In this document: piece after piece, positions 1 through 43,872 of the stretch | Layout: each line of letters opens with the position of its first letter | Numbering within the stretch: the stretch's first letter is position 1 | Assembly: GCA_026391835.1 (NCBI GenBank) | Contig: JAPLDF010000037.1 | Location: forward strand, 1-43,872 | Reading direction: 5' to 3' | Length of the DNA stretch: 43,872 nt | Origin: Bacteroidota bacterium | GTDB lineage: Bacteria > Bacteroidota > Bacteroidia > Bacteroidales > FEN-979 | Notes under the pieces: generated by a model | Seen by the model: only the letters and a program-made list of their open reading frames with translations | Database searches by the model: none | Told to the model about the DNA's origin: nothing | Position numbers and translations under genes: made by a program

Positions 1-132
1 TTCGGGACTTTGCCTCCAGCTTCCTTCAGATTCCGCTTCGCAGCGGACACCCTTGCTCTTGGCTAATGGTTGGTAACTACCGACCTCCATAAAGGACTTG
101 CACCTTCAAGGTTATAAGTGTGCACGGCACAC
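1..132 (-). mobile_element. Group II intron, 5' end of the ribozyme (partial, continues off the left edge)
   Basis: Read on the minus strand, this stretch begins GTGTGCC at position 132, which fits the GUGYG 5' end of group II introns. It then runs through blocks I recognise from domain I of bacterial group II introns: GAAGGTGCAAGTCC, AGCCAAGAGCAAGGGTG and GAATCTGAAGGAAGC. A short hairpin (GTGTGC/GCACAC, 118-132) lies at the very 5' end. The intron-encoded reverse transcriptase and the 3' end would lie beyond the left edge, so activity cannot be judged. The insertion point directly follows the tRNA terminator at 138-162. Recognition is from memory of intron consensus, not from a search. Confidence 0.83.
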
Positions 133-137
133 AAAGC

Positions 138-162
138 AAAACCCGCGATTAACGCGGGTTTT
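138..162 (-). terminator. Rho-independent terminator of the tRNA gene
   Basis: A perfect 10-bp inverted repeat (AAAACCCGCG / CGCGGGTTTT) surrounds a 5-nt loop. On the minus strand it lies 12 nt beyond the tRNA and its T run is followed by GCTTT, after which the group II intron starts. The flanking A and T runs would let it work in either direction. Confidence 0.8.
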
Positions 163-174
163 AAGGTTATTTTG

Positions 175-248
175 TGGGCCCACTAGGACTTGAACCTAGG
201 ACCAATAGATTATGAGTCTACTGCTCTAACCATCTGAGCTATGGGCCC
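175..248 (-). tRNA. tRNA with CAU anticodon (tRNA-Ile2 or elongator tRNA-Met)
   Basis: A complete cloverleaf of 74 nt can be folded on the minus strand. It has a 7-bp acceptor stem GGGCCCA/TGGGCCC, D arm GCTC/GAGC, anticodon loop CTCATAA with anticodon CAT, T arm CTAGG-TTCAAGT-CCTAG, and discriminator A. The CCA end is not encoded; CAA follows. The GGGCCCA acceptor and the TTGGTC variable region look more like tRNA-Ile2 (decoding AUA after lysidine modification by TilS) than elongator Met. The CAU anticodon alone cannot settle this. It is a single gene with its own terminator at 138-162. Confidence 0.93.
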
Positions 249-251
249 CGC

Positions 252-286
252 TCGAATTACGAATTACGATTGACGATTTTCGAATT
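252..286. repeat. 7-nt tandem array, unit ACGAATT (5 units)
   Basis: Five consecutive heptamers can be read without a gap: TCGAATT, ACGAATT, ACGATTG, ACGATTT, TCGAATT. It lies directly upstream of the tRNA gene (minus strand), where its promoter would be expected. The unit matches the array at 43246-43280 at the other end of the window. Confidence 0.75.
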
Positions 287-349
287 GAGGGCTGCAAAAA
301 TAGATAATTATTACGATTTTTGCAAACCTTTGTTAAATGCCTTCTTCCC

Positions 350-1024
350 ATGAAACTCATCCTGTCTGCTGTCCGAAATCCGAAATCCGAAATCGTAAAT
401 CCGAAATCGATTAAGAATCTCATCTTCGACTTTGGCGGCGTCATCTGCAACATCGATGTGAAACTGACCGAAAGGGCATTCATGGAACTCGGGTTGACGC
501 CTTTTGACCCGCGCGAGCGTTCGATCTCCGATTCTGCCGGCATCTTCGGGGATATTGAAACCGGGGCAATGGATCCCCGGCAGTTCCGCGATGCCCTCAG
601 GAAGTTCTTCCGGAACCCTGTTACCGATGACCAGCTCGATGACGCCTGGAATGCCCTGTTGCTCAACATTCCCGAAGAGCGGATCCGGCTGCTCGAAAAC
701 CTGCGTCAAAACTACCGCATCTTTTTACTCAGCAATACCAATGAGATCCATTACACAAAGTTCCTCGCCGATTTCAGGGAACAGTCTGGCTATGCCGGGT
801 TTGATGACTTGTTCGAGAAGGCATATTTATCCTTCCGGATCGGGTTAAGGAAACCCTCCCCTGAAATTTTCAGGCATGTGCTGAAAGAGAGCAACCTGGA
901 CCCCTCTGAAACATTGTTCATCGACGATACCCTCGTACATGTCGAAGCCGCCGAAAGGGAAGGAATCCACGCGGTTCATCTCGCCCTTGACACCGGGGAG
1001 CAGGTCATTGACCTGTTTGATTAA
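350..1024 (+). CDS. HAD-superfamily hydrolase (YihX/HAD-IA-like sugar or nucleotide phosphatase)
   Basis: A cytosolic phosphatase of the haloacid dehalogenase superfamily, 224 aa from the ATG at 350; the substrate is not predictable. Visible motifs are motif I DFGGVI (nucleophile Asp; the usual second Asp of DxD is Gly, as in YihX-like members), motif II LLSNTNE, motif III lysine in RKPSPEIF, and motif IV FIDDT. A TTG at 320 in the same frame would add ten residues. Between the start and motif I, codons 8-22 are written entirely in a 7-nt tandem array (372-413), so the first 25 residues are probably not family sequence and the true start is uncertain. queA follows after 64 bp but has its own promoter. 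Confidence 0.85.
   Translation: MKLILSAVRNPKSEIVNPKSIKNLIFDFGGVICNIDVKLTERAFMELGLTPFDPRERSISDSAGIFGDIETGAMDPRQFRDALRKFFRNPVTDDQLDDAWNALLLNIPEERIRLLENLRQNYRIFLLSNTNEIHYTKFLADFREQSGYAGFDDLFEKAYLSFRIGLRKPSPEIFRHVLKESNLDPSETLFIDDTLVHVEAAEREGIHAVHLALDTGEQVIDLFD
372..413. repeat. 7-nt tandem array, unit TCCGAAA (6 units), inside the HAD reading frame
   Basis: Six consecutive heptamers are present: TCCGAAA three times, TCGTAAA, TCCGAAA, TCGATTA. Because 7 is not a multiple of 3, the array is translated through all three phases, giving the low-complexity N-terminus (RNPKSEIVNPKS). Its period is the same as that of the arrays at 252-286 and 43246-43280, although its unit differs. Confidence 0.8.
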
Positions 1025-1031
1025 AAAACAC

Positions 1032-1062
1032 TTGACAAATCTCTAAAAAAACATTACCTTTG
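1032..1062 (+). promoter_or_regulatory. Bacteroidota-type promoter of queA
   Basis: TTG at 1032-1034 (-33 element), 20 nt, then TACCTTTG at 1055-1062 matching the TAnnTTTG -7 consensus. The queA ATG is 27 nt downstream. Confidence 0.7.
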
Positions 1063-1088
1063 CCACCCTTTTTAACCGGCAGAAAACC

Positions 1089-2138
1089 ATGAAATTATCT
1101 CAATTTCGCTTCCACCTCCCTCCAGAACTGATCGCCAATCAACCTTCGAAACATCGTGACGAGGTGCCCATGATGGTGCTTGATCGCAAGACACAAACCA
1201 TCGAACACGCACAGTTCAAAGACATCCTCAACTATTTTGGTGAAGGAGATGCCTTCATCATCAACAACACGAAAGTATTTCCCGCCAGGCTTTACGGGGA
1301 AAAGGAAAAAACCGGGGCAAAAATCGAAGTATTTCTGCTTCGTGAATTAAACCGTGAATCACGCCTCTGGGACGTACTCGTTGATCCCGCCCGCAAAATA
1401 AGGATTGGCAATAAACTATATTTCGGCGACGATGATGCACTGGTTGCCGAAGTAATTGACAACACCACTTCGCGCGGCCGGACCATCCGTTTCCTGTTTG
1501 ACGGGCCTTACGAGGAGTTCAAAAAAACCATCCAGCGGCTGGGCGAAACACCGCTGCCCAAAATCCATAACCGCCAGGCCACCTCCGAGGATGAAGAGCG
1601 CTACCAGACGATCTTTGCAAAGCACGAAGGTGCTGTTGCCGCACCCACGGCTGGTATGCATTTCAGCAGGGAGATCATAAAGCGCCTGGAACTCCAGGGT
1701 GTCTCCTTTGCCGAAATCACGCTGCACCTCGGGCTCGGCAATTTCCGCACCATCGATGTGGAAGATCTGACAAAACACAAAATGGATTCGGAGGAGATGA
1801 TCATCGAACCCGAAGCCGCCGAGATCGTAAACCGTGCCATGGCCCGCAAAGGCCGTATCGTGGCTGTCGGAACCACGACCATGAAAGCCATCGAATCATC
1901 GGTGACAGTTGCAGGCACGCTTAAACCCTATCGCGGCTGGACCAACAAATTCATCTTCCCGCCGTATGAATTCAGCATTGCCAATGCCATGATCACCAAC
2001 CTGCATATGTCGCAGTCGCCCATGATGATGATGGTTGCCGCATTCGCCGGGTATGACCTCCTGATGAAAGCATACGAAGTGGCCATCGAGAAGAAATACA
2101 AGTTCTTCACTTATGGCAACCCGATGCTGATTCTTTAG
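1089..2138 (+). CDS. queA: S-adenosylmethionine:tRNA ribosyltransferase-isomerase
   Basis: QueA moves the ribosyl group of SAM onto preQ1-modified tRNA to make epoxyqueuosine, the penultimate step of queuosine synthesis at wobble position 34. The protein is 349 aa, the usual family length, and has the typical N-terminus ([19 protein letters not shown]), the [11 protein letters not shown] block and the PTAGMHF block followed by [11 protein letters not shown]. Start at the ATG at 1089, preceded by a good promoter. ispD follows after 35 bp on the same strand. Nothing looks damaged. Confidence 0.97.
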
Positions 2139-2173
2139 TCATGCGAGTTTAGATCTCACGAGTTCATTTCCTG

Positions 2174-2854
2174 TTGAAAAAATTTGCGATCATTGTGGCA
2201 GGCGGTACGGGTACCCGGATGAAAACCGGTACCCCGAAACAATTCCTCCTCCTGGGGGGAAAACCCATGCTGACCTATAGTATCGAAGCTTTTCACCGTG
2301 CTTGCCCTGGTATTTCAATCGTCCTGGCATTGCCTCCCGGTGAGTTCACCAACTGGCAGGAACTTTGCCAGCGGCATGCATTCATCCTGCCACATCAGCT
2401 GGTGGCGGGAGGGGAAACCCGGTTCCATTCGGTTCAGAATGCGCTCTCCATCATTGATGACGATAGCCTGGTTGCCATCCACGACGGGGCCAGGCCCCTG
2501 GTATCCGAATCTCTCATCAGGGAAGCATTTATGACAGCAGAACAACTTGGAAACTGCATTCCTGTGATCCCGGTGAATGAGTCGGTCAGGCTTCTGACAG
2601 GAGGAGATGACAGGTCCTCTAACCGCACGATTCATCGTGCGGATCTGAAAATCGTGCAAACCCCGCAGGTTTTCCATGCAGCCATCATCAAAAAAGCCTA
2701 CGAACAGGGATTCCGGGAGATGTTTACCGACGACGCCATGGTGGCGGAAAGTATTGGTGAAACCATCCACCTGATCGACGGTGACCCGGCAAACCTGAAG
2801 ATCACCCACCCCTATGACCTTGTTGCAGCCGAAGCACTGCTTGGCAATCTATAA
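2174..2854 (+). CDS. ispD: 2-C-methyl-D-erythritol 4-phosphate cytidylyltransferase
   Basis: IspD joins CTP to methylerythritol phosphate in the MEP route to isoprenoids, in the cytosol. The 226-aa protein starts at a TTG (2174) and has the nucleotide-binding loop AGGTGTRMKTGTPKQF at residues 9-24, the IHDGARPLV block, the TPQVF block and the TDDAMVAE block, all standard for the family. It probably shares the queA transcript (35-bp gap). It ends 8 bp from the end of the convergent glycosyltransferase gene. Confidence 0.96.
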   Translation: MKKFAIIVAGGTGTRMKTGTPKQFLLLGGKPMLTYSIEAFHRACPGISIVLALPPGEFTNWQELCQRHAFILPHQLVAGGETRFHSVQNALSIIDDDSLVAIHDGARPLVSESLIREAFMTAEQLGNCIPVIPVNESVRLLTGGDDRSSNRTIHRADLKIVQTPQVFHAAIIKKAYEQGFREMFTDDAMVAESIGETIHLIDGDPANLKITHPYDLVAAEALLGNL

Positions 2855-2862
2855 CTCCCCGG

Positions 2863-4014
2863 TCATCCTTTTCTCCCCTTCCAGCGATAGGGCAACAGCA
2901 ATCCCAGCACCCCCGCCAGCGGCACATAGACCAGCTGAAAAACCTGGGCGGCAGGATAATACACCCACAGGTCCCTTTTCCCGAAAAACCGGCCCATGAT
3001 CCACACCATGGGGAACTCCAATATGATTTTCGCAAGCCATGCGAGGAGGAAAAATCCAGGGAGCCCCGGGATAAAAAAGCCGGTCAAAATGCCTGCCAGC
3101 AGGATCAAATGTGTTAAATAGGTTACGGCTCCAACGGCGACAACAAACGGGTCGCGGTAGCCCCGGCTCTTGGATACCCAGCGGATGCGCTGGTTAAAGA
3201 ACCCCTTCAGGGTGGCTTCCGCACCGGTACTTACAACCGTCGAACCAGCGGCATTGAACAGCAGCGACCCTTTCCCGTAGTGCTTCCTGATGGATGCCAT
3301 GATAAACTGGTCATCCCCCGAAAGGTATTTAAGGTTCCCGCTGAACCCTCCGGATTGCAGGAATGCCTCCCGCCTGTAAGCCAGGTTGGCGCCGTTGCAC
3401 ATCACCGGGAAACCCAGTGCGGCACTGCCTGCCGTAACACCCATCAATCCCATGAATTCCAGCGATTGAATTTTTTGCAGCATGTTTTTCTCATTGCTGA
3501 AACAGACCGGCCCGAGCACCATCCGGATCCCGGCCTGTCTGAAACCTGAAACCATGGATGAGATCCAGCCTGTGCCACGGGCGGTATCCGCATCTGTAAA
3601 CAGGAGGATATCTCCTTTTGCCTGTGCCACGGCTCTTTCAATGGCTCTCTTTTTCCCGGTGGCACCTGCCCCTGAGTGAGGGGAATCGGCAAGAACCAGG
3701 GGGAACCCGGGATGGCTGGCCGCAAAACCTCTTGCCAGGTTCATGGTATCATCTTCGGAAAAGTCATCTGCAATGATTACCTCCATCCCTGTTCCGGGAA
3801 AATCCTGCCGCAGCATCTCGTCAAGAATGCGAAGGATATTGCCCGCTTCATTGCGCACAGGAATGATTACGGAAACAAACCCGGAAGGCCCGTAAGATTC
3901 CAACCGTGCATGCTTCAGAATCCTGATCAGGCCAAAGGTGAATAAACCGATGATGGCCCCATAACACACTGCAGGCAGCAGAAAGATCACCATAAATATT
4001 TCCCGGGGTTCCAT
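2863..4014 (-). CDS. Family 2 glycosyltransferase, membrane-bound
   Basis: A 383-aa GT2 enzyme with an N-terminal membrane segment (about 7-30), a GT-A domain (SVIIPVRNEAGN, the IIADDFSEDD acidic motif, FTDADT metal-binding motif), a QRIRW motif typical of processive enzymes, and two or more C-terminal membrane segments. It would transfer sugar from a nucleotide donor to a lipid or growing chain at the inner membrane; acceptor unknown. The ATG at 4014 was chosen because it overlaps the stop codon of the upstream gene by one base (TGATG), indicating translational coupling. A longer in-frame ORF reaching to 4098 lies inside that neighbour and is not credible. Confidence 0.9.
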   Translation of the reverse strand: MEPREIFMVIFLLPAVCYGAIIGLFTFGLIRILKHARLESYGPSGFVSVIIPVRNEAGNILRILDEMLRQDFPGTGMEVIIADDFSEDDTMNLARGFAASHPGFPLVLADSPHSGAGATGKKRAIERAVAQAKGDILLFTDADTARGTGWISSMVSGFRQAGIRMVLGPVCFSNEKNMLQKIQSLEFMGLMGVTAGSAALGFPVMCNGANLAYRREAFLQSGGFSGNLKYLSGDDQFIMASIRKHYGKGSLLFNAAGSTVVSTGAEATLKGFFNQRIRWVSKSRGYRDPFVVAVGAVTYLTHLILLAGILTGFFIPGLPGFFLLAWLAKIILEFPMVWIMGRFFGKRDLWVYYPAAQVFQLVYVPLAGVLGLLLPYRWKGRKG

Positions 4015-5039
4015 CAGGAATTCTTTTTTCTGAAAAACTGCAGGCGGAAAACAAATACCGTTCCGATCAGGGCGGGAATCCCGAGGTTGATCATCCACAA
4101 CATGGTTGATGCTGCAAATACCCCAAGGTTATTGACGCCCGTCATTGGCATCATCCGTCCGAAATAGAGCCCGAAAATATAGAGTGCCACCGATCCCCTG
4201 ATGCCCAGTTCGGTGAGTGCAATGGTGGGTATGATTGCCATGATGAGATAGATGATGGCAATCAGCATCAGGGCGTCCAGGTATGGAATGCGGACATCAA
4301 ATAACCTCAGCAACAGGTAAAACTGGGTTGAGAACACCATGTACCGGGCAAGGCTCAGCAGCATGACAATGGCCATTTCCCGGTTTTGATAAAATGCAAA
4401 AATCCTGAAAAATTTCCGCCACCCCTTCAACCCGTTCTGCAGGATCCGCTCCTTCAGGTGGGTCAGGATGGAGAGTTTAAAGAAGAGTGCCACAAGGATC
4501 ACATCCAGTGCAAGCACGAGCATCACCAGGCTATCATAAAGCAACCCGCCGCTGAACCCCGAACCTGACATATAACCCGGGAGGAAGATCAGCAGACCGA
4601 CAGAACCCGCGACGATCGTGATCAGCAACTGGCTGATGCTGCCCAGCACGGTGATAAGAATTCCCTCAATCCTGCCGGCCGTTTTGAGTATGAACACGCG
4701 CCCAAAGAACTCCCCTACCCGGTTCGGGATAAAGGAACTGATGCTGATACCTGTCAATACTGCCTGGAAAGACTTGAAAAAACTTACCTCCTCAACCTTC
4801 CCGATCAGGTACTTCCATTTGAATGCCTCAATGCTCCAGTTGACAAACATGAGAGAAAACACAAGAAGCAGCCCGGTCTGAAACTCCGGCTTCACCAGGT
4901 CGTTTTCGATGGCAACGAGCAACCCGGAGAGGTCGGTTTTTTTAAAAAGCTGATTATAGATGAACAGGTAGGTCACCAGAAAAATCCCCAGCTGGATCAG
5001 CAGGTTCATTATTTTCTGTACTTTTGACAAATTTTTCAT
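4014..5039 (-). CDS. YbhN/MprF-type flippase-like integral membrane protein (UPF0104, PF03706-like)
   Basis: A 341-aa multi-span membrane protein with about eight hydrophobic segments. It resembles the lysylphosphatidylglycerol-synthase transmembrane family, which includes lipid-flippase halves of MprF and YbhN. The PNRVGEF motif near residue 95 and the [12 protein letters not shown] block near the C-terminus are typical. Coupling to a membrane glycosyltransferase suggests the pair makes and moves a glycolipid; this is inference. The start is placed at 5039; a start at 5009 would also leave an intact protein and would free the ruvC promoter from coding sequence. Confidence 0.85.
5019..5026 (+). 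promoter_or_regulatory. -7 element for ruvC
   Basis: TACTTTTG matches TAnnTTTG and ends 20 nt before the ruvC ATG. It lies within the first codons of the divergent gene if that gene starts at 5039. No clear -33 TTTG is visible. Confidence 0.5.
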
Positions 5040-5046
5040 CCTTTTT

Positions 5047-5598
5047 ATGGCCGGCGAACGCATTATTCTTGGGATTGACCCGGGTACCACCGTCATGGGT
5101 TATGGCGTTATCAGTGTTACCGGGAACAAAATGAGCCTGCTCGCTTTGGGGGTGCTAAAATTAAGCAAATACGACGACCATTCCTTGCGGCTTAAAATTA
5201 TTTTTGAGCGGATGATCTCACTGATTGAGCAGTATCATCCGGATGAATTGTCAATAGAAGCGCCGTTTTTCGGGAAGAATGTCCAGTCGATGCTTAAACT
5301 CGGGCGGGCACAGGGTGTTGCCATTGCGGCAGCCCTCTCGCGGTCGCTGCCGATTTTTGAATATTCCCCCCGTAAAATCAAGCAGTCAATCACCGGGAAA
5401 GGAGCCTCCTCCAAGGAACAGGTTGCGGCCATGCTGATGCATCTCCTCCAAATCACTGAAAATCCTGAAACCCTCGACGCCACCGACGGGCTGGCTGCCG
5501 CAGTGTGCCACTATTTCCAGAACGGCCAGCCCGAAGCGGGCAAGAAATTCACAGGATGGAAAAGCTTTTTGACTGCAAACCCTGAAAGGCTCGGGTAG
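5047..5598 (+). CDS. ruvC: Crossover junction endodeoxyribonuclease RuvC
   Basis: RuvC resolves Holliday junctions by paired nicks, working with RuvAB. The 183-aa protein has the four catalytic acids in the expected order: Asp11 (GIDPGT), Glu71 ([10 protein letters not shown]), Asp144 and Asp147 ([12 protein letters not shown]). The length is normal. It is transcribed alone and divergently from the flippase-like gene, with start codons only 7 bp apart, and converges on the arginase-like gene 37 bp downstream. Confidence 0.97.
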
Positions 5599-5635
5599 GA
5601 CACCTCCCCCTGGCAAGAAGAAACAGGTCAGAAAT

Positions 5636-6814
5636 CTACATCAGTTTCTGGTAGACCATCCACCACCGGTCGGGGATGTCGTTTTCGCAGGCGATCTGGT
5701 AATCCTTGTAGGAACACGGCACCAGGTAGTGCCTTTCATACTTGATGCGCTGCTCGGCAGGCAGCGGGATTTCCATCCACCACCGGTCGGTTTTCTTGCT
5801 CTTGTAAAACACGATCTCTTCCTTGTGATCCCTGATACTTACGCGGTATTTCAGGTAATCCTCTTCGTTTTTAAACGGGAAATCATGGGCACGGTTGTAA
5901 TAGCCATCAATAAAATACCAGATCATCTGCGCTACCAGGTGGGCCGTCTGGCCGGCTTTGTCATACCTGGGGTTTACCTCGTAAAAGCCGATGGATGTGA
6001 GTTTATCGCTTAACCCGGCATACCTTACGATCTGGCAGGCTTCCTCACCGTAAAAACCGTTTGGTGTTGCATTTGCGTTACCCGGTGCATCGGAATTGCG
6101 AATCGCCGAGATATCAAACGTCAGCATGTCGGCATTGCGAACAATGGGTTCAACATCTTCGAGTGAATCGCGTACAATTCCGAGGCGATAGGTGTCGAAG
6201 AAGAGATTTTTCATCAGCTTGAGCGCTTCCTGGTCGATAAAGTAGGTCTGGTACCCGATGTTTGCGTAATTGAACAGGTAATTCGGCTGATGCAGGATGA
6301 TGCTGCTCAGGTAAGATTGTGCATTGATATCCTCGTCCGATTTCCCAAGGTCGAACATGGGATCGACCGCTACAATATTGATGATCTGTCCAAGGCTCTG
6401 GTATGCCTGGTAGTTTGCGAATGAAAGATCCTGGCTGCCACCCATGATGATTGGAAGGACATTGTTTTCAATCATTTCGGCAACCACCGAACTTAATGCA
6501 AAATAGGTGTCGGATACAGAGAATCCGTTTTTAATATTTCCCAGGTCCACCATTTTTATGGGGTAGGGTCCGATATTAAGCCTGAAAAGATACTTCCGGA
6601 TTTCATTGGGTGCCATGCCGCAACCCTCATTGCCAACTGACCGCCTGTCGTCGTTTACGCCGATGAGCGCAATATTGCAGTTGGTGTAGTCAGGCAACCC
6701 GTCGGCTTCGGTATGGATGCCGATGATGTTGCCAAGCCGGAGCTGACCGGAAGTTTCCCCGGCACCGGGAAATTCATTCCGGTCGAGGGGTTCAAAAAAA
6801 GTCGAAATATCCAT
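5636..6814 (-). CDS. Arginase/formimidoylglutamase-fold protein lacking metal ligands
   Basis: A 392-aa ureohydrolase-fold protein annotated in Bacteroidota as formimidoylglutamase-like. Active members bind two Mn ions through GGxHS, DAHxD and SxDxDxxDP motifs. Here the corresponding positions read GGSQD (His to Gln, residue 128), DPMFD (His to Met, residue 153) and TFDISAIRNSDAPG (second Asp to Ser, residue 236), so at least three of six ligands are missing. The fold features around them (TPNGFYGEEAC, GFYEVNP) are kept, which argues against simple decay. It starts 6 bp after the topA stop, so it belongs to the topA transcript. Function unknown; catalysis by the arginase mechanism is unlikely. 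Confidence 0.85.
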   Translation of the reverse strand: MDISTFFEPLDRNEFPGAGETSGQLRLGNIIGIHTEADGLPDYTNCNIALIGVNDDRRSVGNEGCGMAPNEIRKYLFRLNIGPYPIKMVDLGNIKNGFSVSDTYFALSSVVAEMIENNVLPIIMGGSQDLSFANYQAYQSLGQIINIVAVDPMFDLGKSDEDINAQSYLSSIILHQPNYLFNYANIGYQTYFIDQEALKLMKNLFFDTYRLGIVRDSLEDVEPIVRNADMLTFDISAIRNSDAPGNANATPNGFYGEEACQIVRYAGLSDKLTSIGFYEVNPRYDKAGQTAHLVAQMIWYFIDGYYNRAHDFPFKNEEDYLKYRVSIRDHKEEIVFYKSKKTDRWWMEIPLPAEQRIKYERHYLVPCSYKDYQIACENDIPDRWWMVYQKLM

Positions 6815-6820
6815 GGGACA

Positions 6821-9142
6821 TTACTTTTTTTTCTTTGATTTGGATTTTGAGGGCGGTGTTTCAGCAATGATGGCTTTGCATTCTTCCAATGTCAATGCCT
6901 TGGGGTCTTTCCCTTTCGGGATCTTGTAGTTTTCCTTGTTGCAGGCAATATAGGCACCGTACCGGCCATTCAGCACCTGGATGAATGTCTTGTTGTCGGT
7001 GAACTCCATGATGATTTTCTGACTGTCGGCCTGCCGTTTTGCCAGGATGATCTCACCTGCACGGTCAAGTTCTATCGTAAGGGGATCCACATCTTTGGGA
7101 AGGGAGAAGAAGAGTGCATTGTGGCGGATATAGGGGCCGAACCGGCCGGTTGAGACAACCACTTCCTTCGCCTCAAACTCTCCGAGTGTCCGGGGCAATT
7201 TGAACAGTTCCAGCGCATCTTCGAGGGTGATTGATTCGATGCTCTGCCCTTTTTTCAAAGAGGCGAATTTTGGTTTTGCTTCGGCATCTGCATCACCCAT
7301 CTGGACCATGGCTCCATACCTGCCTATTTTCACAAAAACGTTTTCCCCGCTTTTAGGGTCTTTTCCAAGAAGTTTTTCCCCGCTCACCTTCCCGGTATTT
7401 TCAAGGGTACCTTCGATCTGTTTGTGGAAAGGGAAATAAAAATCTTTGATCATCTGGTTCCAGACCATCCTGCCTTCTGCAATTTCGTCAAACTCCTCTT
7501 CCACGCTGGCCGTGAAATTATAATCCAGGATGTTGTTGAAATGCTGTACAAGAAAGTTGTTCACAAGTGTTCCGATATCGGTCGGGAAGAGTTTTGACTT
7601 TTCGAACCCGACATTTTCAGACCTGACCTCCTCGGTGATTGCAGATTTTTTCAGCGTTATCACTGTATATGCGCGCTGAAAACCGGCGCGTTCCTCCTTG
7701 ACAACATACTCCCTTTTCTGAATCGTCGAAATGGTGGGGGCATAGGTGGAAGGACGCCCGATTCCAAGTTCCTCCAGCTTTTTGACAAGCATGGCCTCGG
7801 TATACCGTGATGGCTGCTGGGTGAATTTTTGCTGGGCGGTCATCTCGTTCAGGTCAAGTTTTTCCCCGGCATTCATCGGGGGCAACATCCCTTCCTCGCC
7901 ATTCTGTTCGTCATCGTCGGTCGACTCCATGTAAACTTTCAGGAACCCGTCGAATTTTATCACTTCGCCTTTGGCGATGAATTTTTCGGTGGCCTTTGAA
8001 ACTCCGATGGTGACACTGGTTTTTTCAAGTTCGGCATCAGCCATCTGCGAGGCGATGGTGCGCTTCCAGATCAGTTCGTATAATCTTTTGTGTGACTTGT
8101 CCCCTTCAATTGTTTTGGTGGTCATGTAGGTCGGACGGATGGCTTCATGTGCCTCCTGCGCACCCTTGGTTTTGGTAGCGAATTTGCGGGTTTTCACATA
8201 TTCGGGACCAAATGTGGCAGCAATTTCGGTACTTGACATGGCGAGGGCCATATCCGAAAGGTTGACCGAGTCGGTACGCATGTAGGTAATCTGCCCCGAT
8301 TCGTAGAGTTCCTGTGCCACACGCATGGTGTTGGCAACAGAGAATCCCAGTTTCCGTGAGGCCTCCTGCTGCAGCGTTGACGTTGTAAACGGCGGTGCGG
8401 GCGTTTTTTTCGAAGGTTTGGTGTCAACATCCTCGATGGTATATTGCGCATCAATGCATTTCTGCAGGAAAGCGACCGCTTCTTCCTTTTTAACAAAACG
8501 CTTGTTCAGTTCTGCTTTAACAGCGCTGATCTTGTTCCCGTTTTTTTGGATAAAGTCCCCCACAATGCGAAAAGCACTGGTACTCTGAAAGTTTTTAATC
8601 TCTTCCTCGCGTTCCACGATCAGGCGCACTGCAACAGATTGAACGCGCCCGGCAGAGAGGGATGGTTTGATCTTTTTCCACAACAGCGGGGAGAGTTCAA
8701 ACCCAACAAGGCGGTCAAGTACCCGGCGTGCCTGCTGGGCATCCACAAGGTTCTTGTCAATGCTCCGCGGATGCTCGATGGCTTCCAGGATGGCCGATTT
8801 GGTTATTTCGTGAAAGGCAATACGCTTGGTTTTGCTTTCATCCAGCCCCAATGCCTCGATCAGGTGCCATGAAATGGCTTCTCCTTCGCGGTCCTCGTCA
8901 GACGCCAGCCAAACCCATTCCGAGTCTTTGGCGAGCTTGGTGAGCTCGGAAACCACCTTTTTTTTCTCCGGTGAAATGATATATTTGGGAATAAATCCGT
9001 TTTCAATATCAACGCCAAGATCTTTCTTCGACAGATCGACTACATGTCCCATGCACGATCTAACTATAAAATCCTTCCCCAGAAACCCGCCAATGGTTTT
9101 GGCCTTGGCCGGAGACTCAACAATTACTAAGTTCTTTGTCAT
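6821..9142 (-). CDS. topA: DNA topoisomerase I (type IA)
   Basis: TopA relaxes negative supercoils by a covalent 5'-phosphotyrosine intermediate. The 773-aa protein has the Toprim domain (VIVESPAKAKTI at the N-terminus; LASDEDREGEAISWHL with the acidic triad), the core with the catalytic tyrosine in ITYMRTDSVNLS, and C-terminal repeats of the GRYGAYI/GRFGPYI type instead of the Cys4 zinc fingers of E. coli. It ends in a Lys/Ser tail (SKSKKKK). It starts at the ATG at 9142 with a TAnnTTTG element upstream and leads a two-gene unit with the arginase-fold gene. Confidence 0.97.
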   Translation of the reverse strand: MTKNLVIVESPAKAKTIGGFLGKDFIVRSCMGHVVDLSKKDLGVDIENGFIPKYIISPEKKKVVSELTKLAKDSEWVWLASDEDREGEAISWHLIEALGLDESKTKRIAFHEITKSAILEAIEHPRSIDKNLVDAQQARRVLDRLVGFELSPLLWKKIKPSLSAGRVQSVAVRLIVEREEEIKNFQSTSAFRIVGDFIQKNGNKISAVKAELNKRFVKKEEAVAFLQKCIDAQYTIEDVDTKPSKKTPAPPFTTSTLQQEASRKLGFSVANTMRVAQELYESGQITYMRTDSVNLSDMALAMSSTEIAATFGPEYVKTRKFATKTKGAQEAHEAIRPTYMTTKTIEGDKSHKRLYELIWKRTIASQMADAELEKTSVTIGVSKATEKFIAKGEVIKFDGFLKVYMESTDDDEQNGEEGMLPPMNAGEKLDLNEMTAQQKFTQQPSRYTEAMLVKKLEELGIGRPSTYAPTISTIQKREYVVKEERAGFQRAYTVITLKKSAITEEVRSENVGFEKSKLFPTDIGTLVNNFLVQHFNNILDYNFTASVEEEFDEIAEGRMVWNQMIKDFYFPFHKQIEGTLENTGKVSGEKLLGKDPKSGENVFVKIGRYGAMVQMGDADAEAKPKFASLKKGQSIESITLEDALELFKLPRTLGEFEAKEVVVSTGRFGPYIRHNALFFSLPKDVDPLTIELDRAGEIILAKRQADSQKIIMEFTDNKTFIQVLNGRYGAYIACNKENYKIPKGKDPKALTLEECKAIIAETPPSKSKSKKKK

Positions 9143-9175
9143 CAGGATACCTTGTTAGATTTTCAAAATCCGGTG

Positions 9176-9183
9176 CAAAAGTA
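9176..9183 (-). promoter_or_regulatory. -7 element for topA
   Basis: On the minus strand this reads TACTTTTG (TAnnTTTG), 33 nt before the topA ATG. The -33 position falls on the divergent miaB -7 element. Confidence 0.55.
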
Positions 9184-9202
9184 AGACAATTAACTTAATC
9201 CT

Positions 9203-9210
9203 TACCTTTG
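9203..9210 (+). promoter_or_regulatory. -7 element for miaB
   Basis: TACCTTTG matches TAnnTTTG, 52 nt before the miaB GTG. It lies 20 bp from the divergent topA element, so each probably occupies the other's -33 region. Confidence 0.55.
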
Positions 9211-9262
9211 CACCTCATTTTTATGCTTAATCGGTCTCAGGACCATAAGGTAATACACCATC

Positions 9263-10591
9263 GTGAAAAATAATAAGAACATATATATAGAGACCTATGG
9301 CTGCCAGATGAACATCTCTGACAGTGAGATTGTTGCATCGATATTAACAAACAACGGATACCACTATACCGAAGATGTACTGCTGGCAGATATTATTTTT
9401 GTCAACACCTGTTCAATCCGCGAAAATGCCGAGGACCGCGTGCGAAAAAGACTGCATTATTTCAAGTCGTTGCGGAAAAAGAACCCCGGTTTGGTGATCG
9501 GTTTGCTCGGATGCATGGCCGACCGGACCAAAACAGCCCTCATGGAAGAGGAACAGCTGCTCGACCTGGTAGCCGGCCCCGATTCATACAGGCACCTGCC
9601 GCAACTGCTCGAACAGGTTGGGACAGGCAGGCGGGCCATCGACACCATCTTGTCGGTTGATGAAACATACGCCGACATTACGCCGGTAAGGCTTGATTCA
9701 AATGGTGTTTCCGCCTTTATCTCGATCATGCGCGGGTGCGAAAACTATTGTTCCTACTGTGTCGTTCCGTCGACGCGCGGCCAGGAACGCAGCAGGGATG
9801 CCACGACGATTGTTCGTGAAACCCGCGACCTGTTTGAAAAGGGATACCGGGAGATAACGCTCCTGGGGCAGAATGTGAACTCATATTCCTGGAAAGATGC
9901 CGACCGTATCATCTCCTTCCCGGATCTCCTTGAACAGGTTGCCGCGGTTAACCCGCTGATGCGCATCCGGTTTGCAACCTCTCATCCGAAAGACATTTCC
10001 AACGACCTTTTGCAAACCATCGCCCGCAACCATAACCTCTGCAAGGCCATTCACCTGCCGGTGCAGTCGGGCAGCAACCACATGCTCGACCTGATGAACC
10101 GCAAATACACCCGCGAAGATTACATGGAACGGATTGAAGCCATCAGGAACATCATTCCCGGCTGCGCCATCTCCACGGATATTATTGCAGGGTTTTGCGA
10201 TGAGACCGTCGAGGACCATCGTGATACGCTCAGCCTGATGGAGTGGGTCGGTTATGATGCCGCCTATATGTTCAAATACTCTGAACGGCCGCAAACGCTG
10301 GCGGCCGATACCCTGGCCGACAACATCCCCGAGGAGGTCAAAGACGGCAGGTTGCGGGAAATCATTGATCTGCAGCAGGAACTTTCGCTTGCCAGCAACA
10401 AAAAAGAGATCGGTAAAACATACGAGATCCTGGTTGAAGGGAAATCAAAAAGATCAGACAGCCAGTACTTTGGCAGGAATTCACAAAACAAGGTCGCCGT
10501 TTTCACCAAAACCTTATCAGGCCCGGGCGAATACGTCATGGTCAGGATCACCGGCGTAACTTCTGCGACATTACTGGGAGAAGTTGTTTGA
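9263..10591 (+). CDS. miaB: tRNA (N6-isopentenyladenosine-37-C2)-methylthiotransferase
   Basis: MiaB is a radical-SAM enzyme that adds a methylthio group to i6A37 in tRNAs reading UNN codons. The 442-aa protein starts at a GTG (9263). It has the N-terminal UPF0004 domain with three cluster cysteines (YGCQMN, NTCSIRE, GCMAD), the radical-SAM CxxxCxxC motif in RGCENYCSYCVVP, and a C-terminal TRAM-like domain ending in TGVTSATLLGEVV. The Wza-like gene begins 37 bp later with its own -7 element. Confidence 0.97.
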   Translation: MKNNKNIYIETYGCQMNISDSEIVASILTNNGYHYTEDVLLADIIFVNTCSIRENAEDRVRKRLHYFKSLRKKNPGLVIGLLGCMADRTKTALMEEEQLLDLVAGPDSYRHLPQLLEQVGTGRRAIDTILSVDETYADITPVRLDSNGVSAFISIMRGCENYCSYCVVPSTRGQERSRDATTIVRETRDLFEKGYREITLLGQNVNSYSWKDADRIISFPDLLEQVAAVNPLMRIRFATSHPKDISNDLLQTIARNHNLCKAIHLPVQSGSNHMLDLMNRKYTREDYMERIEAIRNIIPGCAISTDIIAGFCDETVEDHRDTLSLMEWVGYDAAYMFKYSERPQTLAADTLADNIPEEVKDGRLREIIDLQQELSLASNKKEIGKTYEILVEGKSKRSDSQYFGRNSQNKVAVFTKTLSGPGEYVMVRITGVTSATLLGEVV

Positions 10592-10599
10592 AAAAATTG

Positions 10600-10607
10600 T
10601 ACTTTTG
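10600..10607 (+). promoter_or_regulatory. -7 element for the wza-like gene
   Basis: TACTTTTG matches TAnnTTTG and lies 21 nt before the ATG at 10629. No well-spaced -33 TTTG is seen; the upstream part is the end of miaB. Confidence 0.5.
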
Positions 10608-10628
10608 CCCTTTCAACTACGGTACTAT

Positions 10629-11426
10629 ATGAAAAACATACTTACGCTGGTCACAAAATCCGCATTGGTTTCACTATTTTTTGCGTTGTTGCTGTCTTCC
10701 TGCGTACCTCAGAAAAAAATAAAATATCTTCAGAAAATCCAGGAAAAGGATACTGCCAACTTTCATGCCAACAAACGCAATGCAGATTACAAAATCCAGG
10801 TAAAGGACAACCTGTATATCCGTGTTTTCGCCCTTGATGAAAAGGCATTCCTGTTTTTCAACAAGCAGTCGGGATCAAATTCATACAACGACTTTGCCAA
10901 CGACGCCTCGATCTACCTGAACAGTTACAGTGTCAATTCCGATGGCAACATCGATTTCCCGATTGTTGGCAAAGTACTGGTGAAGGATCTGACCGTTGAC
11001 CAGGTGAAAACGATTTTGCAGCAACTCATCGGGGAGTACCTCAAAGAGACCACCGTGGTGGTTAAAACCGTCAACTTCAGGGTAACCATGGTTGGTGAGG
11101 TGATGCGCCCCGGAGAGTTCACCATATACAAGGATGACCTCAACGTATTTGAGGCGATATCACTGGCAGGTGACATGACGGAGTTTGCAAACCGCAGCCG
11201 GATAGCGCTGATCCGCCAGGAACCCGGCGGTTCAAAGGTGCATTATCTCGATCTGACCAGTGAACAGATACTCAGTTCGGATTATTACTACCTGCAGCCG
11301 AATGACATCGTTTATATTTCACCGCTTGGTTACAAGCGCTGGGGACTTGGATCCACCTTCCCTTGGGCAATCGTACTCTCTTCGATTACCACTGCGCTTT
11401 TGCTGATCAATTATGTAAAAAAATAA
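10629..11426 (+). CDS. Polysaccharide export lipoprotein, Wza-like
   Basis: A 265-aa outer-membrane lipoprotein of the polysaccharide export family (Wza/BexD type), which forms the exit channel for capsule or exopolysaccharide. It has a signal peptide with lipobox LLLSSC (Cys near residue 25), a Poly_export domain (YKIQVKDNLYIRVF; NSDGNIDFPIVGKVLVKDLT), a SLBB-like segment (VTMVGEVMRPGEFTI) and a C-terminal hydrophobic helix (about 243-260) that could be the outer-membrane barrel helix. The ATG at 10629 gives a proper signal peptide; the reading frame is open further upstream into miaB. The Wzc-like kinase follows after 9 bp. Confidence 0.92.
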   Translation: MKNILTLVTKSALVSLFFALLLSSCVPQKKIKYLQKIQEKDTANFHANKRNADYKIQVKDNLYIRVFALDEKAFLFFNKQSGSNSYNDFANDASIYLNSYSVNSDGNIDFPIVGKVLVKDLTVDQVKTILQQLIGEYLKETTVVVKTVNFRVTMVGEVMRPGEFTIYKDDLNVFEAISLAGDMTEFANRSRIALIRQEPGGSKVHYLDLTSEQILSSDYYYLQPNDIVYISPLGYKRWGLGSTFPWAIVLSSITTALLLINYVKK

Positions 11427-11435
11427 CAATTTCCC

Positions 11436-13916
11436 GTGAACGAGAATATCCAGGATTTAACCCAGCAGCAACAACCCGTTGATTACAAGATCATTCTTTT
11501 CAAATTTTACCGTTTCTGGTATTTCTTTGCCATTACCATTTTCATCGCCCTTATTGTTGCCTTCATTTTCAACAAGTACACAAAAGAGGTTTTTGAGGTA
11601 ACAACCACGGTGCTTGTCAAAGACAAATCGGAAAACAAAATAAATCCGCAGGACCTTCTGGGAATGGGACTGTTCAACAATATGCAGAACCTGCAGAATG
11701 AAATCGGCATCCTGTCGTCCTATACGCTTACTTACCGCACGGTCACCAAAATAGGATTCGAGGTTTCATACTTCACCGAAGAGCATTTTGTGACAAAGGA
11801 ACTCTACCTTGACAGCCCGTTCAAGGTGATCCTGGACACTTCAGTCCCGCAACCGGTAAACATGTTTTTTAAAATCAGGTTGCTCTCAAAAGAGAAGTTC
11901 AAACTTGAATCCAATGATGAATCCATCAAATTTTTCAACTTTTCAACCAGGAAAATGGTTGAGGACCGGAAGGAAAATGTTGTTGTAGACCAGACCTATT
12001 CATTCGGACAGGATATACAGTCGGGCCATTTCAAATTCAAGGTGGTCCTCAATGAAAAATTCGATCCGCAGGTCGACCTGAACCGGTCATTTTCATTCAT
12101 TTTCAAGAATTACGATGCCCTGGTGACAGAATTCAAGACATTCAATATTGAACCGATAAACAAGGAGGCTTCGATTGTAGAGATCAAGCTCAAAGGGGGC
12201 AATGTTGACAAGCTCGTGGAGTTTTTAAACAACCTCACCAAGGAGTACCTTGCAAAAGGGCTGGAAAAGAAAAATATTGTTGCTTCACGAACCATCGCAT
12301 TTATTGACAACGAGTTAAGAGGAATTACCGACTCGCTCAATGCTTCAGAAAAAGCCCTTATGCTTTTCAGGACCAACAAGGAGATCATGAACCTGAATGA
12401 TGAAGCCAAACAGGTTTTTGAAAAAATGATGCAGCTGCAGGACGAAAAGGCCATTCTCCTGGTTAAATCGAAGTACCTTCAGAATATGAAAGAGTATATC
12501 GAAAAGAACCAGAAATTTGATGAACTCATTGTTCCGGCTTCCATGGGCATTGAAAATACGGTACTGAATGATCTGACCATGCAGCTCACAAATCTGTATA
12601 TGAAGCGGACAGAAACATCGCAGTATTCCAAATCAAAGAACCCGAGCCTGATGGCAATTGATCTGCAGATCGCAACAACAAAAAATGCGTTGTATGAAAA
12701 TGTGAAAAGCGCCATCAATTCAAATGACATCGCCTTAAAAGAGGTTAACAACCGGGTGGCGGTCATCAATTCGCGCATCAGCAATCTTCCTGAAACACAA
12801 CGTGTACTATTCGGCATTGAGCGGAAGTTCAAACTCACCGATGCCATCTACACCTACCTGTTGCAGAAACGTTCGGAAGCCCAGATTTCGCAGGCTGCCA
12901 ATCTTTCCGACAACGAGGTGGTGGATGAGGCTTCAGCCATCGGGTTAAAGCCGGTTTTTCCGAAGAAGACACTGAATTACGTCATCGCCCTGATCCTGGG
13001 GATCCTGATCCCCATCATCTATATCTTTGGAAGGGACTATTTCAACGACAAGGTCATGGAAAGGGAGGATGTCGAAAAACTCACAAAACTCCCCATCGTC
13101 GGTCACATCATCCACAGCGACAAGCCAAGCACCGTGGTGGTGCTGGATTCCCCGAAATCCTCCATCGCCGAATCATTCAGGTCGGTGAGAACCAACATTA
13201 ACTACCTGCTGCAGGGCAAAGAAAAACAGACGGTCCTGATAACCGCCGACATGGTCAGTGCAGGAAAAACCTATATTTCCATCAACCTGGCGTTAATTTT
13301 TGCCATGTACGGCAAAAAAACGCTGCTGATGGGATTTGACTTGCGCAAGCCCAAAATTTTCGAGGACTTCGGCCTGACGAACAAGGAGGGCATCAGTTCA
13401 TATATCATCGGGAAAAGCAAACTTGAGGACATTGTCCAGTTTTCGGGTATCGACAATCTTGACATCATCATGTCGGGGCCGGTACCGCCGAACCCGGCCG
13501 AATTGATCGCCTCCCTGAAATGTTCCGAAATGTTTGACCGGCTGAAGGAAATATACGACTACATCATCATTGATACCCCGCCTGTGGGGCTGGTAACCGA
13601 TGCATTCCTGCTGATGAAGTATGCCGATGCCAACCTGTTCCTGGTCCGCCAGGGATATACCCATAAAAAAATATTCGGATCAATCATCCACGACATGGCA
13701 CAGCGGAATATTTCGAACCTGGCTATCCTGATCAACGATGTCAAGCTCAACCGGAGTTCATACGGATATGGTTACGGGTATGGATATGGATACGGATACG
13801 GGTATGGATACGGTTCGGGATATGGTTATGGCTATGGTTATGGATATTACTCGGATGACAAGGAAGCATCGAATAAGAGTAAAACATTTCTTCAGCGGGT
13901 ATTTGGAAAATCTTAG
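11436..13916 (+). CDS. Wzc-like polysaccharide co-polymerase and tyrosine kinase
   Basis: An 826-aa inner-membrane protein that controls chain length and export of a surface polysaccharide. It has an N-terminal Wzz domain with TM1 near residues 29-47, a long periplasmic coiled-coil region, TM2 near 512-530, and a cytosolic BY-kinase domain with Walker A (SAGKTYISIN), Walker A' (LLMGFDLRKPK) and Walker B (YIIIDTPPVG). The tyrosine cluster, normally a handful of Tyr, is here a Gly-Tyr tract with 15 tyrosines (DNA 13761-13850). GTG start at 11436. It is in one operon with the Wza-like gene; no glycosyltransferases or polymerase lie next to them, so the sugar assembly genes must be elsewhere. Confidence 0.93.
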   Translation: MNENIQDLTQQQQPVDYKIILFKFYRFWYFFAITIFIALIVAFIFNKYTKEVFEVTTTVLVKDKSENKINPQDLLGMGLFNNMQNLQNEIGILSSYTLTYRTVTKIGFEVSYFTEEHFVTKELYLDSPFKVILDTSVPQPVNMFFKIRLLSKEKFKLESNDESIKFFNFSTRKMVEDRKENVVVDQTYSFGQDIQSGHFKFKVVLNEKFDPQVDLNRSFSFIFKNYDALVTEFKTFNIEPINKEASIVEIKLKGGNVDKLVEFLNNLTKEYLAKGLEKKNIVASRTIAFIDNELRGITDSLNASEKALMLFRTNKEIMNLNDEAKQVFEKMMQLQDEKAILLVKSKYLQNMKEYIEKNQKFDELIVPASMGIENTVLNDLTMQLTNLYMKRTETSQYSKSKNPSLMAIDLQIATTKNALYENVKSAINSNDIALKEVNNRVAVINSRISNLPETQRVLFGIERKFKLTDAIYTYLLQKRSEAQISQAANLSDNEVVDEASAIGLKPVFPKKTLNYVIALILGILIPIIYIFGRDYFNDKVMEREDVEKLTKLPIVGHIIHSDKPSTVVVLDSPKSSIAESFRSVRTNINYLLQGKEKQTVLITADMVSAGKTYISINLALIFAMYGKKTLLMGFDLRKPKIFEDFGLTNKEGISSYIIGKSKLEDIVQFSGIDNLDIIMSGPVPPNPAELIASLKCSEMFDRLKEIYDYIIIDTPPVGLVTDAFLLMKYADANLFLVRQGYTHKKIFGSIIHDMAQRNISNLAILINDVKLNRSSYGYGYGYGYGYGYGYGYGSGYGYGYGYGYYSDDKEASNKSKTFLQRVFGKS
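13761..13850 (+). repeat. Hexameric TAY-GGN tandem tract encoding the Gly-Tyr tail of the Wzc-like kinase
   Basis: Fourteen Tyr-Gly codon pairs (one interrupted by Ser-Gly) end in Tyr-Tyr. Both Tyr codons and all four Gly codons occur, so the tract is kept as protein sequence rather than as a fresh DNA slippage product. Six-base indels would change the tyrosine count without a frameshift. Confidence 0.9.
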
Positions 13917-13930
13917 GAGGTAAAAGGGCG

Positions 13931-14836
13931 ATGGGCAATTATCATTTGACTCACCTGAAAGAGCTGGAGTCGGAAGCAATTTATGTGTTGAGGGAGGTGG
14001 CCGCACAATTCGAGCGCCCGGTATTGCTCTTTTCCGGCGGGAAAGACTCCATTGTTCTTGTGCACCTTTCGCGCAAAGCATTTTACCCTGCGAGGATCCC
14101 GTTTCCATTGCTGCACATCGACACCGGTCACAATTTCCCGGAGACCATTGAATTCAGGGACCGTATGGCCCGTTCGGTGGATGCAAGGCTTCTTGTGGGT
14201 TCCGTTCAGGAGTCGATTGACACCGGCAGGGCTGTCGAGGAAAAAGGCATCAATGCCAGCCGCAATGTGCTGCAAACGGTAACGTTGCTTGATGCCATCG
14301 AGGTAAACAAGTTCGATGCCGCCATCGGGGGCGCAAGGCGCGATGAAGAAAAGGCACGGGCAAAAGAACGGTTCTTTTCGCACAGGGATGAATTCGGGCA
14401 ATGGGATCCTAAAAACCAGCGGCCGGAACTATGGTACATGTTCAACGGGAAAAAGAGGATGGGCGAACATTTCAGGGTTTTCCCGATCAGTAACTGGACC
14501 GAAATGGACGTATGGCAATACATTCTTGCCGAAAACATCGACCTGCCAAGCATCTATTTCACCCATGAGCGTGACGTGTTTCACCGTGACGGCGTTTGGC
14601 TTGCAGCCGCCCCCTTCATGGAGATGAAACCTTCGGAAAAGGTTGAATACAGGAGGGTCCGTTGCCGTACGGTAGGCGATATCTCATGTACCGGACTGAC
14701 ATTGTCATCGGCGGATACCGTTGAAGATATCATCCAGGAAATTGCTGCAACACGTGTTACCGAGCGGGGTGGCCGATATGACGACAAGCGGTCGGAAGCG
14801 GCCATGGAAGACCGGAAAAAAGAGGGATATTTTTAA
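13931..14836 (+). CDS. cysD: Sulfate adenylyltransferase subunit 2 (ATP-PPi pyrophosphatase type)
   Basis: CysD makes adenylyl sulfate (APS) from ATP and sulfate, driven by the GTPase CysN. The 301-aa protein has the PP-loop LLFSGGKDSIVLVHL near residue 34, the IGGARRDEEKARAKER block and the C-terminal RYDDKRSEAAMEDRKKEGYF end typical of CysD. It begins 14 bp after the Wzc-like gene without any visible promoter in between, so it is probably read from the polysaccharide export transcript. Its stop overlaps the cysN start by one base. Confidence 0.96.
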   Translation: MGNYHLTHLKELESEAIYVLREVAAQFERPVLLFSGGKDSIVLVHLSRKAFYPARIPFPLLHIDTGHNFPETIEFRDRMARSVDARLLVGSVQESIDTGRAVEEKGINASRNVLQTVTLLDAIEVNKFDAAIGGARRDEEKARAKERFFSHRDEFGQWDPKNQRPELWYMFNGKKRMGEHFRVFPISNWTEMDVWQYILAENIDLPSIYFTHERDVFHRDGVWLAAAPFMEMKPSEKVEYRRVRCRTVGDISCTGLTLSSADTVEDIIQEIAATRVTERGGRYDDKRSEAAMEDRKKEGYF

Positions 14837-16116
14837 TGGAACGGACATTTTCTTCTAAAGCCTATCTTGATATGGAGCTGCTGCGGTTTACCACGGCAGG
14901 AAGTGTTGATGATGGAAAAAGCACGCTGATCGGGCGGCTTTTATATGACAGCAAATCGATTTTTGAAGACCAGCTTGACGCTGTAAAACGGGCCAGTGTT
15001 CAAAAAGGCAGCGAGCACATCAACCTTGCCTTGTTTACCGACGGCCTGCGTGCCGAAAGGGAACAGGGCATCACCATCGATGTGGCGTACCGCTATTTTG
15101 CCACCCCCAACCGTAAATTCATCATTGCCGATACACCGGGGCATATCCAGTATACCCGGAACATGGTTACAGGCGCTTCCACGGCCAATGCTGCCATCGT
15201 CCTGATTGACGCGCGAAACGGGGTGATCGAACAAACACACCGGCATACATTTATCGCAGCCCTTCTTGGAATTCCGCACATCATCGTCTGCATCAACAAG
15301 ATGGACCTGATGGATTTCCGCGAGGAGGTTTACACGTCAATCAAGAATGACTACCAGGCATTTGCCAGCCAGATATTTCCCGGCCAGGACATGCGTTTCA
15401 TCCCTATCAGTGCGCTGAAAGGCGACAACGTTGTAAAACCATCCGAAAACATGTCCTGGTATACCGATGGCACACTTCTGCACCACCTGGAATCCATTCC
15501 CATCAGCCAGGACCATGACCTTAAGAACCAGCGGTTCCCGGTCCAGTATGTCATCAGGCCCGAATCGGATGAATTCCACGACTACAGGGGATATGCCGGG
15601 AGGGTTGCCGGGGGCTTTTTTCATCCCGGTGATAAAATCGTGGTGCACCCTTCGGGGATTGAAAGCGAAATCGTTGCGGTTGACACCCTGTCGGGCCCGC
15701 TTGCCGAAGCCCACCCCCCGATGTCGGTGACCCTTACCCTGAAAGATGATGTTGACATCAGCCGTGGGGACATGATCACCGGGGTGGGTGCCATTCCCCG
15801 CCAAAGCTGCGATATCACGACCATGATTTGCTGGATGAACCAGAAACCCTTGCAGCTTAATGGGAAATATGCACTAAAGCATACAACCAAAGATGTTCGC
15901 TGCATCATCCAGGACATTGATTACGTGCTAAATATCAGCACCCTGGAAAAAATGACCGAAAACAAAGCCATCAGGATGAACGACATTGCCCGGATCCGTT
16001 TGCGTACAACCAAACCGTTGTGCTTTGATCCTTATACGACGAACCGCATCACGGGCAGCCTGATTCTCATCGATGAAACGACGAATGAAACGGTAGCTGC
16101 CGGGATGATTGTGTGA
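14836..16116 (+). CDS. cysN: Sulfate adenylyltransferase subunit 1 (GTPase)
   Basis: CysN is an EF-Tu-like GTPase that powers APS synthesis by CysD. The 426-aa protein has G1 SVDDGKSTLIGRLL, G3 DTPGHIQYTRNM, G4 NKMD, and domains II and III following. It is not fused to an APS kinase (CysC), and no cysC, cysH or cysQ is found in the window, so the fate of the APS (reduction, or PAPS for sulfation) cannot be decided here. The ATG overlaps the cysD stop (TAATG). Confidence 0.96.
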   Translation: MERTFSSKAYLDMELLRFTTAGSVDDGKSTLIGRLLYDSKSIFEDQLDAVKRASVQKGSEHINLALFTDGLRAEREQGITIDVAYRYFATPNRKFIIADTPGHIQYTRNMVTGASTANAAIVLIDARNGVIEQTHRHTFIAALLGIPHIIVCINKMDLMDFREEVYTSIKNDYQAFASQIFPGQDMRFIPISALKGDNVVKPSENMSWYTDGTLLHHLESIPISQDHDLKNQRFPVQYVIRPESDEFHDYRGYAGRVAGGFFHPGDKIVVHPSGIESEIVAVDTLSGPLAEAHPPMSVTLTLKDDVDISRGDMITGVGAIPRQSCDITTMICWMNQKPLQLNGKYALKHTTKDVRCIIQDIDYVLNISTLEKMTENKAIRMNDIARIRLRTTKPLCFDPYTTNRITGSLILIDETTNETVAAGMIV

Positions 16117-16249
16117 AAACCAGACTGTTTTCAACAATAAATCTTCAGAAAATCAGTTATGTTTCGACAAGTCCAGCAACCTTCGCAGAACAGCAAAGAT
16201 TGAACACATTTTGAGCGTTGCCATTGTTCATTTCAGAAAACCGGTAATC

Positions 16250-18625
16250 ATGAAACTTTATCATTACATCTTCACCAGCATTTTAATTTTTTCAGGATTT
16301 ATTCGGGTTTATTCCCAGCAGGTTCCCATTGGCCAATGGCGTGACGAGCTTCCCTATACCCTCGTCAACTCGGTGACCGATGCGGGCACCAGGATTTATG
16401 CCTCCACCCCCTATGCCGTTTTTTATGTCGACAAAACAGACAACAGTGTTGTAAGGATCACAAAAATTTCGGGCTTGTCGGACATCGGGATCAGCTGCAT
16501 CAATTACAACAAAGCTTACAAAACACTCGTAATCGCTTACACCAATGCGAACATCGATATCATCAAGAACAATGAGATCATCAACATCTCAGATATCAAA
16601 CGCAAACCCATTCTTGGCAATAAAACCATCAACAACATCTTTTTTATCGGCAAAGACGCCTATTTGTCCTGCGGATTTGGCATTGTTGTACTTGATTTGA
16701 ACAAGGAAGAAATACGGGATACTTACTACATCGGCAAAGACGGCAGCCAGGTCAACGTGCTTGCCATGACCAAAGACCAGCATGATACGCTGTTTGCCGC
16801 CACCGAACAGGGGATTTACAAAGCCCTGGCCAATGATCCCAACCTGTCAAATTTCTCCTCGTGGCGGAAAGATGCGCGTATCGATACGACTGCCACCTAC
16901 AGTACGATCACCTGGTTTGCCGGAACAGTTTTCGTCAATAAAAAGAAAGGATCGAATGCCGGCGATACGATTTGTTCATATTCCGGCGGAAGCTGGAGCC
17001 GTTTCGGACAGGCACCGTATTCCCCGGTGATGCATATCGAATCGAATGACCAGTATATGCTTGTGGCCTATGATGGTTTTACCAAGGCTTTCAACACAAG
17101 TTTTGAGCTGGTTACAAATGTTCCCGGTGCCGAATATCCGCAATACGCCATTCCCGACCAGGACGGTTTGATGTGGGTTGGTGATACCTATTCCGGGCTG
17201 GCAAGCTTCAACCCTTCAACGCATGTTGTAAACCACATAAGCCTGAATGGCCCGTCAACCGCGCTTGCCTTCAGCATGACCTGCAGCGGGAATGAGCTCT
17301 ATATAGCCCCGGGCGGAATTGCCAGTAACTACAGCCCGATCTTTTATAAACCGCAGGTGTACCATTACAACAATTCCGACTGGAAAAACCTTGAAGGATA
17401 CAACAGTCCGTTGTTCAACCAAACCTATGCCATTGTAAGCATTGCAATAGATCCGAATGACAAAAAGCATGTTTTTGCCGCCTCTTTCGGGAAAGGAGTG
17501 CTCGAAATATACAATGACTCTGCAATCAGGCGGTTTACATCCGGAAACAGCACCCTGTCCAACTATGCCGGATCGGATACGGCAGATGTCCGCGTTGGCG
17601 GAGTTGCCTTTGACGGAAGCGGAAACTTATGGGCGGTTTCGTCGCATACCAACAACTGCCTCTCCCTGAAAAGAGGCAATAACTGGACTGCCTACAACAT
17701 CCCCATCGAGATCGACATGGGCAAACTCATCGTGGACAAACACGGCCAGGTTTGGGTCCAGCTGCGATACGGAACCATGAACTCAAATTCGCTGATGGTG
17801 TTTACCAACAACGGCACGCCGGACAATCCGGCTGATGACAACTTCAAACTCTTAAATTCATCCGTGGGAAGCGGGAACATCCCGGGTACTACTGTTTTAA
17901 CGATGGCTGAAGATAAAAAAGGTGAAATCTGGGTCGGAACCGAAAAAGGGATCGCCGTATTTTACACGCCCGAGGATATTTTCAGCGGGCAAAATTTCGA
18001 TGCCCAGCGTATCCTGATCACCCAGGGAAGTTATGTGCAGTACCTGCTTGAAAATGAAACGGTCACATCTATTGCGGTGGACGGTGCCAACCAGAAATGG
18101 GTGGGAACCGACCGCGGGGGAGTTTACCTCTTTTCGGAAGACGGGACAAAAGAGATCTTCCATTTTACTGCCGAAAACAGTCCCCTGTTGTCGAACAGGA
18201 TTACCTGCATTGCCTTGAACAGTGACGGATATGTGTTTTTTGGAACCGACAACGGCGTGATCTCTTTCAGGGGATCTGCAACGACAGGCGGCGAGAGCAA
18301 CCAGGACGTATATGCATTCCCGAATCCGGTAAAGGAAGATTATGATGGCTGCATCGCAGTACGGGGCCTTGTTGACAATGCACAGGTGAAAATAACCGAC
18401 GTGAATGGCGTTTTGGTTTATTCGGGCCACGCCGGAAGCCTGAACGGTTCAAATTGTGCCAGTTTGAGCGGAACCAATGCGCAGACGGGTGTATTTGGCG
18501 GACAGGTGGTATGGGATGGAAGAAATTTCGATGGAAAAAAGGCCCACACAGGGGTTTATCTTGTTTTTGCTTCCGATGATACCGGAGCTGAAAAGGTAGT
18601 CACCAAAATCCTCATCATCGACTGA
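16250..18625 (+). CDS. porZ: PorZ-like type IX secretion surface protein (two beta-propellers, C-terminal sorting-like domain)
   Basis: A 791-aa exported protein with a signal peptide (MKLYHYIFTSILIFSGFIRV, then YSQ). Its N-terminal region (GQWRDELPYTLVNSVTDAG; GLSDIGISCINYN; IAYTNANIDII) matches my recollection of the PorZ propeller. Further repeats of the IWVGTEKGIAVF / KWVGTDRGGVYLF type are two-component-regulator propeller blades, and the C-terminus (AFPNPVKEDYDG..., HTGVYLVFASDD) resembles a type IX sorting domain. In Porphyromonas, PorZ sits on the surface and helps deliver anionic LPS to the PorU sortase. The ATG at 16250 was chosen for the signal peptide. recO overlaps its stop by one base (TGATG). 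Confidence 0.85.
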   Translation: MKLYHYIFTSILIFSGFIRVYSQQVPIGQWRDELPYTLVNSVTDAGTRIYASTPYAVFYVDKTDNSVVRITKISGLSDIGISCINYNKAYKTLVIAYTNANIDIIKNNEIINISDIKRKPILGNKTINNIFFIGKDAYLSCGFGIVVLDLNKEEIRDTYYIGKDGSQVNVLAMTKDQHDTLFAATEQGIYKALANDPNLSNFSSWRKDARIDTTATYSTITWFAGTVFVNKKKGSNAGDTICSYSGGSWSRFGQAPYSPVMHIESNDQYMLVAYDGFTKAFNTSFELVTNVPGAEYPQYAIPDQDGLMWVGDTYSGLASFNPSTHVVNHISLNGPSTALAFSMTCSGNELYIAPGGIASNYSPIFYKPQVYHYNNSDWKNLEGYNSPLFNQTYAIVSIAIDPNDKKHVFAASFGKGVLEIYNDSAIRRFTSGNSTLSNYAGSDTADVRVGGVAFDGSGNLWAVSSHTNNCLSLKRGNNWTAYNIPIEIDMGKLIVDKHGQVWVQLRYGTMNSNSLMVFTNNGTPDNPADDNFKLLNSSVGSGNIPGTTVLTMAEDKKGEIWVGTEKGIAVFYTPEDIFSGQNFDAQRILITQGSYVQYLLENETVTSIAVDGANQKWVGTDRGGVYLFSEDGTKEIFHFTAENSPLLSNRITCIALNSDGYVFFGTDNGVISFRGSATTGGESNQDVYAFPNPVKEDYDGCIAVRGLVDNAQVKITDVNGVLVYSGHAGSLNGSNCASLSGTNAQTGVFGGQVVWDGRNFDGKKAHTGVYLVFASDDTGAEKVVTKILIID

Positions 18626-19383
18626 TGCTTCATTCAACCAATGGCATCGTTTTTCACTCCCTCAAATACTCAGAAACCAGTATCATTGTAAAAGTTTATA
18701 CAGAACTATTCGGGCTCCAGTCCTACCTCATCAAGGGAATCCGCAGTTCCCGTTCGAAAATCAAGGCTGGCCTTTTCCAGCCCCTGACGCTGCTTGACCT
18801 GGTGGTTTATCACAAGGAGAAACAGTCGCTGCAGTCGGTAAAAGAGGTCCACCTGGCCCACCCGTTTAAAAACATTCCGTTTGACATCCGCAAAAGCGCG
18901 GTTGCCATGTTTATCAACGAACTGATCTACAAAGCTATCAGGGAAGAGGAGGCCAACCCGGACCTGTTCGTCTTTCTCTGGCAAACCTGCCTGCTTCTGG
19001 ATGAGACCGACGACAGCGTTTCCGGCTTTCACATCCACTTTGCCATCCGGCTTTGCGAGTACCTTGGTATTTTACCACAAAACAACTATTCCGATAGTCA
19101 CCGGATCTTCAATCTCCGGGAAGGAGTTTTCCAACCGGTGGTGCCTGGCCACCCGCATTACCTCGACCCCGAAAACAGCCGCCTTTTCAGCAGGCTGCTC
19201 GAATTATGCAGCACAGAGCCAATGAAAAACGGCGTAACCGGCATATGGCAAAATGGCGAAATATTCCCGAACGCCGGATCCCGGAACCAGTTCCTCGACA
19301 CCATCCTACTATATTACCGGCTGCACCTCCCGGGGTTCAAGGGAGTGCAGTCGCATCTTATCCTCCACGATGTTATGGCCTAA
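18625..19383 (+). CDS. recO: DNA repair protein RecO
   Basis: RecO loads RecA onto SSB-coated DNA in the RecFOR pathway. The 252-aa protein has the N-terminal OB fold (GIVFHSLKYSETSIIVKVYTE) and the helical C-terminal part, with normal length. The zinc cysteines present in some RecO proteins are not evident. Its start overlaps the stop of the PorZ-like gene, so the two are translationally coupled. Confidence 0.95.
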   Translation: MLHSTNGIVFHSLKYSETSIIVKVYTELFGLQSYLIKGIRSSRSKIKAGLFQPLTLLDLVVYHKEKQSLQSVKEVHLAHPFKNIPFDIRKSAVAMFINELIYKAIREEEANPDLFVFLWQTCLLLDETDDSVSGFHIHFAIRLCEYLGILPQNNYSDSHRIFNLREGVFQPVVPGHPHYLDPENSRLFSRLLELCSTEPMKNGVTGIWQNGEIFPNAGSRNQFLDTILLYYRLHLPGFKGVQSHLILHDVMA

Positions 19384-19388
19384 ATCCT

Positions 19389-19396
19389 TATCTTTG
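19389..19396 (+). promoter_or_regulatory. -7 element for lysS
   Basis: TATCTTTG matches TAnnTTTG, 17 nt before the lysS ATG. Between them is a small 5-bp hairpin (GCCGA/TCGGC) in what would be the untranslated leader. Confidence 0.55.
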
Positions 19397-19413
19397 CCGA
19401 AAATATCGGCAAT

Positions 19414-20931
19414 ATGACAACAGGATTAACAGAACAGGAAACGATACGCAGAAACTCACTGAATGAACTTATCAGGCTTGGCATCAACCCCTACCCGCCG
19501 GAAACATTTGAAGTCAATGTTAAAGCCGCTGAGATAAAGAAAAATTTCGCGGCAGACAACACCCTTTACCAGCAGGCGTCCATCGCAGGCCGGATCATGA
19601 GCAGGCGCATCATGGGTGCTGCCTCGTTTGTTGAACTCCAGGATGAGAGCGGCCGTATTCAGCTCTATGTCAAAAGAGATGACATTTGCCCGGGAGAGGA
19701 TAAAACATTATACAATACGGCATTTAAAAAACTGCTCGACATCGGTGACATCATCGGGATAACCGGTTTTGTTTTCATCACCCAGATGGGTGAAATCACC
19801 ATCCATGTTCAATCACTGAAGCTGTTAAGCAAATCGCTGCGCCCGTTGCCCATCGTGAAAGAAAAAGAAGACGAGGTCTTTGACGCCTTTACCGATCCCG
19901 AACAGCGTTACCGCCAGCGTTATGTCGACATGATCGTGAACCCTGAAGTCCGCGAGGTGTTTGTAAAGCGCAACATCCTGCTGAATTCCATGCGGAATTA
20001 CCTGAATGCCAAATCATACCTCGAAGTTGAGACACCGATCCTGCAACCCCTCTACGGCGGTGCTGCGGCAAGGCCGTTCAAGACATTCCACAACACCCTC
20101 GACATGACCCTGTATCTCCGTATCGCCAATGAGCTTTACCTGAAACGGCTGATCGTGGGCGGGTACGACGGGGTGTACGAATTTTCGAAAGATTTCCGCA
20201 ACGAAGGCATGGACCGCTTTCACAACCCCGAATTCACCCAGATGGAACTCTACGTTGCGTATAAGGATTATGAGTGGATGATGGACCTCGTGGAGGAGAT
20301 GGTAGAGAAGATTGCCATCGACCTGCACCAGACCACCCAGGTACAGGTTGGCGAAAACCTCATCGATTTCAAACGGCCATGGAAAAGATTCACCATGTTT
20401 GAAGCCATCGAACATTTCACCGGGGTCGACATCAGCGATAAAAACGAAGACGAACTCGGCGTGATTGCCAGGGAGCTGGATGTTCCCATCGACCGTACCA
20501 TGGCCAAGGGGAAGATCATCGACCAGATTTTCGGTGAAAAATGCGAGCCGTTCCTGGTTCAGCCAACGTTCATCACCGATTATCCCGTGGAGATGTCGCC
20601 GCTGGCCAAAAAGCACCGCAGCAAACCGGGGCTCGTGGAGCGTTTTGAAGCAATATGCAACGGGAAGGAGCTCTGCAACTCCTTCTCCGAGCTGAACGAT
20701 CCCATCGACCAGCGCGAACGGTTTGAATCTCAACTCGAACTCGGAAAACGCGGTGATGACGAGTCAATGGTGCTCGATGAAGATTTCCTGAGGGCACTCG
20801 AATTCGGGATGCCCCCGACAGCCGGACTTGGCATAGGGATTGACAGGCTGGCCATGATCATGACCAATTCTCAATCCATCCAGGATGTGCTGTTCTTCCC
20901 GCAGATGCGGCCGGAAAAACGGAATGGTTAG
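19414..20931 (+). CDS. lysS: Lysine--tRNA ligase, class II
   Basis: LysRS charges tRNA-Lys. The 505-aa protein has the N-terminal OB-fold anticodon-binding domain ([21 protein letters not shown]), class II motif 2 ([18 protein letters not shown]) and motif 3 ([11 protein letters not shown]), and ends in the usual [10 protein letters not shown]. The length is standard. It is transcribed from its own -7 element and ends 61 bp from the convergent deiminase gene. Confidence 0.97.
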
Positions 20932-20992
20932 CTGAATTTGTAATCCATCAGCCGGTTCATCCACCCCTTGCGGAATCCTGATGCCCCGTTTG

Positions 20993-23032
20993 CTAACGGA
21001 TCAGGACCATCCTCCTCGTTTCAGCACTATTTTCACTGGTAAGCCGGTAAAGGTATATACCCCCCGGGAGTCTGCTGCCCCCGGGCCCGGTACCATCCCA
21101 ATGAACGGTTGTGGTTCCCGGTTCGAGCACCTGCGAAAGCAACGTCCTGATCCTGGCTCCCCTGATGTCAAGAATTTCAAGTGTTACCAATCCACGCTGT
21201 TTCATTTCAACGGGAATGGAGGTTGCCGAGCTGAACGGGTTGGGGTAGTTGTTCCCGATTTTCGCACCTGCTGCAGGTTCTGCGATGGTCTGAAGCAAAT
21301 CATGGTTAACCATGATGATCACATGAAAAGTACCCGAGGAAGTGGTAACCCGCATGCTGTCGATATCATACACCATTGACGGGTATAAATTCACCGGGAA
21401 TGCCATCGCTATCCGCACTGCCACGCTGTCGCCGGGCTGGAGCAGATGGGGTAAAACCGCCACCGACATGGAATCCACCCACCACGTCAGGGAGGTGCCA
21501 AATTGCTGAACTGCCTCCAGGCTGATTGCGTTTCCCGTATAATTATGCAACTGGGTCATTTGCCTGCCTTCGCCAATTGTCCTGATCCAGAGGGTGTCGG
21601 GGACAGGGGTTAAATTGGTATAAACGGACTGGAAAACAAAGGGATCGGCCGCTCCTATGAACGGAGCAGAGGCATGGCGCCCCGACTGGTCGGCCGCCGT
21701 CAGGTAATACCGGATCACACTGCCGGCCGGTTGCCCGGGGATGGCGCCCCTGTATTGTTTGCCTGCTGTATTCAGCATCAGGGCGGTATGATACGGCCCC
21801 CCGTTCACCTGGTAATGGATCAGCACCGAATCGGCGATAACCGGCTGATGGCTGCTGGCAAAGATTTCTGCGAACAGCACATAGTCATGCCCGACAGGCT
21901 GATTGCCGGTAATGGGAATATGTTTGATATGGAGCAGCCCGACATCGGCGATCCCCATCACCCGGCAGTGGAGGGCATCGGTCGATATCCAGGGCGTTGA
22001 AGGGTTCCCGATAAAGCCAAACACCTGGTAACCTGGCATGGCAGATTCATAAACAGCCTTTGCGCTGTCGTCCCAGCTGGAATTTAAAAAAGGTACGAGT
22101 ACTTTGTTGTTGAGGATCACCGAATTGGAATAGGGCTGGTCCTGGGGGGTCATCACCCGGAACACCTTGTAGTTATATCCATAAGAGCAGGTTTGTGAAG
22201 CCCAGTAGGTTGCAGCCGACTCAAGCGCGGTGTATTCGGGATCGGAAGTAAGGACCTTCCTGATCAATATTTTATCGGGGGCAAGGAACTTCCCCCAGCA
22301 ATCGATGTGATCAATGGTGGATGAAATATTCGGATCGGGAACCACCTGGTAATTGTCGATGCCAAGATACCTGCTCATTTTTTCCGCAATCGTATCGTGC
22401 GCCTGGGTTGGGTTCTCAACCCACACAAGATCGGTAGAGGCGGATATTCCAAACCCGTCGGTCATATAGTCACCACCTGTGGAGATGACGTTCATACCAA
22501 ACCATGGAAGTCCAAGCATTTGCGCAACCTTTTTCGGGATATCATCATCATTGGGGCGCGGGCGGTTGTATGGGAAATCGACAATTCCAACCTGGTCGGC
22601 GGAGTCCGTTTCAAACCACGGGCCATAGTCCCTGGTCCAGTAACTGTCGGACGGGGCGATCAGGAAATTACAGTGGCTGGTATCAACCCCGTTGGCCACA
22701 TACTGGCTGATCACCGTGTTTTGCTGGGCTACTGTTGCCACGATGGTTGTGACAGTTACACCGGCCGCCATCTCCTTGATGAGCGATATCGGAATGCCAA
22801 AAGGGTACCTCACCAGGGCGCCCTGCATCCTGTCGAACTCGGCAACATTCCTGATCGATGCCGACGGAGGGCCGGTTTCAACGAACCCCCTGCCAATTTC
22901 GTTTTTTCGCAGCAACTCATCAGGCGACATTTCGTGCTGAAGGACCGGCCTGATGTTCTGTGAATTATCCTGCGACATGGCTGCTGATGCCATCAGAAAA
23001 GCCAGGACAATGGTAGTGAAAATCTGTCTCAT
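20993..23032 (-). CDS. Secreted peptidylarginine-deiminase-like enzyme with type IX sorting domain
   Basis: A 679-aa exported protein of the agmatine/peptidylarginine deiminase fold. It has signal peptide 1-20, catalytic domain about 50-365, an Ig-like region, and a C-terminal type A sorting domain (NNYPNPFSSATSIPVEM; LPGGIYLYRL; final basic RRMVLIR). Asp135 (WTRDYGPW), His242 and Asp244 (DHIDCWGKFL) and Cys356 (ALHCRVMG) fit the catalytic set D130/H236/D238/C351 of Porphyromonas gingivalis PPAD at nearly constant offset. Arg157 and Arg159 (YNRPRPND) fit PPAD R152/R154, which bind the carboxylate of C-terminal arginine. It should convert arginine to citrulline in peptides at the surface; agmatine as substrate is the alternative. 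Confidence 0.9.
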   Translation of the reverse strand: MRQIFTTIVLAFLMASAAMSQDNSQNIRPVLQHEMSPDELLRKNEIGRGFVETGPPSASIRNVAEFDRMQGALVRYPFGIPISLIKEMAAGVTVTTIVATVAQQNTVISQYVANGVDTSHCNFLIAPSDSYWTRDYGPWFETDSADQVGIVDFPYNRPRPNDDDIPKKVAQMLGLPWFGMNVISTGGDYMTDGFGISASTDLVWVENPTQAHDTIAEKMSRYLGIDNYQVVPDPNISSTIDHIDCWGKFLAPDKILIRKVLTSDPEYTALESAATYWASQTCSYGYNYKVFRVMTPQDQPYSNSVILNNKVLVPFLNSSWDDSAKAVYESAMPGYQVFGFIGNPSTPWISTDALHCRVMGIADVGLLHIKHIPITGNQPVGHDYVLFAEIFASSHQPVIADSVLIHYQVNGGPYHTALMLNTAGKQYRGAIPGQPAGSVIRYYLTAADQSGRHASAPFIGAADPFVFQSVYTNLTPVPDTLWIRTIGEGRQMTQLHNYTGNAISLEAVQQFGTSLTWWVDSMSVAVLPHLLQPGDSVAVRIAMAFPVNLYPSMVYDIDSMRVTTSSGTFHVIIMVNHDLLQTIAEPAAGAKIGNNYPNPFSSATSIPVEMKQRGLVTLEILDIRGARIRTLLSQVLEPGTTTVHWDGTGPGGSRLPGGIYLYRLTSENSAETRRMVLIR

Positions 23033-23051
23033 TCTTAAAAGATTAGGGATA

Positions 23052-23080
23052 CAAATATAACACTTTCATTTTCTACCAAA
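23052..23080 (-). promoter_or_regulatory. Promoter of the PPAD-like gene
   Basis: On the minus strand: TTTG (23080-23077), 17 nt, TATATTTG (23059-23052), then the ATG 19 nt further on. This is one of the best matches to the Bacteroidota promoter consensus in the window. Confidence 0.7.
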
Positions 23081-23085
23081 ATCAT

Positions 23086-23093
23086 TAAATTTG
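23086..23093 (+). promoter_or_regulatory. -7 element for the CDF transporter
   Basis: TAAATTTG matches TAnnTTTG and lies 16 nt before the ATG at 23110. It is only 5 bp from the -33 element of the divergent PPAD-like promoter. Confidence 0.5.
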
Positions 23094-23109
23094 CTGAAAT
23101 TTGGCTGAA

Positions 23110-23964
23110 ATGAACAAAAAAGTCGGTGCCGCCCGTCTCTCCATTTTCTCAAACAGTTTTCTCATTATTTTGAAAATTACCGTCGGGCTTCTCTCCGGTT
23201 CGGTGAGTATCATTTCAGAGGCCATTCATTCATTCATGGACCTGCTTGCTTCGTTTGTTGCCTTTTTTTCGGTGCGGATTTCCGACACGCCCGCCGATGA
23301 ACGCCACCCTTACGGTCACGGGAAATTTGAAAACATCTCCGGGGTGGTTGAAGCCCTGCTCATTTTTATTGCAGCATTCTGGATTATTTTCGAAGCCGTG
23401 AAAAAAATAATCCATCCGACGGAAGTAGAAAAGATCGGCCTTGGGTTCGCCGTGATGATCGTTTCTGCCATCGTGAACATCTTTGTTTCCAGAAAGCTTT
23501 ACCGTATTGCAAAAGAAACAGATTCCGTGGCACTTGAAGCCGATGCGCTGCACCTCAAGACCGATGTGTACACATCCTTTGGTGTGGCTACCGGCCTTAT
23601 ATTGATGTGGGTCAGCGGAATACACCTGGTTGACCCCATCGTGGCCATTTTTGTCGCGCTCCTGATCCTGAAGGAATCGTACGAATTATTTTCAAAGGCT
23701 TATGCACCGCTGCTGGACCTTGCCCTGCCGGCCGATGAAGTTTCCCGGATTTCGGGCATCATACAGCACCGCTGTACCGATGAAATGAGTTTTCATGACC
23801 TGCGTACGCGCAAAGCCGGCAATTATAAATACATTGACTTTCACCTTAACCTTGACCCGGATAAGACAGTCAGGGAGGCCCACGAGATTTGCGACAGGAT
23901 GGAAGAAGATATAAAGAAAGCCTTTGACCACGCGGAAGTCACCATACATGTGGAAAATTTCTAA
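23110..23964 (+). CDS. Cation diffusion facilitator family transporter
   Basis: A 284-aa inner-membrane metal/proton antiporter (Zn, Fe, Mn or similar). It has six predicted membrane segments, the HSFMDL variant of the TM2 metal site, the ERHPYGHGKFE loop, the ALEADALHLKTDVYTS TM5 site, and a cytosolic C-terminal domain (FHDLRTRKAGNYKYIDFHLNLD...) with metal-binding histidines. The ATG at 23110 is preferred to the TTG at 23101 nine bases upstream in the same frame. It is divergent from the PPAD-like gene. Confidence 0.94.
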   Translation: MNKKVGAARLSIFSNSFLIILKITVGLLSGSVSIISEAIHSFMDLLASFVAFFSVRISDTPADERHPYGHGKFENISGVVEALLIFIAAFWIIFEAVKKIIHPTEVEKIGLGFAVMIVSAIVNIFVSRKLYRIAKETDSVALEADALHLKTDVYTSFGVATGLILMWVSGIHLVDPIVAIFVALLILKESYELFSKAYAPLLDLALPADEVSRISGIIQHRCTDEMSFHDLRTRKAGNYKYIDFHLNLDPDKTVREAHEICDRMEEDIKKAFDHAEVTIHVENF

Positions 23965-23974
23965 AATAAAACCC

Positions 23975-23982
23975 TATTTTTG
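23975..23982 (+). promoter_or_regulatory. Possible -7 element for the LysM transglycosylase gene
   Basis: TATTTTTG matches TAnnTTTG. It lies inside a hairpin CCCTAT/ATAGGG (about 23972-24000), and the preferred ATG (24098) is 115 nt downstream, so the transcript would have a long leader. Weak call. Confidence 0.3.
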
Positions 23983-24097
23983 CAGTTATTCTTTATAGGG
24001 ATGGGTTGAGTTTGAAGAATTATCCCGTCCATGATCAAATTATTACACAAACTCAGCCTGTCGAAGTATGTACCAGTATTCTTTAAATGTTATCTTC

Positions 24098-25900
24098 ATG
24101 GTATTGAAAAAAATCCAGGTTGCCCTTCTTTTATTCCTGTTACTCCCGTTTTGTCTCACGGCACAAGAGCCCTTCAGGCCTGATTCAACACTCCGGAACA
24201 GGCATTTTATCGAAGACGACCAGGTTGTCGTCATGCTTGACAGCCTTGCAAACCTTAAAATATTTGAAGATACCCGGTTCCCGAATGCAAACCAGTACCA
24301 GAACTGGAGCACCTATTCAGACAATGATATTCCAGTGTTTTCCGATTCGGTTTACCGTGAACGGATTGCTCTGATGAACGACCAGTCGCCTTTTGAGTTT
24401 GTTTACAATACGGAAGTGAAAAACTTCATTGACCTCTACGGGGTAAGAAAGCGTAAACTGACAGCACGCATCCTCGGGCTGGCGCAAATTTATTTCCCAC
24501 TTTTTGAGGAACAGCTTGATAAATACAACATGCCGCTGGAGTTAAAATACCTGGCCGTAATCGAATCGGCCCTTAACCCGGTAGCCAACTCGCCGGCTGG
24601 CGCCAAGGGTTTGTGGCAGTTTATGTATGGCACCGGGAAAGTTTACGGTTTAAAGGTAAGCACCTATGTCGACGACCGGTTCGACCCCTACAAGTCGACC
24701 ATTGCCGCGTGCGAACACCTCACCGACCTTTACGACATTTACGGCAGCTGGTCGCTCGCCCTTGCCGCTTACAATTCGGGGGCGGGAAATGTCAACAAGG
24801 CCATCCGCCGTTCCGGGGGCATCAAGAATTTCTGGGCAATAAAGAAATACCTGCCAAAGGAGACCGCCTCGTATGTTCCTGCCTTCATTGCCGCAAGTTA
24901 TGTGATCACCTATGCCAACGAACACAAGATCAATCCGGTTGATCCGGGAATCCTATACTACGAAGTAGATACGGTAACTGTAAGGAACCCCCTGTCATTC
25001 GACCAGATTTCGGAAATGCTCACCATCCCGATGGAGGAAATTATGTTCCTGAATCCTTCATACAAGCGCAAAGTTATCCCGGCCACCCCTGAAAACCCTT
25101 ATAAACTACGTTTGCGGAAAAAGTATATCGGGAACTTTATCAACAACGAAGCCGCTCTTTACAAGTACAGAACAAAGGAGGGCCTGGCTAGCGATGCCAT
25201 GATGCAGATGGTGTATAACACCTACCGCGAATCGGAACTATACACCGTTAAAAGCGGCGAAACCGTTGCCTCTATCTCAAAAAAGTTCCACATGACCCCC
25301 GCTGAACTTAAATCGCTCAACGGGCTGAAGAAAAACTCGGTGAAACCCAATAAAAAAATCCTGGTGTATACCAATACGACCAGGGGCAAAAACCCTGACA
25401 GTGGCGTAACCTCAACGTATATTCCCCAGGCTGTTCCCAAGGATACTTCCATGAAACCGGCCACCGTAAACCCCGGTTCCGAGCCGGTGGTGCCCAAATC
25501 AACCACTCCACCCGCACAGCCCGCCGAGACTCCTGTGACCGTTCATGTGGTTAAAAGCGGTGAAAACCTGGGAATAATTGCTGCCAAATATCATTGCACT
25601 TCGGCTGACCTGATGAAATGGAATAACCTGAATGACCAGAAAATCCTCGTTGGCCAGAAAATCAGCGTTGTTTCGGCCGGCAAGGCTTCCGCAACAACCG
25701 GCAAACCTGAAGCAACCTCCAAAACGAAAACACCCGCCACCGGAAGCCAGCGGGTAACCACCTACACGATCCAGCAGGGCGACAACCTCTGGGGTATCGC
25801 CGGGAAGTTCGATGTTACCGTATCGCAGTTGAAAACGCTCAACAAGTTAAAAAATAACAGCCGCCTTACACCCGGTCAAAAGATCAAGATCCCCAAATAA
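24098..25900 (+). CDS. MltD-like lytic transglycosylase with three LysM domains
   Basis: A 600-aa exported enzyme that cleaves peptidoglycan with formation of 1,6-anhydromuropeptides. It has a signal peptide ([22 protein letters not shown]), a family 1 SLT domain with catalytic Glu in [20 protein letters not shown] and the [14 protein letters not shown] block, then LysM domains at about 382-424, 483-525 and 556-600, separated by Pro/Thr-rich linkers. The ATG at 24098 gives the cleanest signal peptide; an in-frame ATG at 24068 adds ten residues. It stands alone between the CDF gene and the TetR-led operon. Confidence 0.93.
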
Positions 25901-25915
25901 TTTTTCGCATAATTG

Positions 25916-25945
25916 TTGCTTTGTTAAAAAAATACATTACCTTTG
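25916..25945 (+). promoter_or_regulatory. Promoter of the TetR-efflux operon
   Basis: TTG (25916-25918), 19 nt, TACCTTTG (25938-25945). The operator palindrome begins 5 nt after the -7 element, about where transcription would start. Confidence 0.65.
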
Positions 25946-25950
25946 ACCAG

Positions 25951-25986
25951 TTGGTTAAACCAAATGATTAATCCATCCGGTTAAAC
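25951..25986 (+). promoter_or_regulatory. Likely TetR operator (TTGGTT-A-AACCAA) with a second half-copy
   Basis: A perfect 6-bp inverted repeat around a central A (25951-25963), placed just downstream of the -7 element and 25 bp before the TetR ATG. The core GGTTAAAC recurs at 25979-25986. The position suits autorepression; binding itself is inferred. Confidence 0.55.
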
Positions 25987-25988
25987 AC

Positions 25989-26615
25989 ATGGAAAATTCT
26001 GTAACCCCTGCCGAAGAACGCATCCTTGAAGCTGCCAAGAAGGTGTTTCACTGCAAAGGATATGACGGCGCACGCATGCAGGAGATTGCAGATGAGGCGG
26101 GCGTGAACAAGTCGCTGGTGCACTATTACTACAGGAGCAAGGACAACCTTTTTGAAGCTGTTTTTGAAGCCGCCTTTTCCAAAATCATGGGCAGGCTCAA
26201 TGAGATCTTCTTTTCTGAGCTTGACATCACCACTAAAATTGAAACCTTTGTCGGGTATTATGTCACGTTCCTGTCACAAAACTCCTACCTGCCCCTGTTT
26301 ATCCTGAACGGATTGTATGAAAAGCCCGGGCAGATCAAAAAGATGATGGAGAAAAACCACCTTTCACCCGACCGCCTGATGGAACAGATCCGCGTCCAGG
26401 TGAAGAATGAGCTGAACCTGGACATCGATCCGATGCACATTTATATCAACATCCTGTCGCTCAGTGTCTTTCCGGTAATTGCCAAACCCCTTATCCAGGT
26501 CATCTTCGGTTTGTCGAACGACCGTCTCGAAAAATTTTATGAAGAGCGGAAAACAGAGGTGCCTGAGTTCATTCTAAAAGCGTTGAAAGGTTATGAAGAT
26601 AATCAAAACAGGTAA
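25989..26615 (+). CDS. TetR/AcrR-family transcriptional regulator
   Basis: A 208-aa DNA-binding repressor. The N-terminal HTH is clear (ILEAAKKVFHCKGYDGARMQEIADEAGVNKSLVHYYYRSKDNLFEAV); the helical C-terminal ligand domain is unassigned. It is the first gene of the efflux operon and overlaps the TolC gene by 23 bp, so it most likely represses its own operon through the palindrome at 25951-25963 and is released by a substrate of the pump. Confidence 0.94.
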   Translation: MENSVTPAEERILEAAKKVFHCKGYDGARMQEIADEAGVNKSLVHYYYRSKDNLFEAVFEAAFSKIMGRLNEIFFSELDITTKIETFVGYYVTFLSQNSYLPLFILNGLYEKPGQIKKMMEKNHLSPDRLMEQIRVQVKNELNLDIDPMHIYINILSLSVFPVIAKPLIQVIFGLSNDRLEKFYEERKTEVPEFILKALKGYEDNQNR

Positions 26616-27900
26616 CATCACGAATCTCCGGTTTGCGGCCGCCGTGCTATCACTGCTGTTGCCGTTCACTGTGCAGGCCCAGGACTCCATCACCCTGGAT
26701 TATTGTTATAAACAGGCTGAATTGTATTACCCGTTGCGTCAGCAACTTGACATGCTTGGCAATTCCAACACGCTGAAAGTTAAAAACCTGAACAAAAACT
26801 ATCTTCCCCAGGTCAATGTCAACGGCAGTGCCTCCCTGCAATCGGATGTGACCACGGTTTCCATTGACTTTCCCAAGGGGCTGTCGGTGCCGATCATGCC
26901 CGCCCTCAGCAAAGACTGGTATAAGTTGACCCTCGATGTCAACCAGGTGATTTATGACGGTCAGGTTACACGTTACCAGAAGCAGGTAGAGACATTCAAC
27001 CTGCAGGCGGACCAGAAAGGGGTGGAGATTGAATTGTACAAACTCAAAGACAGGATCAACCAGATTTTCTTCAGCATCATCCTGCTGAAGGAAAATGAGT
27101 CCCTGCTGATCAGCAACAAGGAGCGTATCGAAGCAAAGTTAACCGAGGTGCGGTCGGGGATCAGGAACGGGGCTGCCCTTGAAATGAATGCAGATCTCCT
27201 GAACGCTGAAATGGTGCGGCTTGACCAGCAGCTGACCGAAACGAGGATGGACCGGAGTGCCTCCTATAAAATGCTGTCGGAACTGATCTCCACGCCTGTT
27301 CCTGAAACAACACCCGTCGTCGTCCCCCGGGTGACACTCCCGGGTACCATCTTCGAAGATAAACGGCTGGAAAACGAACTGTTCACCATCCAGCGCTCAA
27401 AAGTCGACCTCATGCGGAGCATGGTCACCACGAAGTGGAACCCTAAAATTTATGCATACGGGCAGGCGGGATACGGAAGGCCAAACCTGAACATGCTCGA
27501 CGACAATTTCAAGCCCTGGTGGCTTTTCGGGGCAAAACTGACCTGGGCACCATGGAACTGGAACCAGAACAAGAATGACAAACAGGTTCTTGCCATCCAG
27601 AATGACATGCTGCGAAGCCAGCAGGAAACATTTAACAAAAACCTGAAAATAAGTTCACAAAAAGATCTCAGCGAGGTGATGAAATTAACAGAGCTGCTCC
27701 TCCAGGATGAACAGATCATTGTCCTGCGTAAAAAAATCACCCGTACGGCCTCTTCACAAATGGACAACGGGGTGATCTCCCCGAGTGATTACATTGCGCG
27801 GCTGAATGAGGAGACACTTTCGGAACTCAACCTGGAAATACATAAAATTCAATTAATTAAAGCTAAACTATCATATTTATATACGCTTGGGAAACTTTAA
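26593..27900 (+). CDS. TolC-family outer membrane efflux protein
   Basis: A 435-aa outer-membrane channel protein with a signal peptide (ends near TVQAQ) and the two long helical repeats of the TolC fold (LYKLKDRINQIFFSIILLKENE... and the matching second half ending at ELNLEIHKIQLIKAKLSYLYTLGKL). It would connect with the HlyD-type lipoprotein to let the ABC pump export across both membranes. The ATG at 26593 lies inside the TetR gene. The gap after it holds an inverted-repeat element. Confidence 0.92.
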   Translation: MKIIKTGNITNLRFAAAVLSLLLPFTVQAQDSITLDYCYKQAELYYPLRQQLDMLGNSNTLKVKNLNKNYLPQVNVNGSASLQSDVTTVSIDFPKGLSVPIMPALSKDWYKLTLDVNQVIYDGQVTRYQKQVETFNLQADQKGVEIELYKLKDRINQIFFSIILLKENESLLISNKERIEAKLTEVRSGIRNGAALEMNADLLNAEMVRLDQQLTETRMDRSASYKMLSELISTPVPETTPVVVPRVTLPGTIFEDKRLENELFTIQRSKVDLMRSMVTTKWNPKIYAYGQAGYGRPNLNMLDDNFKPWWLFGAKLTWAPWNWNQNKNDKQVLAIQNDMLRSQQETFNKNLKISSQKDLSEVMKLTELLLQDEQIIVLRKKITRTASSQMDNGVISPSDYIARLNEETLSELNLEIHKIQLIKAKLSYLYTLGKL

Positions 27901-27909
27901 TTTCAGTTA

Positions 27910-27998
27910 CACGAAGGTCCACGAAGATTTCACGGAGGGCCACGAAGCAATACCTCTTCTCTTCGTGTTTCTTCGTGAAACCTTCGCGTAGCTTCGTG
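27910..27998. repeat. Long hairpin made of CACGAAG units (4 left, 4 inverted right)
   Basis: CACGAAG-type heptamers start at 27910, 27920, 27931 (CACGGAG) and 27941, and their complements CTTCGTG at 27961, 27971, 27982 (CTTCGCG) and 27992. The spacing is 10-11 nt and the loop about 13 nt. It fills most of the gap between the TolC and HlyD genes. It resembles the element at 30347-30460. Confidence 0.85.
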
Positions 27999-28018
27999 AA
28001 ATAAAAAAACCATTGAAA

Positions 28019-28912
28019 ATGGAAAAACATGTCATCGCAGTACTGACCTCACTTGCCTTCCTGGGTGCATCCTGCACCAGCAACAAGGACAACCCCGACG
28101 CATACGGCTCCTTTGAGGCCACGGAGGTCACGGTTTCTTCCCTGGCCAACGGGAGGATCATGATGTTCAACCTCGAGGAAGGAGCGCTGCTCGATTCGAA
28201 CCAGTTCGTCGGCTATGTGGACACCACCGACCTGCATCTGAAAAAACTGCAGATCATGGAACTAAAAAATGCAACAGCATCACGGCGCGACGATCTCTCA
28301 TCCCAGGTCGCCGTACAGGAACAGAACCGTGAAAACATCATGATTGAAAAAAAACGGGTGCTTAAGCTCCTCGCCGATGGTGCCGCAACGCAGAAGCAGC
28401 TCGACGACATCAACTCCAGCCTCAGCATGATCGACAAGCAGATCGCCTCGATTAAAACACAGTTCCGGGGAATCGAAGACCAGGTAAGCAGCACCGGGCA
28501 GCAGATCGCCCAGGTAGGTGAATCCATTAAAAACGCCCGTATCGTCAACCCGGTCAAAGGGACCGTTCTGACAAAATTCGCGGAGAACAACGAAGTGACT
28601 ACCTTTGGAAAGCCGCTTTACAAAATTGCCGATTTACGTGAAATGCAACTGCGGGTCTATGTGAGCGGGGCGCAGTTGCCGCACATCAAAACCGGCGACA
28701 AGGTGGAAGTCCGCATCGACAAAGATGAAAAAACAAACACCACGATGGAAGGAATCGTAAGCTGGATATCACAAACGGCTGAATTTACGCCAAAAACCAT
28801 CCAGACAAAAGAGGAACGCGTGAACCTTGTTTACGCCGTAAAGGTGCGGGTGGTGAACAATGGCAGCCTGAAAATCGGCATGCCCGGAGAGATAAAATTG
28901 ATTTCAAATTAA
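28019..28912 (+). CDS. HlyD-family periplasmic adaptor, lipoprotein
   Basis: A 297-aa membrane-fusion protein linking the ABC pump to TolC. It has a signal peptide with lipobox LGASC (Cys near residue 20), a biotinyl-lipoyl-like half (SSLANGRIMMFNLEEGALLDSNQFVGYVD), a helical hairpin with a coiled coil (about 70-170), the second lipoyl half (IVNPVKGTVLTKFAENNEVTTFGKPLYKIAD) and a beta-barrel part. The ATG at 28019 is preferred to the TTG at 28013. DUF2147 follows after 15 bp. Confidence 0.93.
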   Translation: MEKHVIAVLTSLAFLGASCTSNKDNPDAYGSFEATEVTVSSLANGRIMMFNLEEGALLDSNQFVGYVDTTDLHLKKLQIMELKNATASRRDDLSSQVAVQEQNRENIMIEKKRVLKLLADGAATQKQLDDINSSLSMIDKQIASIKTQFRGIEDQVSSTGQQIAQVGESIKNARIVNPVKGTVLTKFAENNEVTTFGKPLYKIADLREMQLRVYVSGAQLPHIKTGDKVEVRIDKDEKTNTTMEGIVSWISQTAEFTPKTIQTKEERVNLVYAVKVRVVNNGSLKIGMPGEIKLISN

Positions 28913-28927
28913 CCAAAAACAAAAACC

Positions 28928-29398
28928 ATGAAAAAAATCACATCAACCTTTTTAGTGCTTCTCGTCATGACCATGTGGGCAGGGATTACTGCTTCGGCTC
29001 AAACCCACAAGGCAGACGACATCCTGGGTACCTGGCTGAACCAGGAAGCAACAGGTAAAATCACCCTGTACAAAGAGAATGGCAAATATTTCGGAAAACT
29101 TGTCTGGCTCAGGGAGCCCAATGACAAGGTTACGGGACAGCCCCGCACCGACAAGGAAAATCCTGATGCAATCCTGAAATCAAAACCGCTGATCGGCATG
29201 GTCAACATGAAGAACTTTTCATTTGACGGAAAAGATGAATGGGCAGGCGGTACCATCTATGATCCGAAAAACGGGAAGACTTACAAATGCTACATTCAAT
29301 TTGACGGTCCCGGCAAGCTGAAAGTACGCGGTTATATAGGCGTTTCGTTGTTAGGAAGAAACACATACTGGACCAAAACCACGCCTCCACAAAATTAA
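28928..29398 (+). CDS. DUF2147 domain protein, secreted
   Basis: A 156-aa exported protein (signal peptide ending near ASAQ) with the DUF2147 pattern: ILGTWLNQEATGKITLYKENGKYFGKLVWL, then LIGMVNMKNFSFDGKDEWAGGTIYDPKNGKTYKCYIQF and RGYIGVSLLGRNTYWTK. The family is a small lipocalin-like beta barrel of unknown function. It sits between the adaptor and the first ATPase (2-bp gap), so it is co-expressed with the pump and may bind a substrate or envelope ligand; this is inference. Confidence 0.9.
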   Translation: MKKITSTFLVLLVMTMWAGITASAQTHKADDILGTWLNQEATGKITLYKENGKYFGKLVWLREPNDKVTGQPRTDKENPDAILKSKPLIGMVNMKNFSFDGKDEWAGGTIYDPKNGKTYKCYIQFDGPGKLKVRGYIGVSLLGRNTYWTKTTPPQN

Positions 29399-29400
29399 CC

Positions 29401-30324
29401 ATGCCGGGTACTTCCGTCCACGTTCAACAGCTTACCAAACGGTTTGGCGCAACCACTGCCCTTGAGGATATTACTTTTGATGTGGGCAAGGGCGAGCTGT
29501 TTGGGTTCATCGGTCCCGACGGGGCCGGTAAAACCACGCTGTTGCGCATCCTCACCACGCTGCTCCTGGCCGATACCGGTAGGTGTACCGTCGAGGGCTT
29601 TGACGTGGTGAAGGATTACAGGAGGATCAGGAGCATCAGCGGATACATGCCGGGTAAATTTTCCCTTTACCAGGACCTGACAGTTGAGGAAAACCTGAAG
29701 TTCTTTGCCACTATTTTCGGCACCACCATCAGCGAAAACTATCACCTGGTGAGGGAGATCTACCAGCAGATCGAGCCTTTTAAGAACAGAAAAGCAGGGA
29801 AATTATCAGGCGGGATGAAACAGAAACTTGCCTTGTCCTGCGCCATGATCCATAAGCCGGATGTGCTGTTCCTGGATGAACCTACCACCGGCGTGGACGC
29901 TGTTTCACGGCTTGAGTTCTGGGAGATGCTGCAACGGCTGAAGGCTGCCGGCATCACCATCCTGGTGTCGACGCCATACATGGATGAAGCAAGCCAGTGC
30001 GACCGTGTAGCCCTGATGCAGAATGGCAGGATCATGACCATCAGCACCCCGCGGGAGGTCATCCGAAACTACCCGCTGTCGCTGCTTTCGGTGAAGGCGG
30101 GCGACATCTACCAGCTGCTTGGCGAACTCAGGAAATATCCCGGCGTGCACAGCGTATATGCATTCGGACAATCTGCCCACGTTGCCTTTCAAAAAACAAA
30201 GCTGGATAAGGATACCCTGTCGGGGTTTTTGAAAAAAAACAACCATGCGGTGGTGGAAATCGAGCCGATTGAGGCCACCATCGAAGATTGTTTTATGGAA
30301 CTGATGAATACGCCACGCGAATGA
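29401..30324 (+). CDS. ABC transporter ATPase 1 (canonical signature, H-loop lacks His)
   Basis: A 307-aa cytosolic ATPase of the ABC-2/YbhF group. Walker A is GPDGAGKTT, signature LSGGMKQKLAL, Walker B VLFLDEPTTGVD. The switch position reads STPYMDEA, with Pro where the catalytic histidine normally is (compare TTHYMDEA in ATPase 2). A C-terminal extension of about 80 residues follows the nucleotide-binding domain. It pairs logically with the second ATPase, whose signature is degenerate. A 156-bp gap with an inverted-repeat element separates the two. Confidence 0.94.
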   Translation: MPGTSVHVQQLTKRFGATTALEDITFDVGKGELFGFIGPDGAGKTTLLRILTTLLLADTGRCTVEGFDVVKDYRRIRSISGYMPGKFSLYQDLTVEENLKFFATIFGTTISENYHLVREIYQQIEPFKNRKAGKLSGGMKQKLALSCAMIHKPDVLFLDEPTTGVDAVSRLEFWEMLQRLKAAGITILVSTPYMDEASQCDRVALMQNGRIMTISTPREVIRNYPLSLLSVKAGDIYQLLGELRKYPGVHSVYAFGQSAHVAFQKTKLDKDTLSGFLKKNNHAVVEIEPIEATIEDCFMELMNTPRE

Positions 30325-30346
30325 CCAGGCATATTATGACATTTAA

Positions 30347-30460
30347 TACCACTAAGGCACTAAGGACACAAAGGTACACTAAGGGAGATATGGCAGTAGT
30401 GCATTTATATAAAAACCAACAGAATATCAACACCTTAGTGCCCTTAGTGCCTTAGTGGTA
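30347..30460. repeat. Long hairpin made of CACTAAGG units
   Basis: A perfect 19-bp inverted repeat joins 30347-30365 and 30442-30460. Units CACTAAGG start at 30350, 30358, 30367 (CACAAAGG) and 30377, and complements CCTTAGTG at 30433, 30442 and 30450. The 48-nt middle is AT-rich. It fills the gap between the two ATPase genes, ending 20 bp before the GTG start, and is followed by a T run, so it could also attenuate transcription. Confidence 0.9.
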
Positions 30461-30480
30461 ATTTTTTAAACCCAACCCAA

Positions 30481-31215
30481 GTGTCTGCAACAATCCCAAA
30501 TATCATCACCGTAAAAAACCTTGTCAAGAAATTTGGCTCGTTCGTGGCCAATGATCACCTGACATTCGAGGTAAAAAAGGGTGAGATCTTCGGATTCCTG
30601 GGAGCCAACGGCGCAGGGAAAACCACCGCCATCAAAATTCTCTGCGGGTTATCCTATCCGACTTCGGGGGAGCTGTCTGTTGCCGGTTTTGACATCTATA
30701 CCCAGCGTGAAAAAGTGAAGCGGAACATCGGGTACATGAGCCAGCGGTTTTCACTGTACGATGACCTTACCGTATTCGAAAACATCAGGTTTTACGGGGG
30801 TATTTACGGATTGAGGAAAAAGGAGATCAACGCCCGCTCACACCTTTTGATGGAACGTCTCGGGTTTGAAGCGGCGCGGGATAAGCTGATCAGGGATATC
30901 CCCCTGGGGTGGAAACAAAAACTTGCCTTTTCGGTTGCCATCCTGCATAATCCAAAGATCGTTTTCCTGGATGAGCCCACAGGGGGGGTCGATCCGATTA
31001 CCCGCAGGCAGTTCTGGGACATGATCTATGAAGCAGCGCACGACGGCATTACCGTATTTGTAACAACCCATTACATGGATGAGGCAGAATACTGCGACCG
31101 CGTTTCGATCATGGTTGACGGAAAAATTGCAGCACTCGACACGCCCGATAACCTGAAGAGGGAATTTGACGCGCCATCAATGAACGATGTTTTCATTAAA
31201 CTTGCAAGAGCTTGA
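30481..31215 (+). CDS. ABC transporter ATPase 2 (degenerate signature)
   Basis: A 244-aa ATPase starting at a GTG. Walker A GANGAGKTT, Walker B IVFLDEPTGGVD and H-loop TTHYMDEA are intact, but the signature reads IPLGWKQKLAFS instead of LSGGQ. With ATPase 1 it would form a heterodimer with one complete site (its own Walker motifs plus LSGG of ATPase 1) and one degenerate site. The fused protein YbhF of E. coli has, as I recall, the same division. Confidence 0.94.
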   Translation: MSATIPNIITVKNLVKKFGSFVANDHLTFEVKKGEIFGFLGANGAGKTTAIKILCGLSYPTSGELSVAGFDIYTQREKVKRNIGYMSQRFSLYDDLTVFENIRFYGGIYGLRKKEINARSHLLMERLGFEAARDKLIRDIPLGWKQKLAFSVAILHNPKIVFLDEPTGGVDPITRRQFWDMIYEAAHDGITVFVTTHYMDEAEYCDRVSIMVDGKIAALDTPDNLKREFDAPSMNDVFIKLARA

Positions 31216-31238
31216 CTTTTAAACGCCTAAGAAAAGTG

Positions 31239-31321
31239 TTGTCGGGGCGGGTTCGGAACCCGCCCCGACATCCTTGACATCCCCGACAAAGCGGGGGCGG
31301 GTTCCGAACCCGCCCCGACAA
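31239..31321. repeat. Nested GC-rich palindromes (28-nt inverted repeat of two palindromes)
   Basis: The first palindrome has 13-bp arms (31241-31253 and 31257-31269), the second 10-bp arms (31294-31303 and 31307-31316), core GGGGCGGGTT. In addition the 28 nt at 31239-31266 are the exact reverse complement of 31294-31321. It lies in the 142-bp gap before the small membrane protein. No T run follows, so it is not a standard terminator. Confidence 0.9.
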
Positions 31322-31357
31322 CAAAAACAACAACAGATATAATAAATGATAATCTGA

Positions 31358-31804
31358 ATGAACTTTTTTGATAAATATAAACCTTCTGTCAGCAAGCACA
31401 ACCTGCTGTTCATCGCCGGCATGGCATGGACGACCGCAGGCGGGATTCTTGCCGGGAGGGGTATGAATTACCTGGTTCAAAACGGGCACTACGTGGGATG
31501 GAGACTGGCAGGCGGCCTGGTATTCGGCATGATCTTTTACGTCCTGCTTTTCGCAAAAATTTCACGCAAGCACATCAAACGGATCCACGGGCTCAACATC
31601 CCCTACCCCTGCGCCTTTTCATTTTTCAACCTCCGGGGCTATATCATGATGGCAGTCATGATCAGCGGGGGGATCATGCTGCGCAATTTTAATGTAATCA
31701 ACAAAGAGTGGCTCTATAATTTTTATGTAACCATGGGAGTGCCCCTGCTGGTGTCGGCATCCCGGTTTTTCTATTACTGGGCAACCAACAAGGAGATTTT
31801 ATGA
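31358..31804 (+). CDS. Small integral membrane protein of the efflux operon
   Basis: A 148-aa protein I cannot assign to a named family. It has about four hydrophobic segments (near 19-37, 49-67, 90-108, 120-140), a basic loop KISRKHIKRIHG and no signal peptide. Its stop overlaps the next permease start (ATGA), so it is translated with the transporter and may be an accessory membrane subunit. Confidence 0.8.
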   Translation: MNFFDKYKPSVSKHNLLFIAGMAWTTAGGILAGRGMNYLVQNGHYVGWRLAGGLVFGMIFYVLLFAKISRKHIKRIHGLNIPYPCAFSFFNLRGYIMMAVMISGGIMLRNFNVINKEWLYNFYVTMGVPLLVSASRFFYYWATNKEIL

Positions 31805-32904
31805 AACGGTTCCGCGGTTTTGTCATCAAGGAGTTTTACCACATCTTCAGGGATTACCGGACCCTGCTGATCCTCTTTGGCATGCCGGCGGTTCAGCTGA
31901 TGCTGTTCGGCTATGTGCTCACCAATGAGATCAAGGATGCAAAGATCGCCATATACGACCCGTCGGGGGATGTGGTGACCCGTAAAATAAGCGACAAAAT
32001 CCTCTCGTCGGGTTACTTTATCCTGGAACGCAACCTCAATACGGTGGCGGAAATTGATCCTGTGTTCAGGCAGGGGAATGTGAAGCTGGCACTCATTTAC
32101 GAACCCGGGTTTGCAGGCAAACTGGAGAAAACCGGCAAGGCACGCATCCAGATCATTGCCGACGCCTCCGACCCCAATACGGCCAACATGCTGGTGAATT
32201 ATGCCAGCGGGATCATCAGCAACTACCTCGTTTCCATGAATTCCGAAAAAGTCCCCCTGCAGATCGTCCCCGAAGTCCGCATGATGTACAACGGGGAGCT
32301 GAAAGGTGTTTACATGTTTGTTCCCGGGCTGATGGCCATGCTGCTGATGCTGATCTCCGCCCTGATGACCTCGCTTTCCATCACCAGGGAAAAGGAGCTG
32401 GGCACCATGGAACTGCTGCTTGTTTCGCCGATGAGGCCGTCGCAGATCATCGTGGGGAAGGTGTTTCCTTACGTTTTCCTGGCTTTCATCGATGCCTGCA
32501 TCATCCTTGTCCTGGGCAATCTCATCTTCGGCATGCCGATCGCAGGCAGTGTTTTCCTCCTGCTCGCCGAAAGTTTCCTCTATATCTGCATGGCCCTTTC
32601 GCTCGGCATCCTGATCTCGACCGTCACAAACAGCCAGCAGGTGGCCATGATGATCTCCCTCGTTGTGCTGATGCTTCCGACCATCCTGCTCAGCGGTTTC
32701 ATCTTCCCGGTCGAAAACATGCCCGTGATCATGCAGGTGTTGTGCCATGCGATGCCGCCCAAATATTACATCATCATCATTAAAAGCATCATGCTGCAGG
32801 GAAACGGAATTGCATACGTGTGGCGTGAGACGCTTATCCTGGCAGGGTTTACCGCTTTTTTCCTGGCACTCAGCATTAAAAAATTCAACGTACGGCTATC
32901 CTGA
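31801..32904 (+). CDS. ABC-2 type permease 1
   Basis: A 367-aa inner-membrane subunit of the export pump (YbhS/YbhR type). It has an N-terminal membrane helix (YRTLLILFGMPAVQLMLFGYVL), a large extracytoplasmic domain (about 45-170) and five C-terminal membrane helices with the ITREKELGTMELLLVSPMRPSQIIVGK loop typical of ABC-2 permeases. It overlaps its neighbours by 4 bp upstream and 1 bp downstream, showing coupled translation. Confidence 0.95.
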   Translation: MKRFRGFVIKEFYHIFRDYRTLLILFGMPAVQLMLFGYVLTNEIKDAKIAIYDPSGDVVTRKISDKILSSGYFILERNLNTVAEIDPVFRQGNVKLALIYEPGFAGKLEKTGKARIQIIADASDPNTANMLVNYASGIISNYLVSMNSEKVPLQIVPEVRMMYNGELKGVYMFVPGLMAMLLMLISALMTSLSITREKELGTMELLLVSPMRPSQIIVGKVFPYVFLAFIDACIILVLGNLIFGMPIAGSVFLLLAESFLYICMALSLGILISTVTNSQQVAMMISLVVLMLPTILLSGFIFPVENMPVIMQVLCHAMPPKYYIIIIKSIMLQGNGIAYVWRETLILAGFTAFFLALSIKKFNVRLS

Positions 32905-34022
32905 TGAGAACGATCCTATATATCATCCAGAAAGAGTTCCTGCAGGTCTTCCGCAACAAGTCGATGCTGCCGATCATCTTTTTCGTACCCATTTTCCAGC
33001 TGATCATCCTTGTCAATGCCGCCACCTACGAGATGAAGCATATCCGGGTTTCGGTGGTCGACCTTGATTTGTCGGGCATTTCCCGAAAGCTGGTCAGCAA
33101 ATTCCAGGGATCGCCGTTTTACCGCATCCAGTCCACCTCCTTTTCATACCGGGAGGCAGAAGACCAGATGAAACGGGGCAACATCGACATGATCCTCCAG
33201 GTTCCCGCCGGCTTTGAAAAAAAACTGCTGAAGGAGGGCCACGCAAAAGTCCAGTTCGTGATCAATGCCATCAACGGCCAGAGCGCCGGCCTCATCAACG
33301 CATACTCCACCATGATCCTGCTCGATTATAACCGGGAGATGGTAATGGAGAACACAACCCCGCTGATGATGGCAGGGATCAAAAGCATTCAAACCGACTA
33401 CAGCTACTGGTACAATCCGAAGCTGAACTATAAAACATACATGGTCCCGGGGATCCTGGTACTGCTGGTCACCATCGTCGGGTTGCTGCTTTCGGGAATG
33501 AACATTGTGCGCGAGATGGAGATCGGCACCATCGAACAGATCAACGTAACCCCAATCAACAAGATACAGTTTATCGCCGGGAAGCTCATCCCCTTCTGGA
33601 TCATCGGGTTGTTTGAACTTGCTTTTGGCCTCACGGTCGGGAAGCTGCTTTTCAACATTCCCATGGAGGGAAGCCTTGCATTAATTTTCCTGTCGGCAGC
33701 TGTCTATCTTTTTGTAATTTTGTCGTTTGGCCTGTTGATATCAACTATAACCCATACCCAGCAGCAAGCCATGCTGGTTTCGTTCTTTTTCATGGTGGTG
33801 TTCATCCTGATGAGCGGATTGTTCACTTCCATTGAAAGCATGCCGGTGTGGGCGCAAAACCTTGACAGACTGAATCCGGTGATGTATTTTATCAGGATCA
33901 TGCGGATGGTATTGCTGAAAGGATCCGGTTTTGCAGATATCAGCCGCCACTTCTGGGCATTGGTTATTTATGCCGTTTGCAGCCTGAGCCTGGCCATTTT
34001 GAGATACCGAAAAGTCTCTTAA
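32904..34022 (+). CDS. ABC-2 type permease 2
   Basis: A 372-aa permease with the same plan as its neighbour: N-terminal helix, periplasmic domain, and a five-helix C-terminal core with the loop IVREMEIGTIEQINVTPINKIQFIAGK. Together with permease 1 it should form the heterodimeric membrane channel of the pump. It starts within the previous stop codon (TGATG). The MltF-like gene follows after 9 bp. Confidence 0.95.
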   Translation: MRTILYIIQKEFLQVFRNKSMLPIIFFVPIFQLIILVNAATYEMKHIRVSVVDLDLSGISRKLVSKFQGSPFYRIQSTSFSYREAEDQMKRGNIDMILQVPAGFEKKLLKEGHAKVQFVINAINGQSAGLINAYSTMILLDYNREMVMENTTPLMMAGIKSIQTDYSYWYNPKLNYKTYMVPGILVLLVTIVGLLLSGMNIVREMEIGTIEQINVTPINKIQFIAGKLIPFWIIGLFELAFGLTVGKLLFNIPMEGSLALIFLSAAVYLFVILSFGLLISTITHTQQQAMLVSFFFMVVFILMSGLFTSIESMPVWAQNLDRLNPVMYFIRIMRMVLLKGSGFADISRHFWALVIYAVCSLSLAILRYRKVS

Positions 34023-34031
34023 ACCGATATA

Positions 34032-35453
34032 TTGAATAAGACATCCAGAAAATACATCATTCTCCGGGCCATTCTCCTGGGATTGACGGTTATTGCGATT
34101 GCCTTTTTCGTGACACGCAACCTGTACCACCGCGAGGAGGCCAAAAAAGATGCCCTTCGCCGGATCCGCGAACGTGGCTACCTGGTCGCCCTCACCGACG
34201 AAAACACACTCAACTACTTCATATACAAAGGAGAACCCATGGGATACCAGCTTGTCATGCTGGAATCTTTTGCCAAATACCTGGGTGTTCCCCTCAGGAT
34301 CATCGCCAGCAACGACATTTCAAAGCTGCAGTATTACATGCATTACAATGCCGCCGATCTCATCGCCCTCAATCACCCGATATCCGGGGATGGCAGGAAA
34401 CTCGTCAGGTTTTCAGCCCCGTTTGGCGAAACCCGGCTGGTGCTTGTCCAGGGAAAAGGACGCAACTTCAGAAAAGGGGAACCTGACATCATCACCTCCC
34501 TGAGCGACTTTCCGCCGGATACGGTATATGTGCGTAAAAACCCGTTCTTCACCTACCAATATCATGCATTTTATAAAAAAACAGGGAAAACGGCCATCCT
34601 TAAGGAAGAGACCGATATCTCACAGGAGGAGCTGATCCGGCGCGTATCGACCGGGAAAATCCGCTTTGCGATATGCCAGGAGAATGTGGCCATGATGTAC
34701 CACAGGTTTTACCGGAACCTCGATATTTCGGTGCTGGCTTTCCCCTTGTTTTCGTATGGATGGGGTGTGGGACTCTCCTCAGATTCCCTTCGCACCGAAG
34801 TTGACGCATGGCTCAGTGCTTACAAGGCTTCCCATGACCTGAAGAACACGTACCTTGAATACTTCGACAACCAGCGCATCGCCGGGTTCCTGCAAAGCGA
34901 CTATTTTTCGGTGACCAGCAACAAGCTTTCCCCTTTCGACGGTACCATCAGGGAGCAAAGCAAACTGGTGATGTGGGACTGGCGGCTGGTGGCCTCGCTG
35001 ATTTACCAGGAGTCGAATTTCAAGGCGGGGCTTACCTCCTCGCGAAGCGCCAGCGGGCTGATGCAGCTGATGCCTGAAACCGCTGCAAAGTTCGGTATCG
35101 ACAGCAATGCAACCCCTGCAAAACAAATTGCCGGGGGCGTGAGGTACCTGAAGTTTATCGACAAGCAGCTTCCCGATGACATTACCAGCCCGGTTGAAAG
35201 GATCTATTTTGTGCTGGCCTGTTACAACGTGGGCATCGGGAAAGTACTGGCGGCCAGGGAAAAAGCCGAAAAGTTCGGCAAAGACAAAAATAGGTGGAAC
35301 GGGCATGTGGACTACTACCTGTTGCGCCGTTCCAAAAAGGATCACGTTGCCAAAACCGACACCTCCGACGCCTACCCGATCGATTACAAAACCGAAGGGT
35401 TTGTGGATGACATTGTCAACCGCTACTATCATTACAAGAACCTGATCAAATAA
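34032..35453 (+). CDS. MltF-like membrane-bound lytic transglycosylase
   Basis: A 473-aa periplasmic enzyme anchored by an N-terminal helix (about 9-27). It has an extracellular solute-binding-like domain (family 3; RERGYLVALTDENTLNYFIYKGEPMGYQ) and a C-terminal SLT domain with catalytic Glu in YQESNFKAGLTSSRSASGLMQLMPETA and the ACYNVGIGKV block. This is the MltF arrangement. The start is a TTG at 34032; no ATG precedes the membrane helix. It lies 9 bp after the last permease gene and is probably the last gene of the efflux operon, which may help open the wall for the pump. Confidence 0.92.
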   Translation: MNKTSRKYIILRAILLGLTVIAIAFFVTRNLYHREEAKKDALRRIRERGYLVALTDENTLNYFIYKGEPMGYQLVMLESFAKYLGVPLRIIASNDISKLQYYMHYNAADLIALNHPISGDGRKLVRFSAPFGETRLVLVQGKGRNFRKGEPDIITSLSDFPPDTVYVRKNPFFTYQYHAFYKKTGKTAILKEETDISQEELIRRVSTGKIRFAICQENVAMMYHRFYRNLDISVLAFPLFSYGWGVGLSSDSLRTEVDAWLSAYKASHDLKNTYLEYFDNQRIAGFLQSDYFSVTSNKLSPFDGTIREQSKLVMWDWRLVASLIYQESNFKAGLTSSRSASGLMQLMPETAAKFGIDSNATPAKQIAGGVRYLKFIDKQLPDDITSPVERIYFVLACYNVGIGKVLAAREKAEKFGKDKNRWNGHVDYYLLRRSKKDHVAKTDTSDAYPIDYKTEGFVDDIVNRYYHYKNLIK

Positions 35454-35553
35454 ATTATACCGGGCTGTTACCCGGCACCATCTGCCGTGCATCCCGGGAG
35501 CATGTCGGGAGCACTATTTACCTTAAAGCAACGAATAAGCAAGGAAGAAGCAA

Positions 35554-35620
35554 GAAAGCATATAGAAAGCATATGGAAAGCATATGGAAAGATGCATGGA
35601 AGATGCATGGAAGATGCTAT
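35554..35620. repeat. 11-nt tandem array (GAAAGCATATG drifting to GAAGATGCATG)
   Basis: Six units are present: GAAAGCATATA, GAAAGCATATG twice, GAAAGATGCATG (12 nt), GAAGATGCATG, GAAGATGCTAT. It lies in the 237-bp gap between the MltF-like and SPFH genes. Upstream of it is a small hairpin CCGGG/CCCGG (about 35460-35475) without a T run. A 63-codon open frame crosses the array, but its sequence is just the repeat translated. Confidence 0.8.
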
Positions 35621-35664
35621 CAAAAAAATATGCCTGATTTTAGCTCATTCTGGCAATTATACAT

Positions 35665-35672
35665 TAATTTTG
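35665..35672 (+). promoter_or_regulatory. -7 element for the SPFH gene
   Basis: TAATTTTG matches TAnnTTTG and lies 18 nt before the ATG at 35691. No TTTG at -33. Confidence 0.45.
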
Positions 35673-35690
35673 AGGTAAAATCTTACTTCC

Positions 35691-37988
35691 ATGGAAATAA
35701 CCTCAATCCTCCTGGTAGCAGCTGCCTGCGTTGCTGCTATTTTTTTGTTTATCCTCCTCTACAGTTCCATCCTGATCGTTGGCGGCAAGGAGATCAACAT
35801 CCTTGAACGGCGCTGGTTTGGGAAAGAGATGCCAAAGGACCGCATCTTTGCCATGAGCAATGAAATCGGTGTGCAGGCCAGGGCCAAAGGCCCCGGGTTG
35901 TACCTGCTGATCCCGTTTATTTACAAGACAAAAAAACAGGAATTTACCGTTATCGGCAACAATGAAATCGGGGTGGTCATCTCTGTGGATGGAAACCCTG
36001 TGCCGTCAGGCAAGATCTTTGCCAGGAACGTCGATTGCAACCTTTTCCAGGACGGCGAGCTGTTCCTCACCAATGGCGGTGAAAAAGGCGTACAGATCCA
36101 GCTCCTGCCCCCGGGAATCTACCGGATAAACCCGTTCCTGTTCAACCTGAAGATCGAGCCGGTCACCGTGATCGATGAAAACCAGGTTGGCATCGTCGAA
36201 TCCATCGACGGCGCCCCGATCCCCGCCGGGCGGATCTTCGGGAAAGTGGTTGACTGCGACCTTTACCAGGACGGGGAAGCCTTCCTGAAAAACGGCGGTG
36301 AAAAAGGGCCGCAGATCAAGGCGCTGCCCCCGGGCAATTACCGTATCAACCCGCTGCTGTTCAAGATCAAAAAAGTCAATGTTACCATGATCGACAAAGG
36401 ACAGATCGGGATCATCACCTCCCAGGATGGCCGGCAGATCAGCGGGGGACGGCTGCTTGCGAAAACCGTTCCAGGTCATAGCAATTATGAAGACGGGGAG
36501 ACCTTCCTGAACAACGGCGGGGAAAAAGGCCCCCAGGTTTCCATTTTGTTGCCGGGCAAATACCGTATCAACACCGACCTTTTCAAGGTTGAAATCAAGG
36601 AAACCATCATCATTCCCGACCAGAAAGTGGGGATTGTCGTGGCACGCGACGGCCAGCCGTTGCCGGAAACAGAATTTGTAGCCAAGCCGATCCCCGGGCA
36701 CAACAACTTCCAGGATGTCACCAGGTTCCTTGAAAACGGCGGGCAGCGCGGGCCACAGTTCGATGTGCTGAAACCGGGAACCTATTATATCAACTCATTG
36801 ATGTTCAGCGTAGAGCTCGACAGTGTCGCCGTGGTCGAACGCGGCCAGGTGGCCGTGCTGGTTTCAAATGTCGGCAAGGAACCGGTCCAGATCAGGGAGA
36901 TTGCTGAAAAAATTGCCGAAGCCGAGAAATCGGAACATCGCACCGATACAACCACCACGGAAGTTGTCAATGCGGAAATGCGCATCGATGTCGGCATCGA
37001 GCGCTATGTCGTACCCAAAGGCTACCGGGGCATCCAGCAGGAAGTTGCCGGGCCGGGCATCTATTACCTCAACCGCAGAGCCTACATCGCCTACGTTGTT
37101 GATACCACCAACATTACCATCGACTGGGATGAAAACCAGAGCACCCCGTTCGATCCGCTGGTGGTGGTTTCGAACGACGGTTTCGAGATCAAGGTCGCCG
37201 TCAAGGTGGTCATCCGTGTCCGTCCCGACCAGTCGCCATACATGGTCGCCAAGATCGGTTCCATCCAGAACCTCATCGAACATGTCATCCACCCGATGAT
37301 CGACTCCAGCTTCCGCAACCAGGCCTCCACCACCTCGGCCATGAGTTTCATGCAAAACCGCCACGAAGAGCAGCAGAAAGCCGAAGACCGTGCCCGCCGC
37401 GAACTGGAAAAATACCATGTCGAACTGGTTTCAGTGCTCATCTGCCAGATCCAGCTGCCCGAAAACCTGATGAAAACCCAAACCGACCGGATTATTGCCC
37501 AGCAGGAGCAGGCCATGTACGTTGAACAGCAAAAGGCGCAGCAAACCCGCATTGCCATGGCGAAAACCACTGCCGAGGCCGACAAGCAGGTTGACCTTGT
37601 ACAGTCGGAAATAGAGGTGAAAATCGCCGAAAACCGCAAGCTGAAGGCCATCAAGGAGGCCGAAGGCAAGGGCGAGTCGACCCGCCTTGAAAAAGCCGGT
37701 GAGGCATCGGGCATCGAATCGATCGGGAAGGCAAAAGGAGTTGCCATTCTTGCCGAAGGAACCGCCACCGCCGAAGCGTATGAAAAACAACGGCAGGCCA
37801 TCGGGCAGGAGGGTGTCATCGCTGTCCAGGTAGCTGAAAAGCTTGCCAGCGGCAACGTGAAGGTCGTTCCCGACACCCTGGTTACCAGCAATGACGGCGG
37901 GGGCGGACTGGGACAGCTGCTTGGCGCCTATCTGACCAAAAAGATCGTGGAACCAAAAGAATCTTTAAAGCCGGCAAGAGACCTTTAA
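35691..37988 (+). CDS. Band-7/SPFH (flotillin-like) protein with four tandem beta-rich modules
   Basis: A 765-aa protein with an N-terminal membrane helix (about 5-29). A half module (EIGVQARAKGPGLYLLIP) is followed by four ~74-residue modules (about 85-380), each with a (Q/K/E)(V/I)GIV...DG start, an NGG(E/Q)(K/R)G motif at residues 128, 201, 275 and 349, and a PG(I/N/K/T)Y.IN..(L/M)F end. Another half module (GYRGIQQEVAGPGIYYLN) leads into an SPFH domain (about 485-600), a long Ala/Glu-rich coiled coil (about 555-705) and a Gly-rich C-terminus. SPFH proteins make ring or cage assemblies on membranes. The order of repeats, SPFH and long helix recalls the major vault protein, which however has no membrane helix. 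Substrate or role unknown. Confidence 0.85.
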   Translation: MEITSILLVAAACVAAIFLFILLYSSILIVGGKEINILERRWFGKEMPKDRIFAMSNEIGVQARAKGPGLYLLIPFIYKTKKQEFTVIGNNEIGVVISVDGNPVPSGKIFARNVDCNLFQDGELFLTNGGEKGVQIQLLPPGIYRINPFLFNLKIEPVTVIDENQVGIVESIDGAPIPAGRIFGKVVDCDLYQDGEAFLKNGGEKGPQIKALPPGNYRINPLLFKIKKVNVTMIDKGQIGIITSQDGRQISGGRLLAKTVPGHSNYEDGETFLNNGGEKGPQVSILLPGKYRINTDLFKVEIKETIIIPDQKVGIVVARDGQPLPETEFVAKPIPGHNNFQDVTRFLENGGQRGPQFDVLKPGTYYINSLMFSVELDSVAVVERGQVAVLVSNVGKEPVQIREIAEKIAEAEKSEHRTDTTTTEVVNAEMRIDVGIERYVVPKGYRGIQQEVAGPGIYYLNRRAYIAYVVDTTNITIDWDENQSTPFDPLVVVSNDGFEIKVAVKVVIRVRPDQSPYMVAKIGSIQNLIEHVIHPMIDSSFRNQASTTSAMSFMQNRHEEQQKAEDRARRELEKYHVELVSVLICQIQLPENLMKTQTDRIIAQQEQAMYVEQQKAQQTRIAMAKTTAEADKQVDLVQSEIEVKIAENRKLKAIKEAEGKGESTRLEKAGEASGIESIGKAKGVAILAEGTATAEAYEKQRQAIGQEGVIAVQVAEKLASGNVKVVPDTLVTSNDGGGGLGQLLGAYLTKKIVEPKESLKPARDL

Positions 37989-38006
37989 AAAGAACTGACG
38001 AATAAC

Positions 38007-38033
38007 CGATTCAGGCGATTCAGTCAATTCAAC
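38007..38033. repeat. 9-nt tandem array (CGATTCAGG, CGATTCAGT, CAATTCAAC)
   Basis: Three consecutive 9-nt units lie 18 bp after the SPFH stop codon. The rest of this 125-bp gap holds only a near-match to a -7 element (TATCTTTC, 38061-38068) in front of the receptor gene. Confidence 0.6.
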
Positions 38034-38113
38034 CATCAAAACCGACAGTTCAGCCAGATTTATCTTTCACACCCTTTTGCAACGCATTTATTTTGCGGAA
38101 AAAAGAAAGGGCT

Positions 38114-40489
38114 ATGAAAAGAATATATCCAATATTAATCCTTCTGATCGGTTTATCGGCTGTCAACAAGCCATATGCACAAAACCTGACACAGGTTATC
38201 AGGGGTACGGTGGTTGACAAACAATCGCTGGTAACGCTTCCCGGGGCGAACGTCGTCATCCTTGGTTCAACGCCGCCGAAGGGAGCATCCTGCGCTGCCG
38301 ACGGGAGTTTTAAAATTACCGGCGTAAGCCCGGGGCGCTATGACCTGCAGGCGACCTACCTCGGTTACAAGCCGGTGGTGATATCCAGCGTGGTGGTTAC
38401 TTCAGGCAAGGAGGCGGTACTCGAAATCGTACTGGAAGAGAATATCAGCTCCCTGAATGAGGTGGTCATCCCGGGTATGAAGAAACATGAGACCATCAAC
38501 CAGATGGCAACGGTGAGCGCCAGGTCGTTTTCGATGGAGGAGGTAAACCGGTATGCCGGGGGAAGGTCGGATCCGTCAAGGCTCGTATCAAATTTTGCCG
38601 GGGTGAGCACGCCGAATGATTCGCGGAATGACATCGTGATCAGGGGTAACTCCCCGGCGGGTGTGCTGTGGCGGATCGAAGGGCTGAACGTTCCCAACCC
38701 GAACCACTTTGTCACGCTTGGCACCACCGGCGGGCCGGTAAGCGCCCTGAACCCGAATGCCCTTAAAAACTCCGACTTTTTCACTTCCGCATTCCCTGCC
38801 GACTATGGAAACGCCACCGCCGGTGTTTTTGACATCCACCTGCAGGACGGGAATACCGAAAAACGCGAGCACATGGTCCAGTTTGGCGCGCTCACCGGGC
38901 TGGAAGCCATGTCGGAAGGCCCGTTCAAAACCGGCGGTAAGGCTTCCTACCTCATCACCTACCGCTATTCGTTTACCGGGCTGGCCCAGAACCTCGGGAT
39001 CTCCATCGGCACCGCCGCCACGCCCTATTACCAGGACCTGACCTTCAAGATCAACTCGGGGGATACAAAACTCGGGAGGTTCACGCTGTTCGGCCTCGGC
39101 GGCACCAGCCACATCGCCTTTTTGCATACAACGATCGATTCCACCGATATTTACGCAAACCCGGGTGAAGATTCCTATTCAAACAGCACCATCGGCGTGG
39201 TGGGGGTAAAACATTTCATCCGCCTCAGCAAAAAAATCTACTGGAACAGTGTCGTCGGGATTACATACTCCGAAAACGGTTACGCCCTCGACACCATCCC
39301 GGAGGGTGTAGCCCCGGTGCGGGTGCGCGATTCAAAAGACAAGGAGATCCGCTACGGCATCAACTCCTTTCTTGATTACAAGGTTAATGCCCACCTGATG
39401 GTCAAAGCCGGCATCCAGTGCGACTTTCTCCGCCTCGACCTGCGGCTGCTGGACCGCCAGTACTCCGATGCCTGGAAAAGCATCTGGGCTTACAGGGGAA
39501 ACACATCGCTGCTGGCAGCCTACCTGGAAGCAAAATACCGGATCAGTGAAAAGTTCACCCTGGATGCAGGGCTCCGGAGCCAGTTCCTGACGCTGAACAA
39601 TGCTGTTTCCCTGGAACCGCGGATCGGCCTGAAATACCATGTGAACGAAAAGAATACCATCGGCCTCGGGTTTGGCCTTCACAGCCAGATGCAGCCCCTT
39701 TCGGTATATTATTACAGGGAACTGCTGCCCGACAATACCTACGATGAATCGAACCGGGCACTGGGCTTTACAAACAGCCTGCATTTTGTGGGATCGTATG
39801 AAGTGCGCCCCTTCAAAGACTGGAGGATCAGGACAGAACTGTATTACCAGGCGCTCTATGATGTGCCGGTATCACAGGATCCGAACAGTTTCTCGATGTT
39901 GAACGAAGGTTCCTCCTACGCCCCCACCGAAGAGGGAAACCTGGCCAACAATGGCACCGGAACAAACTACGGGATAGAACTTACCGTGGAGAAATTCTTT
40001 TCACATGGATATTATGCTTTGCTGACAGGCTCATGGTACCAGGCGAAATATGAAGGGAGCAACGGCATTGAAAGAAATACGGCATTCAACGGGAATTTTG
40101 TGTATAATTTCCTGGGCGGAAAAGAGTTCAAGGTAGGAAAGGCGAAAAGGCATTCAGTTTCGGTAGACCTGAAATTTTCACATGCAGGCGGCAGGTACTA
40201 TACCCCCGTTGACCTTGAGGCGTCGCGTGCCGCCGGGAAGCAGGTGTACATGGGCGAGGCGTATGCGTTTTCGGAACGATACCCCGATTTTTACCGGCTC
40301 GACATAAAGGCCGGGTTTACCTACAACAGCAAAAAAATAAGGCTCTCGCAAACATTCTATATCGACATCCAGAATGTGACCGGCCATCAGAATGTTTTTG
40401 CCCAACAATACAACGCGGTAACAAAACAAATAAATACCTTGTACCAGATCGGATTTTATCCGAATTTTGTCTACAAGATCCAGTTTTGA
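38114..40489 (+). CDS. TonB-dependent receptor with carboxypeptidase-like N-terminal domain
   Basis: A 791-aa outer-membrane protein. It has a signal peptide (ends NKPYAQ), a CarboxypepD_reg-like Ig domain (VIRGTVVDKQSLVTLPGANVVILGS...GSFKITGVSPGRYDLQATYLGYKP), a plug domain (SMEEVNRYAGGRSDPSRLVSNFAG; IVIRGNSPAGVLWRIEGLNVPNP) and a beta barrel ending in aromatic-rich strands (FYPNFVYKIQF). No SusD-like gene follows, so it is not a standard polysaccharide-utilisation pair; the ligand is unknown. The ATG at 38114 gives the signal peptide; a TTG at 38093 is in frame. Confidence 0.92.
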   Translation: MKRIYPILILLIGLSAVNKPYAQNLTQVIRGTVVDKQSLVTLPGANVVILGSTPPKGASCAADGSFKITGVSPGRYDLQATYLGYKPVVISSVVVTSGKEAVLEIVLEENISSLNEVVIPGMKKHETINQMATVSARSFSMEEVNRYAGGRSDPSRLVSNFAGVSTPNDSRNDIVIRGNSPAGVLWRIEGLNVPNPNHFVTLGTTGGPVSALNPNALKNSDFFTSAFPADYGNATAGVFDIHLQDGNTEKREHMVQFGALTGLEAMSEGPFKTGGKASYLITYRYSFTGLAQNLGISIGTAATPYYQDLTFKINSGDTKLGRFTLFGLGGTSHIAFLHTTIDSTDIYANPGEDSYSNSTIGVVGVKHFIRLSKKIYWNSVVGITYSENGYALDTIPEGVAPVRVRDSKDKEIRYGINSFLDYKVNAHLMVKAGIQCDFLRLDLRLLDRQYSDAWKSIWAYRGNTSLLAAYLEAKYRISEKFTLDAGLRSQFLTLNNAVSLEPRIGLKYHVNEKNTIGLGFGLHSQMQPLSVYYYRELLPDNTYDESNRALGFTNSLHFVGSYEVRPFKDWRIRTELYYQALYDVPVSQDPNSFSMLNEGSSYAPTEEGNLANNGTGTNYGIELTVEKFFSHGYYALLTGSWYQAKYEGSNGIERNTAFNGNFVYNFLGGKEFKVGKAKRHSVSVDLKFSHAGGRYYTPVDLEASRAAGKQVYMGEAYAFSERYPDFYRLDIKAGFTYNSKKIRLSQTFYIDIQNVTGHQNVFAQQYNAVTKQINTLYQIGFYPNFVYKIQF

Positions 40490-40518
40490 TTATGACCAAC
40501 CAATTTCTCCAAAGCCAG

Positions 40519-40602
40519 ATGAAAAATGTACTGATCATCAACGGACATCCGAACAAGGATAGTTTCAACTTTGATTCTCAAGGACAGACGAAGGTTTCAT
40601 GA
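40519..40602 (+). pseudogene. N-terminal remnant of an NAD(P)H-quinone-oxidoreductase/flavodoxin-fold gene
   Basis: A 27-codon frame beginning MKNVLIINGHPNKDSFN, which is the usual first strand and FAD-binding turn of NQO1-like (flavodoxin-fold) oxidoreductases. After that it becomes unrelated sequence and stops. The remaining ~170 residues of the family are not found downstream, so a deletion is likely. An in-frame ATG at 40492 adds nine residues. The rest of this 190-bp gap contains nothing I can identify. Confidence 0.65.
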
Positions 40603-40679
40603 GCATAATTGAGATGATTGCAATTAATAAATCTATTTTATACAGAAAACCAATAACCAACAACTAAAAACAGACTACC

Positions 40680-41354
40680 ATGAAAAGATTCCTTTTAGCG
40701 TTGATTCTGCTGGGTATTTCAGTATTCCAGTTGATGGCACAAACGGATGCCGGTCAAAAGCCTTCAAAACAGGATGACGGCGAAATAAAAACGCTGTTTA
40801 ACAACCCGCAACACCCTGTGAGTGTTGGCTTTTACGTCAGTCCTGAAGGCGCATACACGAAGTTCGGCGACAGGGATGTTTTCCTGGCAGGACTCAGCCT
40901 GGGTGCGATCATCAACCATTACTTCTCCATCGGGCTGGCCGCCAACGGGATCGTAAACCCCGGCAACCTCTGGTACAGCAACATCAAAGATTCGGCGGGG
41001 GCCTACCTGTATGGCGGCTACGGCGGACTGAAACTCGAATTCAAGGTGTGGCCATCCTATCCGGTTCACCTCAGTTTCCCCCTCCTGATCGGGGGCGGAG
41101 GCATGGTCTACAATACCTGGTCGTACCACCACCAGGATCAGAACAACTACAATTATAACGGCACCACCCTCGACTGGGATGCATTTTTCGTGGTGGAACC
41201 CGGTGTCATGGTCGAACTCAACCTGCTGAAATTCATGCGGCTTGATGCAGGGGTAACGTACCGCTACACACCCGACCTCCACCTGGTGAATACCAGCAGC
41301 GGGCTGATCAACAACTTCAACGCGAACCTGTCGCTGAAGTTCGGTAAGTTCTAG
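40680..41354 (+). CDS. Outer-membrane beta-barrel protein, unassigned
   Basis: A 224-aa exported protein with a clear signal peptide (ends QLMAQ) and alternating hydrophobic strands rich in Gly and aromatics (VSVGFYVSPEGAYTKFG; LSLGAIINHYFSIGLAANGIV; YGGYGGLKLEFKVWP), ending in the strand NANLSLKFGKF with a C-terminal Phe, as outer-membrane barrels do. I do not recognise a specific family. It lies 18 bp before the sensor kinase gene and may be part of that signalling unit. Confidence 0.82.
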   Translation: MKRFLLALILLGISVFQLMAQTDAGQKPSKQDDGEIKTLFNNPQHPVSVGFYVSPEGAYTKFGDRDVFLAGLSLGAIINHYFSIGLAANGIVNPGNLWYSNIKDSAGAYLYGGYGGLKLEFKVWPSYPVHLSFPLLIGGGGMVYNTWSYHHQDQNNYNYNGTTLDWDAFFVVEPGVMVELNLLKFMRLDAGVTYRYTPDLHLVNTSSGLINNFNANLSLKFGKF

Positions 41355-41372
41355 CGAAAACCAGGAAATACG

Positions 41373-42398
41373 ATGCGTCACAACAAGATGCGATTCCTGT
41401 ACATGGTCCTGCTGGGGGTCATGATCACCCTGGTGCTGCACCTGTTTGTGCCTGCAGAGGCCGGCAGGGTGATCCACCTGTACGATTTCCTGGTATCGGT
41501 TTTCATCACCCTGCTTGTCTGGGAAGGCAACCTCCGCATCGACCAATGGCTGAACCGGAAATATCCCTGGATCACCCGACCAGGAAAACGGATCATGGTG
41601 CATTTGCTGCTTGGGGTTGGATACAGCGCCGTCATCATCTTTATCGGCTCCTTCATCTTTAATTGCTTCTCGAATGAGATCCTTGTCAGCCGCAGCGATT
41701 TTTTAACAATCACTTTTATCATCCTGGGCGGGCTCGTACTGATGTCGCTGCTCCTGCTCTCCATTGAAATAAGTACGCAGTTCTTCAGGCACTGGAAGAA
41801 TTCGCTGGTGGAAATTGAGAAGTACCGGGCCGAAAGCCTGCAGGCGCAGCTTCAGAACCTGAAAAACCAGGTCAACCCGCATTTCCTGTTCAACAACCTG
41901 AGCGTCCTCTCCTCGCTGGTGTACAAGGACCAGGACAAGGCCGTGGAGTTCATCAACCAGTTGTCGAAGGTTTACCGGTACCTGCTTGACAATCAAAGCA
42001 CCGAGCTGGTGCCGGTTGAACAGGAGCTAGTGTTCATCCGGTCCTATGTTTTTTTATTGCAGATCAGGTTCGACCGGAATCTCATCATCCGGATGGAGAT
42101 AAAAAAAGAGGACCAGGCCCGGTTGATCCCGCCGATGGCGCTGCAGATTTTAATCGAAAATGCGATCAAGCACAATGAAGCCTCCTCGGAATACCCGTTA
42201 ACGATCTCCATCGTTTCGGACGGCAATAACATGATCGTCACGAACAACCTGCAGGCAAAGCCCCGGCATGAGGCGGGTTCACAAACGGGGCTGCAGAACA
42301 TCATCGCCAGGTATAAGTTTTTTACCGGGAACCCGGTGGAAATTGTTCATGACACGCAACATTTCATGATAAAAATCCCCTTATTATCCTCCCGATGA
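41373..42398 (+). CDS. LytS/YehU-type sensor histidine kinase
   Basis: A 341-aa kinase with four membrane helices (about 9-27, 36-50, 74-98, 111-132), then the His_kinase domain with phospho-acceptor His170 in NQVNPHFLFNNLSVLSS, and an ATPase domain (LQILIENAIKHNEASS; degenerate G box QTGLQNIIARYKFF, normal for this class). There is no separate extracytoplasmic sensor domain, so signals probably come from the membrane. The stop overlaps the regulator start (ATGA). Confidence 0.95.
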   Translation: MRHNKMRFLYMVLLGVMITLVLHLFVPAEAGRVIHLYDFLVSVFITLLVWEGNLRIDQWLNRKYPWITRPGKRIMVHLLLGVGYSAVIIFIGSFIFNCFSNEILVSRSDFLTITFIILGGLVLMSLLLLSIEISTQFFRHWKNSLVEIEKYRAESLQAQLQNLKNQVNPHFLFNNLSVLSSLVYKDQDKAVEFINQLSKVYRYLLDNQSTELVPVEQELVFIRSYVFLLQIRFDRNLIIRMEIKKEDQARLIPPMALQILIENAIKHNEASSEYPLTISIVSDGNNMIVTNNLQAKPRHEAGSQTGLQNIIARYKFFTGNPVEIVHDTQHFMIKIPLLSSR

Positions 42399-43150
42399 AT
42401 GCGATCATCATTGAAGACGAGAAACTCTCGGCAGAACATCTCTGCAACCTCCTGAAAAAGATCGACCCGACCATCCGCGTGGTGGATACCTTCGATTCAA
42501 TCAGGGAGACTGTCGACGCGTTTCAAAAAGGGGCCCGGGCTGACCTCCTGTTTGTGGATATCCAGCTGTCGGACGGGCTGAGTTTCGACATTTTCAGCAA
42601 AATCACCACCGACACACCGGTCATTTTCACCACGGCTTACGACGAGTATGCCATCCGGGCGTTTAAGCTTAACAGCGTTGATTACCTGCTGAAGCCCGTG
42701 GGCCTGGAAGAACTGCGCGGCGCCATCGAAAAGTTTAAAAAGTACAACAGGAGCGACTATTCCATCATGCTCGGCAACATTGTCCAGGCTTACCAAACCA
42801 TGAACCGGCAATATAAGAACCGCTTTATGATCAGGATGGGCGAAACCATCGTGTCGGTGAAGACCGGTGATATTGCGCATTTTATTTTCGAAGACGGGAT
42901 CGTGCTGCTGGTGACAAATACGAACCACCTGTACCCCGTTGATTTTACGCTCGAGCAACTGGAACCGCTGCTCGATCCCGGCCTCTTTTTCAGGATTAAC
43001 CGTAAAGTGATCGTCAACATTGACGCCATTCAAAAATCAGGCACCTATTTCAACAGCCGGCTTAAAATCACAACCCCGTTGCTGCATGCCGACAATTCCA
43101 TCGTAAGCCGCGAACGGGTTACTGATTTCAAAGAGTGGCTTGGCAGGTAG
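42395..43150 (+). CDS. LytTR-family response regulator
   Basis: A 251-aa partner of the upstream kinase. The receiver domain has acidic pocket Asp8/Glu9, phospho-acceptor Asp55 (LLFVDIQLSD), Thr/Ala in FTTAY and Lys in LLKPVG. A linker follows, then the LytTR DNA-binding domain (FMIRMGETIVSVKTGDIAHFIFEDGIVLL...FFRINRKVIVNIDAI). Target genes are unknown; the adjacent barrel gene is a candidate. Confidence 0.96.
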   Translation: MNAIIIEDEKLSAEHLCNLLKKIDPTIRVVDTFDSIRETVDAFQKGARADLLFVDIQLSDGLSFDIFSKITTDTPVIFTTAYDEYAIRAFKLNSVDYLLKPVGLEELRGAIEKFKKYNRSDYSIMLGNIVQAYQTMNRQYKNRFMIRMGETIVSVKTGDIAHFIFEDGIVLLVTNTNHLYPVDFTLEQLEPLLDPGLFFRINRKVIVNIDAIQKSGTYFNSRLKITTPLLHADNSIVSRERVTDFKEWLGR

Positions 43151-43245
43151 CCCGGTACCAGGAGTATCCAGGTTACCCTACCAGCAAACTATCTTTCCAG
43201 AATAACTTCCTGACTTCTGACATTTAGTGCGGCACAACGCGAAGA

Positions 43246-43280
43246 ACGAAGTACGAATTACGAAGTACGAATGACGAAGT
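43246..43280. repeat. 7-nt tandem array, unit ACGAAGT/ACGAATT (5 units)
   Basis: Five perfect heptamers: ACGAAGT, ACGAATT, ACGAAGT, ACGAATG, ACGAAGT. It lies after the palindromes in the broken transposase gene and is translated as its C-terminal tail (SSFVLRNSYFVLR). It shares the unit ACGAATT with 252-286. Confidence 0.85.
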
Positions 43281-43340
43281 ACATAGGTTGGGAAAATTGA
43301 TGATTCGCAATTTTACCAGTTCGTCCTCATTTTTCAATGC

Positions 43341-43442
43341 CATCAGCGCCTGATGCAGGGCCCTGAAAGGGCCAGATTTCAATAACCGTGGGTGAAACCC
43401 ACGGACCAGGGAACGGTAAAACCTCAGCTCCGAAGGAGCTGA
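43341..43442. repeat. Cluster of four short palindromes inside the transposase gene
   Basis: Stem-loops: CATCAG-CGC-CTGATG (43341-43355), GGCCCT-GAA-AGGGCC (43359-43373), CCGTGGGT-GAA-ACCCACGG (43386-43404), TCAGCTCC-GAA-GGAGCTGA (43424-43442). Three have the same GAA loop (TTC on the other strand). The CCGTGGGT one is the same palindrome as 43793-43811. Confidence 0.9.
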
Positions 43443-43750
43443 ATATCCTTCAGCCCAGCCTTGAAAATCATGAAATTTTCCTGATTGTTTAAGCCAGATC
43501 GAAGTTGAGGTTTTCAGATCCCGGATAAAGTCTGCCAATGCAATGGATGGATGTAAATCACACAATATATGCAGATGGTTTTCAACGCCATTTATCCTGT
43601 AAAGAACACAATTTTTATTTTTTACAAAGCCTGAAACATACGCATAAAGTTCTTTGGCGTATATGTGATTGAGGGTTTTATAACTGTATTTTGTCCGGAA
43701 AACCAGGTGATACAGGACCTGACGATAACTGGACATATTGTTTATTTTGT

Positions 43751-43839
43751 TCAGCCCCATTCGGGGCTGATGGTTCCATTTGCCGCTGACATCCGTGGGT
43801 TTCACCCACGGTTATTGAGATTCAGCCACTTCGTGGCTG
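43751..43839. repeat. Cluster of three short palindromes upstream of the transposase gene
   Basis: TCAGCCCC-ATTC-GGGGCTGA (43751-43770), CCGTGGGT-TTC-ACCCACGG (43793-43811), CAGCCAC-TTC-GTGGCTG (43823-43839). They begin 14 bp before the ATG of the transposase and share its flank, as REP elements do around REP-associated transposases. The last 33 bases of the window show nothing further. Confidence 0.88.
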
Positions 43840-43872
43840 CCTGAAATGCAACTTCCTGGTCTTGCAGAAAAA

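Follow-up and report, generated by a model that had tools for sequence, protein, structure and literature searches.

The window is a stretch of 43,872 nucleotides from a Bacteroidota bacterium (contig JAPLDF010000037.1). This study was concerned with one open reading frame (ORF) in it, which encodes a protein of 765 amino acids made up, in order, of a membrane helix, modules M0, M1-M4 and M5, the rest of an SPFH domain, a coil and a Gly-rich tail (Table 1). An earlier note on this DNA had proposed the ORF, the membrane helix, the SPFH domain, the Ala/Glu coil and the Gly-rich tail, all of which were borne out by ORF analysis, hydropathy, Pfam and the predicted structure. The Pfam model Band_7 (PF01145) matches residues 441-617 with an E-value of 1.4e-20 and 74.5 bits, against a cut-off of 23.6. 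Outside the SPFH and coil part, searches of Pfam, NCBIfam and PDB sequences gave no credible match. Residues P727 and D728, shortly before the tail, are invariant in A2. In the genome itself, the 765-aa protein has a single match and Band_7 has four, three of which lie in other frames, of 299-320 aa.

Table 1. Positions in the window of the 765-aa gene and of the parts of its product.
Feature	Residues	Position	Strand	Basis
SPFH protein of 765 aa carrying SPFH1/vault-like modules in tandem		35691..37988	+	ORF, Pfam, predicted structure
N-terminal membrane helix	about 3-32	35697..35786	+	hydropathy; predicted helix 2-26
M0, short divergent module right behind the membrane helix	28-84	35772..35942	+	predicted strands
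M1, canonical module, NGG at 128		35943..36161	+	motif, module HMM
M2, canonical module, NGG at 201		36162..36380	+	motif, module HMM, identity
M3, canonical module, NGG at 275		36381..36602	+	motif, module HMM, predicted structure
M4, canonical module, NGG at 349		36603..36824	+	motif, module HMM, predicted structure
M5, divergent last module, SPFH1 half of SPFH domain	379-475	36825..37115	+	module HMM, predicted structure
Charged low-confidence insert in M5	about 398-440	about 36882-37010	+	predicted structure
SPFH2 part of Band_7 domain	490-588	37158..37454	+	Pfam, predicted structure
CC1, long coil helix	591-659	37461..37667	+	predicted structure; helix end at low confidence
CC2-like helices	674-719	37710..37847	+	predicted structure
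Gly-rich C-terminal tail	735-765	37893..37985	+	sequence; predicted helix 741-753

The neighbours in the window include ABC transporters with ABC-2 subunits, a protein with SLT and SBP_bac_3 domains, a TonB-plug protein, a histidine kinase and a LytTR regulator, and no functional link between them and the 765-aa protein is apparent. The gene directly upstream (34032-35453), which we take to be MltF-like, encodes a fusion of solute-binding and SLT transglycosylase domains. Between this transglycosylase gene and the 765-aa gene there are three short tandem arrays with 11-base units, placed side by side at 35526-35617, and a tandem array of 6/18/24-base units (13760-13847) is found close to the end of ORF 11436-13916. 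In the named loci, with flanks of up to 10 kb that were often shorter, and in 20 two-module loci, neighbour genes are shared within local clades; no gene is common to the neighbourhoods across clades and none names a cargo. A PADLOC search for a defence role gave no match. In Geomonas (L093, L096, L100), the five-module gene is preceded, at a distance of about 4.2-4.6 kb, by the gene for a 559-aa protein, presumably a membrane protein of the paraquat-inducible/MCE type.

Modules and their predicted likeness to the vault wall

The canonical modules M1-M4 are 73-74 residues long, in agreement with the four repeats of about 74 residues read in the earlier note, and their NGG motifs lie exactly at the residues listed in Table 1. 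Each matches the module HMM, which was built from the family's own modules with M1-M4 of this protein among them, at 1e-28 to 9e-32. Four copies at 37-64% pairwise identity, with 64% for M1 against M2, make the repeat far beyond chance. The half modules that had been proposed at both ends are present, but are better read as the divergent modules M0 and M5. In the predicted structure, M0 has strands at residues 34-40, 61-66, 69-72 and 78-84 and is without the module helix; the module HMM finds no match there in the 765-aa protein and matches some relatives weakly and partially. M5 matches the module HMM at 6e-18, is split by the charged insert and continues into the SPFH domain. Some stretches of M1, M2 and the coil are predicted with poor confidence.

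Chains of major vault protein (MVP) occupy ranks 1-12 of the Foldseek list for the full predicted model and ranks 1-14 for the module-only predicted model. Four consecutive modules of the predicted structure superpose on four consecutive MVP repeats, and the alignment of the full model with MVP starts at residue 25, thus taking in M0 as far as the alignment range is concerned. In the predicted monomer the modules are tandem wall repeats with the MVP fold, stacked end to end, rather than unstacked repeats or repeats unlike MVP and SPFH modules. The vault-like layout suggested earlier is supported as far as the predicted monomer structure goes.

MVPs, both eukaryotic and bacterial, resemble the 765-aa protein in the order of tandem beta modules, SPFH-like shoulder and long coil cap, with agreement in predicted fold and stacking. 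However, the 765-aa protein differs in several respects. First, it has a predicted N-terminal membrane helix, whereas MVP, in the accessible text of PMC13100048, is without an N-terminal membrane motif and pairs two half-vaults through its N-terminal modules. Secondly, its modules, at 73-74 residues, have an additional short helix and loop. Third, it has six modules against the nine domains given for MVP in the same text. The 765-aa protein is an SPFH protein predicted to be built like a vault wall, and it is not classed here as an MVP. The comparison suggests that the vault wall consists of repeated SPFH1 units.

Profile comparison of the repeats with MVP, which had been proposed as a check, gave no detectable sequence homology, and the link to MVP is a structural one. 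For example, MVP_shoulder (PF11978) and the Vault Pfam models match none of 66 family members at E<=1, while in a positive control MVP_shoulder and Vault_3 match all three bacterial MVPs scanned. The family did not match PDB MVP in phmmer and hmmsearch runs; as a positive control, one bacterial MVP matches it at 1e-17 to 2e-16. In hhalign, probabilities were 1.4% or less when the modules, or the family as a whole, were compared with eight bacterial MVPs, a result that cannot decide homology because the shared SPFH domain was missed too. With Pfam, PDB searches and hhalign all negative, identification as an MVP by sequence was rejected. PF11978 was also silent in 21 relatives and 395 Bacteroidota genomes, which is no evidence of absence because 14 control genomes were equally silent. 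Bacterial MVP genes were identified with PF11978 in 10 of 140 genomes around a Myxococcales centre (L127-L137), the control genomes there being silent too.

The existence of these bacterial MVPs, the shared order of modules, SPFH domain and coil cap, and the shared predicted fold and stacking would agree with homology of the modules to the vault wall repeats by descent, from a multi-module SPFH ancestor whose anchor the soluble vaults lost. We consider such a history rather unlikely. The hhalign comparison, although a blunt test, and the Vault models count against it, as does the close fit (0.8 Å) of a single module core to the start of the prohibitin SPFH domain. This fit makes it at least as likely that SPFH1 was duplicated independently in the two lineages.

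Relation to known SPFH proteins

Band_7 matches 66 of 66 family members in the Pfam scan. HflK/C, QmcA, prohibitin, Erlin, stomatin and flotillin resemble the family in this match, in the predicted SPFH fold and in a membrane anchor or membrane association before the SPFH domain with a coil after it; in the 765-aa protein the anchor is the hydrophobic helix at residues 3-32, predicted from sequence. However, in the window family the anchor is separated from the SPFH domain by M0 and one to five canonical modules, and the alignment of the module model with the solved members listed, flotillin included, extends over no more than 40-45 residues. This fits the earlier remark that ordinary flotillins lack the repeat stack. 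HflC, the FtsH modulator, was ruled out as an identity, since the NCBIfam model TIGR01932 scored 14.9 bits against a cut-off of 134.4. Among ten neighbouring window proteins scanned, there was no NfeD match of the kind that would indicate an SPFH-NfeD operon. According to the available text of PMC2636767, 10 of the 12 prokaryotic SPFH subfamilies (1-12) have predicted N-terminal membrane regions, and their distribution is patchy with lateral transfer. The window family is likewise bacterial and patchily distributed with an N-terminal membrane region, whereas the words "vault" and "tandem" are absent from the main text of that paper.

Distribution and growth of the module stack

Relatives of the 765-aa protein vary in the number of wall segments, from about one to five. 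In Bacteroidota, 45 of 395 genomes match at E<=1e-10; sorted by the length of the open frame, 24 of these are of the module type (634-769 aa), whereas the other 21 encode shorter SPFH proteins (302-432 aa) that were picked up via the SPFH region. At E<=1e-20, matches were found in 9 of 247 genomes of the window's order (its own genome counted), and in 10 of 198 genomes around a Geobacter genome and 6 of 145 around an Akkermansiaceae genome (centres counted). A scan of the species-genome collection gave 180 candidate stretches, 99 of which are relatives. Canonical modules, which leave out M5, were counted in the best 80 of these 99: 34 have three, 20 have four and 25 have five, and one locus is truncated. 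Five-module genes occur, for instance, in Geomonas oryzae S43 and Paludibacterium purpuratum CECT 8976, and a three-module gene in Lucifera butyrica. In addition, 22 two-module proteins came from the phylum and order searches, and two single-module proteins of 562-569 aa (L166, L167) from the Geobacter- and Akkermansiaceae-centred searches; in the Bacteroidota search, 18 genomes of the same class carry two-module genes. Eleven phylum labels are represented in the tree described below (Bacteroidota, Ignavibacteriota, Acidobacteriota, Thermodesulfobacteriota, Myxococcota, Nitrospirota, Spirochaetota, Bacillota, Verrucomicrobiota, Planctomycetota and Pseudomonadota); single placements may be wrong, since metagenome bins make up many of the records.

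A tree of 118 rows was built from the C-terminal half only, leaving out the modules as well as second-piece and truncated loci. Module number requires 6 changes on this tree, against a minimum of 5 and a shuffled mean of 66, with L187 labelled as having 0 modules by a length threshold; this protein in fact carries a single canonical module, and its last module is split. The five-module group (30 rows) is a single clade with a support of 100 that spans phyla. The window clade consists of 20 four-module rows, which group with one long-branched three-module protein among the three-module proteins, and a four-module Bacillota protein on a long branch (L116) is separate from it. The long branches of L187, L183, L120, L116 and L184 leave the deep order unsure.

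In comparison with three three-module relatives, M3, M4 and M5 of the window protein match their second, third and last modules, and M1 and M2 both match their first module. When two five-module proteins are used for the comparison instead, M1 and M2 pair with modules one to three. The stack thus grew at its membrane-proximal end, which is where sequence matching places the window's duplication.

A putative membrane-anchored cage

The 765-aa protein is probably a subunit of a membrane-anchored SPFH cage with a tandemly duplicated SPFH1 subdomain. The N-terminal helix would anchor each subunit in the inner membrane, and since the anchor precedes the modules, the stack would stand between the membrane and the SPFH shoulder, like a half-vault set waist-down. 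M0-M5, as six stacked SPFH1-like beta modules, would form one stave of a cylindrical wall, with the SPFH2 domain as its shoulder and the Ala/Glu coil and C-terminal tail closing the top. An estimated 22-24 copies, roughly, would pack laterally into a half-vault-shaped chamber on the membrane; the relation to CC1 length in the accessible text of PMC12624060 gives about 22 for a CC1 of 69 residues, whose helix end is uncertain. Module number would determine how tall the chamber is, and coil length how wide. Median coil lengths are nearly constant at 130, 130 and 134 in proteins with three, four and five modules, and are 163 in the two-module group and 109 in the one-module pair. HflK/C surrounds FtsH. 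By analogy, the cage may fence off a patch of membrane and surround particular membrane proteins whose soluble parts are large; its tall wall would leave room above the membrane for these bulky domains.

The charge ahead of the helix weakly favours a cytoplasmic cage. The N-terminal flank is without K/R in 91 of 110 rows, as in QmcA (0), the orientation of which was taken from outside this analysis, against 2 in both HflK and HflC. This argues against the same cage placed in the periplasm as in HflK/C, which we regard as unlikely, even though K/R in the 15 residues behind the helix (4 in HflK and HflC, 2 in QmcA, mostly 3-5 in the family) does not discriminate between the two. The excess of K/R after over before the helix (116 of 118 rows) was discarded as topology evidence because HflK and HflC score alike.

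It is quite unlikely that the modules are a mere spacer rod between membrane and SPFH domain in a flotillin-like scaffold of clusters or small oligomers with no closed tall cage: a single-chain prediction cannot reveal lateral contacts, and the charged M5 insert and poorly predicted stretches permit flexibility, but it is with vault wall repeats, and not with generic beta rods, that the modules superpose, coil length is near-constant in three- to five-module members, and all SPFH complexes of known structure have a general domed form in the available text of PMC12624060.

The solved SPFH assemblies are mostly seated on membranes, the vault being the exception that closes on itself (accessible text of PMC12624060 and PMC13100048). 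In the latter, a 2026 paper on the vault, membrane-anchored SPFH half-cages are set against the vault, and the MVP domains are called unique to it. The window family appears to combine both, a membrane anchor and a stack of vault-fold modules; no description of it was found among the literature matches listed, which scarcely cover preprints. Tentatively, bacteria may build membrane-planted half-vaults from an SPFH family that is widely shared. The cage wall would consist of duplicated SPFH1 units stacked on one another, with single units added at the membrane end (one to five canonical modules), so that chamber height is evolvable; the vault wall may be a further extension of the same construction that has lost its hold on the membrane. 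If true, free vaults could be derived from membrane SPFH domes in this way. The family offers a bacterial system for asking the purpose of a tall wall, and its series of one to five canonical modules a natural test of wall height against cargo.

A separate observation concerns two proteins from the Akkermansiaceae-centred search (L185, L186), in which about 70-85 residues, Pro-rich in part, separate the first and second module matches.
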